Shown piece by piece: positions 1-64,000 of a stretch of 64,000 nt of DNA (the first letter of the stretch is position 1; each line of letters opens with the position of its first letter). Position numbers and translations under genes: made by a program. The notes beneath the pieces were generated by a model. It saw only the letters and a list, made by a program, of their open reading frames with translations, ran no database searches and was not told the DNA's origin. The stretch comes from Alteraurantiacibacter aquimixticola. Lineage in GTDB: Bacteria > Pseudomonadota > Alphaproteobacteria > Sphingomonadales > Sphingomonadaceae. The DNA lies in contig NZ_SSHH01000002.1 in the NCBI RefSeq assembly GCF_004965515.1, positions 702,840 to 766,839 on the forward strand. Reading direction: 5' to 3'.

Positions 1-283
1 TGATATGGACATAGCCCGACTGGTCACGATCATTGCGCCCCGCGATGGCGTTCCATTCGCCCGGCTGGGTGCAGGTAAAGGCGCTTTGGCGATAGAGCGC
101 ATCGAGCGGCTCTTCCGGCAATTCATAGAGAGGCTGCGCATTGCTCGCCGCCGCCTCGTAGCGGGCGAGCAGCGCCTCCTTCTCCTCCAGCCGTCCAAGC
201 TGCCAGATGCCGAGGCCGATCATGGTCGCGATGGCCGCGGCGACGATGATCGTGGGGATGAGCGGGATTTTGCGCTCACTCAT
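1..283 (-). CDS. SURF1 family cytochrome oxidase biogenesis protein (N-terminal part, cut by window edge)
   Basis: Only the first 94 codons are in the window; the gene runs off the left end. The product begins with a short basic N-terminus, then one hydrophobic segment (about residues 8-26) ending GLGIWQLGR, followed by the WQ/LxRxxxKexLl pattern and the QPGEWNAI stretch typical of SURF1. SURF1 proteins are inner-membrane factors that help place heme a in subunit I of aa3-type oxidase. The ATG overlaps the stop of the upstream DUF983 gene (ATGA), and it is the last visible gene of the cox operon, which supports the call. The C-terminal membrane segment cannot be checked. Confidence 0.85.
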   Translation of the reverse strand, partial: MSERKIPLIPTIIVAAAIATMIGLGIWQLGRLEEKEALLARYEAAASNAQPLYELPEEPLDALYRQSAFTCTQPGEWNAIAGRNDRDQSGYVHI

Positions 284-675
284 GACAAATCGCTCCCGTC
301 ATGGCGATGCTCTTCGGCGCGCGCTGTGTATTCGCGCACCAGCAGCGCGCCCTTTGCGAGCCGCAATCCGCCCAAAGTGCCCAGCACCACCAGCGGCAGC
401 CACAACACGATATGCACCCAGAAAGGCGGTTCCACCGCCAGCTCCAGCCACACCGCGAGGATCACTACAAGCGCGCCAATGCCCAGCGTCAGGAAAGCCG
501 CAGGTCCGTCACCGACATTGAACTTCCCGTAGTCGAGCCCGCAGGCGCGGCAGCGGTCGGCGAATTTCACGGGACCGATAAACAGCGTCCGCCCACCGCA
601 GCGGGGGCAGAGACCGAAAAGGGCAGCCTCCGCGAAGGAAGGCTGCCCTTTTGAAGTGTCGGAACTATCGGTCAC
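280..675 (-). CDS. DUF983 family membrane protein in the cox operon
   Basis: A 131-residue protein with a zinc-ribbon-like N-terminus: LCPRCGGRTLF at about residues 22-32 and CRACG at about 42-46 give two CxxC pairs. Two hydrophobic helices follow (about 58-80 and 87-107). This is the layout of DUF983 proteins, which commonly sit between coxC and surf1 in alphaproteobacteria. A role in oxidase assembly is inferred from context only. The start is GTG at 673-675, four bases after the ctaE stop; no better ATG lies upstream in frame without invading ctaE. Its stop overlaps the start of surf1 by four bases, so the two are translationally coupled. Confidence 0.8.
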   Translation of the reverse strand: MTDSSDTSKGQPSFAEAALFGLCPRCGGRTLFIGPVKFADRCRACGLDYGKFNVGDGPAAFLTLGIGALVVILAVWLELAVEPPFWVHIVLWLPLVVLGTLGGLRLAKGALLVREYTARAEEHRHDGSDLS

Positions 676-679
676 GCGA

Positions 680-1540
680 TCAATGGATCGGCGCGCCCCA
701 GCCGCCCCAGACATAGACGACGACGAAGAGGAACAGCCACACGACGTCGACGAAGTGCCAGTACCAGGCAGCCGCCTCGAAACCGAAATGCTGCTTCGGC
801 GTGAAGTGGCCCTTGTAGGTACGGAACAGGCACACGGCGAGGAAGATGGTGCCGACCAGCACGTGGAAGCCGTGGAAGCCGGTCGCCATGTAGAAGGCCG
901 AGCCGTAGGTATTGGTGCCGAAGGGGAACGGCGCATGGCCATACTCATAGGCCTGGATGGTGGTGAACAGCGCACCCAGCAGGACGGTGAGCCACAGGCC
1001 CTTCTTAAGGCCCTCGCGATCGCCATGGATCAGCGAGTGATGCGCCCAGGTGACCGTGGTGCCCGAGCACAGCAGGATCAGCGTGTTGAGCAACGGCAGG
1101 TCGAAGGCGTCCAGTACGTGGATGCCCTGTGACGGGAAGGTCCGCAGCGCGGATTCGCCATCTGCGCCAAGGCGGTTGAAGGTGATCCCGTCCACCACTT
1201 CCAGCGGTGCGGGGAACAGGGCGAAATCGAACCAGCTCCAGAACCAGCCGACGAAGAACATGACTTCCGAGGCGATGAACAGGATCATGCCGTAGCGCAT
1301 GTGCAGCTGCACGATCGGCGTATGATCGCCGCGCTGCGCTTCTTTCACGATCTTGGAGAACCAGCCAAAGAAAGTGGCGATCAGGCCGGCAATGCCGAGG
1401 CCCAGTACCAGGTGCGCACTGGCCATGTCATGCATGAGCAGCACCATGCCGCTGGTGAAGGTGAGGCCCGAGAAGGCGCCGATGATCGGCCAGATATCGG
1501 GATCGAGAATATGATAATCGTGGTTCTTGGCGCCAGCCAT
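680..1540 (-). CDS. ctaE: Cytochrome c oxidase subunit III
   Basis: A 286-residue polytopic membrane protein with seven predicted helices, matching subunit III of the aa3-type terminal oxidase. Family marks include YHILDPDIWP near the N-terminus, the helix FIASEVMFFVGWFWSWF with the conserved glutamate (E92), GTTVTWAHH, and the C-terminal WYWHFVDVVWLFLF. Subunit III stabilises the oxidase core and the proton-input side of subunit I. It follows ctaG by a 69-base gap and precedes the DUF983 gene by four bases. The length is normal for the family. Confidence 0.97.
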   Translation of the reverse strand: MAGAKNHDYHILDPDIWPIIGAFSGLTFTSGMVLLMHDMASAHLVLGLGIAGLIATFFGWFSKIVKEAQRGDHTPIVQLHMRYGMILFIASEVMFFVGWFWSWFDFALFPAPLEVVDGITFNRLGADGESALRTFPSQGIHVLDAFDLPLLNTLILLCSGTTVTWAHHSLIHGDREGLKKGLWLTVLLGALFTTIQAYEYGHAPFPFGTNTYGSAFYMATGFHGFHVLVGTIFLAVCLFRTYKGHFTPKQHFGFEAAAWYWHFVDVVWLFLFVVVYVWGGWGAPIH

Positions 1541-1609
1541 GGTCTCAGTCCTGGTTAGTCGTTCAGGCCCCTGCCCTTAGAGCGCGATGCCCCAAGGGTC
1601 CAGAGCCTA
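1541..1609. other. Spacer between ctaG and ctaE
   Basis: This is the longest gap inside the cox operon apart from the ctaC-ctaD spacer. I see no clear hairpin, promoter or small gene in it. The ctaE start is preceded by a weak purine-rich stretch. Confidence 0.5.
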
Positions 1610-2176
1610 TCACTCGGGTTTTGCACGGTGGAAGGTATAGGACAGGGTGATCTGTTCCACGCCTTCCATATTGGGATCGTCCAGCACCGCCGGATCCACG
1701 TAATAGAGCACCGGCATGCGGACTTCCTGGCCCGGCTGGAGCGTCTGTTCGGTGAAGCAGAAGCACTGGATCTTGTTGAAATAACGGCCGGCCTGTTCGG
1801 GCTCGACATTGAAGGTGGCGGTCCCGGTCACGGGCACGCTGGAATTGTTGCGGGCGGTATAGGTCGCCATGTCGCGCTGTCCGATGGATACCGTGTCGGT
1901 CACCTGCACCGGACGGAAGGTCCAGGGCATGTCGGTGGCGGTATTGGCGTCGAACCGGATCGAGAAGCTGCGTCCGCCCGCGCTCGCCGCAAGCCGTTCG
2001 GCGAGGTCGGCTTCCGCCTCCGTCGCCACCTGCGTGGTGCCGCCAAAACCGGTGACGCGGCAGAAGAGGTCGTAAAGCGGCACCGCAGCATAGCCCAGAC
2101 CAAGCATTGCCAGCGCGATGCCGAAAGCGATCAGCATGGTGCGGCGGTTGCGATGGTCCAGCGTGGCGGCGCTCAT
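1610..2176 (-). CDS. ctaG: Cytochrome c oxidase assembly protein CtaG/Cox11
   Basis: A 188-residue protein with one N-terminal membrane anchor (about residues 13-33) and a periplasmic immunoglobulin-like domain. The copper-binding CFCF motif is intact (C138 and C140, in QCFCFTEQTL), as is the membrane-proximal YDLFCRVTGFGG stretch with the third conserved cysteine. Cox11/CtaG delivers copper to the CuB site of subunit I. The start overlaps the stop of the small upstream gene as TGATG, so the two are coupled. Position between ctaB and ctaE is the usual alphaproteobacterial order. Confidence 0.96.
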   Translation of the reverse strand: MSAATLDHRNRRTMLIAFGIALAMLGLGYAAVPLYDLFCRVTGFGGTTQVATEAEADLAERLAASAGGRSFSIRFDANTATDMPWTFRPVQVTDTVSIGQRDMATYTARNNSSVPVTGTATFNVEPEQAGRYFNKIQCFCFTEQTLQPGQEVRMPVLYYVDPAVLDDPNMEGVEQITLSYTFHRAKPE

Positions 2177-2301
2177 CAGTCGGTCATCCGCACGATCGTG
2201 ATCATGTAGAACAACACGACAAAGCCCAGCAGCAGCAGGCCCAGCGCAAGGTTACGTGCCTTGCGGCGGCGGGTGAATTCCTTTTCCTCTTCGGGCGTCA
2301 T
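2176..2301 (-). CDS. Small single-pass membrane protein of the cox operon (41 aa)
   Basis: A 41-codon gene lying exactly between ctaB and ctaG. Its ATG overlaps the ctaB stop by four bases (ATGA), and its TGA overlaps the ctaG start by one base. The peptide has an acidic/basic N-terminus ([16 protein letters not shown]) and one hydrophobic helix (about residues 17-36) ending in VRMTD. Similar very short membrane proteins occur at this place in many alphaproteobacterial cox operons, and some are annotated as CoxF-like. The function is unknown; a role in assembly or as a minor subunit is inferred from the double overlap. Confidence 0.85.
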
Positions 2302-3236
2302 GACAGCACCATCCTATCCACGACGAGGGCAGTAAACAGGGCAAAGAGATAGAGGACCGAGAAGGCGAAGAGGCGCTTTTCGGGCTTCATCGCATCGCCT
2401 TCCTCCGCCTCGCGAAAGGCGACGGGGACGGACAGCGCCAGGAACAAGCCAGAAAGCAACAGCGCGGAAATGCCGTAGATCGCGCCCGTGCCGCCGATGG
2501 CCCAAGGGACAAGGCTGATAAGCAGAAGGGCAATCGAATAGGCGAAAATCTGGCGGCGGGTCGCCGTCTCACCCGCGACCACCGGCATCATCGGGATGCC
2601 GACCTTGGCGTAATCGGTCTTCACGAACAGGGCGAGCGCCCAGAAGTGCGGCGGGGTCCAGATGAAGATGATGGCGAAGAGCAGCACCGGCATCAGCGTG
2701 ATCTCGCCCGTCACCGCCACCCAGCCGATCAGCGGCGGGAATGCACCCGCGCCGCCACCGATGACGATGTTCTGGGGCGTGCGCGGCTTCAGCCAGATCG
2801 TGTAGATCACCGCATAGTAGATGATCGAGGCGGCAAGGATGATCGCGGCGAGCCAGTGCACGGCCAGCCCCATCACCATCACCGAGACGCCCGAAAGGAT
2901 CATGCCGAAATCGCGTGCATCCTCGCGCCGCAGCTTGCCCATGGGCAGCGGACGCTTGGCGGTGCGCTTCATTCCGGCATCGATATCGGCTTCCCACCAC
3001 TGGTTGAGCGCAGCAGCTCCGCCCGCGCCCAGCGCGATGCAGAGAATGGCCGTAAAACCGATCACCGGGTGGATGCTGCCGGGCGCGGCGAGCAGTCCGG
3101 CGAGGCCGGTAAAGACCACCAGGCTCATCACGCGCGGCTTGGTCAGCGCGTAGAAGTCGCGCCATTCGGCGGGCATCGTGGCAATTGGGGCAGCTGTGCT
3201 GGCCATGCTGGCTTGTTCGTCTTCCATCCTGTTCAT
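2298..3236 (-). CDS. ctaB: Protoheme IX farnesyltransferase (heme O synthase)
   Basis: A UbiA-superfamily prenyltransferase that adds a farnesyl group to heme b, giving heme O for the aa3 oxidase. The first aspartate-rich motif is seen as [15 protein letters not shown] and the second catalytic loop as [14 protein letters not shown]; about nine hydrophobic helices follow one another. The start is uncertain. ATG at 3236 is chosen, but ATG codons at 3227 and 3206 are possible and no strong ribosome site separates them. The conserved part begins at [11 protein letters not shown]. The stop overlaps the next small gene by four bases. Confidence 0.93.
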
Positions 3237-3286
3237 GTGGCAGGGGCGCAACCGTTGCCGGCGCGCCCCCACCCCTTGACTGTCAT

Positions 3287-3302
3287 CCCCGCAGGTGCGG
3301 GG
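3287..3302 (-). other. Hairpin between ctaD and ctaB
   Basis: CCCCGCA, two spacer bases, then TGCGGGG form a perfect 7-bp stem just after the ctaD stop. No T-run follows on the minus strand, so it looks more like an RNA-stability or processing element between cistrons than a terminator. Confidence 0.5.
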
Positions 3303-3312
3303 CGCGCTGTCA

Positions 3313-5028
3313 TCAGGCCTTGGCCGGGGCCGGGCTGATGTGATCGTCGGCCGAATGATGGTCCTCGATCACCGGCAGCGTTTCGAACTGGTGGAACGGC
3401 GGCGGGCTCGACAGCGACCATTCCAGCGTCGTCGCGCCTTCGCCCCAGTAGTTGGGTGCAGCCTTCTTACCGGCCACGAAAGCGTAGATGATGTTGATGA
3501 AGAACACCGCGACCGAGATGAGCGTGATTACATAGCCAAGGCTGGCAACATGGTTCCACTGCTCGAAAGCCGGGGTGTAGTCCGGATAGCGGCGCGCCAT
3601 GCCCTGCAGGCCCAGGAAGTGCATCGGGAAGAAGACCATGTTGACGCCGATGAAGAAGATCCAGAACTGCAGGTGCGACAGGAATTCGCTGTGCATGCGG
3701 CCGAACATCTTCGGGAACCAGTAGTACCAGCCCGCGAACATCGAGGTGACCGCACCGAGCGACAGCACGTAGTGGAAGTGCGCCACCACGTAATAGGTGT
3801 CGTGCAGGTTATCGTCGATGCCGCCATTGGCCAGCACCACGCCGGTCACGCCGCCCACGGTGAACAGGAAGATGAAGCCCATCGCCCAGACCATCGGGCT
3901 CTTGAACTCGATCGAACCGCCCCACATCGTGGCGATCCAGCTGAAGATCTTGATGCCGGTAGGCACTGCGATGACCATGGTGGCCGCGGTGAAGTACATC
4001 TTCGTGTTCACGTCGAGGCCCACGGTGTACATGTGGTGTGCCCAGACGATGAAGCCGACCACACCGATCGCAACCATGGCATAGGCCATGCCGAGATAGC
4101 CGAAGACCGGCTTCTTGGAGAAGGTCGCCACGATCTGGCTGATCATGCCGAAGCCCGGCAGGATCATGATGTAGACTTCCGGATGGCCGAAGAACCAGAA
4201 CAGGTGCTGGTAGAGCACCGGATCACCGCCACCGGCCGGATCGAAGAAGGTCGTGCCGAAGTTGCGGTCCGTCAGCAGCATGGTGATGGCAGCAGCCAGC
4301 ACCGGCAGCGCCAGCAGCAGCAGGAATGCGGTGACCAGCACCGACCACACGAACAGCGGCATTTTGTGCAGCGTCATGCCCGGGGCACGCATGTTGAAGA
4401 TGGTGGTGATGAAGTTTGTCGCGCCCAGGATCGAGCCGGCACCGGCAAGGTGCAGCGAGAAGATCGCGAAGTCGACCGCGGGACCCACGGACCCGGTCGT
4501 CGACAGCGGCGCATAGACCGTCCAGCCCGTGCCCGCGCCCAGTCCCACGCCGCCCGGCACGAAGGCCGAGAACATCAGCGAGAGGAAGCCGGCCACGGTC
4601 AGCCAGAAGGAGATGTTGTTCATGCGCGGGAAGGCCATGTCCGGCGCGCCGATCATCAGCGGCACGAACCAGTTGCCGAAACCGCCGATCATGGCGGGCA
4701 TGACCATGAAGAAGACCATGATCAGGCCGTGCGCGGTGATCAGCACGTTCCACATGTGGCCCTGCTGGTCGAACGTGCCTTCACCGCCGAGGAATTCGAC
4801 GATCTGACCCATGATCTGCAGGCCCGGTTCGGCCAGTTCCCAGCGCATCAGGCCGGAAATGCCGCCGCCGATCACACCCGCGATAATCGCGAAGATCAGG
4901 TACAGCGTACCGATGTCCTTGTGGTTGGTCGACATGAACCAGCGCGCGAAGAAGCCGGGCTTGTGATCGGCATGATCGTGCGCGTGTTCGTCGTGGTGGG
5001 CGTCAAAACCTTCTGCGGTAGTGGCCAT
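3313..5028 (-). CDS. ctaD: Cytochrome c oxidase subunit I
   Basis: The 571-residue catalytic subunit of aa3-type oxidase, which reduces oxygen to water and pumps protons. Visible ligands: H100 ([10 protein letters not shown]) and H419 (VVAHFHYVL) for low-spin heme a, H417 for heme a3, and H282, H331 and H332 for CuB. Y286 in GHPEVY would form the His-Tyr crosslink. K360 in PTGIKIFSW marks the K channel. The N-terminal 25 residues are His/Asp-rich ([12 protein letters not shown]), which could bind metal but is common in this family. It lies downstream of ctaC and upstream of ctaB. Confidence 0.98.
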
Positions 5029-5082
5029 GTTCGTCTCGCAACCTTGCTCTAATTCGTATCGTTACACTTGCGCTGGCGGAAA

Positions 5083-6066
5083 TCAGGCTTCCGCGGCAGC
5101 CTCTTCGGTTTCGGCAGCTTCCTCGGCGGGCACTTCAACCTCGACCGCGGGCTCTTCCTCGCCGCTGATGGTGCCGCCCTGGGCCAGCACCCATGCCTGG
5201 TAGTCTTCCATGGACCGCGCCTCGATCGCGATCGGCATATAGCCGTGACGCGCGCCGCACAGTTCCATGCACTGGCCGTAATAGATGCCCTCTTCCTCGA
5301 TGGTCAGCATCTTCTCGTTGATGCGGCCGGGAACGGCGTCCATCTTGAACCACAGCGAGGGGATGCCGAAGGCGTGGATCACATCCGCGCCGAAGGTCTG
5401 GATGCGCAGCGGCGTGTTCACCGGAACGACCATGCGGTTGTCCACGGCAAGCTGGACCGGCAGGTTGGCTGCCAGCGCATCAGCCTCAGGCATCATGTTC
5501 GAGATGACCTCGAACCCGCCATTGTCGACATATTCGTAGGTCCAGTACCACTGGTAGCCATTGGCCTTGATCGTGATCGCATCTTCCGGCGGCGCTTCGT
5601 ACTGCGCTGCCAGCAGGCGGATCGAGGGAACGGCAATCACCAGCAGGATGATCACGGGAATCACCGTCCAGACGACTTCGATCAGCGTGTTGTGGCTGGT
5701 CTTGGACGGAACGGGATTGGCGCCACGACGATAACGCACCACCACCCACAGCAGCAGGAACAGCACAAAGATGCTGATCACGGTGATGATCGGCATCAGG
5801 ATCGCATCATGCATCCACAGCGCATATTCGCCATTGGGCGAATATTGCTGCTGGAAGGTCAGGCCGCCCGGTTCGGGCTGGCCCTTGATCATGTCGGCAC
5901 CAAAATGCTCGAATGCGGGCGCCTCTGCAGCAGCCTCTTCCACCACGGCTTCAGCCGATTCCGCATCCTGAGCCATGGCGGCTTGCGGAGCGAACACAAG
6001 GGTGAAGGCCGCGGCAAGGATTGTCAGGATATGCAGCCGCTTGCGGGCGATCTCGCCGAAATTCAT
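5083..6066 (-). CDS. ctaC: Cytochrome c oxidase subunit II
   Basis: 327 residues: a signal peptide (about 1-32, ending APQAAMAQ), two membrane helices (about 88-111 and 129-151) and a periplasmic cupredoxin domain carrying the CuA site. CuA ligands are visible as H231, C266, E268, C270, H274 and M277 (CMELCGARHGYM), and the electron-entry tryptophans as YQWYWTYEY. The acidic, Ala/Glu-rich tail after residue 305 has no known role. ATG at 6066 was chosen over one 39 bases upstream because GGACAG precedes it and the signal peptide then has a normal length. First gene of the cox operon. Confidence 0.97.
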   Translation of the reverse strand: MNFGEIARKRLHILTILAAAFTLVFAPQAAMAQDAESAEAVVEEAAAEAPAFEHFGADMIKGQPEPGGLTFQQQYSPNGEYALWMHDAILMPIITVISIFVLFLLLWVVVRYRRGANPVPSKTSHNTLIEVVWTVIPVIILLVIAVPSIRLLAAQYEAPPEDAITIKANGYQWYWTYEYVDNGGFEVISNMMPEADALAANLPVQLAVDNRMVVPVNTPLRIQTFGADVIHAFGIPSLWFKMDAVPGRINEKMLTIEEEGIYYGQCMELCGARHGYMPIAIEARSMEDYQAWVLAQGGTISGEEEPAVEVEVPAEEAAETEEAAAEA

Positions 6067-6141
6067 CTGTCCAACGCTTTCCGTTCTGTTGCGGGCACAA
6101 GACATGGCCCATCAACCCTTCAAAAGGGCAATCCGGGCGCG

Positions 6142-6171
6142 CCTATACGCCCGCTTGCCCCATGCCTCAAG
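6142..6171 (-). promoter_or_regulatory. Candidate sigma-70-type promoter of the cox operon
   Basis: On the minus strand CTTGAG and TATAGG are separated by 18 bases, about 75 bases upstream of the ctaC start. This is the only good -35/-10 pair I see in the 190-base gap shared with pyrE. Spacing and match are acceptable but not strong. Confidence 0.35.
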
Positions 6172-6256
6172 CGCTTCTAGGGAGATTTTTCACGATTGGC
6201 GATGCGGGCTTAGGTCCGGCCACCCGACAAATCACCGAAAGGCCCGTTGAACACCG

Positions 6257-6844
6257 ATGACCGAAGACGAGGTTCTTGCCGAATTCCGCAGCAGCCAGGC
6301 GCTGCTCGAAGGCCACTTCAAACTTTCCTCCGGCCGCCACTCGGCGCATTACCTGCAATGCGCGCGCGTGCTGATGAATCCGGAGCGTGCCTCCAGGCTG
6401 GCGCTCGCCATCGCGCAGAAGATCCCGCGCGAGGTGAAGAGCAAGATCGACCTTGTCGTGTCGCCCGCCATGGGTGGCCTCATCATCGGCCATGAAATGG
6501 GCCGTGCGCTGAACAAGGATGCCATTTTCGTCGAACGCCCCACAGGCACTTTCGAGCTGCGCCGGGGATTCGCGATTCCCGAAGGCGCCAAGGTGCTGAT
6601 GGTGGAAGACGTGGTGACCACCGGCCTTTCCAGCCGCGAGGCGATGGAATGCGTGCGCGCCGAAGGCGGCGAGGTGATCGCCGAGGCGGCGCTGGTCGAT
6701 CGTTCAGCAGGATCGGTCGATCTCGGTGTGCCCTTCTTCCCGCTGGTGGCGATCAATTTCCCCACCTATGCCGAGGACGAATTGCCGGAAGATCTGGCCG
6801 CGATTCCCGTCACCAAGCCGGGCAGCCGCTCCGAAAAGAAGTGA
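6257..6844 (+). CDS. pyrE: Orotate phosphoribosyltransferase
   Basis: A 195-residue type I phosphoribosyltransferase that joins orotate and PRPP to make orotidine monophosphate in pyrimidine synthesis. The PRPP-binding motif is VLMVEDVVTTGLSSREAM (about residues 114-131). The N-terminal KLSSGRHSAHYLQC and the flexible-loop region FVERPTGTFELRRGF also match the family. It opens a tightly packed plus-strand block; its TGA is followed one base later by the pdxJ ATG. It is divergent from ctaC across a roughly 190-base gap that must hold both promoters. Confidence 0.95.
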   Translation: MTEDEVLAEFRSSQALLEGHFKLSSGRHSAHYLQCARVLMNPERASRLALAIAQKIPREVKSKIDLVVSPAMGGLIIGHEMGRALNKDAIFVERPTGTFELRRGFAIPEGAKVLMVEDVVTTGLSSREAMECVRAEGGEVIAEAALVDRSAGSVDLGVPFFPLVAINFPTYAEDELPEDLAAIPVTKPGSRSEKK

Positions 6845-6845
6845 C

Positions 6846-7601
6846 ATGAGCAGCACTCTCCGCCCCGAAAAGCTCAGGCTGGGCGTGAATATCGATCACG
6901 TCGCCACCATCCGTAATGCGCGCGGCGGGGACCATCCCGATCCTGTGCGCGCGGCGGAGATCGTCGCCCGCGTGGGCGGCGACGGCATCACGGCGCATCT
7001 GCGCGAGGATCGCCGCCATATCCGCGACGACGACCTGAAGCGAATCCAGGAAGCGACCGACCTGCCGCTCAACCTGGAAATGGCCGCGACCGAGGAAATG
7101 CTGGCCATCGCCCTCGCCCATAAGCCGCATGCCGCCTGCATCGTCCCCGAAAAGCGCGAGGAGCGCACGACCGAGGGCGGACTCGACGCGGCAGGCCAGG
7201 ACAACCAGCTGGCGCCCATCGTCACCCGGCTCACCGACGCGGGTATCCGCGTCTCACTGTTCATCGAGGCGAGCGAGCGCCAGCTCGATGCCGCATTGCG
7301 CCTGGGCGCGCCGGTGGTGGAATTCCACACCGGCGAATATGCCCATGCCCATCTCGACGGTGATCCGGCACGGATGGAACGCGAGCTGAAGCGCGTGGCG
7401 GATATGGCCGCGCTCGCCGCCAAGAACGGGATCGAGCCGCATGCCGGGCACGGCCTCACCTATGAGAATGTCCAGCCGATCGCGGCGATTCCCCAGCTGG
7501 CGGAGCTCAATATCGGCCACTACCTCGTCGGCGAGGCGGTGTTCGTCGGGCTGGAAGCTGCCGTGCTGCGGATGCGCGAACTGATGGACGCCGCGCGATG
7601 A
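6846..7601 (+). CDS. pdxJ: Pyridoxine 5'-phosphate synthase
   Basis: A 251-residue TIM-barrel enzyme that condenses 1-deoxyxylulose 5-phosphate with 3-amino-2-oxopropyl phosphate, the last ring-closing step of DXP-dependent vitamin B6 synthesis. Typical blocks are [17 protein letters not shown] near the N-terminus, [28 protein letters not shown], and [11 protein letters not shown] plus [15 protein letters not shown] near the C-terminus. The ATG at 6846 lies one base after the pyrE stop, and the frame upstream of it is just antisense-type read-through of pyrE. The stop overlaps the acpS start by four bases. Confidence 0.96.
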
Positions 7602-7999
7602 TCATCGGCATGGGCAGCGACCTCTGCAATATCGAGCGAATCCAGAATTCGCTCGACCGTTTCGGTGAGCGGTTCACGAATCGCGTCTTCACCGAGATCG
7701 AGAATGCCAAGGCCGCGCGTCGGCCGCATACGCGCGCAGGCACCTATGCCAAGCGCTTCGCCGCCAAGGAGGCGTTCAGCAAGGCAGTGGGCACGGGCTT
7801 CAAGCGCGGTGTGTTCATGCGGGATATTGGCGTTATCAACGCCCCCTCCGGCGCGCCGACTCTCCGCCTTGAAGGCGGCGCGGCAGCGCGGCTGGTGGAG
7901 CTGACGCCTGAGGGCCATGGGGTCACCATTCATCTCACCCTCACCGACGATCACCCATGGGCGCAGGCCTTCGTCATAATCGAGGCGCATCGGCTGTGA
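7598..7999 (+). CDS. acpS: Holo-[acyl-carrier-protein] synthase
   Basis: A 133-residue AcpS-type phosphopantetheinyl transferase, which loads 4'-phosphopantetheine from CoA onto acyl carrier protein. The Mg-binding aspartate sits in [13 protein letters not shown] (D9) and the second acidic ligand in [16 protein letters not shown]. The pdxJ-acpS-lepB order is common in alphaproteobacteria. The gene overlaps both neighbours: ATGA with pdxJ and GTGA with lepB, suggesting coupled translation. Confidence 0.96.
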
Positions 8000-8886
8000 G
8001 CGAGGACGACGGAAACGAGAAGAAGGGCGTCAACTGGTGGGCGGAAGCGCGCGGCCTGGTGCTGATGCTGCTGGGGGTGCTGGCCTTCCATACCTTTATC
8101 GCCAAGCCCTTCTACATCCCCTCGGGCTCCATGGTTCCGGGACTGATGGTGGGAGACCGGCTGGTGGTCTCCAAATATCCCTATGGCTGGAGCTGGGTTT
8201 CCGCGAGCTTCCATATCCTGCCGCGCGACGACTGGCGGATTGCCCCTGCCACGCCCGAATATGGCGATATCGTCATTGCCGTGCCGCCGAACCGGGCGGA
8301 GGATTACATCAAGCGCGTGGTCGCGCTGCCGGGTGACCGGATTGCGATGGTCGACGGGCAGATCATCCTCAATGGCGAGCCGGTGCCGCAAGCCGTCGAG
8401 CCGGCGGTGCGGCTGCCGACCGAAAACCAGAACATGTGCAGCAATGACGGCTTCTACGTCTCTCCCTGCCTCGACGTATTCGAACCCTATCGCGTGCGGC
8501 TGGAGGATGGCAGCGAGGTATATGAACCGCCCACCTATCGCGAAACGCTGCCCAATGGGGCGAGCTACCTCATCATCGACCACATGGATCAGTATCTCGA
8601 CAATTTCGACGAGCTGACGGTGCCAGATGGCCATGTCTTCCTGATGGGCGACAATCGCGACCATTCGGCGGACAGCCGCGCCACCGTCGACCGTAAGGGC
8701 CTGGGCGGCCCGGTTCCCATCGCCGATATCGGCGGCCGGGCGGAGTTCATCACCTTCTCGCTCGACGGGCAGGCGACGCTCAATCCCTTGACTTGGATAC
8801 CCGCTCTCAGGCCTGATCGGGCATGGACCAGCCTCAGGCCGCCGCTGGACGGGGCCGGCACAGGGGAAGAGAGCGCCGATGAATAG
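7996..8886 (+). CDS. lepB: Signal peptidase I
   Basis: A 296-residue membrane serine protease that cleaves Sec and Tat signal peptides. The catalytic Ser45 is in [11 protein letters not shown] and the catalytic Lys106 in [12 protein letters not shown]; the box [11 protein letters not shown] is also present. One N-terminal membrane anchor covers about residues 18-36. GTG at 7996 overlaps the acpS stop as GTGA and is preferred to an ATG 39 bases upstream that lies inside acpS. The long insert between the catalytic Lys and the GDNRD box is normal for alphaproteobacterial forms. Confidence 0.95.
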
Positions 8887-10036
8887 CGAGACCGACGCCG
8901 ACGACATGGAGTCGATGGCAGCCAGCCCCACGCGCATCACCAGCGCCGAATTGCGGCATGAGGTGAACCGTGCGGCGGTTTGGATCGCGATGGCCGGGCT
9001 GGTCATGCTCGCCGTTTATATCTCGCAGAGCCTGCTGGTGATCTTCGGCGCCATGGTCTTTGCCGCGATGATCGATGGCGGCGCGCGCCTGCTGGGACGC
9101 GCGCTCAATATCGGGCGCGGCTGGCGGATCGCCATCGTGCTGGTCGGTGCGGTGCTGTTCCTCGTCTGGCTGGGCTATTTCGCCGGATCGCAGATTTCGC
9201 GCGAGGCTGCGCAATTGCCCGAAATCGTCGAGGAACAGGGAACGAAGTTCTTCGCCTGGCTGCGCTCCCTGGGGTTTTCGGTGGAGATTACCGACCTGCA
9301 GGGCATGATAAGCCAGGCGATCAGCGGTTTCGGCACCGTTACCCGCGCGCTGGGCGGCTTGCTGGGCGGGCTGACCACACTGTTGCTGATCACCATTATC
9401 GGCGTTTATATCGCGATCGAGCCGCGCCTCTACGAACGCGGCGTCGCGTGGATGCTGCCCAAGGGCAAGCGCCGCGATTTCCACCTGCTCTCCGTCCGTA
9501 TGGCCTATACGATGCGCCGGCTGATGGCCGGGCGGATCGTGGGCATGGTGGTGGAAGGTGTGTTCACCTACTTCATGCTGATCGGTTATGGCGTGGTGAC
9601 CGGCGATCCGATCCCGATGCCTGCATTGCTGGCCATCCTTACCGGCCTGCTCGCCTTCGTGCCCAATATCGGCGCGGTGGTTTCGGGCGTGCTGATGGTG
9701 ATGGTGGGCTTTTCCGGCGGCACGGAGATGGGAATCTACACCATCATCGTTTATCTGCTGGTGCAGAATATCGACGGCTATATCGTGATCCCGATGATCG
9801 CCAAGAAGACGGTCGATCTCGCCCCCGCCCTGGTGCTGGGCGCACAGCTGATCATGGGCATACTGTTCGGCATACTCGGCCTGTTCCTGGCCGATCCGCT
9901 GCTGGCGATGATCAAGGTCGCGCTGGAGCGGCGCTCCGAACAGAACGAGGCAGGCGATCGCGCCGCGCTGGAAGAAGCGGACCGGCGCGCGCGCGAAGAA
10001 GTGGAGGCGGCCGCCGCGGCGGCAGGCAATGCGTAA
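8879..10036 (+). CDS. AI-2E/PerM family transporter
   Basis: A 385-residue membrane protein of the AI-2E transporter (PerM, UPF0118) family. It has two hydrophobic helices near the N-terminus, another after the WRIAIVLVG stretch, a soluble central part, then four to five C-terminal helices with the family pattern AFVPNIGAVVSG and the hydrophobic LGAQLIMGILFGILGLFLADPL split over the last helices. Members export small molecules or ions; the substrate here cannot be told from sequence. The tail is a charged Ala/Glu/Arg helix. It overlaps lepB by eight bases and the next gene by eight bases. Confidence 0.88.
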   Translation: MNSETDADDMESMAASPTRITSAELRHEVNRAAVWIAMAGLVMLAVYISQSLLVIFGAMVFAAMIDGGARLLGRALNIGRGWRIAIVLVGAVLFLVWLGYFAGSQISREAAQLPEIVEEQGTKFFAWLRSLGFSVEITDLQGMISQAISGFGTVTRALGGLLGGLTTLLLITIIGVYIAIEPRLYERGVAWMLPKGKRRDFHLLSVRMAYTMRRLMAGRIVGMVVEGVFTYFMLIGYGVVTGDPIPMPALLAILTGLLAFVPNIGAVVSGVLMVMVGFSGGTEMGIYTIIVYLLVQNIDGYIVIPMIAKKTVDLAPALVLGAQLIMGILFGILGLFLADPLLAMIKVALERRSEQNEAGDRAALEEADRRAREEVEAAAAAAGNA

Positions 10037-11183
10037 GTTCCTCTATATTATCGTCGGCGGCATATTGCTGGTGGCCGCCGTGCTCTTCACGATGCGGCTT
10101 TATAGCGAGGAGCTGACGCAGCTCGCGCTGGTGCCCAGCACCGCTTTCGTGGAGCAGGAGCAGCTGGCCGACAGCGCCTATGCCGATCCCGCCATGTGGT
10201 TCTCGCGCCCCGGCATGGGTGCGCCGAACGATCCCGCACGCTGGCAGCCGGCCTATCGCGAGGTCGAGGGGGCCGAGACACCCGAGGCACAGGCGACGCC
10301 GGACATCGCCGCGCCGCCCAAATTCGCGGTGTTCTTCGTCCACCCGACCAGCTTCTTCGACAGCCAGCGCTGGAACGCGCCGCTCGACGACGGCGAATCG
10401 CAGGAATTTGCGCGCCTGTTCGTGAGGGGGCTCGGCAGCGCCTTCAACCAGGCGAGCGAGATCTGGGCGCCGCGCTATCGCCAGGCGACTTTCGGCGCTT
10501 TCCTTTCCGGATCGGAAGAAGCGCAGCAGGCGAGCGATGCGGCCTATGCCGATGTCGCGCTTGCCTTCGACTATTTCCTCGCCGCCGTGGATGCCGATAC
10601 GCCGATCGTGCTCGCCGGGCACAGCCAGGGCGCGCTCCACGTGCTGCGCCTGCTGCGCGAGAAGGTGGCGGGGACAGAGCTGCAGGGGCGGATCGCCATG
10701 GCCTATCCGATAGGCTGGCCGATCTCGATCGAGCACGACCTGCCCGGCCTGCCCCTCCCCGCCTGCGAAGCAGCCGACCAGTCCGCCTGCATCGTCAGCT
10801 GGGCGAGCTTTGCCGACAATGGCGATCCCGCGCTGATGCTGACGAAGTACCGGCAGAGCAACGGCTTCGACGGCGAAATGCGAGGCGATAGCCCGATCCT
10901 CTGCGTCAATCCGCTGACCGGCACGGCAGGCGGCTCGGCCCCGATGGAAGCGAATCTCGGCACACTGGTTCCGAACGAGGACTTGACGAGCGGCGAACTG
11001 GTGCGCGGCGCGGTGCCGGCGCGCTGCAACGGGCAAGGCCTGCTGCTGATCGGCGATTCACCCGAAATGGGCGCGCATGTTCTGCCGCAAGACAATTACC
11101 ACGTTTACGACATCCCCCTGTTCTGGGCCAATTTGCAGGCGGACGTCGTCCGCCGGGTGAGCGCATGGCAGACCAACCACTGA
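10029..11183 (+). CDS. DUF3089 alpha/beta-hydrolase, membrane-anchored
   Basis: A 384-residue protein with one N-terminal membrane helix (about residues 4-22) and an exported alpha/beta-hydrolase domain. The nucleophile elbow is GHSQG near residue 198; FFVHPTSFF (about 101-109) and the C-terminal NYHVYDIPLFW match the DUF3089 family. The histidine of NYHVYD is the likely catalytic base. The substrate is unknown. It overlaps the permease gene by eight bases and ruvX by nineteen, so it is part of the same transcription unit. Confidence 0.82.
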   Translation: MRKFLYIIVGGILLVAAVLFTMRLYSEELTQLALVPSTAFVEQEQLADSAYADPAMWFSRPGMGAPNDPARWQPAYREVEGAETPEAQATPDIAAPPKFAVFFVHPTSFFDSQRWNAPLDDGESQEFARLFVRGLGSAFNQASEIWAPRYRQATFGAFLSGSEEAQQASDAAYADVALAFDYFLAAVDADTPIVLAGHSQGALHVLRLLREKVAGTELQGRIAMAYPIGWPISIEHDLPGLPLPACEAADQSACIVSWASFADNGDPALMLTKYRQSNGFDGEMRGDSPILCVNPLTGTAGGSAPMEANLGTLVPNEDLTSGELVRGAVPARCNGQGLLLIGDSPEMGAHVLPQDNYHVYDIPLFWANLQADVVRRVSAWQTNH

Positions 11184-11647
11184 TCACCGAAAATGCGGGC
11201 GAATTCCGCGACGCGCTGCCCGAGGGCGGCGCGCTGATCGGGCTCGACCTCGGCAGCAAGACCATCGGCACCGCCTTCTGCGATGCGGGCTGGAGCTTCG
11301 CCACGGCGGGCAAGACGCTGCCCAAGGGGAAGTTCTCCAAAGACAAGGCCGCGATCGAGGCGCTGGTCGCCGAACGCAGTGTGAAGGGCGTGGTGATCGG
11401 CCTGCCACTCAACATGGACGGAACCGCGGGGCCGCGCGCGCAGGCAAGCCGCGCCTTTGCCCGCAATCTTGCCGTGATGGGCCTGCCGGTACTGCTGTGG
11501 GACGAACGCTGGTCCACCGCCAGCGCCGAACGCGACATGATTGCGCAGGACACCAGCCGCCGCAAACGCGCCGAGCGGATCGACAGCCATGCCGCCGCCG
11601 TGATCCTGCAAGGTGCGATCGACCGGCTGGCTGGCGGGATTCTCTAG
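11165..11647 (+). CDS. ruvX: Putative pre-16S rRNA nuclease / Holliday junction resolvase (RuvX/YqgF)
   Basis: A 160-residue RNase H-fold protein. The first acidic strand is ALIGLDLGSKTIGTAF, the second region VVIGLPLNMDGTAGPR, and the C-terminal acidic motif lies in RAERIDSHAAAVILQ. YqgF proteins mature the 5' end of 16S rRNA in E. coli, and some family members are annotated as Holliday junction resolvases. Last gene of the plus-strand block; its TAG overlaps the TAG of the convergent gene within a single CTAG. Confidence 0.92.
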   Translation: MADQPLITENAGEFRDALPEGGALIGLDLGSKTIGTAFCDAGWSFATAGKTLPKGKFSKDKAAIEALVAERSVKGVVIGLPLNMDGTAGPRAQASRAFARNLAVMGLPVLLWDERWSTASAERDMIAQDTSRRKRAERIDSHAAAVILQGAIDRLAGGIL

Positions 11648-12543
11648 GCGAGTTCAAGCTCCGCCCGCCGCCGCTTCGCTTCGCCGGCAACAAGGCGGCT
11701 GCCATTACTCTCCGCGCGCCGCCATAGCGCATCACGCTCCTCGATCCCCAGCGCGCCCGCCTGCGCTTCCATCGCCACCAGCCGCATCCGCTCGCTGACA
11801 TGAGTCCGGGCGAAATTCTCGGCAAGGTCATGCGCTTCGGGGCAATCGAGGCCCACCGCCACGCGCAGGAAGATCTCGCTCCCCCCGGCGCTGATGATGC
11901 CCGAAATCTCGTCCTTCTCCGGATCGAAGCGATATTGGTCGAGCCAGCCCTGCGCCCCGCTCGAATGCATGATGTTGATCGAGACGGAGAGGCTTTCGGG
12001 CGGCAATTGCGAATGCACGTCGCGATGCGCGCGGTAATGCATCAGCTTGCCGGGATCGAGCGTGGAGCGCTCGACGAAACGCAAATTCGCCTTCTCGCCA
12101 ATCGCCCCGTCGACCGCCTCATAATCATACTCGTAATAGTCCGAGGCGTAGCCCGGCCCGAAATATCCGACGGTCAGGAAGTCGAAATTGTGGTCATGCG
12201 GCAATTCGTAGCTGAAGGCCGCATTGCCCGAGGCGCGGAAGGAGTGGTCGCCCCGGCCCGGCCAGAAATTGGCGCGCATGAAATGGTCGCGGCCCATGGG
12301 CGAGAGGGTGATGACCTGCGCGCCGTAGGCGCTGACATCGCTGCCGCCATCGACCGCATCCTTCAGCTGGTCGATCATCACATCGGCCAGGAAACCGCGA
12401 TTGTTGTGCAGCCGCCGCAGCCAGCGGGCGGCGGACATCAGGCTGTCTTCGTCGAGCGGGTTGAATCCGTCGCGCTCCAGCGCCGAGAGGCATTCGTCGA
12501 GCGAGCAGGCGGCATCGTCCTGATAATCGATCACGCGGGGCAT
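11644..12543 (-). CDS. Uncharacterised cupin-like protein, third gene of a peptide cassette
   Basis: 299 residues, no family I can name with confidence. After an N-terminal helical part there is a beta-rich core with HDHNFDFLTVGYFGPGY and, about 60 residues later, HYRAHRDVHSQLPP and LSVSINIM. The spacing of histidines and glycines resembles a cupin or 2-oxoglutarate-oxygenase-type barrel with a possible H-x-H metal site. The C-terminus is a charged helix. The ATG overlaps the stop of the upstream gene as TGATG. The core is loosely similar to the core of that gene, suggesting an old duplication. Function unknown; modification of the 53-residue peptide encoded upstream is a hypothesis. Confidence 0.7.
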   Translation of the reverse strand: MPRVIDYQDDAACSLDECLSALERDGFNPLDEDSLMSAARWLRRLHNNRGFLADVMIDQLKDAVDGGSDVSAYGAQVITLSPMGRDHFMRANFWPGRGDHSFRASGNAAFSYELPHDHNFDFLTVGYFGPGYASDYYEYDYEAVDGAIGEKANLRFVERSTLDPGKLMHYRAHRDVHSQLPPESLSVSINIMHSSGAQGWLDQYRFDPEKDEISGIISAGGSEIFLRVAVGLDCPEAHDLAENFARTHVSERMRLVAMEAQAGALGIEERDALWRRAESNGSRLVAGEAKRRRAELELA

Positions 12544-13496
12544 CAGGCATTCTCCAAGCGGGCAAGTTGCGGATGCTGTTCGACCAGCTGCGCGCGCAGC
12601 GCCCCGGCAGTATCGGACAGCGAATCGTTGGGATCGCGCGCCACTGCGCACAGGGCAGCGAAGCCCTCTGCTGTGTCGAGCGCGAGGCATTCGCGCATGG
12701 CTTGCCAGCGGAGGCCATCCTCGCCCTCGCGCCGCGCCACCTGGGCGAGCACCGGCGCGGCATCGGCGCGATCCATGCGGCCGAGCATCGCCACCATCAG
12801 CTCGCAGCGGCTACTCGCCAGTGTGCCGGCAGCCTGATGGATCAGTCTGCCCGTATCGCGGCAATATTCGCGCACCGGCTGCGGCCGTTCGGCGCTTTGC
12901 AGCAGGCGCAATGTGACGAGGCGGGTCTCCACCTCCTCCACCAGCAGCATCTCGCTCATGCAATCGAAGGCGAGGCGCGCGCCGCCTTGCAGCGCCACTT
13001 CCTCCTCGCCGAAATGCACCTGCTCACGCGGACCGCTGATCCGGACGATGCGGCCCTTGGCGTGACCCGCAAGATGGGCGTCGTAGCGCAGGTTCTCGCT
13101 GAAGCTGGCGGTGGGACAGTCATAATGTCCCGGCTCACGCGATTGCAGCAGGATCTGCGCGCGCCCGCTCTTGGCCAGCTGCAAGGTGGAAGCGCGGCCA
13201 TCGAAACTGTTGCGGAAGGGCGGATGGCCCAGCGGGTTGGCGGCGATGGCAGCGCAGAAATGCCGCACCAGCGCCTGCATCAGCGCCTCTGCCTGCCCCT
13301 GCCCGGTGAAGATCGCTTCGAGCGAAGGACAATCCTCCAGCGCGGCCCCTTCGCCGAATCGTTCGAACTCGCCCAGCGCGTTGGCGGCATCGGTTTCCGC
13401 CCGCCACGCATTCATCGCCGCTTCCATGGCGGCCTGGGCCTGGCGCTGCGGAGCACGATCGCTCCGCAGCGCCGCGATGGATGGATCGACACGCAT
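12543..13496 (-). CDS. Uncharacterised cupin-like protein with C-terminal HEAT-like helices
   Basis: 317 residues. The middle (about residues 100-215) looks like a beta barrel: ILLQSREPGHYDCPT, a basic stretch, then REQVHFGEEEV and FDCMSEMLLVEEVETRLVTL. The last about 100 residues are Ala-rich helix pairs containing LMVAMLGRMDRADAAPVL and LRWQAMRECLALD, as in HEAT-like repeats. ATG at 13496 lies 16 bases after the small peptide gene. An ATG at 13547 in the same frame would overlap that gene. The stop is coupled to the next gene (TGATG). I cannot assign a family name; the fused repeat domain would suit binding of a partner peptide or protein. Confidence 0.68.
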   Translation of the reverse strand: MRVDPSIAALRSDRAPQRQAQAAMEAAMNAWRAETDAANALGEFERFGEGAALEDCPSLEAIFTGQGQAEALMQALVRHFCAAIAANPLGHPPFRNSFDGRASTLQLAKSGRAQILLQSREPGHYDCPTASFSENLRYDAHLAGHAKGRIVRISGPREQVHFGEEEVALQGGARLAFDCMSEMLLVEEVETRLVTLRLLQSAERPQPVREYCRDTGRLIHQAAGTLASSRCELMVAMLGRMDRADAAPVLAQVARREGEDGLRWQAMRECLALDTAEGFAALCAVARDPNDSLSDTAGALRAQLVEQHPQLARLENA

Positions 13497-13512
13497 CGCT
13501 ACAACCCGGCCG

Positions 13513-13674
13513 TCAGATGATGCCGCTGCCCGGAGGCTGGGTTTCATAGACGATGGTGGCGATCACCACGATGGTGTCGTCATGCCCCGGATTGGGCGTA
13601 CGCATGGAACCGAACATGCCGGTCAGCGTGTTGAGATCGGGCAGGCTCGCCAGGTCGATCTTGGGAAGTTTCAT
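13513..13674 (-). CDS. 53-residue peptide, candidate precursor peptide of a modification cassette
   Basis: A 53-codon gene with a strong AAGGAG site eight bases before ATG, at the head of a three-gene unit. The peptide has an amphipathic N-terminal half (KLPKIDLASLPDLNTLTGMF), a small hinge (SMRTPNPGHDD), a beta-branched hydrophobic stretch (TIVVIATIVYE) and a flexible tail TQPPGSGII. It has no signal peptide and no cysteine. The two-part layout (helical leader, different C-terminal part) and its position before two cupin-like genes recall ribosomally made peptide clusters. That reading is inference. It could equally be a small structural partner of the two proteins. Confidence 0.65.
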   Translation of the reverse strand: MKLPKIDLASLPDLNTLTGMFGSMRTPNPGHDDTIVVIATIVYETQPPGSGII

Positions 13675-13749
13675 CCAGTTTTCTCCTTGTGCAGGCGAGG
13701 CATCGCGCCCCGCTGCCGCCTACCTGCCTAGAGGTGTGCGAGAGGAGAA

Positions 13750-13779
13750 ATTAAAGGATTGTAATGTGTTCTATATCAA
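13750..13779 (-). promoter_or_regulatory. Candidate promoter of the peptide cassette
   Basis: TTGATA and TTTAAT on the minus strand with an 18-base spacer, in a strikingly AT-rich patch inside otherwise GC-rich DNA. The -35 element sits at the stop of the siroheme synthase gene. The 53-residue peptide gene starts about 75 bases downstream, so the cassette probably has its own promoter. Confidence 0.45.
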
Positions 13780-14561
13780 TGACTTGTGAGCGAGATTACC
13801 AACACAAGTCCCTCCGGCTCGCGGCCTTCGAACGGCAAGGGAAAGCGCAAGGCGTCGGCGCGGGAGCGATCGAGAATCGCCTGCGGCACCGCCGGATCGT
13901 GCAGCACCACATCCGCGCTGCCGAGCAGGCGCGCCTGCCGCAAAGTGAGGTCTTCCGGGTCGTTGCTGGCAAGAATAAGTTCGATCCGCCCCGACTCAGC
14001 ATCTCCGCCCTCGCCTTCCAGCCATGCGTCGATCCGGTCGGCGGAGCCTTCCGCCAGCGGATCGAGCGGCCCGCCGGGCGACAGCGCGCGATCAAGCGCC
14101 TGTCGCCGGTCGGCCATCGCAGGCCATTTAGCTTTCACCTTGTCGCGCAGGTCGGAAAGGCGCTGCGCTAGAGTGCCGAGATCGGTGGGGAGCAATTGCT
14201 CCAGCCGCAGCCGCACCTGCTTGGCCAGCCCCGCCGATGCGCCACTGGTGCCGATCGCGATCAGCACCGGGTCGCGCTCCAATATGCTGGGCGTAGTGAA
14301 ATCGCACAGGTCCGGACGGTCGACGACATTGACCAGCAGCCCGGCGCAGCGCGCGCGGATCGCGTCGGCCTCGCACATCGCCGCGTCCTCATGCGCGATG
14401 AAGGCAAGCCGGGCGCCCTTGTCGACGCCCTCCTGCAAATCGGCGATCACCTCCGCTCCGGCGCGCTCGATCAGCCGCCGCTTCGGCTCAGCCATGCCCC
14501 CCTCTCCCAGTACGATCACGGGTTGACCGGCCAGGCGATGGAAGAGGGGGAGTGACTTCAT
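13776..14561 (-). CDS. Siroheme synthase N-domain-like protein (precorrin-2 dehydrogenase type)
   Basis: 261 residues with an N-terminal Rossmann fold: PVIVLGEGGMAEPKRRLIERAGAEV, then LLVNVVDRPDLCDFTTPS and LIAIGTSGASAGLAKQVR. These are the marks of the CysG/Met8 N-terminal part that oxidises precorrin-2 to sirohydrochlorin and inserts iron. The C-terminal part (RIELILASNDPEDLTLRQARLL and following) resembles the beginning of the methyltransferase domain (GPGdpeLLTLrA) but stops short, so that domain is truncated. ATG at 14561 was chosen because the upstream frame overlaps lysA. It follows lysA by seven bases. Confidence 0.8.
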   Translation of the reverse strand: MKSLPLFHRLAGQPVIVLGEGGMAEPKRRLIERAGAEVIADLQEGVDKGARLAFIAHEDAAMCEADAIRARCAGLLVNVVDRPDLCDFTTPSILERDPVLIAIGTSGASAGLAKQVRLRLEQLLPTDLGTLAQRLSDLRDKVKAKWPAMADRRQALDRALSPGGPLDPLAEGSADRIDAWLEGEGGDAESGRIELILASNDPEDLTLRQARLLGSADVVLHDPAVPQAILDRSRADALRFPLPFEGREPEGLVLVISLTSH

Positions 14562-14568
14562 GCGCTTC

Positions 14569-15831
14569 TCAGTCGAGCCATTCGGGCACGCGTTCGGCGG
14601 CGTAGATATCCTCGGGCAGGATGCGGTCGGCAACGCTCGCCACCTTGTCCCCGTCCACCATCACCTCGGCCACGAAGCCGCGCGAATTGTAGGAGCTGGC
14701 CATGGTCGCGCCATAGGCACCGGCCGTGCGGAACACGGCGAGGTCGCCCGCTTCCAGCGCGTCGATATTCCGTTCCATGGCGAAGGTGTCACCGGTCTCG
14801 CAAATCGGGCCGACGATATTGGCGGTCATCTTTTCGCCCGTGGGCTTCACCGCATCGAAATCGTGCCACGCGCCATAAAGTGCCGGGCGCGCCAGATCGT
14901 TCATCGCCGCATCGACCACCACGAAGGGGGTACGATTGGAATTGCGCTTCACGCGGATCACCTCGGTCAGCAGCACGCCGGCATTGCCCGCGATCACGCG
15001 GCCCGGCTCAAACATCAAGGTCACGTCCCAGCCCTTGGTTACGCGCGCGACCATATGGCCGTAATCCGCCGGGCTCGGCAGCTTTTCGCCCGCCTTGTAG
15101 GGCACGCCAAGGCCGCCGCCGAGATCGACATGCGTCACCGTGCCGCCATGACTGCGCACCTGCGACACGATGGCGCCGACCTTCTCGAAGGCAAGCTCGA
15201 GCGGCTTCAGGTCGGACAGCTGGCTGCCGATATGAACGGCAAAGCCGCGCATATCGAGGCCGGGCAATTCGGCAAGGCGCATATACATCGCCACTGCCTG
15301 GTCGATCGGCACGCCGAACTTGTTGTCGCTCTTGCCGGTAGAGATCTTCTCATGCGTGCCGGCATCGATGTCCGGGTTCACGCGCAGCGCGCAATGGGCG
15401 GTGCGGCCAGCGGCATCGGCGATGCGGGCGAGCTCGACGCCTTCCTCCTCGCTCTCGATATTGAACTGGCCGATCCCGGCATCGAGACCCTGCATCATTT
15501 CGCGCGCAGTCTTGCCGACGCCCGAAAAGACGATGTCCTCAGCGGGCATGCCAGCCGCCATCGCACGTGCCAGCTCACCGCCGGAAACGACGTCCGCGCC
15601 GAAGCCTTCGCGCTGCATCACGCGCAGCACGGCAAGGTTGGGGTTCGACTTGACCGCAAAGGCCAGGTGGATCTTGCCGAGCGGCTGCAAGGCCTCACGG
15701 AAGACGCGCGCGTGGCGTTCCAGCGTCGCGCGCGAATAGATGTAGACTGGCGTGCCATATTGCTCGGCAATGCGGGCCATGGGCACGTCTTCGGCGTAAA
15801 GCTCGCCGTTACGGAGTTGGAAATGGTCCAT
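14569..15831 (-). CDS. lysA: Diaminopimelate decarboxylase
   Basis: 420 residues, the usual length. It is a PLP-dependent fold-III decarboxylase that converts meso-diaminopimelate to L-lysine. The PLP lysine is in HLAFAVKSNPNLAVLR; HVDLGGGLGVPY, FEPGRVIAGNAGVLL and the C-terminal CETGDTFAMER (active-site Cys/Glu) are typical. The gene lies downstream of argH and a small lipoprotein gene, a conserved order in alphaproteobacteria. Confidence 0.97.
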   Translation of the reverse strand: MDHFQLRNGELYAEDVPMARIAEQYGTPVYIYSRATLERHARVFREALQPLGKIHLAFAVKSNPNLAVLRVMQREGFGADVVSGGELARAMAAGMPAEDIVFSGVGKTAREMMQGLDAGIGQFNIESEEEGVELARIADAAGRTAHCALRVNPDIDAGTHEKISTGKSDNKFGVPIDQAVAMYMRLAELPGLDMRGFAVHIGSQLSDLKPLELAFEKVGAIVSQVRSHGGTVTHVDLGGGLGVPYKAGEKLPSPADYGHMVARVTKGWDVTLMFEPGRVIAGNAGVLLTEVIRVKRNSNRTPFVVVDAAMNDLARPALYGAWHDFDAVKPTGEKMTANIVGPICETGDTFAMERNIDALEAGDLAVFRTAGAYGATMASSYNSRGFVAEVMVDGDKVASVADRILPEDIYAAERVPEWLD

Positions 15832-15845
15832 AGTGTGTTTCGAAT

Positions 15846-16090
15846 CTAACTTTCGGGCGGGAGATCGAAGGGATCGTCCTCGCGTTCTTCGGATTCGCGC
15901 CGCAGCTCCACGCTGCGCTCTGGCGCGGCAAGCGGATCGGTCTCCAGCAGCTCGTCAGGGGTCAGCGGATCGTCCGCGCCATAGGGCGCAGGCGGCAGGC
16001 CGGCTCCGGCTGCAGGCTCGAGGTCACCCACGCGCCCACAAGCTGCCAGAGACAGGGCCAAGGCCAGGGCAAGGGGGACAGAACGCCGCA

Positions 16091-16094
<4 letters not shown>
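15846..16094 (-). CDS. Small LptM-like lipoprotein
   Basis: An 82-residue protein with a lipoprotein signal ([12 protein letters not shown], lipobox cysteine C19) followed by [11 protein letters not shown] and a proline/acidic tail ending [11 protein letters not shown]. The CGxxGdLxxP start of the mature protein is like LptM/YifL lipoproteins, which help the LptDE lipopolysaccharide translocon mature in E. coli. Placement between argH and lysA is common for this family. ATG overlaps the argH stop by four bases. Confidence 0.75.
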
Positions 16095-17486
<1,392 letters not shown>

Positions 17487-17494
<8 letters not shown>

Positions 17495-18083
17495 ACCGCC
17501 CTACCGTTCCTTCCTCGCGGCCGCCGTCATGGCTGCCGCTCTCGCCGCGTGCGATACCGGCGCGGATGACACCGCGCAAGGCGGGGAAGAAGTCTCTTCG
17601 GAAACCGAAACCCACGAATTCACCGGCTTCGTGGACCGGCAATTCGCCGGCGGGGACATTCCCGAGGCACGGCTGGTCGATCCGCAGGGCATCACGCTGT
17701 GGCTGGGCGAGACGGGCAACAAACCGGTGCTGCTCAACCTCTGGGCCACATGGTGTGCGCCCTGCGTGGTCGAAATGCCGCTGCTCGACGAACTGGCCGG
17801 GGAACTGGGCGATGACGTTCGCGTGCTGACCGTGAGCGAGGACCTGGAAGGCGCAGAGAAGGTCGTACCTTTCTTCTCCGCGCATGATTTCCGCCACCTG
17901 CCGGCCTGGATGGACCCGGAAAACGAGCTCGGCTTCGCCTTTGGCGGCGGGGCTGGCCTGCCGCTGACCGTACTTTATGATGCGGACGGCAAGGAAGTCT
18001 GGCGCGTGATCGGCGCCTATGACTGGGCGAGCGATGACGCGCGTGCGCTGGTGGGCGAGGTGCTGGAAGAGGAAGATGGCTGA
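17487..18083 (+). CDS. TlpA-like thioredoxin-fold lipoprotein
   Basis: 198 residues: lipoprotein signal with lipobox LAAC (C22), an acidic linker, and a thioredoxin/TlpA domain with the redox motif [13 protein letters not shown] (C90, C93). Such proteins reduce disulfides in the periplasm, often of cytochrome c or CcmG-type partners. The start is taken as TTG at 17487 because GGAGG lies eight bases upstream and it gives the positively charged MLKPPYR needed for export; the next ATG (17529) would remove this. It overlaps the next gene by eight bases and is divergent from argH, where the two start regions overlap. Confidence 0.87.
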
Positions 18084-18870
18084 CCCCCTCCCCTCGCAAT
18101 TCGCCCGCGATATGGCGCGGCGGCGCTTCCTGCTGGGCATGGCCGGAGGGATCGGATCGCTGGCGCTGGCAGGTTGCGGCAGCCGGGCGGATGCGCAGGC
18201 TGCGGGGGATTCCAATTGCCGGGCGAGCCCGTGGGAAACCGACGGCCCCTTCCCCGCCGATGGCCGCGGCGGGCGCGATCGCCGGATCAATGTACTCTCC
18301 AGCCGCGACGTTGTTCGCCGCGATATCCGCCCGTGCTTCGCGGGAATGGAAGGCGAAGCTGAAGGCGTTCTGCTGGAACTGGAATTGCAGCTGGTCGAGG
18401 CGCGCTTCGATTGCTCCATGCCGCTCGCGGGTCATGCGATCTATCTGTGGCAGAACGATGCCGCTGGCGATTACTCGCTCTATAACCGGCGCGACGTGAA
18501 CTATCTGCGCGGCCTGCAGGTGAGCGATTCGGAAGGCATGGTGCGTTTCACCAGCATCCTGCCCGGCTGCTATGGCGGCCGCAGCCCGCATTGCCATTTC
18601 GAGGTCTTTGCCAGCGAGGAGGCGGCGCTATCGGGCGAGGAAAGCCTGCTCACCTCCCAATTCGCATTTCCCGAGGAAGCCTGTCGCGCGGTCTATGAAA
18701 GCGATGCGCGCTATGGCGACAGTCTCGCCAATCTTGAGCGCTGGCCGATCGCGCGTGACTTCGTCTTTCGCGATGGCGATGCGGAAGTCCGCGCGATGCA
18801 GGTGCTGGCGCTGAGCGACAATGGCGCGAACGGCTATTTCGGGACCGGGCGGATCGCACTCAGCCTGTGA
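18076..18870 (+). CDS. Secreted intradiol ring-cleavage dioxygenase-like lipoprotein
   Basis: 264 residues. The N-terminus has a twin-arginine-like RRRFLLGMAGG followed by lipobox LAGC (C34), so the protein is probably exported and lipidated. The domain matches intradiol dioxygenases: GHAIYLWQND, then YSLYNRRDVNYLRG, and FTSILPGCYGGRSPHCHFEV. The iron ligands expected in the family (two Tyr, two His) all have candidates, including the H-x-H of PHCHF. Family members with signal peptides occur next to redox proteins, but their substrates are mostly unknown. Translation is coupled to the TlpA-like gene. Confidence 0.82.
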   Translation: MADPLPSQFARDMARRRFLLGMAGGIGSLALAGCGSRADAQAAGDSNCRASPWETDGPFPADGRGGRDRRINVLSSRDVVRRDIRPCFAGMEGEAEGVLLELELQLVEARFDCSMPLAGHAIYLWQNDAAGDYSLYNRRDVNYLRGLQVSDSEGMVRFTSILPGCYGGRSPHCHFEVFASEEAALSGEESLLTSQFAFPEEACRAVYESDARYGDSLANLERWPIARDFVFRDGDAEVRAMQVLALSDNGANGYFGTGRIALSL

Positions 18871-18890
18871 GATGGCCTGCGCCGGAAAAA

Positions 18891-18966
18891 TGGTGGGCGG
18901 TGACGGGCTCGAACCGCCGACCCTCTCGGTGTAAACGAGATGCTCTACCAACTGAGCTAACCGCCC
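18891..18966 (-). tRNA. tRNA-Val (anticodon TAC)
   Basis: A full cloverleaf reads on the minus strand: acceptor stem GGGCGGT/ACCGCCC, D-arm GCTCAGTTGGTAGAGC, anticodon stem TCTCG/CGAGA around loop TTTACAC, and T-arm with GGTTCGAGCC. The anticodon TAC gives valine. The 3' CCA is encoded (18891-18893). Total length is 76 bases, with no intron. It stands alone between the intradiol dioxygenase and DUF2267 genes. Confidence 0.97.
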
Positions 18967-19051
18967 CAATGCGTTGCAAGCTGCATTGCGAGGGCGCGCG
19001 CCTAGACGATTTCGCAGGCGAGTGAAAGCGCGAAATGGCGCACATTGGCGA

Positions 19052-19489
19052 TCAGGCCCCGATCTCCTCAGGCCAGAGGGCCCGCAAACTCTTGGGCAAG
19101 GCATGGCGGACCTTCTCCACCTGCCCATCGGAAACGTGGTTGGAAAGCACTCCGAATACCGCGGCGATAGCATCCTTGGCATCGACCGTCCTTGTGTTCT
19201 GCAAGCCTGCCTGGACCGCGTGGATGAATTCCTCCGGCTGTTGCATGTCGCCCGGCAGCTTCTCCGGCTCGAACTGGTAGTAATAGATGCCGCGCACGAG
19301 CAGCGGCAATTGCGCGCCCAGATGCGCGGCGACCTGTAAGGGCAACCTGTCCCGCAGTGTGTGGAGGACGACGGACAGGACCTTCCAGGCCACGGCCCGG
19401 TCGGGGCCGATCTTGCCGTTTATCTCGTCCAGCCAGACATGGGTGGTGTGCAGCGTCTTGTCGAATACTTCGAGTCCGGTCGTACTCAT
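19052..19489 (-). CDS. DUF2267 family protein
   Basis: A 145-residue helical protein: N-terminal STTGLEVFDKTLHTTHVWLDEI, then WKVLSVVLHTLRDRLPLQVAAHLGAQLP, matching DUF2267. Most members are small cytoplasmic proteins of unknown role, often found near stress-related genes. ATG at 19489 has GGGAG a few bases upstream; an ATG 33 bases earlier lacks one. It is transcribed away from the host-attachment gene across a 177-base gap that is AT-rich relative to the rest, so the two may share a regulatory region. Confidence 0.82.
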   Translation of the reverse strand: MSTTGLEVFDKTLHTTHVWLDEINGKIGPDRAVAWKVLSVVLHTLRDRLPLQVAAHLGAQLPLLVRGIYYYQFEPEKLPGDMQQPEEFIHAVQAGLQNTRTVDAKDAIAAVFGVLSNHVSDGQVEKVRHALPKSLRALWPEEIGA

Positions 19490-19666
19490 GATCAGTCTCC
19501 CAGCACCGGCGCGGGGAGGCAAGATCAGCTTGCCAGTGAAAACCCGGCACCGGAGTCGCGATTAATAAAGTTTACCATTCATATGCGCGGGATTCTTGAT
19601 CTGGATCACAACAATGCTTTGCGATCGGGAGCATGGTAGAAAGGACAAGCAAGAAGGAGCGTGGAC

Positions 19667-20116
19667 ATGAGGATCAAGAACGGAACCCTGATATTGGTGG
19701 CCGATGGTGCGAAGATGCTGGTCTATCGCAATGATGGCGGCGTCGACGATCTGGACCTGAAGGTGCTGGAACATGGCGAGGCCGAAAAGCTCGCCACGCA
19801 CGAACAGGGCAGCGATACGCCGGGCCGGACGCAGGCAAGCGCCGGTGAACGGCGCAGCAGCTATGAGGAAACCGATTGGCAGCAGCAGGCGGAGGACGAG
19901 TTCGCCCGCGCGGCCGCAGGCGCGCTGGAGAAATGCGCGGCGGGCAGTTCCGGATCGGATGTCGTCATCGCCGCCGCGCCCCGCACGCTGGGCACGCTGC
20001 GCAAATATTACGGCAACCAGACCAAGGCCCGGCTGATCGGCGAGATCGACAAGGACCTCGCCCACTGCGTCAAGCAGGACGTGGCCGCCGTCGTCTCCTC
20101 CCACGGAGAGGGCTGA
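19667..20116 (+). CDS. Host-attachment (baeRF-like) family protein
   Basis: 149 residues. It begins MRIKNGTLILVADGAKMLVYRN, has a charged variable middle (SSYEETDWQQQAEDEFARAAAGAL) and ends with VVIAAAPRTLGTLRKYY and KARLIGEIDKDLAHC. This is the pattern of proteins named host attachment protein after an Agrobacterium gene, related to the bacterial eRF1-like (baeRF) fold. A direct role in attachment is doubtful; the family is widespread in free-living species. AAGGAG lies seven bases before ATG. Confidence 0.82.
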   Translation: MRIKNGTLILVADGAKMLVYRNDGGVDDLDLKVLEHGEAEKLATHEQGSDTPGRTQASAGERRSSYEETDWQQQAEDEFARAAAGALEKCAAGSSGSDVVIAAAPRTLGTLRKYYGNQTKARLIGEIDKDLAHCVKQDVAAVVSSHGEG

Positions 20117-20141
20117 CGGCCGGAGGCAAGACCTGCGCGCC

Positions 20142-21116
20142 TTACACCAGTGCGGCCGCGCTCTTGCCCATCTCGTCGAAATAGCGCGCCATCGCATCCA
20201 TCGCCTTGTCGGTGAGCTGGATGAAGGCGCGGCGGCGGTCGGTCTCGTCCTCCACGCGCTGCAACAGGCCGGCATCGGTCATCTGGCTGATCCAGCGCAG
20301 CGCGGTGGTGGGCGGAACGCCCGAGGCGATACACAGCGACGTTACCGATACGCGCGTATGTTCCACCTGCGCGGCAGTCAGGTCGAGCAGCATGTCCCAC
20401 GCGGGATCGGCAAACAGGTCGCCATCGAAGAAGCGCGCGCGCAGTTGGCGCTGGTGGATGATCCGGCGAATGAGCCGCGGATCGGGCAGCGGCGGACGTG
20501 CCGACTTGACCAGCCGATCCCCCGGCTGGCGCAGCGTTCCCCCAGCCTGTTCCTCGAAACGGAAGGCCAGGGCCGGGCTGCGCACTTGCCCGTCATCATC
20601 GCCCAGCCGTTCCAGCTTCTCCGCAAGGCTGTTCACCTGTTCGGTCAGCCGCAACAGCGAGAGCCGGTCTTCGTCGGACAGTTCGCGCACGCGCATATTG
20701 GGTACTTGCGCCAGCATCTGGCCCATCGCGATTGCGCGGTCCGCGCGGCTTGCGTTAACGAGGATCAGGGGATCGCTTTGCGTCAGGCAGCCGAACACTT
20801 CCTCCAACCCGCCCATGGTGGTCGATACAACCAGATGCGCGCCCGCATTCACCGCCCGCTCGTCAATCCGCGAGAGCGCCGCCAGCGTTGCCCCATCGGG
20901 CGCAGGACAATCGATCAACACCGCATCGCCGAGCGGGCGCGGATTGTCGCCCAGCAACGTTTCCATGTCGCCCGCCTCGCGCAGGATCATGCCTGCTGCT
21001 TCGGCATCCTCGCGCATCTGTTCGCGCAAGTCGTCACGATCGGCAAAGATCGAGACCGACGGTGCAGCACCCACTGCAACCGCCAGCGTGTCATAAGCGA
21101 AATCGACGTGCCCCAT
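20142..21116 (-). CDS. MarR-type winged-helix regulator with a long N-terminal domain
   Basis: 324 residues. The C-terminal about 110 residues form a winged helix: DPAWDMLLDLTAAQ, VTSLCIASGVPPTTALRWISQM and the wing LLQRVEDETDRRRAFIQLT. The N-terminal 150 residues resemble a Rossmann-like or receiver-like fold (VSIFADRDDLREQM, AVLIDCPAPDGATL, HLVVSTTMGGLEEVF, DPLILVNASRADRAIAM) without a full set of receiver residues. A linker helix (SLAEKLERL) joins the two. The signal sensed by the N-domain is unknown. ATG at 21116 has GGGGAC before it; a GTG 12 bases upstream is possible. Confidence 0.75.
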   Translation of the reverse strand: MGHVDFAYDTLAVAVGAAPSVSIFADRDDLREQMREDAEAAGMILREAGDMETLLGDNPRPLGDAVLIDCPAPDGATLAALSRIDERAVNAGAHLVVSTTMGGLEEVFGCLTQSDPLILVNASRADRAIAMGQMLAQVPNMRVRELSDEDRLSLLRLTEQVNSLAEKLERLGDDDGQVRSPALAFRFEEQAGGTLRQPGDRLVKSARPPLPDPRLIRRIIHQRQLRARFFDGDLFADPAWDMLLDLTAAQVEHTRVSVTSLCIASGVPPTTALRWISQMTDAGLLQRVEDETDRRRAFIQLTDKAMDAMARYFDEMGKSAAALV

Positions 21117-21211
21117 GTCCCCAACCACTCCTGATTCGAATGCGAACAGGATGAGAACAAATAGGGACTATGTCAAGAATTCAATACTCGATGAGCTGAT
21201 TCTAGCCCGCC

Positions 21212-22501
21212 TCAATCCGCGAAGGGATCACGCACCAGGATCGTGTCCTCGCGTTCGGGGCTGGTCGAGACGCTCGCCACCGGGCACTCGATCAGCTCCT
21301 CGATGCGGCGGATGTACTTGATCGCCTGTGCGGGCAGCTCCGCCCAGCTGCGTGCGCCGACCGTGGTGCCTTCCCAGCCGTCCATCTCTTCATAGACGGG
21401 GACGCAGCGCGCCTGCTCCTGCGCATTGGCGGGCAGGTAGTCGATCGGTTCGCCATCGAGCGTGTAGCCGGTGCAGATCCTGATCGTCTCGAACCCGTCG
21501 AGCACGTCGATCTTGGTGAGCGCAATACCGGTGACGCCGGAGATGGCGCAGGTCTGCCGCACCAGCGTGGCATCGAACCAGCCGCAGCGGCGCTTGCGCG
21601 CAGTCACCGTGCCGAACTCATGGCCGCGCTCACCCAGCTTCTGGCCGACCTCGTCCTCAAGCTCTGTCGGGAAGGGGCCGCTGCCGACGCGGGTGGTGTA
21701 GGCCTTGACGATCCCCAGCACGAAGCCCGCCGAGCCGGGGCCGAGGCCCGAGCCCGAAGCGACCGTGCCGCTCACCGTGTTGGAGCTGGTGACGAAGGGA
21801 TAGGTGCCGTGATCGACATCGAGAAGCACGCCCTGCGCGCCTTCGAACAGGATGCGGTCACCCGCCTTCTTGCGTTCGTTGAGGCGCTTCCACACGGGCT
21901 GGGCATATTGCTGCACGAAGGGCGCGATGCCGCGCAGTTCTTCCAGCAGCGCGGCGCGATCGACCGGCTCCTCGCCAAAGCCCGCACGCAGCGCATCGTG
22001 ATGCGCGCACAGGCGGTCCAACTGCGGCTCCAGCTCGTCGAGATGGGCAAGGTCGCATACGCGGATCGCGCGGCGGCCCACCTTGTCCTCATAGGCGGGG
22101 CCGATGCCGCGGCCGGTGGTGCCGATCTTGCCCTTGCCCGCCGCAGCCTCGCGCATGCCGTCCAGTTCGCGGTGGAGCGGCAGGATCAGCGGGCAGTTGT
22201 CGGCAATACCGAAGTTCGCCGGGCTGATCGAGACGCCCTGCCCCTCGATCCGCTCGATCTCCTCACGCAGCGCCCAAGGGTCGAGCACCACGCCATTGCC
22301 GATCAGCGACAGCGTGCCGGTGACGATGCCCGAAGGCAGCAGGCTCAGCTTGTAGGTCTTGTCCCCCACAACCAGCGTATGGCCGGCATTGTGCCCGCCC
22401 TGGAATCGCACGACCACATCGGCGCGGCTCGCAAGCCAGTCGACGATCTTGCCTTTGCCTTCATCGCCCCACTGGGCGCCGATCACGGTTACGTTGGCCA
22501 T
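21212..22501 (-). CDS. purA: Adenylosuccinate synthetase
   Basis: 429 residues, normal length. It uses GTP to join IMP and aspartate on the way to AMP. Diagnostic blocks are [18 protein letters not shown] at the N-terminus, [35 protein letters not shown] and [20 protein letters not shown]. It stands alone on the minus strand with a large gap upstream (22502-22934), so it is probably transcribed from its own promoter there. Confidence 0.97.
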
Positions 22502-22934
22502 GGGTATACTCCTCCACCTGCCAGGCGGATCCGCAGGCGTCCTTCGACAGGACTCGACGCCGGGATGGGAACGGGGGAGTGCGCATGCGCTCCCGATTGC
22601 GCGGCGCGGGTTAGAGCGGCGTGGGCGGGTGAGTCAAGCGGGGCGATGGAACACATGGAACACTGTCCTGATACAAGAATCGCTGGACGCCCGGGAGATG
22701 GCCGATTGACGGGGAAAGAGAGGCGAAATCAGCGCGTTCATCCCTGCACCACTGCCGCCTTCCGGCAGCTGTAGGAAAGTCACCGCCGCCAATCGCCTGA
22801 ACCACGCTTGCCGCGCCGGTTCACCACCTCGCAATCATTGCACCGGCAGGTGACAATTTGCGCCAATTCGCGACTGGCAAATGGTCGGAAGAAGGCGGAT
22901 GCAGGGTCGCAAGGTTCAGATGAGGAGTATTCCG
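22502..22934. other. 433-base gap between purA and the secreted hydrolase
   Basis: I find no convincing gene here; short open frames lack ribosome sites and family features. It holds the 5' region of purA and a direct duplication ATGGAACAC-ATGGAACAC at 22646-22663, followed by CTGTCC. Either the purA leader or an untranslated RNA could lie here, but I see no terminator or clear hairpin pattern to support one. Confidence 0.5.
22646..22663. repeat. Tandem 9-base repeat ATGGAACAC
   Basis: Two exact, directly adjacent copies upstream of purA. Too short to call a mobile repeat; it might be a pair of binding half-sites. Confidence 0.6.
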
Positions 22935-23813
22935 ATGCGCCGATCCGTTCGCCTGGCCGCTCTGGCCCTGCTGGCCGCACCCGTCACGCTGGCCACCTTC
23001 CCCATGGCCGCCCCGCTCGCCGCACAGCAGCGTGGCGGATACGAAACCCATGCCTATGGCAGCGACCGGCTGCAGACGCTCGACTTCTGGCCGGGCGCCA
23101 CCCGCGATGCGCCTCTGGTGGTTTTCGTGCATGGCGGCGGGTGGAAGCGCGGCAGCAAGCGAATGGTGAGAGATTCCAGCAAGCTCGAGCACTGGCAGGC
23201 GCTGGGCTATGCGGTGGCAGCGGTGGATTACCGCCTCGTCCCCGACAATACGGTGGAGCAGCAAGGCGCCGACGTCGCCAATGCGGTCGCATGGCTGCGC
23301 GACAATGCCTCACGGCTCGGTTTCGACCGGCAGCGGATCGCGCTGGTCGGCCATAGCGCGGGCGCGCATCTGGTAGCCCTTGTCGGCACCGATCCCGCCT
23401 ATTTCCGCGCGGCGGGGCTGGCGATGGATGATGTGGTCGGCGTGGTCCCGCTCGACGGTGCGGCCTATAACGTGCCCGACCAGATGGGCGAGAATGCCAT
23501 ATTGATGGGCAAGACTTACGAGCAGGCCTTCGGCACCGATCCCGCGCGCCAGCGCCGCCTGTCGCCCAATCTCCACACCGCCGCGCCCAATGCGCCCGCC
23601 TTCCTGATCTTGCATGTCCAGCGCGAGGATGCGCGGCGGCAGAGCAACGAACTGGCCGAGGGCCTCAACCGCGCCGGCACACCTGCGGAGGTGCGCGACC
23701 TGCCGGGACGCGGATTGCGCGGCCATCGCCAGATCAACCATGACATGGGCGATCCCGACTATGCGGGCACGGCCATGGTGGACAGCTTCCTGGCGCGGGT
23801 CTTCCGCCGCTAG
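22935..23813 (+). CDS. Secreted alpha/beta-hydrolase (carboxylesterase-like)
   Basis: 292 residues with a signal peptide ([20 protein letters not shown] ... APLAAQ). The oxyanion-hole motif [13 protein letters not shown] (HGGG) and the nucleophile elbow VGHSAGAH are those of hormone-sensitive-lipase-type esterases; a C-terminal histidine is in [11 protein letters not shown]. The substrate is not evident. ATG at 22935 is supported by AGGAG seven bases upstream; ATG codons at 22881 and 22920 give a poor signal peptide. It is transcribed away from purA. Confidence 0.85.
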
Positions 23814-23863
23814 GAAGTGCCCGGCTGGGAATCGCCGCTTATCATGCTAAGGGCGCGGGCATC

Positions 23864-24880
23864 ATGACTGCCCTGCCCATCCGCGTTGCCGCGCTCTACA
23901 AGTTCACGCGTTTCGACGATCCCGCCGCGATCCGGGGGCCGCTTCTGGCGCTGTGCGAGGCGCAGGGGATCGCCGGCACGCTGCTGCTGGCGGAGGAAGG
24001 CATCAACGGCACCATCGCCGGGACGCCTGAGGCTATCGACGCAGTGCTGGCGCATATCCGCGCCCTGCCCGGATGCGCCGATATCGAGGTGAAGTTCTCC
24101 GGCGCGGCGGAAATGCCCTTCTACCGTCTCAAGGTGCGGCTGAAGAAGGAGATCGTGACCTTGGGCGAGCCGGGCGTCGATCCGACGCAGGATGTCGGCA
24201 CCTATGTCGATCCGGCGGAATGGAACGCGCTGATCGCCGATCCCGACACGATCGTGATCGACACGCGCAACGATTACGAAGTGGCGATCGGCCAGTTCGA
24301 AGGCGCCATCGATCCCGAAACGCCCAGCTTCCGCGACTTTCCCGCCTGGTTCCGCGGGCAGCGTGCGAAGCTGCTCGGGCGCACCAACAAGCCCAAGGTC
24401 GCGATGTATTGCACCGGCGGCATTCGCTGCGAGAAATCGACCGCCTTTTTGAAGGCCGAGGGGATCGAGGATGTCTATCACCTGAAGGGCGGCATCCTGA
24501 AATATCTCGAGGATATTCCCGAGGAGGAAAGCCTGTGGCGCGGCGAATGCTTCGTCTTCGATGAACGGGTGAGCGTGGGCCACGGCCTCAAGCAGGGCCC
24601 CTATGTGCTGTGCCGCGCCTGCCGCTATCCGCTGGGGCCGGAGGAGCTGGCATCGCCCGAATATGAGGACGGCGTCTCCTGCCCGCATTGCATTGCAGAC
24701 CGGACCCCGGAGCAGCGCGTCCGCTATGCCGAGCGGCAGAAGCAGGCGCGACTGGCAAGGAAGCGTGGGGAGCAGCATGTCGGCGATTCCCATGAAGACC
24801 TGAGGGAACGCAGGCGCGCCGAGAAACTGGCGGCGAAAGAGGCTGCGCGGAAGGCGGCCGCCGAACAGGACGATGGCTGA
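23864..24880 (+). CDS. trhO: tRNA uridine(34) hydroxylase (rhodanese-related TrhO)
   Basis: 338 residues of the YceA/TrhO family, which hydroxylates wobble uridine 34 on the way to 5-methoxy- or carboxymethoxyuridine in tRNA. The N-terminal ferredoxin-like part has [15 protein letters not shown]; the rhodanese part has [18 protein letters not shown] and the active-site loop [16 protein letters not shown] with its cysteine. A zinc-like set CRACRYPL ... CPHC follows. The C-terminal tail is a basic helix. It overlaps the GST gene by eight bases. Confidence 0.93.
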
Positions 24881-25481
24881 CCCGATCCTCTACAGCTTCC
24901 GCCGCTGCCCCTATGCGATGCGCGCGCGGCTGGCCTTGCGGGTGAGCGGCGCGAGCTATGAGCATCGTGAGATCGTGCTGCGCGACAAGCCGCAGCATAT
25001 GCTTGAAATCTCGCCGAAAGGAACGGTGCCGGTTCTGCTTCTCTCGGATGGCACGGTGCTGGAGGAAAGCCTCGACATCATGCGCTGGGCCTTGCAGCAG
25101 AATGACCCGGAAAGCTGGCTCGGTCGCGTGGATGAAGAGCTGGTTGCGGTGAATGACGGGCCGTTCAAGCACCACCTCGACCGCTACAAATATGCGCCCC
25201 GCTATGACGGCGCGGACCCGCTGGAACATCGCGCGGCTTGTGCAGCAATCCTGCAAGGGCTGGAAAATCACCTTGCCGCCCAGCCCTTCTTGTCAGGTCA
25301 GACGCGCGGCTTCACCGATGCGGCCATTGCGCCATTCGTCCGGCAGTTCGCCAATACCGATCGGGAATGGTTCGATGCACAGGACTGGCCGCATATGCAG
25401 CGCTGGTTGTCGGACTATCTCGCCTCGGACCTGTTTGCCGAGGTGATGCGCAAGCACCCGCTCTGGGTGCCGGGGGGCTAG
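24873..25481 (+). CDS. Glutathione S-transferase family protein
   Basis: 202 residues. The N-terminal thioredoxin-like half starts [21 protein letters not shown], with CPYA at the place of the active-site residue, and has [22 protein letters not shown] (glutathione-binding VPVL and ES). The C-terminal half is all helical with [15 protein letters not shown]. The CPYA and the partner gene trhO suggest a thiol-redox or glutaredoxin-like activity, but the substrate is unknown. The stop codon shares a CTAG with the convergent hisZ stop. Confidence 0.9.
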
Positions 25482-26590
25482 ACCGGTTTCGCCTCGCCGC
25501 CGTCGAGCAAATGGCTGCAGCCCAGCGCCGCAGCATCGTCGGCGTCGGACAATGCCTCAACCGTGCGCCAACCCTGCCCGCGTAGGCGCGTTGCCGCCGA
25601 CCGGTCGTGACCCAGCGGCAGGAACAGCTTGTTGCCCAGGCTCTCCTGCGCCTTGACCGCTTCGACCAGCTCTTCAGGGTAGAGAGAGAAGCCGGTGGCG
25701 GGCTCGCCCGTCCCGCCGATCAGGTAAGTGCCGCCGCGACCGACCGCGCCGCGCACGCCATCGGCGAAAATCGTGAAGCCGAACCAGCTCTGATATTCAA
25801 AACCGTGGCGTTCGGACGGATCGAGCGTCAGTCGCGCCCGGCCACGCACCCGGTCGGCAATCTGCTGCAGACCTTCAAGGCGGCTGGAGAGCGCCCCGCC
25901 CGCATCGATCGCGCGCAGTTTCTCCAGCGCGTCATCGAACGGGCCGGTGGCGAAGAGCAGCGGGATATAGGCCTCGCCGCCTGCATCGGTCAGCCCGCCC
26001 GCATCCTTGGCATCGAGCTCGCGCCGAACGGCATCGCGCTTTTCCTCGGCCAGCGGGAAAGTCTCTGCGGCCAAAGTGTCCACCAGGTCGGGCAGCGTGA
26101 AATCGACCGAAATGCCCGTCGCGCCCGCGGCTTCCAGTGCGGTGATCGCGAGTTCCACCATCTCGCCCGCAGCAGCAGCACTGTCACTGCCGATCAGCTC
26201 GGCGCCGATCTGCAGGTTCTCGCGGCGCGGTTCCAGCTGGTCGCCGGCGATCCGCACGACCTGCCCCGCATAGCATAGGCGCAAGGGGCGCGGCGCATCG
26301 GAGAGGCCGGTGGCGGCAATGCGGCCGACTTGCGCGGTGATGTCGCTGCGCAAGGCCAGCGTGCGCAAGCTCCGGGGATCGACGAAGCGGAACATGTGCC
26401 GCGTCATCAGCCCGTCGGTGCGGGTGGCCATGCTCTTCTCGAACTCGATCAGCGGCGGGCGCACACGGTCGAAACCATGCGCGCCCATCACCGCCATTGC
26501 ATCGCGTTCGATACGGGCGGCCGCCGCCGCGCTTTGCGGCAGGCGGTCTTCGAGCCCTTCGGGCAGCAGGTCTGAAGTCGGGTCGCTCAT
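25478..26590 (-). CDS. hisZ: ATP phosphoribosyltransferase regulatory subunit
   Basis: 370 residues of the class II aminoacyl-tRNA-synthetase-like HisZ family, which has no charging activity but activates the short-form HisG of histidine synthesis. The fold marks are LPEGLEDRLPQSAAAAARIE, the motif 2-like FRFVDPRSLRTLALRSDITAQV and the C-terminal GRGGTYLIGG. It lacks a HisS-type C-terminal anticodon domain, which is why HisZ is preferred to histidyl-tRNA synthetase. It is 28 bases downstream of serA, on the same strand. Confidence 0.88.
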   Translation of the reverse strand: MSDPTSDLLPEGLEDRLPQSAAAAARIERDAMAVMGAHGFDRVRPPLIEFEKSMATRTDGLMTRHMFRFVDPRSLRTLALRSDITAQVGRIAATGLSDAPRPLRLCYAGQVVRIAGDQLEPRRENLQIGAELIGSDSAAAAGEMVELAITALEAAGATGISVDFTLPDLVDTLAAETFPLAEEKRDAVRRELDAKDAGGLTDAGGEAYIPLLFATGPFDDALEKLRAIDAGGALSSRLEGLQQIADRVRGRARLTLDPSERHGFEYQSWFGFTIFADGVRGAVGRGGTYLIGGTGEPATGFSLYPEELVEAVKAQESLGNKLFLPLGHDRSAATRLRGQGWRTVEALSDADDAAALGCSHLLDGGEAKPV

Positions 26591-26618
26591 AACGATGCTG
26601 CCCCTAGCGCCTAACGCG

Positions 26619-28202
26619 TCAGAAAGACAACGCCTTCACGAGCTTCACGCCTTCCAGCTTGCCGGCCTGGTCAATGACCTCGGCGGGAATGGGCTGGTCG
26701 ACGGACAGCAGCACGATCGCCTCGCCACCGGCTTCGCGGCGGCCGAGATGGAAGGTGCCGATATTGATGTCATGCTGGCCCAGCAGGCCGCCCATGCGGC
26801 CGATGAAGCCAGGCGCATCCTGGTTGACGACATAGAGCATGTGGCCGTCGAGATCGGCTTCGATGCCGATGCCGAAGATCTCCACCAGGCGCGGCGCGTT
26901 CTCGCCGAACAGCGTACCGGCAACCGAGCGCGGACCGGCGCTGGTGGCGACGGTGACGCGCAGCAGCGTGTGGTAGACGCCCTCGCCCTCGAAGCGGACC
27001 GACCGCACCTGCAGCCCGCGCTCCTTGGCGAGATAGGGTGCGTTGACCATGTTCACCGTGTCCGAATAGCGGCGCATGAAGCCCGCCAGCACAGCGCCTT
27101 CGATCGGCTTGCCGTTGAGTTCCGCGGCAGCGCCCGAACGCTCGATGGTGATCTCGGTCAGGTTGCCATGCGCCAGCTGGCTGACCAGCGAGCCGAGCTT
27201 TTCGGCGAGCGCCATGTACGGCTTCAGCTTCGGCGCTTCCTCTGCCGAAAGCGACGGCATGTTGAGCGCATTGGTGACGCCGCCATTGACGAGGTAATCG
27301 GCCATCTGCTCGGCCACCTGCAGCGCGACATTGACCTGCGCTTCGGTGGTCGATGCGCCAAGATGCGGCGTACAGATGAAGTTCGGCGTTCCGAAGAGCG
27401 GGCTTTCCTTGGCCGGTTCCTTGGCGAACACGTCCAGCGCGGCACCGGCGATATGGCCGGAATCGAGGCCTTCCTTCAGCGCCGCCTCGTCGATCAGGCC
27501 GCCACGTGCGCAGTTGACGATACGCACGCCCTTCTTGGTCTTGGCGAGGTTTTCGGCCGAGAGGATATTGCGCGTCTCATCGGTCAGCGGTGTGTGCAGC
27601 GTGATGAAGTCGGCGCGCGACAGCAGCGTGTCGAGATCGGCCTTTTCCACGCCCATTTCGACAGCGCGATCTTCAGTCAGGAACGGATCGAAGGCGACGA
27701 CCTTCATCTTCAGGCCCAGCGCGCGCGATGCGACGATCGAGCCGATATTGCCCGCACCGATCAGGCCCAGCGTCTTGCCGGTGACTTCCACGCCCATGAA
27801 ATCGCTCTTCGGCCATTCGCCAGCCTGCGTGCGGGCATTGGCTGCCGGAATCTGGCGGGCAACCGCCATGATCAGCGCGATGGCATGTTCAGCGGTGGTG
27901 ATCGAGTTGCCGAACGGCGTGTTCATCACCACCACGCCCTTGCCGGAGGCGGCAGGGATATCGACATTGTCGACGCCGATACCGGCGCGGCCGATAACCT
28001 TGAGATTGGTCGCCGCTTCGAGGATCTCGGCCGTCACCGTGGTCGAGGAACGGATCGCGAGGCCATCATATTCGCCGATGCGGGCCTTCAGCTGTTCGGG
28101 CGTTTCGCCGGTGATCACATCGACGTCGCAGCCGCGCTCTTCGAAAATGCGGGCGGCATTGGGGTCCATCTTGTCGGAGATGAGGACTTTGGGCTTGGTC
28201 AT
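26619..28202 (-). CDS. serA: D-3-phosphoglycerate dehydrogenase
   Basis: 527 residues, the long type I form. It oxidises 3-phosphoglycerate, the first step of serine synthesis. The NAD site is GKTLGLIGAGNIGSIVASRA, the catalytic residues are in RGGLIDEAAL (Arg region) and HLGASTTEAQ (His), and the chain continues into an ASB domain and a C-terminal ACT domain (MLYVVNQDAPGFIGRMGGLL) that usually binds serine. It lies downstream of serC, separated by 124 bases with terminator-like hairpins. Confidence 0.97.
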   Translation of the reverse strand: MTKPKVLISDKMDPNAARIFEERGCDVDVITGETPEQLKARIGEYDGLAIRSSTTVTAEILEAATNLKVIGRAGIGVDNVDIPAASGKGVVVMNTPFGNSITTAEHAIALIMAVARQIPAANARTQAGEWPKSDFMGVEVTGKTLGLIGAGNIGSIVASRALGLKMKVVAFDPFLTEDRAVEMGVEKADLDTLLSRADFITLHTPLTDETRNILSAENLAKTKKGVRIVNCARGGLIDEAALKEGLDSGHIAGAALDVFAKEPAKESPLFGTPNFICTPHLGASTTEAQVNVALQVAEQMADYLVNGGVTNALNMPSLSAEEAPKLKPYMALAEKLGSLVSQLAHGNLTEITIERSGAAAELNGKPIEGAVLAGFMRRYSDTVNMVNAPYLAKERGLQVRSVRFEGEGVYHTLLRVTVATSAGPRSVAGTLFGENAPRLVEIFGIGIEADLDGHMLYVVNQDAPGFIGRMGGLLGQHDINIGTFHLGRREAGGEAIVLLSVDQPIPAEVIDQAGKLEGVKLVKALSF

Positions 28203-28269
28203 GGGAATTCTCCCCTTTGGTGTGCCGGTGCGCAGATGGTTTTCGGGCGTCGACCGGCTAAAGTTTCTT

Positions 28270-28286
28270 AAAAAAGTCGGTGACTT
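28270..28286 (-). terminator. Weak hairpin with T-run between serC and serA
   Basis: On the minus strand AAGTC-ACC-GACTT is followed directly by a T-run. The stem is short (5 bp), so termination would be partial. It could lower serA expression relative to serC. Confidence 0.45.
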
Positions 28287-28290
28287 GCGC

Positions 28291-28311
28291 GCCCCGCCAT
28301 GGCGGCGGGGC
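28291..28311 (-). other. GC-rich hairpin after serC
   Basis: GCCCCGCC, a 5-base loop and GGCGGGGC give a perfect 8-bp stem about 16 bases after the serC stop codon. It may protect the serC message 3' end or work together with the nearby T-run hairpin. Confidence 0.5.
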
Positions 28312-28326
28312 TACGCTGTCAGGCAA

Positions 28327-29487
28327 TCAGAGATTGCCGGCCTTGAGCTCTTCGTAAGCCCATTCGATCCACGGCAGCAGGCGGCGGATATCTTCCGCTT
28401 CCAGCGAGCCGCCGCACCAGATGCGCAGCGACGGCGGGGCATCGCGATAACCGTTGAAATCGTAGCCGATATCCATCTCTTCCAGCTTGGAAGCGATCTT
28501 CTTCGGAACGGCTGCCTTGTCCTCGTCAGACAGGCTGTCATACCACTCGCCCTGGAAGACCATGCAGACGCCGGTATTGGTCTGCTGCGCCGGGTCGGCA
28601 ACCATGTTGCGCATCCACGGCGTCGCTTCGATCCAGTCCTTGACGATCTTGGCATTGGCATCGGCGCGATCGAACATGGCCTGGCGACCGCCGATCGACT
28701 TCACCCATTCCAGCGCCGCGATGTAATCTTCGGTCGCCAGCATGGAAGGCGTGTTGATCGTGGCACCTTCGAAGATGCCGCGGTTGATCTTGTCGCCCTT
28801 CTTCAGGCGGAACAGCTTGGGCAGCGGCCATGCGGGATCGTAGCTTTCGATGCGTTCCACCGCCTTGGGGCTGAGGATCAGCATGCCGTGCTGCGCTTCG
28901 CCGCCCAGCACCTTCTGCCAGCTATAGGTGGTGGCATCGAGCTTCGACCAGTCCATCTCCATCGCGAAGACGGCGGAAGTGGCGTCGTTGATGGCCAGGC
29001 CTTCACGGCCCGGTGCGAGCCAATCGGTGTTTGCGATCTTCGCGCCGCTGGTCGTGCCGTTCCAGGTGAAGACGACATCGTTTTCCTGCGGGATCTGCGT
29101 CAGATCGGGAATTTCGCCGTAACCGGCATCCAGCACCTGCAGGTCTTTCAGCTTCAGCTGCTTGACCGCGTCCTGGATCCAGACGTTACCGAAGCTTTCC
29201 CACGCAGCGACGGTGGCCGGGCGCGCGCCCAGCATGGTCCACATCGCGCATTCCAGGGCACCCGTATCGGAACCCGGCATGATGCCGACCAGGTAATCGT
29301 CGGGAATGCCGAGCAGTTCCTTGGTCAGGTCGATCGCATACTTCAGGCGCCCCTTGGCATATTTGGAGCGGTGCGAACGGCCGAGGCTTTTGATGTCGAG
29401 CTTTTCGAGCGACCAGCCCGGAGGCTTGCAGGTGGGGCCGGACGAAAAGAAAGGGCGCTCCGGACGGAGCGTAGGTTCGGTAGTCAT
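28327..29487 (-). CDS. serC: Phosphoserine aminotransferase (Methanosarcina type)
   Basis: 386 residues. This is the PLP enzyme that transaminates 3-phosphohydroxypyruvate to phosphoserine. The PLP lysine is in TYSWQKVLGGEAQHGMLILSP; FSSGPTCKPPGWSLEKLD opens the protein and SGAKIANTDWL and IIPGSDT-like MPGSDTGALECAMW bind substrate and cofactor. This subtype is usual in alphaproteobacteria. ATG at 29487 is set by AAGGAG ten bases upstream; the frame extends further upstream but that part lies in the structured leader. Confidence 0.95.
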   Translation of the reverse strand: MTTEPTLRPERPFFSSGPTCKPPGWSLEKLDIKSLGRSHRSKYAKGRLKYAIDLTKELLGIPDDYLVGIMPGSDTGALECAMWTMLGARPATVAAWESFGNVWIQDAVKQLKLKDLQVLDAGYGEIPDLTQIPQENDVVFTWNGTTSGAKIANTDWLAPGREGLAINDATSAVFAMEMDWSKLDATTYSWQKVLGGEAQHGMLILSPKAVERIESYDPAWPLPKLFRLKKGDKINRGIFEGATINTPSMLATEDYIAALEWVKSIGGRQAMFDRADANAKIVKDWIEATPWMRNMVADPAQQTNTGVCMVFQGEWYDSLSDEDKAAVPKKIASKLEEMDIGYDFNGYRDAPPSLRIWCGGSLEAEDIRRLLPWIEWAYEELKAGNL

Positions 29488-29570
29488 ACTGTATTCTCTC
29501 CTTACAGAGAGCACGCGCGGCGTTGGGACCGCGTGGCCCGCCGGCGGCACTAGTGGCGCGGCGGACTTAG
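29488..29570 (-). promoter_or_regulatory. Structured leader of serC (candidate serC-type RNA motif)
   Basis: The serC leader is GC-rich with several possible stems, including GGGCC-ACGC-GGTCC, and ends in a compact element around the ribosome site. A conserved serC RNA motif has been described upstream of serC in alphaproteobacteria (established knowledge); I assign it by position and hairpin layout, without a covariance model. CTCTC/GAGAG (29496-29511) would pair part of the AAGGAGAG site, while CTGTA/TACAG would leave it in a loop. Confidence 0.45.
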
Positions 29571-29663
29571 TCAAGAAGCTTTGCAGTTTCAGCTGAAACG
29601 AGGCAGGCTGTTTACGCCTTGGGTTCGGCAAATATTAAGTATGTTTGCGTGAGACTGCACGCC

Positions 29664-30338
29664 ATGAAACGCTTCGCGGCCATCCTTATCGCATCGCTGC
29701 TGGCCAGCGGCTGTTCGGTCCTGCCCGAGTCGCAGGAACGGCGCAGCGCGAGCCCTGCCCCGGCGGCGCAGGCTCCCATCGCGCGGTCACCGGCGGCGGG
29801 CCAATGCCTGGCCGAGCTGGGACAGGCGGGCGCGCAATTCTCCGCCGTGCCTGACAGCTATACTGGTGAGGGATGCTCCACAATCGGCACGGTGCAGATG
29901 AGCGCGCTGCGCGGCGACAGCTCGACTCTGGCGGTGAGCAATATCGGGCCGGTGCAATGCGCCGTGGGGGCCGCCTTCGCAGCCTGGGCGCGCTTCGGCG
30001 TTGACCGCGCGGCGCAGCAATATCTGGGCGCGCGGCTGCAGCGGATCGAAACCTATGGCAGCTATGCCTGCCGTAATGTCGCGGGATCGGGACGCCGGTC
30101 CGCCCATGCCACTGCCGGGGCAATCGACATTGCCGCTTTCGTTCTAGAGGACGGGCGGCGCGTGTCGGTGGCGGAGGGCTGGCACGGTGGCAATTCGGCG
30201 GAACGTGAATTCCTCCGGGTTATCCAGCGCAGCGCATGCCGCCGCTTCGATACGGTACTGGGACCCGAATACGATGCCGCCCATCGCGACCATTTCCACC
30301 TGGAAGGCGTGATCGAGGGGAGTTCCTTCTGCCGCTAG
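29664..30338 (+). CDS. Extensin-like family lipoprotein (LAS-type metallopeptidase fold)
   Basis: 224 residues with lipobox LLASGC (C16) and a Ser/Ala/Pro-rich linker. The domain is the bacterial extensin-like C-terminal family: SYACRNVAGSGRRSAHATAGAIDIAAF and ... HRDHFHLEG. The His-x-x-x-x-x-x-Asp and H-x-H pattern matches zinc D,D-peptidases of the LAS group, so a cell-wall role is likely. A cysteine pair C-x-x-x ... C (CLAELGQ, EGCSTIG) may form a disulfide. It is divergent from serC. Confidence 0.82.
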   Translation: MKRFAAILIASLLASGCSVLPESQERRSASPAPAAQAPIARSPAAGQCLAELGQAGAQFSAVPDSYTGEGCSTIGTVQMSALRGDSSTLAVSNIGPVQCAVGAAFAAWARFGVDRAAQQYLGARLQRIETYGSYACRNVAGSGRRSAHATAGAIDIAAFVLEDGRRVSVAEGWHGGNSAEREFLRVIQRSACRRFDTVLGPEYDAAHRDHFHLEGVIEGSSFCR

Positions 30339-30362
30339 CGATTGCGGGCGTACTCGCCTCGC

Positions 30363-31037
30363 TCAAGCGCCAGTTTGTCCGATGCGCTGGACATCTTGCG
30401 CATCTTCTTCGTCCGCGACCTGGGGACGCTCTTCGCGAAAGTCGGCTTCCAGCCGCAGGCGCACGGCCTCCGCGGCATGGCTGGCGCCCAGCTTGTCCAT
30501 CATGTTGGCGCGGTGGATTTCCACCGTGCGCGGGCTGATTTCCAGCGCCCGGGCTATTGCCTTGTTCGAGCAGCCTTCGCTGAGCCAGTCGAGCACTTCG
30601 CGCTCGCGGCGAGAGAGGGTGCCGATCCGCTGGCGTGCTTCGACAAGGCGGCGGCGCGCCTCTGCATGGCGGCCGGCATCTTCCAGCACGCGGGTGGCCA
30701 TGCGGGCGAATTCTTCCTTCGTCAGCGGGAGGCGCAGGTAATCGAGCGCGCCGGCGCGGATCGCCTGCACGACCTCGTCGACGTCCGGCGTATGCGAGGC
30801 GGCCACAACGGGCAGCCATATACCAGCATTGCTAAGCCGTTCGAGCAGGCGGTCCATGCCCAGGGCAAGCACGTCCCCGCAGGCGATGATCACGCCGTCT
30901 GAAGGTCCGACCGCCAGCAATTCGGCAAAGTCGGAATAGACTTCGGCATGATGACCGAGATCGAAGGCAAGGCGGGCCTGTTCGGCCCTGAGGCGGCTGT
31001 CGCCACCGGCGATGTGAAGTTTGAGGCGCTGTTCCAT
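30363..31037 (-). CDS. LuxR/FixJ-type response regulator with an atypical receiver domain
   Basis: 224 residues: a receiver-like domain (about 1-125) and a LuxR-type helix-turn-helix (LSRREREVLDWLSEGCSNKAIARALEISPRTVEIHRANMM, split here as two motifs) near residue 140-200. D55, in ACGDVLALGMD, aligns with the phosphoacceptor. However only one of the acidic pair is present (GGD13), the switch Ser/Thr is unclear and the conserved lysine is replaced (YLRLPLT instead of KP). Phosphorylation may therefore be weak or absent. No histidine kinase is next to it. Confidence 0.82.
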   Translation of the reverse strand: MEQRLKLHIAGGDSRLRAEQARLAFDLGHHAEVYSDFAELLAVGPSDGVIIACGDVLALGMDRLLERLSNAGIWLPVVAASHTPDVDEVVQAIRAGALDYLRLPLTKEEFARMATRVLEDAGRHAEARRRLVEARQRIGTLSRREREVLDWLSEGCSNKAIARALEISPRTVEIHRANMMDKLGASHAAEAVRLRLEADFREERPQVADEEDAQDVQRIGQTGA

Positions 31038-31185
31038 GGCTCAGATTCCTGAACCCAAGCGGATCGCGACGCGAGCCGGACAAGAACCGAAACCAAGCAA
31101 TTTTACGTGGGAGTTGTGGTGCGACCCGCAGAAATCCATGCTGAAATTCCATCCAAACCGGAGTGAACTTCAGGATTTGCCCTTA

Positions 31186-31244
31186 GGTGGTTACCTCTTA
31201 GTAACCATATACCTATGGATTAATACCTATATCCCAATGGGATA
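31186..31244. promoter_or_regulatory. AT-rich region with two inverted repeats upstream of the LuxR-type gene
   Basis: GGTTAC-CTCTTA-GTAACC (31189-31206) and TATCCCA-A-TGGGATA (31230-31244) are perfect inverted repeats within an AT-rich stretch. They lie 150-207 bases upstream of the regulator and just downstream of the Anbu gene 3' end. Operators for the regulator itself or for a distant factor are plausible. Confidence 0.5.
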
Positions 31245-31325
31245 AGGTAGGCACGACTCGATAGAAGGCGCGCGAACATGGCTGCCGGCTGGCCGGACGA
31301 CGGTCCAGTCGCCCTCCAGGCAGGA

Positions 31326-32075
31326 TCAGTCCGTCTTCTGGTAGAAGCTGTAATTGGGCAGCGAATGAAATGCCGTCTTCAGCGCATCGCCCCAGCTTGA
31401 GGAGATGGAATCGAAATAGGGATCGGCATGTTCGATCCGTCGTTCGTGCTTGGGCTCGAACGTATCCGCCTCGATCACCATCAGGTCCAGCGGCAGGCCG
31501 ACCGAGAGGTTCGCCTTCAGCGTGGAATCGAAGCTGACCATCAGCAGCTTCACCGCATCCTCGAAACTCATATGGCGGTCGTAGCCGCGGATCAGGATCG
31601 GGCGGCCGTATTTGGTCTCCCCGATCTGGAAGAAGGGCGTGTCGAAGCTCGCTTCGATGAAATTGCCTTCGGGGTAGATCAGGAACAGGCGCGGCTCCAT
31701 TCCGGCGATCTGACCGGCGACGATGATGCTGGCGGTGAAGCGGTTGCTTGCGGTGGGGCCATTGTCTTCCTGCGTCGCCTGCACCGTCTCGCGCAGCAGC
31801 TTGCCGACTTCGACCGCGACCTGGAACATGGTGGGCAGTTCCAGCAGCGAATTCTGGCGCTCGCTGGGCGCCTTGTTGCGCTCCTCCAGCTTGCTGATCA
31901 CCGCCTGCGTGGTGGCAAGGTTGCCCGCCGTCATTACCGAGATGACGCGGTTGCCCGGGATGCTCCAGTGGAACATCTTGCGGAAGACGGAGATGTTATC
32001 GACGCCCGAATTTGTGCGGGTGTCGCTCATCAACACCAGCCCCTTGTCCAGCATCATTCCAACGCAATAGGTCAT
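31326..32075 (-). CDS. Anbu-type proteasome-like peptidase
   Basis: 249 residues of the Ntn-hydrolase fold, matching Anbu (ancestral beta subunit; also called BPH). It starts MTYCVG, so after Met removal Thr1 is the nucleophile. D17 (SDTRTNSGVD) and K32 (VFRKMF) sit at the usual active-site spacing. The ending YSFYQKTD differs from proteasome beta subunits. Anbu proteins assemble into open rings or helices and are often encoded with transglutaminase, alpha-E and ATP-grasp genes, exactly as here. No ATPase or ubiquitin-like tag gene is in the window. Fourth gene of the operon. Confidence 0.93.
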   Translation of the reverse strand: MTYCVGMMLDKGLVLMSDTRTNSGVDNISVFRKMFHWSIPGNRVISVMTAGNLATTQAVISKLEERNKAPSERQNSLLELPTMFQVAVEVGKLLRETVQATQEDNGPTASNRFTASIIVAGQIAGMEPRLFLIYPEGNFIEASFDTPFFQIGETKYGRPILIRGYDRHMSFEDAVKLLMVSFDSTLKANLSVGLPLDLMVIEADTFEPKHERRIEHADPYFDSISSSWGDALKTAFHSLPNYSFYQKTD

Positions 32076-32136
32076 GATCGAGTATTCGTTAGCCCAAGTG
32101 AGTTAAGATTCGCAGCGGCGAGCGCCATGGGCGGCC

Positions 32137-32952
32137 TTACTGTTCCACCATCTGCTGTTCCACCGCCAAATCGACATGCAGGTCCTCGGTCACGGCGCCG
32201 AAGCTGATTCCGGTAATCGGCGCCGCATCGCGATAGTCGCGGCCGGTGGCAACGCGCACATAGCGCGGATCGGGGCTGATCTGGTTGGAAATGTCGAAAC
32301 CGACCCAGCCCAGCCCCTGCACCCAGGCTTCCGCCCAGGCATGCGTCGCTTCCTGCTCTATCCGGTCGTTCATCATCAGATAGCCGCTGACATAGCGTGC
32401 GGGGATTTCCAGCGCGCGGGCAGCGGCGATGAAGATATGCGCATGGTCCTGGCACACGCCGCCGCCATCGGCCACCGCCTCTTCAGCGGTGGTATGCACA
32501 TGGGTGACGTCGGTATCGTAATCCACCGCCTCACGGATAACGGCGGAGAGCCGGTGCAGCGTGGCGACCATGCCCTCATCGCTGCGCTCCACCTTGCCGA
32601 TCAGTTCGCGAATATTCGCTCCCGGTTCGGTCAGCCTGGTGGTGCCAAGGAAGGCCCAGAGCGGCATGTGCCCGGCATGATGGCCGATCACCCCGGCATA
32701 ATCCTCCGTATCGACGGTCCCCTTGCAGGAAACCACGACTTCCTTCACGCCTTCCTCTACCGACACCAGCGTGACGTGATTGACGTTCTGGTCATCATAG
32801 GACAGCTCCTCGCGCGCGCCCTTATATTCCATCGTCCAGTCGAGGACCTTCTGCCCCTGCGTCTCCTTCGGCGCCAGGCGCAGGCGCTGGATGCCATGCG
32901 CGACCGGTTCGGCGAATTTGTAGCGGGTGGTGTGGCGAATGGAGAGGCGCAT
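32137..32952 (-). CDS. Transglutaminase-like protein of the Anbu operon
   Basis: 271 residues. It has an N-terminal beta domain (MRLSIRHTTRYKFAEPV) and a papain-like transglutaminase core with the full triad: C167 in GGGVCQDHAHIF, H204 in ATHAWAEAWV and D220 in WVGFDISN. Such proteins are usually proteases or peptide-bond-forming/breaking enzymes in bacteria. It sits between the alpha-E gene (18 bases) and the Anbu gene (61 bases). Iyer and colleagues predicted this protein set to make and process a peptide modification; the target is unknown. Confidence 0.93.
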   Translation of the reverse strand: MRLSIRHTTRYKFAEPVAHGIQRLRLAPKETQGQKVLDWTMEYKGAREELSYDDQNVNHVTLVSVEEGVKEVVVSCKGTVDTEDYAGVIGHHAGHMPLWAFLGTTRLTEPGANIRELIGKVERSDEGMVATLHRLSAVIREAVDYDTDVTHVHTTAEEAVADGGGVCQDHAHIFIAAARALEIPARYVSGYLMMNDRIEQEATHAWAEAWVQGLGWVGFDISNQISPDPRYVRVATGRDYRDAAPITGISFGAVTEDLHVDLAVEQQMVEQ

Positions 32953-32970
32953 GATCAGGTGTCCAGTGCT

Positions 32971-33954
32971 TCAGGAAACGAAGCGGTAATCCTCCGCAAT
33001 GGCCGAGGCGATGCTCGCATTCCCGCCAATGAAATCGAGCAGGAATTCGTGCAGGCCCTGGTCGAAAATGTCCTCCACCGACTTGCCCGTCAGCTGCTGG
33101 TCGGCGATGCGCATCGCTTCATGCGCACTTCCTTCCTTGCCATGCAGGCGGGATAGCGCGGAGAGGTTCTCGCGCATGGCGGAGTAGCAGAAGGCGAGGC
33201 TGCGCGGGAAGCGTTCGTCGAGGATCAGGAAGTCGGCGATCGATCGCGCATCCATGCGCCCGGCATTGAGCCAGCGATAAGCGCGCTCCGCCGAAAGCGA
33301 GCGCAGGACATTGTCCCACTGCCCGGTGTCTAGCGCGGTGCCGACATAAGCGAGCGAAGGCAGCAGCAGATAATACTTCACATCGAGGATACGCGCCGTG
33401 TTGTCCGCCCGCTCCAGGAAAGTGCCGGCGCGCGCGAAGCTGTATGTCTCGTTGCGCAGCATTGAACCATGGGTGGCCCCGCGCGCCAGCGAGCTCTCGC
33501 GCCGGATCGCGCCAAGCGCGGTGTTGAGATTGCTCTCCCGCACCGGACGGGCGAGGAGGTCGCACAGCGTCATCCAGCCTTCATTGATCGCTTCCCACAC
33601 TTCCAGCGTGATCGCCGATCGGCAGGCACGGGCATTGGTACGCGCGCGTTCGAACATCGACAGCACGCTTTCCGGATTGTTCTTCGACCGCAGCACGAAA
33701 TCGCACACATGCGCGCCGGTATAATCGTCATAATGCTCGTCATAGCCGGTGCGCAGGCCGAGCGTGGTGAGAACGGAGCGCCATTCCTCACTCGCTTCAT
33801 CCACCCCGCGGGTCAGCGCCATGCGATGCCCGGCAGCCAGCAGGCGCGCGGTGTTCTCGGCCCGCTCGAGATAGCGGTACATCCAGAAGATACCGTTGGC
33901 GACGCGCCCCAGCATCGGCTTTTCGATGGCGAAGGTGATATCCTGATCAGTCAT
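32971..33954 (-). CDS. Alpha-E domain protein of the Anbu operon
   Basis: 327 residues, almost wholly alpha-helical. It starts with MLGRVANGIFWMYRYLERAENTARLL (after a short N-terminus) and contains HGSMLRNETYSFARAGTFLERADNTARIL, an internal repeat of the ERA/DNTAR helix. This is the alpha-E domain (DUF403) found only with permuted ATP-grasp and transglutaminase genes. It may serve as scaffold or carrier for the synthetase. It overlaps the ATP-grasp gene by eight bases. Confidence 0.93.
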   Translation of the reverse strand: MTDQDITFAIEKPMLGRVANGIFWMYRYLERAENTARLLAAGHRMALTRGVDEASEEWRSVLTTLGLRTGYDEHYDDYTGAHVCDFVLRSKNNPESVLSMFERARTNARACRSAITLEVWEAINEGWMTLCDLLARPVRESNLNTALGAIRRESSLARGATHGSMLRNETYSFARAGTFLERADNTARILDVKYYLLLPSLAYVGTALDTGQWDNVLRSLSAERAYRWLNAGRMDARSIADFLILDERFPRSLAFCYSAMRENLSALSRLHGKEGSAHEAMRIADQQLTGKSVEDIFDQGLHEFLLDFIGGNASIASAIAEDYRFVS

Positions 33955-35377
33955 CGAGCACCCAGCTATCCTTGGTGCCGCCGCCCTGGCTGGAATTGAC
34001 CACGAGCGATCCCTTCTTCAGCGCCACTCGCGTCAGCCCGCCAGGCGTGATGTCGATCCCCTCTGGCGAGCAGAGCACGAAGGGTCTGAGGTCCACATGG
34101 CGCGGCGCGAGTCCGGCCCTGGTGAAGATCGGACAGGTCGAGAGCGCAAGCGTGGGCTGGGCGATATAGTTTTCCGGCATCGCTTCCAGCTTTGCGCGAA
34201 AAGCACGCACTTCCTTCTTGCTGGCGGTCGGGCCGATCAGCATGCCGTAGCCGCCCGATCCGTGGACTTCCTTGACCACCAGCTCCTCAAGGTTGTCGAG
34301 GACGTATTTCAGGCTGTCGGGATCGGCGCAGCGCCAGGTGTCCACATTGGGCAGCAGCGCCTTCTCGCCGGTATAGAATTCGACGATCTCCGGCATGAAG
34401 GAATAGATCGCCTTGTCGTCCGCCACACCGGTTCCAGGCGCATTGGCAATGGTGATATTCCCCGCGCGATAGACGTCCATGATGCCGGGAATGCCCAGCA
34501 CGCTGTCGGGGTTGAAGGTCAGCGGGTCGAGATATTCGTCGTCCACCCGGCGATAGAGCACGTCGATCGGGCGGAAGCCGTCGGTGGTGCGCATCTGCAC
34601 CTTGCCGCCGACCACGCGCAGATCGCTACCCTCGACCAGTTCGGCACCCATCTGGTCGGCGAGAAAGGCGTGTTCGAAATAGGCCGAATTGAAGATGCCA
34701 GGGGTCAGCACCGCGATGCTGGGCTTGCTGCCCGCTCCCTCCGGCGCGCAGGCCGCAAGGCTGGTCGCAAGGCGGCGCGGGTAGTTGGAGACCGGCTGAA
34801 CCTTTATGCGCGTAAACAGCTCGGGGAACATGGCCATCATCGTCTCGCGGTTTTCCAGCATGTAGGAAACGCCGCTGGGCGTGCGGGCATTGTCTTCCAG
34901 CACCATGAACTCGTCCGGACCGGTGCGGACCAGATCGATACCGGTGATGTGGGTGTAAACGCCGCCGGGCGGGCTGAAGCCAACCATTTCCGGCAGCCAG
35001 GCGGCATTGTTGCGGAACAGGCGTTCCGGCAGCCGACCAGAGCGGATGATTTCCTGCCGGTGATAGAGATCGTGCATGAAGGCGTTGAGCGCCCTCACCC
35101 GCTGTTCGATCCCGCGCGACAACCGCCGCCATTCGCTGCCGGTGATGATCCGCGGCACCATGTCGAAGGGGATCAGCCGCTCCTCGGCATCGTCATCGCC
35201 ATAGACGTTGAAGGTGATGCCGGTTCGGCGGAAGAAGCTCTCCGCCTCGCTATCCTTGCGCCGCATCAGCGCCGGATCCTGCTCCTCAAGCCACTCCTGG
35301 TAGCCGCGGTAGGCCGGCCGGACGCTTCCGTCGGCCCGGTGCATTTCGTCAAACTTGTCGCTGGTCGCGCTGCTCAA
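33947..35377 (-). CDS. Circularly permuted type 2 ATP-grasp protein
   Basis: 476 residues of the circularly permuted ATP-grasp family. Motifs are RIITGSEWRRLSRGIEQRVRALNAF, DLVRTGPDEFMVLEDNARTPSGVSY (Mg/ATP binding acid residues), VLTPGIFNSAYFEHAFLADQMG, and LVVKEVHGSGGYGMLIGP, the phosphate-binding loop. Members are predicted to join an amine to a carboxyl group, making peptide or amide bonds. The start is TTG at 35377 with AAAGGTGA just upstream; the next ATG (MHRADGSV) is 33 bases in. First gene of the operon; a palindrome lies 20-33 bases upstream. Confidence 0.93.
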   Translation of the reverse strand: MSSATSDKFDEMHRADGSVRPAYRGYQEWLEEQDPALMRRKDSEAESFFRRTGITFNVYGDDDAEERLIPFDMVPRIITGSEWRRLSRGIEQRVRALNAFMHDLYHRQEIIRSGRLPERLFRNNAAWLPEMVGFSPPGGVYTHITGIDLVRTGPDEFMVLEDNARTPSGVSYMLENRETMMAMFPELFTRIKVQPVSNYPRRLATSLAACAPEGAGSKPSIAVLTPGIFNSAYFEHAFLADQMGAELVEGSDLRVVGGKVQMRTTDGFRPIDVLYRRVDDEYLDPLTFNPDSVLGIPGIMDVYRAGNITIANAPGTGVADDKAIYSFMPEIVEFYTGEKALLPNVDTWRCADPDSLKYVLDNLEELVVKEVHGSGGYGMLIGPTASKKEVRAFRAKLEAMPENYIAQPTLALSTCPIFTRAGLAPRHVDLRPFVLCSPEGIDITPGGLTRVALKKGSLVVNSSQGGGTKDSWVLDD

Positions 35378-35396
35378 TCGTCACCTTTGTGTTGCG

Positions 35397-35410
35397 GTGC
35401 AACATTGCAC
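35397..35410. promoter_or_regulatory. 14-bp palindrome upstream of the Anbu operon
   Basis: GTGCAA-CA-TTGCAC is a perfect inverted repeat just upstream of the ATP-grasp start, overlapping a second small one, GTTGC-GGT-GCAAC. Position between the alpha/beta-hydrolase stop and the operon start fits an operator. Confidence 0.5.
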
Positions 35411-35451
35411 GATTGGCAAGCCCCGCCAACCCCGTTTGCAATACCAAAGGT

Positions 35452-36246
35452 TCAGGAGCGTTCGAGTTCCGCCGCGACCGCCAGAATAGCTTCGGCCGAG
35501 TTGGAAAAGCCCATATGCGAACAGCGCAGGGCGATCGCACGGTCGCGCTCGCCCACACAGCCGCAGGCGCTGCGTGCCGCCACCACGCCGTCGCGCGGGC
35601 TCCACAGCGCCACGGTCTCCACCGGCGGTTTTTCGTTGAGGCGTGCTTCGACCGGCGGCTTCTCCACCGAATGGCCGGTGATCAGCTGGTAGATGCGCCA
35701 GACATTGTTCGAATAGGGCGTGTGGCTGAAGGGCGATCCCATGGTCACGACCTTTTCCACCAGCTGCGGATGGCGCTTGGCAATCTCGCGCGCGAAGATG
35801 CCACCAAGGCTCCAGCCGACCAGCACGACTTCCTGGCCATAGCGTTCATGCACCGCGGCGACGCGGCGGGAGAGGAATTCGAAATTCTCCTCCGTCGGGC
35901 CGAAATTATAGCCCATGCCCCACCGCTTAACCTTGTGGCCCGCTTCCTCCAGCTTCCGCGCCATGTAGCGCATGCGCAGCGGATGGGTGGCAAAGCCCGG
36001 CAGCAGGATCACCACCTTGCGGGTGGCGGCCGCCGGCACCTGCAGCGGAGCGCGGGTGTGGCGCAGGATCGGCTCGAAAAATGCGCCCGATTCCGCCAGG
36101 AACAGGCCAATCGGGGGCCGCGCCGCATTGTACGGCGCCTGGCTGCGCAGCAATTGCGCGCGGCGACGCGTGCCGTCGCCCAGCGCCGCGAGCTTGTCGG
36201 CCAGCGCCCGGGCGGGAGTGGTATATTTCAATTTCGCGACGTTCAT
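35452..36246 (-). CDS. Alpha/beta-hydrolase
   Basis: 264 residues, no signal peptide. KVVILLPGFATHPLRMRYMARKLEEAGHKV is the first strand and oxyanion region, VGWSLGGIFAREIA the nucleophile elbow (GWSLGG) and a C-terminal histidine is in CSHMGF. It resembles esterases/lipases of the PHB-depolymerase or acyltransferase-like type, but the substrate is not clear. The translation start at 36246 has no evident ribosome site. It lies upstream of the Anbu operon in the same direction, separated by the palindrome region. Confidence 0.8.
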   Translation of the reverse strand: MNVAKLKYTTPARALADKLAALGDGTRRRAQLLRSQAPYNAARPPIGLFLAESGAFFEPILRHTRAPLQVPAAATRKVVILLPGFATHPLRMRYMARKLEEAGHKVKRWGMGYNFGPTEENFEFLSRRVAAVHERYGQEVVLVGWSLGGIFAREIAKRHPQLVEKVVTMGSPFSHTPYSNNVWRIYQLITGHSVEKPPVEARLNEKPPVETVALWSPRDGVVAARSACGCVGERDRAIALRCSHMGFSNSAEAILAVAAELERS

Positions 36247-36345
36247 AATGATACTGTAACACAACTGACTTGTTGTGCCAGCAACGCGTTCAGGCGGTCA
36301 TATTTCCGCCTCTTATCGCCCGGATCGCTCAGTACGTCGCAGCTT

Positions 36346-36876
36346 TCAGGAACATTCGCCTTCGCGTTTAAGGATCACGTCATAGCTGAAGCGCGCGTAG
36401 CTATCATCGTTATCGAGCCGCACGTCCATGTTCACGCGCGAACCGGTTTCAAAGAGCTCCCCGTCGAGGCTGATGGCGGCGATGTCGCCCCCGGCGCGGC
36501 AGCTTAGCTGTGCCGTGAAGTCGTTGCCATCGATCGAAATGCCGCGATAGTCGCACTCGCTCTCGAGCATCTTCTCGAGAAAGACGCCCCTGTCGGCCTC
36601 CACCTCTTCCGGTGTCAGGCAAAAACCGTCGAGCTGGCGGGTGGCCTGTGACACCTTGGGATCGGGCTCGCGAGGGTTCAGACTATCGAGCAGGATGCCG
36701 GTTTCGCGCACCTGCCCGGAATAGCGTCCCGCCTGCGGGAACGGCGCATCGGCAAGCGCCGCATGGACCTCCGCATCCGACAGCCCTTCACCCTCGACTT
36801 GCGCGCCGGTGGGGCCGGCCAGGGCCAGCCCCGCCAGGGCAGCGATCGCCAATCGGCGCCGCCTGCTTATGAGCAT
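36346..36876 (-). CDS. DUF3617-like exported protein, second of a tandem pair
   Basis: 176 residues with a signal peptide (RRRRLAIAALAGLALAGPTGAQ). The mature part follows the DUF3617 pattern: PQAGRYSGQVRE, QLDGFCLTPEEVE, ESECDYRGISIDGNDFTAQLSCRAG and a final REGECS. Four cysteines probably form two disulfides. DUF3617 proteins are periplasmic or surface lipoprotein-like, with no known function. The start overlaps the stop of the paralogous upstream gene by ten bases, so the two are translated together. Confidence 0.8.
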   Translation of the reverse strand: MLISRRRRLAIAALAGLALAGPTGAQVEGEGLSDAEVHAALADAPFPQAGRYSGQVRETGILLDSLNPREPDPKVSQATRQLDGFCLTPEEVEADRGVFLEKMLESECDYRGISIDGNDFTAQLSCRAGGDIAAISLDGELFETGSRVNMDVRLDNDDSYARFSYDVILKREGECS

Positions 36877-37400
36877 TCGCCGATACGCTCGGTCTTCACG
36901 CGCATGCGGATGCGGGCATCGCCCATGCCGGGAAGCTCGCTTACGAAGGCCATCTCCATATCCGCCCCGTCGGACGCCATGGTGCCGGTCAGCGTGACAT
37001 CGCCCGTTACGCCCTGACCCGTGGGGCAGGACATGGCAGCATCGATATTGCCGCCGGACATGTTCATGCGGGTGATAGTGCAATCGCTTTCGGCCATGCC
37101 CTTGAGCATTTCCTCGCGCGCATTGGCGGCCTCTTCCGGCGTCAGGCAATAGGTACTTTCCTCCTGCGCGCCTTCCTCGAAAGCGGAGCGCAGGATGTTG
37201 AGCATGTCGTCCTCGACGCCGGGCATGCTCAGCTCGATCAGTTCCTGCGTGGAACTGTACAGGCCGGGTTGGGGCATATCGCCCTCCTCCACGGCATCGG
37301 CCATTTCGTCCGCCGTCATCGCTTCCCCGTCGCCGGCGTCATTGCCGCAGGCGGCGAGCGCCAGGCTGGCCAGCGTGGCAAGTGCAATCGTCTTTCGCAT
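36867..37400 (-). CDS. DUF3617-like lipoprotein, first of a tandem pair
   Basis: 177 residues with lipobox LALAAC (C18), an acidic linker (GDGEAMTADEMADAVEEGDM) and a DUF3617-like domain: PQPGLYSSTQELIEL, STYCLTPEEAANAREEML, ESDCTITRMNMSGGNIDAAMSCPTG and a final ERIGECS. It aligns along its length with the downstream gene (YCLTPEEA/FCLTPEEV, IGECS/EGECS), so they are tandem paralogues, one lipidated and one probably secreted. Confidence 0.85.
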   Translation of the reverse strand: MRKTIALATLASLALAACGNDAGDGEAMTADEMADAVEEGDMPQPGLYSSTQELIELSMPGVEDDMLNILRSAFEEGAQEESTYCLTPEEAANAREEMLKGMAESDCTITRMNMSGGNIDAAMSCPTGQGVTGDVTLTGTMASDGADMEMAFVSELPGMGDARIRMRVKTERIGECS

Positions 37401-37520
37401 GGAATTCCCCCAAAGTAATGGGGGCGAACGCGCCCCCGAAAGATGCGCCGAGACTATCAGGCGTTATCCCGTGTGCCAATGCGATTGCGCATAGGCCATT
37501 CGTCCCCCATATGTTCCCGC

Positions 37521-39710
37521 ATGGCCGAACTCGTGATCAGACGCGGACTCGAAGAGCCCGATACTTCCGACAGCTTCAAGCCCCACAAGCCCGAACGGCC
37601 CGAAAAGTCGATGCCGGGCAGGCCGTTCAAGCTCGTCTCCGACTACGAACCCTCTGGCGACCAGCCCACCGCCATTGCCGAGCTGGTGGCAGGCGCAAAG
37701 GATGGCGAACAGACGCAGGTTCTGCTGGGCGTGACGGGCAGCGGCAAGACCTTCACCATGGCCAAGGTGGTGGAGCAATTGCAGCGCCCCGCCCTCATCC
37801 TCGCGCCCAACAAGATCCTCGCCGCGCAGCTCTATGGCGAGTTCAAGAGCTTCTTCCCGGAGAATGCGGTCGAGTATTTCGTCAGCTATTACGACTACTA
37901 CCAGCCCGAAGCCTACGTCCCCCGGTCGGACACTTACATCGAGAAGGAAAGCTCGGTGAATGAGGCGATCGACCGGATGCGCCACTCGGCCACACGTGCC
38001 TTGCTGGAGCGGGACGATGTGCTGATCGTAGCCTCGGTCTCCTGCCTCTACGGTATTGGATCAGTCGAGACCTATTCGGCGATGATCTTCGACATCAAGA
38101 AGGACGAGACGGTCGACCAGCGCGAGATCATCCGCAAGCTCGTCGCCCTGCAATACAAGCGCAACGATGCCGCCTTTGCGCGCGGCAATTTCCGTGTGCG
38201 CGGGGACAATCTCGAAATCTTCCCCAGCCACTATGAGGACATGGCCTGGCGCGTCAGCTTCTTCGGCGACGAGATCGAGGAAATCAGCGAATTCGACCCG
38301 CTGACGGGCAAGAAGGGCCAGAGCCTCGACAAGGTGCGCATCTATGCGAATTCGCACTATGTGACGCCCGGCCCGACGATGAAGCAGGCCAGCGCGGCCA
38401 TCAAGTTCGAACTGGAGGAGCGGCTGAAGGAGCTGCATGCCGAGGGCCGCCTGCTCGAAGCCCAGCGGCTGGAACAGCGCACCAATTTCGACCTCGAGAT
38501 GATCGCTGCCACCGGCTCTTGCGCGGGGATCGAGAACTATTCGCGCTTCCTCACCGGCCGCCTGCCGGGCGAACCGCCGCCAACGCTGTTCGAATACCTC
38601 CCCGAAAACGCGCTGCTCTTCGTGGACGAGAGCCACCAGACCATCCCGCAGGTGGGCGCCATGGCCAAGGGTGACCATCGCCGCAAGCTGACGCTGGCCG
38701 AATATGGCTTCCGCCTGCCCAGCTGTATCGACAACCGCCCGCTACGCTTCAACGAGTGGGACGCGATGCGCCCGCAGACCTTTGCGGTGTCCGCCACTCC
38801 CGGCAGCTGGGAGATGGAACAGACCGCCGGCGTGTTCGCCGAACAGGTGATCCGCCCCACCGGCCTGATCGACCCGCCGGTGGAAATTCGCCCGACCGAA
38901 GACCAGGTGCAGGATTGCATTGCCGAGGCAAAGGCGGTGGCGGAGAAGGGCTATCGCACCCTCGTCACCACGCTCACCAAGCGCATGGCCGAGGACCTCA
39001 CCGAGTTCATGCATGAACAGGGCGTGCGCGTTCGCTACATGCATTCGGACGTCGAGACGCTCGAACGTATCGAGCTGATCCGCGATCTGCGCATGGGCGT
39101 CTATGACGTGCTGATCGGCATCAACCTGCTGCGCGAAGGCCTCGACATTCCCGAATGCGGGCTGGTGGCGATCCTCGATGCCGACAAGGAGGGCTTCCTG
39201 CGCTCCGAGACCTCGCTGATCCAGACCATCGGCCGCGCCGCCCGCAACGTGGACGGCAAGGTGATCCTCTATGCCGACCGTATCACCGGCAGCATGGAAC
39301 GCGCGATGGCGGAGACCGAACGCCGCCGCGAAAAGCAGCGCGCCTATAACGAAGAACACGGCATCACGCCGACCACGATCAAGCGCGCCATCGCCGATAT
39401 CGTCGCCCACTCCGCCGCCGGTGATGGCGTGACCGTGGAGATCGAGACCGAAGACGGCAGCAACAACCTCGTCGGCCACAATTTGCGCGCCTATATCGAG
39501 GACCTGGAAAAGAAGATGCGCAACGCCGCGGCAGACCTTGAGTTCGAGGAAGCCGGAAGGCTGCGCGACGAGATCCGCCGGCTGGAGAACGAGGAACTGG
39601 GCTTGCCCGACGGCGAGAAGAAGGCGCCGCTTGTGGGGCGGTCTAACGAAGGCAAGCCGGGCACGCGCAAGACGCGCTACGGCAAGGTGCAGAAGAAGTG
39701 GAAGCGGTAG
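37521..39710 (+). CDS. uvrB: Excinuclease ABC subunit B
   Basis: 729 residues. UvrB is the damage-verifying helicase-like subunit of nucleotide excision repair. The Walker A motif is [17 protein letters not shown], the beta-hairpin region [20 protein letters not shown], and the helicase motif [15 protein letters not shown]-terminal UVR domain ([20 protein letters not shown]) binds UvrC and a short basic tail follows. The N-terminus has an extra 30 residues before the usual start; ATG at 37521 is taken because the sequence [13 protein letters not shown] is encoded without a stop and is seen in related species. Confidence 0.96.
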
Positions 39711-40273
39711 TGCGGGCAATTCCCTTGGCTTTAGCCGTTCTTGTTCTCGCCGCCTGTGGCGAGGAGGCGCCTGCACCGCAGCAGCGGGTCGATCTGGGCG
39801 AGCCGCGTCCTGCCGCGCCCGAGGTGATGGCGGTCTCTCCCGACACCTCCGAAGCCACGTGGAGCGTCGATGAGGACGGGCAATCGATCGAGTTCGGCAA
39901 TCTGGGGGAGGGCCCGCTGCTCACCCTCGCCTGCCGCCTCGGCGGGGAGGAACCGCAAATGGCAGTGATCCGCCATGCCGCCGCGCGCCCCGGCCTCTCC
40001 GCCCTGTTCCCGGTAATCGGCAACGGCATGCGCAGCCGCTTCATGGTCGATGCGGTGCTGGAGGAGAATGAGTGGCGTTGGGAAGGCGTGCTGCCTGCCG
40101 ACGACCCGCAGCTCGACGTCTTCACCGGCACGCGCGCCCTGACCGCCACCCTGCCGGGGCGCGGAATGCTGGAAATTCGCGGCAGCCGTATTCCCGGCGA
40201 ATTCGTGACCTGGTGCCGCGCGGGCGGTGAGACGGTTGCGGTGGAGGCGGAAGAGGGCGAGGACGCAGAGTAG
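39710..40273 (+). CDS. Hypothetical lipoprotein downstream of uvrB
   Basis: 187 residues with a lipoprotein signal ending LVLAAC. The mature part has no family I can name; it contains ATWSVDEDGQSIEFGNLGE and a disulfide-capable pair (LACRLGG and TWCRAGG), suggesting a small beta-sandwich exported domain. The tail is acidic (EEGEDAE). The start is probably GTG at 39710, one base inside the uvrB stop, but another GTG 12 bases upstream is possible. It likely forms an operon with uvrB. Confidence 0.7.
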   Translation: MRAIPLALAVLVLAACGEEAPAPQQRVDLGEPRPAAPEVMAVSPDTSEATWSVDEDGQSIEFGNLGEGPLLTLACRLGGEEPQMAVIRHAAARPGLSALFPVIGNGMRSRFMVDAVLEENEWRWEGVLPADDPQLDVFTGTRALTATLPGRGMLEIRGSRIPGEFVTWCRAGGETVAVEAEEGEDAE

Positions 40274-40274
40274 C

Positions 40275-42335
40275 TTAGCGCGCGGCAAGCTCCACCAGCA
40301 TGTCCGGCGTCAGCACCTGCGGCAATTGCTCGCCCACGCCACCTGCCGGATACCACATGTAAAGAGGCACACCCGCCACGCCTTGCTGGGTGAGGAAACG
40401 CGTGATCTCCTCGTCGCGCACGGTCCAGTCGCCGCGCATGGCGATCACGCCCGCTGCTTCAAACGCCTCGCGCGTCGCCTCGCGTTCCAGAGCGACGCCC
40501 TCATTGACCTTGCAGGTGACGCACCAGTCCGCGGTGAACCAGAGGAACACCGGCTGGCCCGATGCGCGCGCTTCGGCGAGAGCCGCCTCGCTGTAGTCGA
40601 TGGGCGAGAGAAGGCTTTCAGCGGAACGCGAAGCGCTATCGAATGTCGCTGGCAGGGCAAAGGCCGCGAAGATCCCAAAGGGCGCTGCGATGAGAGCAAA
40701 GGCAGGCCATGCCATCTTGCCTGCGCGTTGCAGGCGGCCGGTGATCATCAGGCCGAGCACCAAACCTGCCGCCAGCGCGAGCGCGACGAGCGCAAAGGGC
40801 CGCCCGCCGACCTGCACCAGCAACCACAGCAGCGCCAGCGCGGTCAGCCCCATCGGGATCGCCATGATCTTGCGGAAGCGCTCCATCCACGGTCCCGGCT
40901 TGGGCAGGCGGTTCCTCAGCGCAGGGACGAAACCGAGCAGGAGGAAGGGCAGCGCCAGCCCCAAGCCCAACGCGGCGAATAACACCAGCGCGGGAAGCGG
41001 AGGCAGCAGCAATGCGGCTCCCAATGCAGCGGCCATAAAGGGGCCCGTGCACGGCGTCGCGACGAATGCCGCGAGCAAGCCGGTGGCAAAAGAGGACGCC
41101 TGTCCGCCCTTACGCGTGATCGCGAGCGATGGCAGCTCGAAAACCCCGGCGAAGTTGGCGGTGATCAGCACGGCAAGCACCAGCAGGCCGACCACCACAC
41201 CCGGTTCCTGCAGCTGGAAGGCCCAGCCCACCTGCTCTCCCCCGGCGCGGAGCAGCAGAAGCAAGCCGCCCAGCGCGAGGCAGGCGAGCACCACGCCGGC
41301 GGTATAGGCCAAAGCCTCGCGCTTCGCCTGCGCCTCGCTCTCGCCTGCGCGGGCGAGCGTCATCGCCTTCAGCGAGAGGATCGGGAAGACGCATGGCATA
41401 AGATTGAGCAGCAAGCCGCCCGCCAGCGCCGCCAGCAGCAGCGACCAGAGCGGCGGGATCGTGCGGCCCGAAGCACCTCCGATCAGTTCGCCGCCGGCCG
41501 GGACTTCACCAGGTACCGCCTCGAAACGGATGCCGTTGCCCACCTCTCCGAAGGCGAGGATGCCGGTCACTTCCTCCAGCGGATCGAAAGCGGAGAATTC
41601 GGAACCCGGCGGCAGGATAAGCTCGGCAAGCGGCACCTCGGCCACCAGCATGTCGCCAGTGCGGCGAAACACTTGCGGCTCGGCATAGGCAACGCGGCGG
41701 TCCGCGCTGATGCGGTCCTGCGCCACAAACACATGCGGCGCGGCGATATCCATGCTGGCGGGCAGCGGGATGGCAATGCGCAGGGTATCTCCCGCCAGCG
41801 CGAAGCTCGCCGCGCTGTCGATCAGCGGAGGCAGCGCCGCGCGGTAGCTGTCGAACGCCTCGGCAGCGCCTTCCACCTGCGGCACGCGCAGCGTCAGCGT
41901 AGCACTTTCGGGCACGCAGATCTGGTCGGTACAGGCGAGCCATTCGGCATCGACGGTGACCGGCGCCCAGTTCGCCAGTGCCGCACCTTCCGGCACCGTT
42001 ATCGGCACCAGCACGGCGTAATCATGCTCGTAGACATGATTCATCAGCCCGGCGATCACCAGCTGTTGCGGCACCGGATATTGCGGCTCGCCCGCTTCCC
42101 AGCCCTCAGGCAGGTTCCAGTCGAGCCGCATGCCCAGCCCCGCATCGCCGGGGTTCGACCAGTATCCGTGCCAGCCCTCTTCCGGCCGGAAGAGGAAGGC
42201 GACCTGCATCGCCTCGCCAGCCACGGGTGCAGCTTCCGCCACGAGGTCGGCCGCGATATGGTTCTGCTGCTGTGCCTGCGCGGGCAGCGCGGCGGCCAGC
42301 AGCATTACGGCCAGCAGATACCGGAAATGGTCCAT
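40275..42335 (-). CDS. dsbD: Thiol:disulfide interchange protein DsbD
   Basis: 686 residues: a signal peptide, an N-terminal periplasmic DsbD-alpha-like domain (AEWLACTDQICVPESATL with a redox cysteine pair), a central membrane domain of about eight helices including LMPCVFPILSLKAM and FVATPCTGPFMAAALG with the conserved cysteines, and a C-terminal thioredoxin domain with WFTADWCVTCKVNE. It carries electrons from cytoplasmic thioredoxin to periplasmic partners such as the TlpA-like protein. ATG at 42335 is supported by AAGAG just upstream. Divergent from the UbiH gene over 43 bases. Confidence 0.93.
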   Translation of the reverse strand: MDHFRYLLAVMLLAAALPAQAQQQNHIAADLVAEAAPVAGEAMQVAFLFRPEEGWHGYWSNPGDAGLGMRLDWNLPEGWEAGEPQYPVPQQLVIAGLMNHVYEHDYAVLVPITVPEGAALANWAPVTVDAEWLACTDQICVPESATLTLRVPQVEGAAEAFDSYRAALPPLIDSAASFALAGDTLRIAIPLPASMDIAAPHVFVAQDRISADRRVAYAEPQVFRRTGDMLVAEVPLAELILPPGSEFSAFDPLEEVTGILAFGEVGNGIRFEAVPGEVPAGGELIGGASGRTIPPLWSLLLAALAGGLLLNLMPCVFPILSLKAMTLARAGESEAQAKREALAYTAGVVLACLALGGLLLLLRAGGEQVGWAFQLQEPGVVVGLLVLAVLITANFAGVFELPSLAITRKGGQASSFATGLLAAFVATPCTGPFMAAALGAALLLPPLPALVLFAALGLGLALPFLLLGFVPALRNRLPKPGPWMERFRKIMAIPMGLTALALLWLLVQVGGRPFALVALALAAGLVLGLMITGRLQRAGKMAWPAFALIAAPFGIFAAFALPATFDSASRSAESLLSPIDYSEAALAEARASGQPVFLWFTADWCVTCKVNEGVALEREATREAFEAAGVIAMRGDWTVRDEEITRFLTQQGVAGVPLYMWYPAGGVGEQLPQVLTPDMLVELAAR

Positions 42336-42378
42336 CACTCTTGCGCGCATGATGGCGCACGATCTAGGAGCCTCAGAC

Positions 42379-43593
42379 ATGAGCGACAAGCGCGATCTCC
42401 TGATCCTCGGCGGCGGCCTGGTTGGCATGACGCTGGCCATAGCAGCGGCGAAGAAGGGCATTTCCAGCCATGTGGTGGACCGGGCCGACCCGGCGGAACT
42501 GACTGCGGAGGGCTTTGACGGGCGCGCCTCGGCCATTTCCACGGCCAGCTGGAACCTGTTCCGCAATATCGACATTGCCGATGCGCTGGAGCCGTTCGGC
42601 TGCCCCATCGCCAGCATCGCGGTGACCGACGGGATGAAGCCGGGCCGGATCGATTTCCAGCCCGAGGAGCATGAAGGCACGCTTGGCCGCATGTTCCCCA
42701 ACCGCCGCCTGCGCCTCGCCCTGTTCGAGGCGGCGCAGGGCGAGGACCTCATCTCCTATCGCCCGAAGACCAATGTGCTGACGCGCCATCGCGGCGACCA
42801 TGGCGTCACGGCCATGCTGGCGGATGAGACGGTGCTGGAAGCCTCGCTGATGGTCGGCGCGGAAGGCCGTCTTTCCCCGACACGCGAGGAAGCGGGCATC
42901 ACCATGGCGCATTGGGATTATTCGCACCGTGCGATGATCGTCGGCCTCACGCACTCCAAGCCGCATGAGAATGTCGCGTGGGAGATCTTCTATCCCGCCG
43001 GGCCTTTCGCCCTGCTGCCGCTGCTCGATGACGAGGACGGCTCGCATCGCAGCGCACTGGTGTGGACGGTGGCGGAAAAGGATGCCGCCGGCGTGCTCGC
43101 CATGCCGCGTTCGATGTTCCGCGCCGAAGTAGCCAAGCGCATGCATGGCGTGCTGGGCGAGATCGAATTGCAGGGCGATATCAGCGCCTACCCGCTCTCC
43201 TTCCAGCATACGGTGCAGATCACCGGCGACCGCCTGGCGCTGGTGGGCGATGCCGCGCACGGCATGCACCCGATTGCCGGACAGGGCCTGAACCTGGGCC
43301 TGCGCGATGTCGGTGCACTGGTGGAAGTCATGAGCGAAGCCGCGCGGCTCGGCCTCGATTTCGGCGATGCGCAGATGCTCGCCCGCTATCAGAAGTGGCG
43401 CGCGCTCGATTCGCTGATGGTGATGGGCGCGACCGACGGGCTGACCCGCCTGTTCGGCATTCCCGGCAAGCTACCCAGCGCGATCCGCCGCCTCGGCATG
43501 GGCATGGTCCAGCGCACACCACCGCTGAAGCGCTGGTTCATGGATGAGGCGCGCGGCGTGAGCGGCGAGGTTCCCGAACTGCTGAAGGGCTGA
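42379..43593 (+). CDS. UbiH/UbiF/Coq6-family FAD-dependent hydroxylase
   Basis: 404 residues of the class A flavin monooxygenases acting in ubiquinone synthesis. The FAD dinucleotide motif is LLILGGGLVGMTLAIAAAKKG and the second FAD motif GDAAHGMHPIAGQGLNLGLRD. The middle lies close to other Coq6/UbiH members. Which ring position it hydroxylates cannot be told. AGGAG lies eight bases before ATG. Its 5' end is 43 bases from the dsbD start. Confidence 0.92.
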   Translation: MSDKRDLLILGGGLVGMTLAIAAAKKGISSHVVDRADPAELTAEGFDGRASAISTASWNLFRNIDIADALEPFGCPIASIAVTDGMKPGRIDFQPEEHEGTLGRMFPNRRLRLALFEAAQGEDLISYRPKTNVLTRHRGDHGVTAMLADETVLEASLMVGAEGRLSPTREEAGITMAHWDYSHRAMIVGLTHSKPHENVAWEIFYPAGPFALLPLLDDEDGSHRSALVWTVAEKDAAGVLAMPRSMFRAEVAKRMHGVLGEIELQGDISAYPLSFQHTVQITGDRLALVGDAAHGMHPIAGQGLNLGLRDVGALVEVMSEAARLGLDFGDAQMLARYQKWRALDSLMVMGATDGLTRLFGIPGKLPSAIRRLGMGMVQRTPPLKRWFMDEARGVSGEVPELLKG

Positions 43594-43609
43594 GGCCCTT
43601 GCCGCCAGA

Positions 43610-44542
43610 TCAGTTCGCGGGGCTCGGCTGTTCCACCCGCTGGCCTTCCGCGTCACGCAACTCGCGCGGTTCCAGCACGGAAGCTGTCTCCAGCACTTCC
43701 AGCGCGGCCTGCGCGGCGCGATAGCGTTCGGCATCTGCCAGCCAGTCCGCCGCCGCCGCCGGATTGGGGAGCGCGGACACCTCGGCAATCGCGCGTTCGG
43801 TGCGCCCGCTTTCGAGCGCGATGCGTGCGCGTTCCAGCCGCCGCTCGGCGACGGGCGAAGGCGTATCGTCGGTACGGATGGAGAAGAGCTGCGACAGCTC
43901 ATGCCCCAGCCGCGTCATCATCCCTTGCCCCTCGGGAATATCGGTGAGTTCGGGCGCGAGGCCATCCAGACGCACGATAAGCTGGTCCAGCGTGACCGGG
44001 TCCTGCGAGGCGTTGACGATCGTCTGCACCGCATTGGGCCGCGCATCGCCAAAACGCAGGCGCAGCTGGTCCTCCAGGAAGCCCAGCGGCTGGCCGCGTT
44101 CCAGAGCCCGGCGCGAGGCGAAGGCGATCAGCATGCCTTCGGCGCGCGCGGCATTGCCGGCGGCGGCCTGCGATTGCAGGTCGAGCCTGGTGAGCCGCTG
44201 TTCCATGGCCGCAACGCGCTGGTCGATGCCGCCCGCCTGCACTTCCACCTGCTCGACGCGTTCCACCGCCGCACGCGCTTCCTGCACCACCACTTCGGCG
44301 GCTCCTGCAGGCACGGTAACAGGTTGGGGATCGCCGATGGCGCCCAGCGGCATGGTGGCTTCTGGCGCGGTATCGCTGCGCAGGCGGAACATGTCGCCCA
44401 CGCCCAGGCCATCCCCGCGCGAGAAGAGCATCACGGCCAATACGCCAAGCAGGAAAGCGGCCAGAACCGCGATTACCAGCGCGCGCATGCCGATGCCGCG
44501 GCGCATCTTGTCCTGCGTGGGAAAGGTGTAACCTTCGTCCAT
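43610..44542 (-). CDS. Mitofilin/Mic60-like membrane protein next to hemD
   Basis: 310 residues: a short cytoplasmic N-terminus, one membrane helix (RALVIAVLAAFLLGVLAVML), a long coiled-coil-like region (AAVERVEQVEVQAGGIDQRVAAMEQRLTRLDLQ) and a C-terminal helical part (ALERGQPLGFLEDQLRLRFG). This is the layout of alphaproteobacterial mitofilin-domain proteins (COG4223), which bend inner membranes and are encoded next to hem genes, as here. The C-terminal mitofilin signature is short, so the match is not certain. A strong ribosome site is AAAGGA before 44542. Confidence 0.75.
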   Translation of the reverse strand: MDEGYTFPTQDKMRRGIGMRALVIAVLAAFLLGVLAVMLFSRGDGLGVGDMFRLRSDTAPEATMPLGAIGDPQPVTVPAGAAEVVVQEARAAVERVEQVEVQAGGIDQRVAAMEQRLTRLDLQSQAAAGNAARAEGMLIAFASRRALERGQPLGFLEDQLRLRFGDARPNAVQTIVNASQDPVTLDQLIVRLDGLAPELTDIPEGQGMMTRLGHELSQLFSIRTDDTPSPVAERRLERARIALESGRTERAIAEVSALPNPAAAADWLADAERYRAAQAALEVLETASVLEPRELRDAEGQRVEQPSPAN

Positions 44543-44609
44543 ACTATCCTTTGCGAGCCCGCCGACCATCCATTCACGGGCACCTTGTCAGCGCCTCTCG
44601 CTTCCGGGT

Positions 44610-45296
44610 TCAGTCAGCCTTTTGGCACATCTCCTTCGCCAAGGCCAACAATGCGCCCGCAGCGGGACGTTGGGCGGATCGGAGCTTTCCCCAGCCTGAA
44701 CCGGCCGCATCGGCAATCCTCGGCCCCAGCGCAGCGAGGGCAATACCGCCCTTTTCTATCCCTAAACGCTCGCATTCATTGCGAAAATGCGTGGCCGCCC
44801 CTGCCGAGTGGAGCAGCACCAGCGCATCGCCCGCCTGCAGTGTCTCGACCAGTTTTGGCGGCATTTCGCAGTCGCAGGCAGCATAGGTTATGCACATTTC
44901 GACCGTCACGCCGTCGGGCGGAGCAAGATCGACATGCCGCTCCCCGGCCAGCCGCAGCAGCCGCAAGGGGCGCTCATCCATCTGGTCCAGCAGCTTCTGC
45001 AAGCCGCCCTCGCCCACCAGTTCCACTTCGAAGCCCGCCTCGCGCGCCGCCTTGGCGGTGGTCGGGCCCACCGCCAGCACGGGCTTGCCGTGGTAGCGAG
45101 CGAGTTCCTCGCCGCCATGGCGGAAGGCGTTCATGCTGCCGGCGAGAAGCCCGTCCACTTCGGCGGGATCGGGTCCCTGCCATGCGCGCGGTTCAATGCT
45201 CGAGAGCGGGAATGCGCTGATTGCGAGGCCTTGTGCGGCGCCATTGGCGACCGTCTCGCTGCTTGCGGGTTCAGGGCGGATGGTAATGACGTGCAT
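44610..45296 (-). CDS. hemD: Uroporphyrinogen-III synthase
   Basis: 228 residues, the typical HemD size and two-domain pattern. Sequence blocks TIRPEPASSETVANGAA, VLAVGPTTAKAAREAGFEVELVGEGG and LALLHSA-like DALVLLHSAGAATHFRNEC fit the family, which is poorly conserved. It closes hydroxymethylbilane to uroporphyrinogen III in heme synthesis. It directly follows hemC, three bases apart, which supports the call. Confidence 0.88.
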   Translation of the reverse strand: MHVITIRPEPASSETVANGAAQGLAISAFPLSSIEPRAWQGPDPAEVDGLLAGSMNAFRHGGEELARYHGKPVLAVGPTTAKAAREAGFEVELVGEGGLQKLLDQMDERPLRLLRLAGERHVDLAPPDGVTVEMCITYAACDCEMPPKLVETLQAGDALVLLHSAGAATHFRNECERLGIEKGGIALAALGPRIADAAGSGWGKLRSAQRPAAGALLALAKEMCQKAD

Positions 45297-45299
45297 CGC

Positions 45300-46226
45300 T
45301 TATTCGCCTGCAAAATGGCTGCGGATCGCGGTGCTGGCGCGCGAGAGGAGGTCATGCGCAAGCCTTGCGGGAGCTTCCGTATCCTCGGCTGTGAAGCGCG
45401 CCTCACCTTGCACCATCTGCGTTCCGTCCGGGCTGTAGAGCGCGGCCTCCATCGCCAGCTCGCCCTCCTCCCAGTCACAACGCACCGCGATGGCCGAGTG
45501 GCAATTGCCGCCCAGCGCCAGCAGCAGCGCGCGTTCGGCCGTCACCTCCGCCCGGCTCGGCTCGTGGTCGATGGCGGCGAGCAATTCGCGCGTCTCCGCA
45601 TCATTGGCGCGGCATTCCACCGCAATCGCCCCTTGCGCGGGCGCAGGGAGCCAGCCGGCGGGATCGAGCGCGTGACCCACGCCATGCTCGCCCAGCCGCT
45701 CCAGCCCGGCGGCGGCGAGGAATGTCGCATCGGCCTCGCCCGCCGCCAGCTTGGACAGGCGCGTGGCGACATTGCCGCGGAACATCACCACCGAACAATC
45801 GGGCCGCTGGTGCAGCAATTGCGCGGCGCGGCGCGGGGCGCTGGTGCCGACCACCGCGCCGGGCTTCAGCTGCGAGATCGAGCTTGCCCCCACCAGCCGG
45901 TCACGCTTGTCCGCGCGCGGCAGGATTGCAGCCAGCGTAAAAGCTTCGGGGCGCACCGTCTCCACGTCCTTCAGCGAATGGACGGAGGCATCAATCGCGC
46001 CTTCGGCCAGCCACTGGTCGAGCTCCTTGGTCCACAGCGCCTTGCCGCCGATTTCGGACAGAGGGCGGTCCTGCACCTTGTCCCCGCTGGCGATCACGGG
46101 GACGAGTTCCACGGCGCTTTCATCCCAGCCATGCGCCTTGCACAGCCGGGCGCGCGTCTCCTCCGCCTGCGCCATGGCGAGCGGCGAACGGCGGGTCCCG
46201 AGCTTCAATTTGACAGTTGTATTCAT
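45300..46226 (-). CDS. hemC: Porphobilinogen deaminase (hydroxymethylbilane synthase)
   Basis: 308 residues. It polymerises four porphobilinogens to hydroxymethylbilane. Blocks are LKLGTRRSPLAMAQAEETRA, VHSLKDVETVRPEAFTLAA, RRAAQLLHQRPDCSVVMFRGNVATRL, and LALGGNCHSAIAVRC with the dipyrromethane cofactor cysteine. ATG at 46226 is chosen since the upstream frame has no features. It is divergent from tsaD with a 50-base gap. Confidence 0.97.
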   Translation of the reverse strand: MNTTVKLKLGTRRSPLAMAQAEETRARLCKAHGWDESAVELVPVIASGDKVQDRPLSEIGGKALWTKELDQWLAEGAIDASVHSLKDVETVRPEAFTLAAILPRADKRDRLVGASSISQLKPGAVVGTSAPRRAAQLLHQRPDCSVVMFRGNVATRLSKLAAGEADATFLAAAGLERLGEHGVGHALDPAGWLPAPAQGAIAVECRANDAETRELLAAIDHEPSRAEVTAERALLLALGGNCHSAIAVRCDWEEGELAMEAALYSPDGTQMVQGEARFTAEDTEAPARLAHDLLSRASTAIRSHFAGE

Positions 46227-46276
46227 AAGCGTGGCGCTTGCCCTAGATGGCAATTGCGTCCAGTGGAAGCCGCGCA

Positions 46277-47314
46277 ATGACCATTGTCTTGGGCATAGAG
46301 AGTTCCTGCGACGAAACCGCCGCCGCGCTGGTGGACGGGGACAGGCGCATATTGGCGCAGGCCATCGCCAGCCAGGAGGCCGAGCACGCCCCCTATGGCG
46401 GCGTGGTGCCGGAAATCGCCGCACGCGCCCATGCGACACGCATGGCGCCGCTGATCGAGAAGGTGCTGAAAGAGGCCGAGCTGGGGTTGAAGGAGGTCGA
46501 CGCGATAGCTGCGACCGCCGGGCCGGGTCTGATCGGCGGGGTCATGGTCGGCCTCGTTTCCGCCAAGGCGCTCGCCATGGCAAGCGACACGCCGCTGCTC
46601 GCAATCAACCATCTTGAAGGCCATGCGCTGAGCCCGCGGCTGGCCGATGCCTCGCTTGAGTTTCCCTATGCCCTGCTGCTGGTGAGCGGCGGGCATTGCC
46701 AGATCCTGCGCGTCGAAGGCGTCGGCAAGTACCAGCGCCTCGCCACTACGATCGACGATGCTTTGGGTGAAGCTTTCGACAAGAGCGCCAAGATCCTCGG
46801 TCTCGGATATCCCGGCGGTCCGGCGATGGAGAAGCTGGCGCTGGAAGGCGATCCTGAGGCCGTTCCCCTGCCCCGCCCGCTGGTGGGCAGCGGCGAACCA
46901 CATTTCTCCTTTGCGGGCCTCAAAAGCGCGGTGCTGCGCGCGGCGGAGAGCGGGGAGCACAAGCCCGCCGATATCGCCGCGAGTTTCCAGCAGGCCGCCG
47001 TCGACTGCATTCTCGACCGGATGCGGATCGCGCTTCGCAATATGGGCCCGGTCAATGCGCTGGTCGTCGCGGGCGGTGTCGCCGCCAACAAGGCCATCCG
47101 CGCCGCGCTGGAGGAGCTGGCCACCGAGCACGGCCTCGCCTTCACCGCCCCGCCTTTGCCGCTCTGCACAGACAATGCGGCGATGATCGCCTGGGCGGGT
47201 ATAGAGCGGCTGGCGGCTGGCGGCAGCGCGGACCCGCTCGACATTTCGGCCCGCCCGCGCTGGCCGCTCGATCCCGATGCAGCACCCGTTCGCGGGGCAG
47301 GAGTGAAGGCATGA
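46277..47314 (+). CDS. tsaD: tRNA N6-adenosine threonylcarbamoyltransferase
   Basis: 345 residues of the Kae1/TsaD (ASKHA) family, which transfers the threonylcarbamoyl group to A37 of ANN-decoding tRNAs. Motifs are [17 protein letters not shown], the metal-binding [28 protein letters not shown], and KSAVLRAAE with [15 protein letters not shown] near the C-terminus. ATG at 46277 starts the usual TIVLGIESS; a start 30 bases upstream has no support. It overlaps gpsA by four bases. Confidence 0.96.
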
Positions 47315-48309
47315 GTGAGGGGGCAAAAGTAGGCGTCGTGGGGGCAGGCGCCTGGGGCACCGCGCTCGCGCAAATGCTCGCCAGCGACGGGCGCGACGTG
47401 CTGCTCTGGGTGCTGGAGGAGGAGCTGGTCACCGCGATCAACGCCACGCACCGCAACGATCTCTACCTCCCCTCCGCCGAGCTCGCGCCCTCGATCCGCG
47501 CGACCAGCGACCTTTCCGAAATGGCCGCGCTCGACATGTTGCTGCTGGTCACCCCGGCACAGCACCTGGGCACCGTGATGCGGCAAATGCCGTCCCACCC
47601 GCGCGACCTCGTGCTCTGTTCCAAGGGGATCGAGGCTTCGACCGGACGGATGATGCACGATGTCGCGCGCGAGATTGCGCCCGGCTCCGATATCGCCGTG
47701 CTCTCCGGCCCGACCTTCGCGCATGAAGTGGCAGCGGGTCTTCCCGCCGCCGTAACGCTGGCCTGTGGCGGCGGTGAGGAACAGTGGCACCGGCTGGTTG
47801 GCGAAATCGCCCGGCCGACCTTCCGCCCCTATTATTCCGACGATCTTGTCGGCGCCGAAGTGGGCGGCGCGGTGAAGAACGTGCTCGCCATAGCCTGCGG
47901 CGTGGTCGACGGCTTGCGCCTCGGCTTCAATGCCCGCTGCGCGCTGATCAGCCGCGGCTATGCCGAAATGCTGCGTTTCGGCGAGGCGCTCGGCGCCAAG
48001 CGCGATACGCTGGCGGGGCTGTGCGGCCTGGGCGACCTCGTGCTCACCTGCTCCTCCACTTCCAGCCGCAATTTCTCGCTCGGCAAGGCGCTGGGCGAAG
48101 GGCAGAGCGCCGCCGCGCTGATGACCGACCGGCGCACCGTGGCCGAAGGCGCGCATACCGCGCCCGTGCTGCGCGAACTCGCCGCGAAGCACGGCGTGGA
48201 CATGCCCATTGTCGATGCGGTCTGCACCCTGCTGGAAGGCGGCGACGTCGCCGCGGTGGCGCAGGACCTGCTCACCCGCCCGCTGAAAGCCGAAGGGCCG
48301 CCCAGTTGA
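47311..48309 (+). CDS. gpsA: Glycerol-3-phosphate dehydrogenase [NAD(P)+]
   Basis: 332 residues. It reduces dihydroxyacetone phosphate to sn-glycerol 3-phosphate for phospholipid synthesis. The NAD site is [18 protein letters not shown], the substrate region [11 protein letters not shown] and [12 protein letters not shown], and the catalytic lysine is in [18 protein letters not shown]. The C-terminal [13 protein letters not shown] is typical. ATGA overlap with tsaD and TTGA with the next gene suggest one transcription unit. Confidence 0.96.
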
Positions 48310-49859
48310 GCACCCCAGCACCACCCGAGGACGCCGGCAGCGACATGGCCGCGCTCGCCAAGGGTGGGCGCACGAATTTCTTCGGCTTCCTGCTGCGCCT
48401 GCTGGCGCGCCTGCCCTTCCTGTTCATCGCTGGCCAGCTCTATGGCGCCGAGAGCGTCGGCATCTATGCCTATGCGCTGGTCGTGGTGGAGCTCACAGCG
48501 CTGGTCTGCTCGATCGGTGAGAAGCGCGGGCTGGCGCAGCGGCTGACCGATGGCGATGGCGAGCAGGCGCCGCTGATCGCCGATTCCATGCTGGTGGCGC
48601 TGGTGTTCTCATCCGCCGTCGCCGCGATACTCTATATCTGGCCCGCACCGCTCTTCCCCAATGGCATGGACGGCCCGCTCGACCGCTGGATCGTGCTCGC
48701 CATCCCCGGCTACGCGCTGACCGAGATAGTGCTGGCGGCCCAAGCCTATAAATTCGATATCGCCACCACCGTGCGCGCAAGGGCGGTGGTGGAGCCGTGG
48801 ACGATCTCCATCCTGGCCGGTGCTTTCTATTTCGTGCCCGCCATATCCGAATCGGGCCTTGCGATGGCCTATCTCGCCTCGATCTATGCCGGGCTTGCCA
48901 CCGCGCTCATCCCGTTCATGCGAACCTATGGCCTGCCCAATGGCTGGGTGCCAAACCCGGCCCGTATCGGGCGGATGGTGGTGCGCGCATTGCCGCTGGC
49001 GGTGGCCGATGCGATCGAATGGGGCACGCGGCGCATCGACCTGTTCATCCTCGGCTTTTTTGCAGGTCCAGTGGCGGTGGGCATCTATTACATGGCGCAG
49101 CAGGTCGCCAGCCTGCCGCAGAAGCTGAAGACCAGTTTCGAGCCGATCCTGGGCCCGGTCATCACCGCCAAGCTCAAGGAAAAGGACTATGCCGCGATAG
49201 CCCGGCAGGTGTGCCAGGTGGGCTTCTGGATCATCGCCATGCAGGCAGGCATCGCGCTGGCGCTGGGCATACCGGGCGAAGCGCTGATGGGCCTGTTCGG
49301 CGACGGGGGCGAGTTCGTCCCCGGCACGGGCGCGCTCGCCTTCCTGCTGGCGGCAGAGGTTGTGGCGGCCACGGCAGTCGTTTCCGAGGCGGCGCTGATC
49401 TATGTCGCCCGCGTTCGCAATTTGTGGATCTCGATAGGCACGATCGGCCTGCAGGCGCTGCTGACGGTGGCGGTGATGATCGGCATCGAAGAGCTCGACT
49501 TCGCCGATCCGGAACGTGCCGACTATTTCCGCGCCGCAGCCGCTGCGGGCGCGCTGATGCTGGCGCTGGGCGCGGCATCGGTGGTGAAGGCGGTCATGCT
49601 GTCCCGCATCCTCGGCCATTCGATCAACAACTGGCGCTGGGCGCTGGTCTGGGCGATCGGCGCGGCGGTGATCGTCGGCCAGATCGCGATCATGCTGCCC
49701 GAATGGATGGAGCTGGCCTTCGGCGTTCCCGCCATCCTCGCCGTCTATGGCTGGGTCATCTGGACGCGCGGCTTTGGCGAGGAAGATCGCGTGCTGTTCC
49801 GCGGCATGAGCAAGAAGGACAAGCAGGCGCAGGCCGCCGGTACGCCGCCTGCTTCATAG
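48306..49859 (+). CDS. Oligosaccharide flippase / polysaccharide transporter family protein
   Basis: About 517 residues with roughly 12-14 membrane helices, similar to the MVF/PST-type lipid-linked oligosaccharide flippases. Recognisable parts are the N-terminal LLRLLARLPFLFIAGQLYGAESVGIYAYALVV and GTRRIDLFILGFFAGPVAVGIYYMAQQ. It should move a lipid-linked saccharide or polysaccharide unit across the inner membrane. The TTG start at 48306 overlaps the gpsA stop; ATG at 48345 is an alternative. No other polysaccharide genes are adjacent. Confidence 0.83.
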   Translation: MSTPAPPEDAGSDMAALAKGGRTNFFGFLLRLLARLPFLFIAGQLYGAESVGIYAYALVVVELTALVCSIGEKRGLAQRLTDGDGEQAPLIADSMLVALVFSSAVAAILYIWPAPLFPNGMDGPLDRWIVLAIPGYALTEIVLAAQAYKFDIATTVRARAVVEPWTISILAGAFYFVPAISESGLAMAYLASIYAGLATALIPFMRTYGLPNGWVPNPARIGRMVVRALPLAVADAIEWGTRRIDLFILGFFAGPVAVGIYYMAQQVASLPQKLKTSFEPILGPVITAKLKEKDYAAIARQVCQVGFWIIAMQAGIALALGIPGEALMGLFGDGGEFVPGTGALAFLLAAEVVAATAVVSEAALIYVARVRNLWISIGTIGLQALLTVAVMIGIEELDFADPERADYFRAAAAAGALMLALGAASVVKAVMLSRILGHSINNWRWALVWAIGAAVIVGQIAIMLPEWMELAFGVPAILAVYGWVIWTRGFGEEDRVLFRGMSKKDKQAQAAGTPPAS

Positions 49860-49957
49860 CTGGCTAAACGTCACCCAAATCCCCCGTTCACAATCGGTTC
49901 ACGGCTTTCGCGCAGGATCGCGTGACAGTGTTACATGAGTCTTGAGGGGGAAGAGGC

Positions 49958-51694
49958 ATGCCGACATCGACACATCGCAAGATCACCACCGCGCTGCTGG
50001 CAGCGGCTCTGTGCAGCGCGCCTGCGCAACCGGCGCTGGCCAATCTCGAACGCGCGCCGCTCGCCGCACCGGCTTGGCCCGAGCGTTGCGGGCCATCGCC
50101 CTTGACCCAGACCGACGAAACCCGCCCCCCTCCCGTTGTGGCCTATGCAAGGAGGCCGGGTAGCGGGCCGAACCCGCCCGCACCTCCGCCCCCGCCTGCT
50201 TCTTCTGCAGAACAAAGCATCGTCGTCACGGGTGCGCGAGTCGCCGGTCCCGGCCCCACTTTCATTCCCGCCGTGCGCCCCGCCATCGACCCGGGCCGCG
50301 AGCGTTATGAAGGCGAGAACGTCGCGCCAGCGCTGTGGGCGCATGAGGAGCCGGTCTCGACCTTCTCCGTCGATGTCGACACGGCCGCCTATGCCAATGT
50401 CCGCCGCTTCCTGTCGGACGGCAACCTGCCTCCGCAGGCCGCCGTGCGGACCGAGGAACTGATCAACTATTTCCGTTACGACTATCCGGAGCCCGCAGAC
50501 GACGAAGCGCCCTTCTCGGTCACCACCGACATGGCGGTAACGCCGTGGAACGAGGATACGCGCCTGCTGCGCATCGGCTTGCGCGGTTACGACCTGCCGC
50601 GTGCGGAACGCCCTGCAGCGAACCTCGTCTTCCTGCTCGACGTATCAGGCTCGATGCATAGCCGCGACAAGCTGCCGCTGGTGCAGACGGCCATGCACAT
50701 GCTGGCGGGCGAGTTGGGCGACGAGGACCGCGTCTCCATCGTCGTCTATGCCGGTGCGGCGGGCGTTGTGCTGGAGCCGACCAATGACGAATGCGACATC
50801 CGGCGCGCGATCGAATCGCTGCGCGCGGGCGGCTCGACGGCAGGCGGAGCGGGCATCCGCCTCGCCTATGACGTGGCGCGCGGCAGCTTCATCGAAGGCG
50901 GCGTGAACCGCGTAATCCTGTGCACCGATGGCGATTTCAACGTCGGCGTCAGCGACCATGACGCGCTGGTGGAGCTGATCGAGAAGGAGCGGCGCTCGGG
51001 CGTCACGCTCACCACGTTGGGCTTCGGCACCGGCAATCTCAACGATGCGATGATGGAGCAGATCGCCGATCACGGGAACGGCAATTACGCCTATATCGAC
51101 AGCGCGATGGAAGCGCGCAAGGTGCTCTCCGAGGAGATGGCATCGACGCTGTTCACCATCGCGCATGACGTGAAGATCCAGGTCGAATTCAACCCCGCCA
51201 AGGTCAGCCAGTACCGCCTGATCGGCTATGAGAACCGCGCGCTTCGCGAAGAGGATTTCGACAATGACGCGGTCGATGCCGGCGAGATCGGCGCGGGGCA
51301 CCAGGTCACTGCACTCTATGAGATCGTGCCTGCCGGGGCCTCCGGCTGGATGCAGGGCCGCCGCTACAGCGCGCCTGCCAATACCGCTAACGGCCAGTCG
51401 GCGGACGAAGTCGCCTTCGTCCAGCTGCGCTACAAGCTGCCGGGCCGCGACAGCTCGATCCTGTTGCAGCAGCCGGTTTCCGCCTCGCTGATGGATCGTG
51501 CCGGTACGGCCCGCGGCGACATGGCCTTTGCCAGCGCGGTGGCCGCCTATGGCCAGATCCTGCGGGGTGACACGCTGCTCAACGGCTTCGGCTTTGACGA
51601 TACGGTGGAGCTGGCCGGGCGGCAGGATGGCTATTGGCGCGAGGAATTCGTCCAGCTCGCACAGCTGGCAGATGCCCTCGACGGACGGCGCTAA
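49958..51694 (+). CDS. Secreted von Willebrand factor type A protein (YfbK-like)
   Basis: 578 residues with a signal peptide (TTALLAAALCSAPAQPALA) and a Pro-rich linker. The region VDTAAYANVRRFLSDGNLPP and EELINYFRYDYP is the YfbK-type N-terminal domain. The von Willebrand A domain has an intact MIDAS motif: DVSGSMHSRDKLPL, then ...GSTAGGAGI... and CTDGDFN. The C-terminal part matches DUF3520. Such proteins are exported and bind metal through MIDAS; the ligand is unknown. SIVVTGARV before the domain resembles a TonB-box-like stretch of dependent receptors, but this is not one. Confidence 0.88.
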   Translation: MPTSTHRKITTALLAAALCSAPAQPALANLERAPLAAPAWPERCGPSPLTQTDETRPPPVVAYARRPGSGPNPPAPPPPPASSAEQSIVVTGARVAGPGPTFIPAVRPAIDPGRERYEGENVAPALWAHEEPVSTFSVDVDTAAYANVRRFLSDGNLPPQAAVRTEELINYFRYDYPEPADDEAPFSVTTDMAVTPWNEDTRLLRIGLRGYDLPRAERPAANLVFLLDVSGSMHSRDKLPLVQTAMHMLAGELGDEDRVSIVVYAGAAGVVLEPTNDECDIRRAIESLRAGGSTAGGAGIRLAYDVARGSFIEGGVNRVILCTDGDFNVGVSDHDALVELIEKERRSGVTLTTLGFGTGNLNDAMMEQIADHGNGNYAYIDSAMEARKVLSEEMASTLFTIAHDVKIQVEFNPAKVSQYRLIGYENRALREEDFDNDAVDAGEIGAGHQVTALYEIVPAGASGWMQGRRYSAPANTANGQSADEVAFVQLRYKLPGRDSSILLQQPVSASLMDRAGTARGDMAFASAVAAYGQILRGDTLLNGFGFDDTVELAGRQDGYWREEFVQLAQLADALDGRR

Positions 51695-51713
51695 GCCGCG
51701 CTAAGGGGGCGGG

Positions 51714-52463
51714 ATGAGGATCCTCAAGAACCCCCGCATCGCCCTTGCCGCCGGAGCCGCCGCCATGGTCGCGCTGGCAATTATCGGCGGCAATATGACC
51801 GGGCCCGCGCTGGCGGACAGGCTGGCCGAGCGCACCGTGCCCGTGGTGGCCGAAGCCGGCGGCGGCAACGCGGTGGAAGCGCAGTTCCGCTCTCCCAACG
51901 GCCTTGCCAGCCGCCATCCGCTGCTGGTGGGCGGCGAGGGGCTGGACGATTCCACCCGCGCCCGCATCGCCCGCGCTGTGGCCGCCATTCCCGGCGTCGG
52001 CGGTATCCGCTGGGCCGATGGCACCATGCTGAGCGAGGGCGAGGCACCGCCTCTCAGGCCGCTGCATTGCCAGGAGGACGTGCAGGCGCTGCTGCGCGCC
52101 CGCTCGATCCGCTTCGAGGAAGGTTCCGATCGCCTTGTTCCCGGCAGCGAGCCGCTGGTCGACGAGGTGGCGACCGCCTTGCGCCCCTGCCTCGGCGCGA
52201 TCATTGAAATCACCGGCCATACGGACAGTTCGGGCACCGAGCCGGGCAACCTCTCGCTCTCGCGCGAACGCGCCGCCGCCGTGCGCAACGAGCTGGTGGA
52301 GCGCGGCATCCCGGCTGACGGCTTGCGGATACGCGGTGTGGGCTCGCGATTGCCGGTGGAAGGGCTCGACCCCGCCGATCCCGCCAATCGCCGGATCGAG
52401 TTCACCGTGCTCGAAACCGAACCGATCATGCCGACACCGGTCGATACGCCGGGTCCGCGCTAG
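51714..52463 (+). CDS. OmpA-family protein (peptidoglycan-binding domain)
   Basis: 249 residues with an N-terminal membrane anchor/signal (RIALAAGAAAMVALAIIGG). The C-terminal about 110 residues form an OmpA-like domain: FEEGSDRLVPGSEPLVDEVA, EITGHTDSSGTEPGNLSLSRERAAAVR and NRRIEFTVLE, which binds diaminopimelate in peptidoglycan. The region before it (GAEP-like central block) has no name. It follows the von Willebrand gene by 20 bases and precedes the 29-residue peptide gene, so the three may form an envelope cluster. Confidence 0.88.
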   Translation: MRILKNPRIALAAGAAAMVALAIIGGNMTGPALADRLAERTVPVVAEAGGGNAVEAQFRSPNGLASRHPLLVGGEGLDDSTRARIARAVAAIPGVGGIRWADGTMLSEGEAPPLRPLHCQEDVQALLRARSIRFEEGSDRLVPGSEPLVDEVATALRPCLGAIIEITGHTDSSGTEPGNLSLSRERAAAVRNELVERGIPADGLRIRGVGSRLPVEGLDPADPANRRIEFTVLETEPIMPTPVDTPGPR

Positions 52464-52518
52464 GTCACACAGACTAGCGCCATTGCCAATAACCCCCACC
52501 CGCGATTAGAGAGCGCCC

Positions 52519-52608
52519 ATGCCCATCTGGCTCGAACTGCTTGTCCTCCTGCTGATCGCCTATGCGATCGGCATCGGCATTGGCTGGGCCATATGGGGCC
52601 GCAACTGA
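52519..52608 (+). CDS. 29-residue single-pass membrane peptide
   Basis: A 29-codon gene with a strongly hydrophobic helix: MPIWLELLVLLLIAYAIGIG, then a W-rich end. It lies 56 bases after the OmpA gene and 25 bases before the HHH gene, in the same direction. Very short proteins of this kind are easily missed. GAGAG lies a few bases before ATG. It could be a small partner of one of the flanking membrane proteins; nothing else can be said. Confidence 0.6.
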   Translation: MPIWLELLVLLLIAYAIGIGIGWAIWGRN

Positions 52609-52632
52609 CACGCGAATTATCGGGATAGGGAC

Positions 52633-53151
52633 ATGGCTGAACTGCTGCAGGACAACTGGATCTTCATCGTTATCGCGCTGGCGATCGGCATTCTGGTCGC
52701 CTGGTGGATCTTCGCCGCCAATCGCAAGACTACCGTGGAGCTCGAACCGAAGGACGAGGATGCCGCGGTGGCCAAGCGCAACCAGGCGCTGATCGACGCC
52801 ACGCCAGCTGCAGACAGGGCCCCGCCACCCCCTGCCCCGCCCGTGGCGGAACCCGCTCCCGCCCCGGCACCTGCTCCTGCACCAGCTCCCGCCCCCGCTC
52901 CTGCCCCTTCCGGCGCGGACGATCTCACCCAGATCAAGGGCCTGGGCCCCAAGCTGAAGATGCAGCTGGCGGAAATGGGCGTGACCAGCTTCGCCCAGAT
53001 CGCTGCCTGGGACGATGCGGAGATCGACCGTGTCGATGCGCAGCTGGGCCGCTTCCAGGGCCGCATCCGGCGCGACAACTGGGTGGAACAGGCGCGCCTG
53101 CTCGCCGCCGGTGATCGTGCTGCCTATGAAAGCCAGTTTGGCCGCAGCTGA
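52633..53151 (+). CDS. Membrane-anchored helix-hairpin-helix protein with an Ala-Pro tract
   Basis: 172 residues: one N-terminal membrane helix (WIFIVIALAIGILVAWWIF), a charged linker, a low-complexity (AP)n tract (about residues 65-95, with ten Ala-Pro units) and a C-terminal HHH domain, LTQIKGLGPKLKMQLAEMGV, followed by FAQIAAWDDAEIDRV. HHH motifs of this kind usually bind DNA or join proteins. The (AP)n tract likely forms a stiff spacer. The function is unknown; the same domain pair occurs in many alphaproteobacteria. Confidence 0.82.
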   Translation: MAELLQDNWIFIVIALAIGILVAWWIFAANRKTTVELEPKDEDAAVAKRNQALIDATPAADRAPPPPAPPVAEPAPAPAPAPAPAPAPAPAPSGADDLTQIKGLGPKLKMQLAEMGVTSFAQIAAWDDAEIDRVDAQLGRFQGRIRRDNWVEQARLLAAGDRAAYESQFGRS

Positions 53152-53236
53152 GCGCCTGCCGGGAACCTGCAGACGCTTTCGCTCGTTTACCTGGTGTAGA
53201 CGAACGAAAGAATCACAAGACGCAGGAGAGCCGCCC

Positions 53237-53632
53237 GTGGCAACGCAAGCACAGACAGAACACCCGCCGAACGAGCACCCGCGCGTGCTTGTTGTGGAAG
53301 ACGAGTTCATCATCGGCCTCGACCTCGCCGAAACGGTGAGCGATCTGGGCTATAAGGTAGACGGCCCGCATAGCGGCAACAAAGGCGCCTTTCGCGCCAT
53401 CGGCGAGCATATGCCCGATTTCGCCATTCTCGACATTTTCACCGACGATGGCGAGGTCTATCCGCTGGCCGACGCGCTGACCGCGGCTGGCGTCCCGATC
53501 GTGTTCCATTCGGGTCATGTGCCCCCCGCCGAGGTGCGCGAACGCTATCCAAATGCGCAGGCTGCGTCCAAGCCATGCCCGCCCAGCGAACTGATCGACA
53601 TGATCCGGAAAGCTATCGGCACCACACATTGA
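53237..53632 (+). CDS. Stand-alone response regulator receiver
   Basis: 131 residues, one receiver domain with no output domain. The acidic cluster is VVEDEFIIGLDLA, the phosphoacceptor is in FAILDIFTDDG (D70 by my count, near it), the switch Ser is in VFHSGH and the lysine is in AASKPCPP. All four functional parts are present. Start is GTG at 53237 with AGGAG eight bases upstream. It lies after the HHH gene without a kinase beside it. It may act like FixJ-type single-domain regulators that pass phosphate. Confidence 0.85.
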   Translation: MATQAQTEHPPNEHPRVLVVEDEFIIGLDLAETVSDLGYKVDGPHSGNKGAFRAIGEHMPDFAILDIFTDDGEVYPLADALTAAGVPIVFHSGHVPPAEVRERYPNAQAASKPCPPSELIDMIRKAIGTTH

Positions 53633-53723
53633 AGCGTCCGGCAGCCCTTAATGGCTACCATTAGAACTCCCATTGGCTAGTCTCCTTGAGATCGCTAAGG
53701 CGGTTTCAAAGGAGACTTCTTTC

Positions 53724-54908
53724 ATGGCCGGAATGGTGCCTTTCGACTGGGCGGATCCCTTCAATCTCGACGACCAGCTGACCGATGAGGAACGCATGGT
53801 GCGCGATGCCGCGCATGGCTTTGCGCAAGGCGTGCTGCAACCGCGCGTGATCGACGATTTCCGCGAGGAGCGCGACGCCAGCGAGCTGTTCCCGATGATG
53901 GGCGAAGCGGGCCTTCTGGGCGTGACCGTGCCGGAAGAATATGGCGGCGCGGGCGCAAGCTATGTCGCCTATGGCCTGGTCGCGCGCGAGATCGAGCGGG
54001 TGGATTCGGGCTACCGCTCCATGGCCTCGGTCCAGTCCAGCCTCGTCATGTATCCGATCCTTGCCTATGGCTCGGAGGAGCAGAAGCAGAAGTACCTTCC
54101 CGGCCTTGCCAGCGGCGAACTGATCGGCTGCTTCGGCTTGACCGAACCCGATGCAGGCTCTGACCCCGCCGGCATGCGCACGGTCGCGAAGAAGGATGGC
54201 GACGGCTTCAAGCTGTCAGGCTCCAAGACGTGGATTTCCAACTCCCCTTTCGCCGATGTCTTCGTGGTCTGGGCCAAGTCCGAGGCGCATGGCGGCAAGG
54301 TGCGCGGCTTCGTGCTGGACAAGGGCATGGCGGGGCTGGAAGCGCCCAAGATCGGCGGCAAGCTGTCCCTGCGCGCCAGCACCACCGGCATGATCATGAT
54401 GGACGAGGTTGCCGTGCCCGGCGATGCGCTGCTGCCCAATGTCGAGGGGATCAAGGGCCCCTTCGGCTGCCTCAATCGCGCGCGCTACGGCATCAGCTGG
54501 GGTGCGATGGGCGCGGCCGAGTTTTGCCTCCACGCCGCGCGCGAATATGGCCTGGAACGCAAGCAGTTCGGCAGGCCGCTCGCCGCCAACCAGCTCTACC
54601 AGAAGAAGCTCGCCGACATGATGAGCGAGATTGCGCTGGGCCTGCAGGGCAGCCTGCGTGTCGGTCGCCTGATGGACGAAGGGCGGTTCGCGCCCGAGAT
54701 GGTTTCCATCGTCAAGCGCAACAATGTCGGCAAGGCATTGGATGCTGCGCGGCTCGCGCGCGACATGCACGGCGGCAACGGCATTTCCGAGGAATACCAG
54801 GTGATGCGCCACATGCTGAACCTGGAGACGGTCAACACCTATGAAGGCGCGCATGACGTGCACGCCCTCATCCTCGGCCGCGCGATCACCGGGATTGCGG
54901 CTTTCTGA
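53724..54908 (+). CDS. gcdH: Acyl-CoA dehydrogenase, probably glutaryl-CoA dehydrogenase
   Basis: 394 residues. The FAD-binding [16 protein letters not shown], the catalytic glutamate in [15 protein letters not shown] (about E374) and the N-terminal [18 protein letters not shown] are typical of glutaryl-CoA dehydrogenase, which decarboxylates glutaryl-CoA to crotonyl-CoA in lysine or tryptophan breakdown. ATG at 53724 is set by AAGGAG nine bases upstream. An upstream ATG (53673) lacks one. No other catabolic gene is beside it. Confidence 0.88.
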
Positions 54909-56087
54909 TCAGGCGATGAAGCCCGCCGCGATCCGGTCCGTGTAGTTGAGGATCGGGCCCGGCGTTCCGCCAAGGTTGCTCATCAGCGCCACCGACAGGC
55001 CGTGGTCCGGGTAGAGCGCCAGCTGCGCCCGGCAGCCCTGCATATTGCCGGCATGGTGGAAGCGGCGGCCGAGCATGTCGTGGCTGTCGATCCGCCAGCC
55101 GAGGCCCAATGCGGGCATGCGGTCGTCGGCCTCGGTCACCGCAGTGAACAGCGTGTCGCGCGCGCCATCGCCAAGAAAACTTCCCGCCAGCTGCGCAGCG
55201 CCGAAGCTGGCGACGTCGGCGGCAGTCGCCTGCATCCCGCCACCTGCATATTTGTAGCTCGCCATGCTCGGCAGCGAATTGATCACCGTGGCATCCTCGG
55301 GCAGCGGCAGGTCGGGCACCACCGCGCGATACATGGCGGCGGGATCGTAGAAGCTGACCCTGTCGGACACGATGGCAAACCCGTCCTCCGCCGCCAGCGT
55401 GGCAAGGCCCAGGGGCGCGGCAACCTCGCGCCGGATCAGTTCGACGAAGCTCGCCCCGCTGGCGCTTTCGAGCAGCGCGCTGATCAGCGTGTAGCCGAAG
55501 GTGGAGTAGTTCACCGAAGTCCCCGGTTCGGCCACCAGCGGATCCGCGATGAAGATCGCCAGCGCGTCCTCCGTCCTGGGAAAGATCTTCGCATCGACGC
55601 TGCCGGTGGGCGACATGGGGCTGAGGTCGAGCGCGGTGTAATGCCGCACGCCGCCCTGATGGCTGTAGAGCTGGCGTAGCGTGGTGGCGCGATGATGTTC
55701 GGGCAATTCGGGCCGCAAAGTACCGATCGGCGCGTCGAGATCGACTACGCCCGCCGCCGCCAGCCGCGCGCCGATGGCGGCGGTGACGACCTTGGAGACG
55801 CTGCCGAGCCGGAAGATCGTCTCCGGCGTCGCGCCCACTTCGTGCTCGAGATCCGCCATACCGCGCGCCTCGGCCCAGACCAGCTCTCCATCGCGAACGA
55901 CCGCGCCGGAAATGGCGGGGATTGGATGTTCGTCCAGCAGCGCGTCGAGCACGGTCGCCGCAGCAGGATTGGTCGCCACGGAACCGCTCATTTGTGCGCG
56001 CGCCATTGCGGGTGCGGCCATGGCGCCGAGTGCTGCCCCGGTTGTGAACGTGCGGCGGCTGATCCCGCCCCTTGCCATCCTGTCCAT
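54909..56087 (-). CDS. Serine hydrolase, beta-lactamase/D-alanyl-D-alanine-carboxypeptidase family
   Basis: 392 residues. The N-terminus has a twin-arginine signal (ISRRTFTTGAALGAMAAPAMARAQ). The active-site S-x-x-K is FRLGSVSKV (S96, K99), the second motif Y-S/A-N is VNYSTFGYTL, and HHAGN near the C-terminus stands for the third motif. It belongs to class C/esterase-like serine hydrolases (EstB type), which often act as esterases or peptidases rather than antibiotic hydrolases. It is convergent with gcdH. Confidence 0.88.
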   Translation of the reverse strand: MDRMARGGISRRTFTTGAALGAMAAPAMARAQMSGSVATNPAAATVLDALLDEHPIPAISGAVVRDGELVWAEARGMADLEHEVGATPETIFRLGSVSKVVTAAIGARLAAAGVVDLDAPIGTLRPELPEHHRATTLRQLYSHQGGVRHYTALDLSPMSPTGSVDAKIFPRTEDALAIFIADPLVAEPGTSVNYSTFGYTLISALLESASGASFVELIRREVAAPLGLATLAAEDGFAIVSDRVSFYDPAAMYRAVVPDLPLPEDATVINSLPSMASYKYAGGGMQATAADVASFGAAQLAGSFLGDGARDTLFTAVTEADDRMPALGLGWRIDSHDMLGRRFHHAGNMQGCRAQLALYPDHGLSVALMSNLGGTPGPILNYTDRIAAGFIA

Positions 56088-56269
56088 GTCATCATCTCCT
56101 CACCTCCCACTGCCGGGAAGCTGGAACGGGCCGCCGTGCCGGTCGAGCGGCGATAGACGAGCGGATGACTGTATTAGATGAGCGACACACTGGGAGATTC
56201 GCGGTCGCACCGGCTGTCTTGCGATTGAAACCTTGTGACATCCGGCACGCGCCAGTCCGAAAAGGCAGC

Positions 56270-56289
56270 TCTGACTGACACAAGTCAGA
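56270..56289. promoter_or_regulatory. Inverted repeat in the divergent gap before the PhoX-like gene
   Basis: TCTGACT-GACACA-AGTCAGA is a perfect 7-bp-arm inverted repeat about 90 bases before the PhoX-like start, in the 291-base gap shared with the serine hydrolase. I do not see a convincing Pho box. An operator for either divergent gene is possible. Confidence 0.45.
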
Positions 56290-56378
56290 CCCGACCCGGT
56301 CGCACCGCATACCCGGCGCTGTCACGATCCCCACCTATCCAGCGAGGCCTCAGACAACACTCACCCTCGGGGGCCCTC

Positions 56379-58826
56379 ATGGACCGCGCATTCAATGGAT
56401 ATTCCGACGGGGATATCGACACCAACCATACCGACAACCCTTCCCTCAACGTGCTGGTCGCCAACCGCCGCCAGACGATCCTTGGCGGCCTGCGCGCCAG
56501 TGCGCTGGCCTTTGTCGGCACCAGCATGCTGGCGGCATGTGACGATGACGACGTTGTCGTTGGCGACCCGGTGGTCGATGCCGGCACGGATGCGACCGTA
56601 TCCACCGGCGCTTTCGTGACCCTGCAGGGATCGGCCACGCAGGGTGCAATCAACCCGGCCAGCTTCGCGCAAACCGGTGGGCCTGCAGTGGAACTGACCA
56701 CGGGGTCCGGCAACACGGCGACGTTCATCGCGCCAGCCGTTGCCGCTCCCACCGCCCTCACCTTCACCCTGACCGCTGGCGGCGTGTCGGATTCGACGGT
56801 CATCACGGTCAATCCGGCTGCGCTCACCTTCAGCGCCGTGCCCAAGAACCTGGACGATATCGTCACCGTCCCCGCCGGATACTCGGTCACCGTGCTCACT
56901 CGCCTCGGCGACCCGATCGATGCGGCCACGCCCGACTATGTGAACGATGGCAGCGACGCGAATTTCGCCACCCGCATCGGCGATCATGGCGATGCGCTCT
57001 ATTACTTCGGCCTCGACGCGGGAGGTTCGCGCGATGACAACAGCTCCGTTCGCGGGCTGCTGGTGCAGAACCACGAGAACCTCAACGAGCAGTACCTGCA
57101 CCCCGCCGGCCCGACCAATGTTTCCGATGGACCGCGCCCCGCTGCCGAGGCCCTGAAGGAGATCGAAGCGCATGGCCTGAGCGTGGTCGAGGTGCAGGAC
57201 ACCACCGGCGCGCGCGACTGGGAATATGTCCAGAACTCGGCCTTCAACCGCCGCATCACGCCGATGACACCGATGGCCATCAACGGACCGGTTCGCGGCA
57301 GCGCAATGCTGGCCACCCAGTATTCCACCAACGGTACCGATGGCCGGGGCACGATCAACAATTGCGCCAATGGCTATGCCGCATGGGGCACGCTGCTGAC
57401 TTGCGAGGAAAACTGGGCGGGCTATTTCCGCCGCGACGACGATGGCCCCGGCAGCGACAACGCCAACCGCACCGCCCGCGAGCTGACGGCGCTGCGCCGC
57501 TACGGCGTCCGCTCCTCCACCGGCAATTATGCCTGGTCGAGCGCCGAACCCTCGCAGGACATCTTCCGCCGCTGGGATGCCCGCGCAACCGGCGCATCGG
57601 CAACCGATGACTATCGCAACGAGATGAACCAGTTCGGCTGGGTGGTCGAAATCGATCCCTACGACCCGGCCTCCACCCCGCGCAAACGCACGGCGCTGGG
57701 CCGCATGGGCCATGAGGGTGCATGGCTGGGCAAGCTGGTCTCCGGCCAGAAGGTCGCCGTCTATATGGGCGACGATTCGCGCCGCGAATATATGTACAAG
57801 TTCGTCTCCGATGCGGCATGGGATCCGGCCGACGCGCACCGTACCGACCGCCTGGCCGTGGGCGACAAATATCTCGACAGCGGTACGCTCTATGTCGCGC
57901 GCTTCAACGCCGATGGCAGCGGCACCTGGCTGCCGCTGGTCTTCGGCTCGGTCCCCAACCGCCCGGCAGTCGGCAGCGAGCCCGAATATGTCTTTGCCGA
58001 CCAGGCCGACATCCTCGTCAACACCCGCCTCGCCGCCGATGCGGTGGGCGCGACGCCGATGGACCGTCCGGAATGGACCGCGCTCAACCCGGTCACCGGC
58101 GAGATCTATCTCACGCTGACCAACAACAACGCATCCAACCGCCCGATCGACGGCACCGATGCGGCCAATCCGCGCCACTATGTCGAACCCCGCGGAAGCG
58201 GCACGACTACGGGCAATCCGAACGGCCATATCCTGCGCCTGCGCGAAGGGGGTGACAACAGTGCCGCCACGTCCTTCCTGTGGGACATCTACCTGTTCGG
58301 CGCGGACTCGATCGATGCCGGCGCATCGGTCAACATCTCCGGCCTCGATGCGGATAACGACTTCTCGTCTCCCGACGGGTTGTGGTTCAGCCGCGAACAG
58401 AACCCGGCCGGGCAGATCAACCCGCTGCTGTGGATCCAGACCGACGATGGCGCCTTCACCGATCGCACCAACAACCAGATGCTGGCCGCGCTGCCGGGCT
58501 TTGTCGGCGATGGCGAGGCGAAGACGATCACCAATGTCGCCGCGGACACCAGCACTGCGCAGCAAGCGACCTTTGCCGGTCAGCCGGCGACGAGCGCCAA
58601 CCTCAAGCGCTTCCTCACCGGGCCGCTCGAATGCGAGATCACCGGCGTCGACACTACTCCCGACGGCCGCACGCTGTTCGTGGGCATCCAGCATCCGGGC
58701 GAGAATGGCGATCCCGCAAACATCACCAGCAACTGGCCGCAGAGCCAGGAGGGCAATGCCACCGGCCGCCCGCGTTCGGGCGTGGTCGTGGTGACCAAGG
58801 ACACGGGAGGCGTGGTCGGCCTCTGA
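56379..58826 (+). CDS. PhoX-like (DUF839) alkaline phosphatase, exported
   Basis: 815 residues. The N-terminus has NRRQTILGGLRASALAFVGT followed by LAACDDDD, a Tat- or lipoprotein-like export signal. A beta-sandwich (about residues 46-140, ATVSTGAFVTLQGSATQG) of Ig/PKD type precedes the main domain. The PhoX/DUF839 propeller has HGDALYYFGLDAG, LLVQNHENLNEQYLHP, WGTLLTCEENWAGYF (metal-binding Glu/Cys region), GRMGHEGAWLGKL and ILRLREGG. PhoX enzymes are Ca/Fe phosphatases releasing phosphate from organic esters. The start has only a weak ribosome site. A terminator follows the stop. Confidence 0.82.
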   Translation: MDRAFNGYSDGDIDTNHTDNPSLNVLVANRRQTILGGLRASALAFVGTSMLAACDDDDVVVGDPVVDAGTDATVSTGAFVTLQGSATQGAINPASFAQTGGPAVELTTGSGNTATFIAPAVAAPTALTFTLTAGGVSDSTVITVNPAALTFSAVPKNLDDIVTVPAGYSVTVLTRLGDPIDAATPDYVNDGSDANFATRIGDHGDALYYFGLDAGGSRDDNSSVRGLLVQNHENLNEQYLHPAGPTNVSDGPRPAAEALKEIEAHGLSVVEVQDTTGARDWEYVQNSAFNRRITPMTPMAINGPVRGSAMLATQYSTNGTDGRGTINNCANGYAAWGTLLTCEENWAGYFRRDDDGPGSDNANRTARELTALRRYGVRSSTGNYAWSSAEPSQDIFRRWDARATGASATDDYRNEMNQFGWVVEIDPYDPASTPRKRTALGRMGHEGAWLGKLVSGQKVAVYMGDDSRREYMYKFVSDAAWDPADAHRTDRLAVGDKYLDSGTLYVARFNADGSGTWLPLVFGSVPNRPAVGSEPEYVFADQADILVNTRLAADAVGATPMDRPEWTALNPVTGEIYLTLTNNNASNRPIDGTDAANPRHYVEPRGSGTTTGNPNGHILRLREGGDNSAATSFLWDIYLFGADSIDAGASVNISGLDADNDFSSPDGLWFSREQNPAGQINPLLWIQTDDGAFTDRTNNQMLAALPGFVGDGEAKTITNVAADTSTAQQATFAGQPATSANLKRFLTGPLECEITGVDTTPDGRTLFVGIQHPGENGDPANITSNWPQSQEGNATGRPRSGVVVVTKDTGGVVGL

Positions 58827-58849
58827 TCAACCGGCCGCAGCATCCCGGA

Positions 58850-59743
58850 ATGAAGAGGGCGGCAGGGAAACCTGCCGCCCTTTCTCGTTCAGCTGGCGTT
58901 ACAAGTCTTTCTGCGAACCGCGACCGGCCGGATACCGCAGGGGCCGATTCCATTCGCAGCGCGTTACCTTCACTTGTCCGCGTCACCCGAGCGTGGCGCG
59001 AGCGGCTGGGGGACCGCCTGGGCGAGCGCACCTTCGCACTTGTCGCCACGATAGCGCTGGAGCTGCTTTTCCTGGCGGTGCTGCTCTCGCTCGGCATGTA
59101 TCGCGATGCACCGGAAGTGCAGCCTGCGAGCCGGATCACCACCTTCGACACGTCACAATCACCCGCTCCGGCGGAGGAGGATAGCGGCGAGACGCCTCCC
59201 GATGCGGCGCAGGAACAGCCGCAGCCTGCAGAAGTCCGGCCTGCGCCGGTCCGTCCGACCCCGCTCGACATCGTTCCGCTGCCGCGCCCAGTGTTGCGGC
59301 CCATACCGGTGCAGCCGCCGATCCCCGAACCGGTGGACACCCCGCCCGACGACCGGCCGCGTGCCGTCATCCGCGCAGACCGCACCTATGGCCCGCCCGA
59401 CACCGGTGGCCGCAGCAGAAGCGGGGACAGCGAGATCGTCGGCACCGCGCCGGATGGTGAGCCGCTCTATGCCGCGCAATGGTTCCGCAAGCCCACGCGG
59501 CAGGAAATGTCGGGCTATCTTTCCACCGTAGAGGCCCCGGCATGGGCCTTGATCGCCTGCAAGACGGCGCCGCGCTGGGCAGTGGTCGATTGCGTCCCGA
59601 TCGACCAATATCCGGCCAGCTCCAACATCATGAATGCGGTGCTGGCAGCGGCATGGCAGTTCCAGGTCCGACCGCCCCGGCGCGGCGGGGAAACGCTGGT
59701 CGGGTCATGGGTGCGCATCCGGATCAGCTACGGCCGATCCTAG
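58850..59743 (+). CDS. TonB-like protein (energy-transducing)
   Basis: 297 residues: a hydrophilic N-terminus, one membrane helix (TFALVATIALELLFLAVLLS), a long Pro-rich stretch (PPDAAQEQPQPAEVRPAPVR), and a C-terminal domain with VEAPAWALIACKTAPR and AAWQFQVRPPRRGG. This layout suits TonB or a related envelope-spanning protein, although the usual C-terminal motif is weak. ATG at 58850 is the only ATG/GTG/TTG in frame before the membrane helix. A strong terminator-type hairpin begins seven bases after it, so the start may be wrong or the gene may be expressed only by read-through. Confidence 0.65.
   Translation: MKRAAGKPAALSRSAGVTSLSANRDRPDTAGADSIRSALPSLVRVTRAWRERLGDRLGERTFALVATIALELLFLAVLLSLGMYRDAPEVQPASRITTFDTSQSPAPAEEDSGETPPDAAQEQPQPAEVRPAPVRPTPLDIVPLPRPVLRPIPVQPPIPEPVDTPPDDRPRAVIRADRTYGPPDTGGRSRSGDSEIVGTAPDGEPLYAAQWFRKPTRQEMSGYLSTVEAPAWALIACKTAPRWAVVDCVPIDQYPASSNIMNAVLAAAWQFQVRPPRRGGETLVGSWVRIRISYGRS
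58857..58886 (+). terminator. Rho-independent terminator after the PhoX-like gene
   Basis: GGGCGGCAGG-GAAA-CCTGCCGCCC followed by TTTCTC: a perfect 10-bp GC stem with a GNRA-like loop, 31 bases after the PhoX stop. It overlaps the predicted first codons of the TonB-like gene. Confidence 0.85.
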
Positions 59744-59760
59744 GCTTTCGGGCGGGAGCG

Positions 59761-59970
59761 TCAGGCCGCCGGCTGGCCATTCTCCGATGCGAGGTTAAGC
59801 AGCGCCATCGCCGCTTCGTGCAGGGCCCTGCGGGTGACGATATTGCGGGCCGGCCAGCTGTCGACCACGCCCGCAAGCTCCGCCAGCAATTCGGCTTCAT
59901 CGCTGGTGACGTCGTCGCTCAGCCCGTGAGCCTGCATCACCCAGTCTGGCGAATCGATTGTCTCTTCCAT
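59761..59970 (-). CDS. Small hypothetical protein (69 aa)
   Basis: 69 residues, mostly helical: METEI-like start MEETIDSPDWVMQAHG, then DEAELLAELAGVVDSWPARN and ALHEAAMALLNLASENGQ. No family is recognised and there is no signal or membrane helix. ATG at 59970 has AAGGGG six bases upstream; the frame could begin earlier but without a ribosome site. It lies convergent with the TonB-like gene (18 bases between stops). Confidence 0.5.
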   Translation of the reverse strand: MEETIDSPDWVMQAHGLSDDVTSDEAELLAELAGVVDSWPARNIVTRRALHEAAMALLNLASENGQPAA

Positions 59971-60079
59971 TCCCTGCCCCTTGCCCATGCGGGCGAAGGA
60001 CAGGGTCTGGTCAGTCAATGTTACAGTTCGGAGACTCTGCCATGCCGGTCACATTTGCCGGTCATATTCCTGTCACCGT

Positions 60080-62200
60080 TCAGTCGACCAGCATCAGCGC
60101 ATCGAGCGCAACCACACCCTCGCCCTTGGGATGGACGATCACCGGGTTGAGGTCGATCTCGCGAATTCCGGGATTGCCGGTCATCACCGCGCCCATCTGC
60201 ACGATCAGGTCGGCCAGCGCCTCCACGTCCAGCGCGGGGCTGCCGCGATAGCCCTTGAGGATCGGCGCCTGCTTCAGCGAGAGCAGGCCGGCAACGACCT
60301 GCTCCTTGCCCATGTCGGGCGTGAACAGCTTCACGTCCTTGAGGATTTCCGCGGTCACGCCGCCGAAGCCTGCCAGCACGACCGGGCCCCACTGGGGATC
60401 GGACTTGGCGCCGACGATCATCTCGGTGCCCATGCGGCCCATCTTCTCCACCAGCACGCCGTCGAGCGCGATGGAGGCATCGTAATTGGCGACGTTCTGG
60501 AACATCCGCTCGAAGGCCTCGGCCACGTCCTCGCGGCTCTTGAGGTTCAGGATCACCCCGCCCGCATCACTCTTGTGGCCGAGCGCGGCGGCCTGCGCCT
60601 TCATCACCACCGGATAACCGATGGCCTCGGCCGCAGAGGCGGCTTCCTCGGCGGTGGCGGCGAACTTGCTTTCGGGGAAAGCGATCCCGGCGGGGGCGAG
60701 CAGCGCCTTGGCCTTGTATTCGGGGATCACACCGCTTTCATCGGACAGGCCTGCCAGCGTCACCGGCGCAACCGAGTTGTCGCTCAGGTCGCGCTTGGAG
60801 AGGTCCGCCAGCCGCGCGATGGCGCGATAGGCGCGCTCGGTCGAACGGAAATAGGGGATACCGGCAGAGGCCAGGCCATCGATATATTCCTGCGGCACAT
60901 TCGCGCCTTCATCCACGCCGGCAAACACCAGCGGCTTGCCGAGGTCGCCGCCTTCCAGCGCCTTCTGGATCGGCGGGAACTTGATCTTCGAAGTGATCGG
61001 GTCCGACTGGATGATCGAGGCGACGACGCTGCCGATCCGGTCATCCTCCAGCAGCGCGCGCAGGAGGTTGGTGTAGATTTCCGGTTCGGACAGGCCGATC
61101 GCGGTGATGTCCGTGGGGTTCGACACCGGCACGAAATCGGGCAGCACAGCGCGGATCTTCGGGCTGTTCTCGTCATTGAGGTCGATGAGGTCGAGGCCGA
61201 TATCCTCGGCAATGTCGAAGGCAAGACCGCGCAGCGCGCCGCTTTCACCCAGCACCGCCATGTTGGCACCGGGCAGGCTTTCGCAGGTCACCGCTATGGT
61301 GGCGATATCGGCCAGCTCTTCCAGCGTATCGGCAAAGATGATGCCTTCACGGCTGAGCTTCGCCTTCATCAGCGCATAGTCGCCCGCCATCGCGCCGGTA
61401 TGCGTGGCGGCGCTTTCCTGCGCCTTGTCGCTCTTGCCCGGGTGCAGCATGACGATGGGCTTGCCGGCCGCGCGCGCACGGCGAGCGGCGGCGATGAAGG
61501 CCTGCGGATTGCGCAGGTTCTCGACATACATGGCGATGACATGGGTGGCCGGATCGTCGACCAGCCATTCGACATAGTCCTCCACGCCCGATGCCGCCTC
61601 GTTACCGGTGGAAACCGAGGTCGAGACATAGCAGCCGCGCGGATGCAGCGTGGTGGCGAGCACGGCGGCGAGCGCGCCGGACTGGCTGGCAACGCCCACG
61701 GCGCGGTCGTTCGGGCCGGGCTGCTTCATGTTGGTTTCGACGAAGGTCAGCGGGATGCCTTCGACATAGTTGGTGCAGCCGAGGCAGTTCGGGCCTTCGA
61801 TGATGATGCCGTGTTCTTCGGAAATGCGCGCCAGTTCGGCCTGGTCCTTCGCGCCTTCCTCACCCGCTTCGGAGAAGCCGGCGGCATAGATCACCACCGC
61901 GCCGCAGCCATTCTCTGCCAGCGCGCGGACGGTATCGACCACGAAAGGACGCGGGATCGCCAGCACCGCGCAATCGACGCCGTGCGGCAGTTCCTGCGGG
62001 CCCTTATAGACCTTCAGCCCCTGCAGCTCGTCCCGCTTGGGGTTCACCGGGTAGATGTCGCCCTTGAACTTGTACTGCACGAGGTTGTTGAGCAGCGTGC
62101 AGCCCAGCGCGCCATGGCGATCCGATGCGCCGATGACGGCGACGGATTTGGGCCGCAACAGGCGGTCGATCTGTTCATTGGTGAAGCGGCGGGTGGTCAT
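60080..62200 (-). CDS. ferA: NDP-forming acyl-CoA synthetase, likely feruloyl-CoA synthetase
   Basis: 706 residues of the ADP-forming acetyl-CoA synthetase superfamily: an N-terminal CoA-binding Rossmann domain (KSVAVIGASDRHGALGCTLLNN, AVIYAAGFSEAGEE, GPNCLGCTNY), a ligase-CoA part and a C-terminal ATP-grasp half (YPVVMKAQAAALGHKSDAGG). FerA of Sphingobium SYK-6 is in this superfamily and makes feruloyl-CoA; the adjacent hydratase/lyase gene and MarR regulator match that cluster. The substrate range is inferred from context. A GC hairpin lies 26 bases before the start. Confidence 0.75.
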   Translation of the reverse strand: MTTRRFTNEQIDRLLRPKSVAVIGASDRHGALGCTLLNNLVQYKFKGDIYPVNPKRDELQGLKVYKGPQELPHGVDCAVLAIPRPFVVDTVRALAENGCGAVVIYAAGFSEAGEEGAKDQAELARISEEHGIIIEGPNCLGCTNYVEGIPLTFVETNMKQPGPNDRAVGVASQSGALAAVLATTLHPRGCYVSTSVSTGNEAASGVEDYVEWLVDDPATHVIAMYVENLRNPQAFIAAARRARAAGKPIVMLHPGKSDKAQESAATHTGAMAGDYALMKAKLSREGIIFADTLEELADIATIAVTCESLPGANMAVLGESGALRGLAFDIAEDIGLDLIDLNDENSPKIRAVLPDFVPVSNPTDITAIGLSEPEIYTNLLRALLEDDRIGSVVASIIQSDPITSKIKFPPIQKALEGGDLGKPLVFAGVDEGANVPQEYIDGLASAGIPYFRSTERAYRAIARLADLSKRDLSDNSVAPVTLAGLSDESGVIPEYKAKALLAPAGIAFPESKFAATAEEAASAAEAIGYPVVMKAQAAALGHKSDAGGVILNLKSREDVAEAFERMFQNVANYDASIALDGVLVEKMGRMGTEMIVGAKSDPQWGPVVLAGFGGVTAEILKDVKLFTPDMGKEQVVAGLLSLKQAPILKGYRGSPALDVEALADLIVQMGAVMTGNPGIREIDLNPVIVHPKGEGVVALDALMLVD

Positions 62201-62225
62201 GCTGTCATCCCCTCGGACATGCGAA

Positions 62226-62244
62226 GCCCCGGCGGGACCGGGGC
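62226..62244 (-). other. Hairpin upstream of ferA-like gene
   Basis: GCCCCGG-N5-CCGGGGC, a perfect 7-bp GC stem. It lies between the ferB-like terminator and the ferA-like start codon and could stabilise the downstream message. Confidence 0.45.
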
Positions 62245-62273
62245 GGTTCTTTTGCCAGTGTGCCTAGAAAGAA

Positions 62274-62307
62274 GAAGCGGCGCGAACAAGACTGCCCGCG
62301 CCGCTTC
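62274..62307 (-). terminator. Terminator-like hairpin between ferB- and ferA-like genes
   Basis: GAAGCGGCGCG and CGCGCCGCTTC form a perfect 11-bp stem with a 12-base loop, 12 bases after the ferB stop, followed on the minus strand by TTCTTTCT. It may attenuate transcription into the ferA-like gene. Confidence 0.6.
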
Positions 62308-62318
62308 GATAATTTGGA

Positions 62319-63182
62319 TCAATCGTCCTTCTGGACCTTGCTCTTGTCGAAAGCGCCAAGGCCGGGCTTGAAGGTCTTCTCGTCAAGGAACTGCTTGGTA
62401 GCTTCCTTGCGGGTTTCCCAGCCGCCGAAGTCGTTGAGCGCTTCCTGCGTGCGGATCAGGTAATCCTCGGCATTGTCATAGGTCATTTCCATGACCCGGC
62501 GCATCGCCCACTTGGTGGCGCGCAGGGCCTGGCTGTCCTTGGCCTTCAGCTTGTCGGCCACTTCCTGCACGCGCGCCTTCAACTGGTCATGCGGCACGCA
62601 TTCGGTGACGAGGCCCTGCTCTTCGGCCTGCTTGCCGGTCAGGTTCTCACCCATCATCGCGTGATACATGGCCTTGCGATAGGGCATGAGGTCGGCCGCG
62701 ACCTTGGAGGCGCCGCCGCCGGGCAGGATCGCCCAGTTGATTTCGGACAGGCCGAACTGCGCCTTGTCGGAAGCAATGGCGATATCGCAGGCGAAGAGCG
62801 GGCCATAGGCACCGCCAAAGCACCAGCCATTGATCATGCCGACAGTCGCCTTTTCGTACCAGCGCAGGCGTTCCCACCAGGCATAGGCCTCACGCTGGTG
62901 CTGGCGGACCTTGTGCAGGCCTTCCTGCTCGGCGTGACGGAAATATTCGAGCAGGTCCATGCCGGCAGACCAGGCATCGCCTTCGCCGGTAAGGACCAGC
63001 ACCTGCACGTCGTCACGGAATTCCAGCTCGTCCAGCACCACCTTCATCTGGCGGTTGAGCTTCGGGCTCTGGCAGTTCTTCTTGTCGGGACGGTTGAGCG
63101 AGACCCAGGCGACGCCATCGACGATCTCGTATTTGACGGTTTCTTCCTGCGGACGGGGATCGGGCTTGGACGGCATGGCCAT
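62319..63182 (-). CDS. ferB: p-Hydroxycinnamoyl-CoA hydratase/lyase (feruloyl-CoA type)
   Basis: 287 residues of the crotonase fold, close to HCHL/Ech of Pseudomonas: LTGEGDAWSAGMDLLEYF, MINGWCFGGAYGPLFACDIA, and FGLSEINWAILPG with the catalytic glutamate (E147). The enzyme hydrates feruloyl-CoA and splits it to vanillin and acetyl-CoA. The Pseudomonas enzyme has a Ser in the third block where this has Gly, so substrate use may differ slightly. ATG at 63182 has GGAG upstream; GTG at 63197 is an alternative. Paired with the ferA-like gene. Confidence 0.85.
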   Translation of the reverse strand: MAMPSKPDPRPQEETVKYEIVDGVAWVSLNRPDKKNCQSPKLNRQMKVVLDELEFRDDVQVLVLTGEGDAWSAGMDLLEYFRHAEQEGLHKVRQHQREAYAWWERLRWYEKATVGMINGWCFGGAYGPLFACDIAIASDKAQFGLSEINWAILPGGGASKVAADLMPYRKAMYHAMMGENLTGKQAEEQGLVTECVPHDQLKARVQEVADKLKAKDSQALRATKWAMRRVMEMTYDNAEDYLIRTQEALNDFGGWETRKEATKQFLDEKTFKPGLGAFDKSKVQKDD

Positions 63183-63226
63183 GGGGGCTCTCCACAATTG
63201 GGCGCACGAGTCGCGCGCGCGTTTGA

Positions 63227-63278
63227 ATTGCTATCGCGCATAGCGATATGCATTGCTATAGACAACAACAATCGCTAG
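63227..63278. promoter_or_regulatory. Clustered operator half-sites between ferB-like and MarR-like genes
   Basis: Half-sites ATTGCTAT (63227), ATAGCGAT (63240), ATTGCTAT (63252) and ATCGCTAG (63271) alternate in orientation. Neighbouring pairs give near-perfect inverted repeats, including a perfect TATCGC-GCATA-GCGATA. They fill most of the 105-base divergent gap, as expected for a MarR-family operator. Confidence 0.6.
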
Positions 63279-63287
63279 GAATCATTC

Positions 63288-63698
63288 ATGCGTGATCCGC
63301 TTCCCGCCTTTCCCGGCTATTCGCTACGCCGTGCCGCCAATGCGACGGCGGGGGAGCTGGCTTCGCGCCTGTCGGATATCGGCCTCAAGCAGGTCGATGC
63401 CTCGATCCTGATCCTTGTCGGCGAAAACCGCGACGTCACCGCCAGCGCGCTCGGCCGCCAGCTCGATATCCAGCGTGCGAACATGGTCCCGCTGCTGAAA
63501 CGGCTGGAGGATGAGGGGTGGATTTTCCGCGAGCCGCTGGACGGCAAGTCGCAGGGCCTGGCGCTGACCGAAAGCGGCGAGGCCAAGACGCGCGAGGCGC
63601 GCGACATCATCGAGGCTTTCGAGGCCGAACTGCTCGAGCGTATTCCGCCCGAACATCGCGATCACCTGCTGCCCGCATTGAATGCCCTCTGGCGCTAG
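63288..63698 (+). CDS. ferC: MarR-family regulator of hydroxycinnamate catabolism (FerC-like)
   Basis: 136 residues with a MarR winged helix: N-terminal dimer helix (LRRAANATAGELASRLSDIG), recognition helix region VTASALGRQLDIQRANMVPLLKRLE and wing GWIFREPLDGKSQGLALTESGEA. Divergent orientation from the ferB-ferA-like genes, with repeat sites in between, matches FerC of Sphingobium SYK-6, which represses ferBA until hydroxycinnamoyl-CoA binds (established for that strain). The effector here is inferred. Confidence 0.85.
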   Translation: MRDPLPAFPGYSLRRAANATAGELASRLSDIGLKQVDASILILVGENRDVTASALGRQLDIQRANMVPLLKRLEDEGWIFREPLDGKSQGLALTESGEAKTREARDIIEAFEAELLERIPPEHRDHLLPALNALWR

Positions 63699-63719
63699 GC
63701 CTCGCGCTTCTCTAACCCT

Positions 63720-63806
63720 CGTCATTGCGAGGCGACGAAGTCGCCGTGGCAATCCAGGGCGTTACCGCGAACCGCTCTGGATTGCTTCGCTCCGCTCGCA
63801 ATGACG
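63720..63806. repeat. 87-bp palindromic repeat (REP/MITE-like)
   Basis: The ends are CGTCATTGCGAG and CTCGCAATGACG, exact inverted copies. Inside there is GCAATCCAG and CTGGATTGC. The whole could fold into one long hairpin with a roughly 20-base loop. Elements of this sequence type are spread in several proteobacterial genomes as short extragenic palindromes. Only one copy is seen in the window. Confidence 0.8.
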
Positions 63807-63829
63807 ACGAATTGGGGAGAGCGTTTAAA

Positions 63830-64000
63830 ATGCACGAGCACGTCACCCATCCGGTCCCGGCCGAATGGGCCGCCAATGCCAAGATCGATGCCGACGCCTA
63901 TGCGCTGAAATATCGCGCCAGCGTGGACGATCCGGACAGCTTCTGGCTGGGAGAGGCGCAGCGGATCGACTGGATGCGCGCACCCACCAAGATCAAGGAT
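63830..64000 (+). CDS. Acetyl-CoA/propionyl-CoA synthetase (N-terminal part, cut by window edge)
   Basis: 57 codons up to the right edge. The translation begins MHEHVTHPVPAEWAANAKID, then YRASVDDPDSFWLGEAQRIDW, which is the ordinary N-terminal pattern of AMP-forming acetyl-CoA synthetases (Acs family). The catalytic part is beyond the window. It lies 24 bases after the palindromic repeat. Whether it works with the ferulate genes, which release acetyl-CoA, cannot be told from here. Confidence 0.8.
   Translation, partial: MHEHVTHPVPAEWAANAKIDADAYALKYRASVDDPDSFWLGEAQRIDWMRAPTKIKD

Follow-up and report, generated by a model that had tools for sequence, protein, structure and literature searches.

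A conserved unit of a small peptide gene and two cupin-type protein genes in sphingomonads, possibly a RiPP-like maturation system

What might a 53-residue peptide and two large proteins of unnamed family do together, given that their genes lie in one tight run in Alteraurantiacibacter aquimixticola? The window (the whole 64,000-nucleotide stretch of DNA analysed) carries on its minus strand the peptide gene P0003 (13513-13674, 53 aa, seen in the ORF list and in homologues), P0001 (12543-13496, 317 aa) and P0002 (11644-12543, 299 aa). A preliminary description had placed three ORFs here, with a 16-nt gap between the peptide gene and P0001 and a 1-nt overlap (TGATG) between P0001 and P0002, and this layout was borne out, as was the ribosome binding site that it had noted for the peptide gene (AGGAG, 13683-13687, minus strand, 8 nt 5' of the ATG and aligned with relatives). 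It had also left the families unnamed, and Pfam and NCBIfam gave none above the cut-off for P0001, P0002 or the peptide; the pair and its peptides, compared with Pfam, NCBIfam, PHROGs and PDB sequences, returned zero families above the cut-off and no telling match. We found no description of a peptide/P0001/P0002 unit in the open-access literature. An AI-2E family transporter gene and a signal peptidase gene were observed 2-5 kb from the cassette on the opposite strand, amid housekeeping genes. Our answer, the probable one and given with moderate confidence, is a RiPP-like unit in which P0002 would oxidise the peptide and P0001 would be a dead paralogue.

The three genes are kept or lost as a unit. 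Among 99 relatives, all three genes were observed in 33 and none in 64, with P0002 present in 34, P0001 in 33 and the peptide in 34 when counted singly. The remaining two, G010 and G056, are relics, the former retaining a C-terminal P0002 fragment and a weak ten-residue match to a peptide start, and the latter a degenerate peptide near ruvX. The possibility raised earlier, that homologues of the two proteins occur widely without the peptide, is thus answered by these counts: they do not. In a sample of 396 genomes of the order, 143 carry the P0002 gene; a wider search in the class of G922 gave 2 of 369 genomes, and 2 of 72,556 plasmid records match P0002. A phage origin was dropped, since at E 1e-5 P0002 matched none of 50,697 phage records. 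From 80 loci we kept 78 rows for P0002, 75 for P0001 and 78 for the peptide; absent from the alignments A1-A3 are P0001 of L003 and L019, which is split over two frames, P0002 of L030, which is cut, and the peptide of L029, which was missed by tblastn and is visible in the DNA.

The peptide ORF is a real gene, because a peptide profile match stands next to the P0001/P0002 pair in 79 of these 80 loci (the 80th, L068, is cut by its contig) and substitution within it is codon-like, with pN/pS of 0.38 in the N-terminal part and 0.53 in the C-terminal part, computed on 75 and 73 of 78 peptides with saturated pairs excluded. It has a two-part make-up. P0003 is acidic and runs from the N-terminal motif KIDLASLPDLNTLTGMFGS through a linker to the DDTIVVIATIVYE segment and the tail PPGSGII. 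Residues 1-23 (13606-13674, minus strand) are conserved and leader-like, and residues 33-43 (13546-13578, minus strand) form a hydrophobic, beta-branched, core-like segment; we infer that these may serve as leader and core, respectively. The C-terminal segment also resembles a beta strand. Both halves are conserved in the main family, while a comparison of 36 peptides showed the N-terminal motif recurring and the C-terminal half varying among lineages. Many RiPP cores are variable, unlike the conserved C-terminal segment of the main-family peptide. A hypervariable antimicrobial peptide was ruled out for the window lineage, where this segment is under purifying selection. Cysteine is absent from P0003 and from 25 of the 36 compared peptides.

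Structure prediction, which took as input, besides the window sequences, 61 of the 78 rows listed for P0002 and 61 of the 75 listed for P0001, bore on the earlier suggestion that both large proteins hold a barrel core, and returned two barrels together with a putative three-histidine site in P0002. The AlphaFold (AF2) model of P0002 (pLDDT 90.0) has a cupin barrel followed by HEAT-like C-terminal helices, and P0002 is predicted to have a CDO-type cupin fold. Among the 50 VIA-align matches listed for it (Z 13.1-10.2, residues 8-219), 49 were titled cysteine, mercapto-acid, plant cysteine, cysteamine or ergothioneine dioxygenase, the remaining one being B. subtilis YubC. The best Foldseek match was a mercaptosuccinate dioxygenase (E 2.4e-7), and other cupins were also returned, including JmjC-type ribosomal hydroxylases from rank 10 (E 1.0e-5, TM <0.35). 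By sequence the link is weak, with an HHalign probability of 24 for the profile comparison of P0002 with CDO, and a probability of 0.2 and E 0.27 for the narrower A4 alignment. An HMM of the A6 alignment found no thiol dioxygenase among PDB sequences, and its weak matches (a TFIIF helix and the HEAT helices of a phycobilin lyase) were judged to be chance or helix-only. Pfam likewise gave P0002 no PF05995 match at E up to 10, and no PF13646 match for the window protein.

In a profile alignment with six CDO-like proteins, H116, H118 and H177 of P0002 fall on the three ligand histidines. The first two (codons H116-D117-H118, 12190-12198, minus strand) align to the CDO HxH and the last (codon H177, 12013-12015, minus strand) to the third CDO histidine, and together they may form a putative 3-His metal site. 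H116 and H118 were each retained in 62 of 62 sequences in A4, 25 of 26 in A6 and 13 of 13 in A7, and H177 in 62 of 62, 24 of 26 and 13 of 13, the 13-sequence set with all three histidines extending to 21% identity. The Ser-His-Tyr (SHY) motif of thiol dioxygenases is absent from P0002, whose aligned residues are S188-N190-M192; S188 and N190 were each observed in 62 of 62 A4 sequences and M192 in 54 of 62, otherwise replaced by L, V or I. In one subclade (L168, L169) the ligand histidines are gone from the P0002 relatives while the peptide is retained, and catalysis is therefore dispensable there.

P0001 resembles its neighbour, its profile aligning with that of P0002 at a pairwise E of 2.1e-4. 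Its AlphaFold model (pLDDT 96.3) has a cupin barrel, with CDO and PCO as the first VIA-align matches (Z 10.3) over a cupin region of residues 35-222 (12831-13394, minus strand), followed by HEAT-like C-terminal helices at residues 226-316 (12549-12821, minus strand). The preliminary description agrees with the models on a barrel core in both proteins, but it had assigned HEAT-like helices to one only, and both models end in them. PF13646 matched the window P0001 below the cut-off (E 0.016), and exceeded it (27.7 bits) in P0001 counterparts on an Alteromonas plasmid (36.7 bits) and in L208 (31.7 bits). Conserved histidines had been expected in both large proteins; they are present in P0002, as HxH...H, but the P0001 alignment contains no invariant histidine and no conserved metal site, and P0001 is therefore a probable pseudo-enzyme.

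The peptide gene had been credited with its own AT-rich promoter, and beyond base composition we observed a conserved promoter- or operator-like element upstream, ATTACANNNNTTTAAYTT (18 bp, 13748-13765, minus strand, its first base lying 91 nt from the peptide ATG); scanning for a plain sigma-70 promoter gave nothing there. Chance would give 0.02 copies of the element in the window when up to 2 mismatches are allowed, and with no more than 1 mismatch the 3.43-Mb genome has a single copy. Matches with 2 mismatches at most stand at the equivalent position in 70 of 75 related loci (78 minus 3 near a contig end) as opposed to 0 of 1376 control segments taken at random. A second control of 683 segments upstream of other called genes gave none at up to 3 mismatches, the mean AT content being 0.36 in these segments and 0.42 before the peptides. 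The relaxed form of the element in divergent loci was written from, and counted on, one and the same set of sequences.

A matching pair adjoins a candidate small peptide in 36 of 37 more divergent loci, and many of these peptides have an N-terminal motif and a hydrophobic C-terminus. A strict automatic filter (small ORF, hydrophobic tail) was passed by 9 of 17 divergent cassettes versus 20 of 700 control genes, the remaining divergent peptides being assigned by profile, by looser filters or by eye. The V/I-rich tail is missing in L154, L164, L168 and L169, the L166 peptide requires a TTG start, no peptide was found in L208, and the contig of L180 ends before upstream genes could fit. Of 19 loci scanned with the P0001 profile (A2), 15 matched and L032, L154, L155 and L156 did not; in L170-L189, 'P0001-like' denotes the directly upstream ORF of fitting size, called without the A2 profile. 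At least 15 of the 37 divergent loci continue directly downstream with a winged-helix gene (PF00486 over the cut-off). One such protein, used to search the A. aquimixticola genome, had ten matches there (25-36% identity), none of which stood out as a partner, and no regulator gene was found among the flanking genes of the window-type cassette. In L159, a second pair is preceded by two tandem peptide genes and followed by HlyD and ABC genes. On the Alteromonas plasmid the pair shares one run with two peptide ORFs, an exporter of HlyD/MacB type and a further ABC transporter; the peptide ORFs there are unannotated and rather basic, and their likeness to the sphingomonad peptides is confined to place and a hydrophobic stretch. 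On a Vibrio plasmid, the sole candidate peptide is doubtful and lies downstream.

The cassette would, on the reading that we favour, be a ribosomal-peptide maturation (RiPP-like) unit. P0002, a protein of thiol-dioxygenase fold, would work as a non-haem iron oxygenase through a 3-His site and oxidise the beta-branched C-terminal half of the peptide encoded beside it. P0001 would be its catalytically dead paralogue, probably paired with it, and would hold the conserved N-terminal '(I)D..LP.L' half as a leader together with the HEAT-like helices of P0001, P0002 or both. Metal binding, the oxidation itself and the residue that it would alter are inferences, as are the P0001-P0002 pairing, the binding of the leader and the role of the product. 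The conserved histidines of the earlier reading fell away for P0001; with the two predicted barrels and the putative 3-His site of P0002, hydroxylation or another oxidation remains the leading reading.

Comparison with known systems places P0002 near, and apart from, the thiol dioxygenases (PF05995 CDO, 3-mercaptopropionate and mercaptosuccinate dioxygenases, ADO/PCO, ergothioneine dioxygenase). It shares their predicted fold over residues 8-219, including the N-terminal helices, and has HxH...H at equivalent alignment positions, but has S-N-M where they have SHY, and goes beyond them in its extra C-terminal HEAT-like helices and in having a probable pseudo-enzyme paralogue and a peptide encoded next to it. 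In those enzymes, according to one account, iron is held by three histidines and the Ser-His-Tyr next to the iron aids activity without being required (PMC8050391). With SHY absent and 25 of 36 peptides lacking cysteine, the known chemistry of the fold, oxidation of a thiol to a sulfinic acid, therefore does not transfer. HEAT-repeat proteins (PF13646) have similar helices to those ending both models, which are here fused to thiol-dioxygenase-type cupins. Like RiPP cassettes, the window unit has a short precursor-like peptide gene before genes of putative modifying proteins, and L159 and the Alteromonas plasmid share with them tandem peptides and ABC/HlyD genes, and there the product is probably exported. 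The window cassette differs: none of the eight flanking genes checked encodes an ABC or HlyD exporter. Its product may stay in the cell or act as a signal. A cupin as RiPP oxygenase has a precedent, since PbsQ, a cupin-like, JmjC-related protein, is reported to hydroxylate an ornithine residue in a RiPP (PMC12257519); P0002 differs from the oxygenase of such cassettes in representing another subfamily.

The same observations can be read differently. The peptide could be a permanent subunit of a stable P0001/P0002 complex, adding a strand to a barrel or lining the HEAT-like helices, with a metal that is structural or sensing. Conservation of both halves in the main family is what an interface would give, the strand-like C-terminal segment and the missing metal site of P0001 would suit it, and L168 and L169 keep the peptide after losing the ligand histidines of P0002. 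However, the tandem peptides beside exporter genes in L159 and on the Alteromonas plasmid fit precursors better, and the three P0002 histidines persist in 13 of 13 sequences down to 21% identity, so we regard this arrangement as unlikely. We give a still lower probability to a small-molecule dioxygenase that the peptide merely regulates or anchors, a very improbable account even though the best structural matches of P0002, besides ADO and PCO, are titled for small thiols: the SHY motif is replaced, P0002 strictly co-occurs with P0001 and the peptide, and two relatives have exporter-linked tandem peptides. Other systems were dropped, namely MNIO (Pfam, at E up to 10, gave neither P0001 nor P0002 a DUF692 match, in a search whose HMMER filters drop most weak matches), lasso or proteusin (no domain characteristic of these systems by Pfam) and toxin-antitoxin (nothing pointing that way).

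A redox or oxygen switch would be a function for our preferred explanation rather than its opposite: P0002 would oxidise the peptide only with oxygen, and the state of the peptide would feed a winged-helix regulator acting on the upstream element. PCO serves as an oxygen sensor. ADO, of the same fold, is also named an oxygen sensor and oxidises N-terminal cysteines of proteins (PMC8503633). The downstream winged-helix genes of the divergent loci and the conserved, genome-unique element point the same way; against this, no regulator gene flanks the window-type cassette, ATTACANNNNTTTAAYTT is a putative operator, the genome search with a winged-helix protein singled out no partner, and the window peptide has no cysteine, which leaves such a switch rather improbable.

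Returning to the RiPP-like reading, a more specific form of it seems to us possible but doubtful. In this form, a new class of ribosomal-peptide system, an enzyme of thiol-dioxygenase fold with an altered site (Asn at the SHY His position) and its dead twin would oxidise non-cysteine residues of a dedicated peptide, in the beta-branched segment or among neighbouring acidic residues. The product would be an oxygen-dependent intracellular signal and not an exported antibiotic, wired by its own promoter element in sphingomonads and by an operon-encoded winged-helix protein in relatives.

If the peptide is the substrate, a fold associated with oxidising cysteine and small thiols would gain a new use on cysteine-free ribosomal peptides, and the natural change from SHY to S-N-M would pose the question of what the motif is for. 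A unit unnamed by Pfam and NCBIfam, its P0002 gene present in 143 of 396 genomes of the order, would acquire a function, and a RiPP-like class would be defined that mining tools based on known enzymes may miss. Should one of the proteins alter the peptide, as the most likely reading has it, the cassette would represent a new kind of bacterial peptide-processing unit.

The cassette is encoded on the minus strand by three closely spaced ORFs. The gene for the 53-aa peptide (13513-13674) has an AGGAG 8 nt before its ATG, the 317-aa predicted cupin with HEAT-like helices (P0001; 12543-13496) starts 16 nt after it, and the start of the 299-aa cupin with a predicted thiol-dioxygenase fold (P0002; 11644-12543) overlaps the P0001 stop as TGATG. 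One flank, on the plus strand, was assigned by Pfam to RuvX, a DUF3089 protein, an AI-2E family transporter and a signal peptidase, and the other to a siroheme-synthase-type protein, a decarboxylase, presumably of the lysA type, an argininosuccinate lyase and a redoxin. No ABC exporter, HlyD exporter or transcription factor was found by Pfam among these flanking genes. Pfam returned only sub-threshold matches for the cassette itself, HEAT_2 for P0001 (E 0.016) and DUF693 for P0002 (E 0.13), NCBIfam returned none for the cassette proteins, and the sole match among PDB sequences fell on P0001 (E 1). A description of such a unit was not found in the portion of the open-access literature covered.

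The peptide, P0001 and P0002 are one unit. Among 99 relatives, P0002 was observed in 34, P0001 in 33 and the peptide in 34, with all three genes present in 33 and none in 64. The two exceptions look like decayed cassettes: in G010 what is left is the C-terminal part of P0002 (profile positions 181-297) and perhaps ten codons of a peptide start, matched weakly over ten residues (E 7.5e-4), while in G056 a degenerate peptide lies close to ruvX, the gene normally found beside the cassette, with neither P0001 nor P0002 matched within 11 kb. A public genome collection contained 253 stretches encoding a P0002 relative, and the best 80 of these were fetched for neighborhood counts. P0001 adjoined P0002 in all 80, the peptide was present in 79 (the contig of the remaining locus, L068, ends before the peptide position), and ruvX lay within the fetched flank in 72. 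In L052 and L057 the P0001 gene is divided between two frames. The same holds for L019 and L003, from the same two genomes respectively, where the peptide and P0002 reading frames are intact; a frameshift either in the gene or in the assembly accounts for this. In overlapping taxonomic samples, P0002 relatives were observed in 143 of 396 genomes of the order, all within the window's own family, in 4 of 385 genomes of the class (three in that family) and in 9 of 299 genomes of the phylum (eight in that family); a broader profile detected them in 2 of 369 genomes from the class of genome G922.

The peptide is a real gene. Across up to 78 relatives changes in its alignment were most frequent at third codon positions, and the uncorrected pN/pS, calculated with saturated pairs excluded, was 0.38 for the N-terminal part (22 codons, 75 loci) and 0.53 for the C-terminal part (13 codons, 73 loci). 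Main-family peptides begin approximately as MxLPKIDLxxLPDLDTLTGxFGS, followed by a linker of variable length, DD-x-IVVxxxxVYE and a short variable tail.

The peptide gene also has its own putative control element, ATTACANNNNTTTAAYTT (13748-13765, minus strand; starting 91 nt upstream of the peptide ATG), a sequence pattern that may resemble the sites of OmpR-type regulators. It occurs once in the 3.43 Mb genome at ≤1 mismatch. When 160 nt upstream of the peptide were searched, 70 of 75 related loci had the element at ≤2 mismatches, at a distance of 84-105 nt from the ATG, whereas none of 1376 random control segments and none of 683 taken from upstream of other genes had it even at ≤3 mismatches. 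A wrongly chosen peptide start explains one or more of the five misses: L072 carries the exact element before what is probably its true start. A relaxed form, TTACANNNNKKTAAYT, was found at ≤2 mismatches in 21 of 36 divergent loci versus 10 of 1080 control segments, although it was composed from the very loci on which it was counted.

The predicted structure of P0002 (62 aligned sequences; pLDDT 90.0, pTM 0.83) matched thiol dioxygenases. Foldseek against the PDB placed mercaptosuccinate dioxygenase first (E 2.4e-7), then 3-mercaptopropionate dioxygenases, with JmjC-type ribosomal hydroxylases from rank 10 on. With VIA-align 2, 49 of the 50 listed entries were titled cysteine, mercapto-acid, plant cysteine, cysteamine or ergothioneine dioxygenase, the remaining one being B. 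subtilis YubC; Z ranged from 13.1 to 10.2 over model residues 8-219, including 4tlf_B (Z 13.1, rmsd 3.5, 161 aligned). For the P0001 model (pLDDT 96.3, pTM 0.86), the first Foldseek rows were plant cupins (auxin-binding protein, seed globulins) interspersed with thiol dioxygenases, while VIA-align listed cysteine dioxygenase (CDO) and plant cysteine dioxygenase entries first (Z 10.3, residues 35-222), with other cupins within 1 Z. C-terminal helices continue both models. The P0001 and P0002 profiles align with each other (pairwise E 2.1e-4, 144 columns), and the two are therefore probably old paralogues.

A profile of 26 P0002 relatives (A6) aligned to six CDO-like proteins with a pairwise E of 8.5e-4 and an HHalign probability of 24. 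In this alignment the three ligand histidines are matched by H116, H118 and H177, and the Ser-His-Tyr (SHY) motif by S188, N190 and M192; a narrower profile of 62 sequences (A4) aligned the histidines likewise, at E 0.27 only. The three histidines were kept in 62/62 sequences of A4, 24-25/26 of A6 and 13/13 of a set reaching down to 21% identity (A7), and N190 in 62/62, 23/26 and 12/13, respectively. A three-histidine site and the SHY motif are described as the two common features of structurally characterized thiol dioxygenases, with activity possible without the motif (PMC8050391). P0002 keeps the histidines of the site but lacks the motif. P0001 had no invariant histidine among 62 aligned sequences, and its best histidine columns (54/62 and 44/62) formed no HxH...H set.

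More distant P0002 relatives were observed in 37 fetched loci (L032, L154-L189). In 36 of these the P0002-like gene begins where a P0001-size ORF stops, and the pair is directly preceded by a candidate small peptide; in the other, L180, the contig breaks off. A strict automatic peptide filter passed 9 of 17 cassettes versus 20 of 700 control genes, and the remaining divergent peptides were chosen with the help of a profile, looser filters and visual inspection, a procedure prone to bias. Thirty-two divergent peptides compared together with four from the main family were 40-57 aa long, net acidic in 33 of 36 and cysteine-containing in 11 of 36; many have in common an "(I)D(I)xxLPxL"-like N-terminal stretch, and many a V/I/A-rich end, e.g. 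VFDIVIAVIVSAS or GGPLCLGVVVAVLLAL. At least 15 of the 37 loci (L157, L163, L165-L167, L170-L176, L179, L183, L185) encode, directly downstream of the P0002-like gene, a winged-helix protein of the OmpR type that exceeds the PF00486 cut-off. That of L163 also has a receiver domain, which Pfam did not detect in the other 14 at the thresholds used. An ECF sigma factor gene followed by an unrecognized 205-211-aa gene lies upstream of the peptide in L159 (4144-5276) and L163 (3618-4798), and L159 has two tandem peptide genes before a second pair, with HlyD and ABC genes after it. In a distant genome (L208, 7573-10705), a divergent pair whose P0001 counterpart matches HEAT_2 above cut-off has a Cupin_8 (PF13621) gene upstream; a peptide was looked for at this pair and not found.

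Plasmid pASTE61-200 of Alteromonas stellipolaris carries a P0002 counterpart with 44.9% identity in a run (L204, 2761-10929) annotated as hypothetical except for one gene. It leads from Yip1 through HlyD, a MacB-type ATPase and a MacB/FtsX permease to two small peptide ORFs (unannotated, and read by us from an intergenic gap), followed by a P0001 counterpart that matches HEAT_2 above cut-off, the P0002 gene, an ABC ATPase and an ABC-2 permease. The run has the appearance of a cluster for exported peptides, and no other single observation gives stronger support for reading the peptide as a RiPP precursor that P0002 would oxidize, although the plasmid peptides share only their position and a hydrophobic stretch with those of sphingomonads. 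A very divergent pair was also observed on Vibrio sp. ED002 plasmid p1-ED002 (L205, 7216-8772) beside a Tn3-family transposase and restriction genes, where an annotated 59-aa ORF with a leader-like LPEF stretch overlaps the P0002 end.

A peptide-maturation unit is the most economical account of the cassette. P0002 would act in peptide maturation as an iron oxygenase with a thiol-dioxygenase fold, P0001 would be its catalytically dead paralogue, and the peptide would consist of a leader-like and a core-like part. As rivals, the three products may instead form a structural complex or an oxygen-sensing switch, or P0002 may be a small-molecule enzyme under regulation by the peptide. H177 is replaced by arginine in P0002 of L168 and all three histidines are lost in L169, and therefore the pair can outlive its putative metal site. 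The subclade of these two loci and L164, which keeps the histidines, has peptides ending in MPCLYPF-, MPCLFPF- or MSCLYPF-like segments. CDO chemistry is impossible on the window peptide because it contains no cysteine; if the peptide is oxidized, our guess is that oxidation would target a carbon in the beta-branched segment or the adjoining acidic residues.
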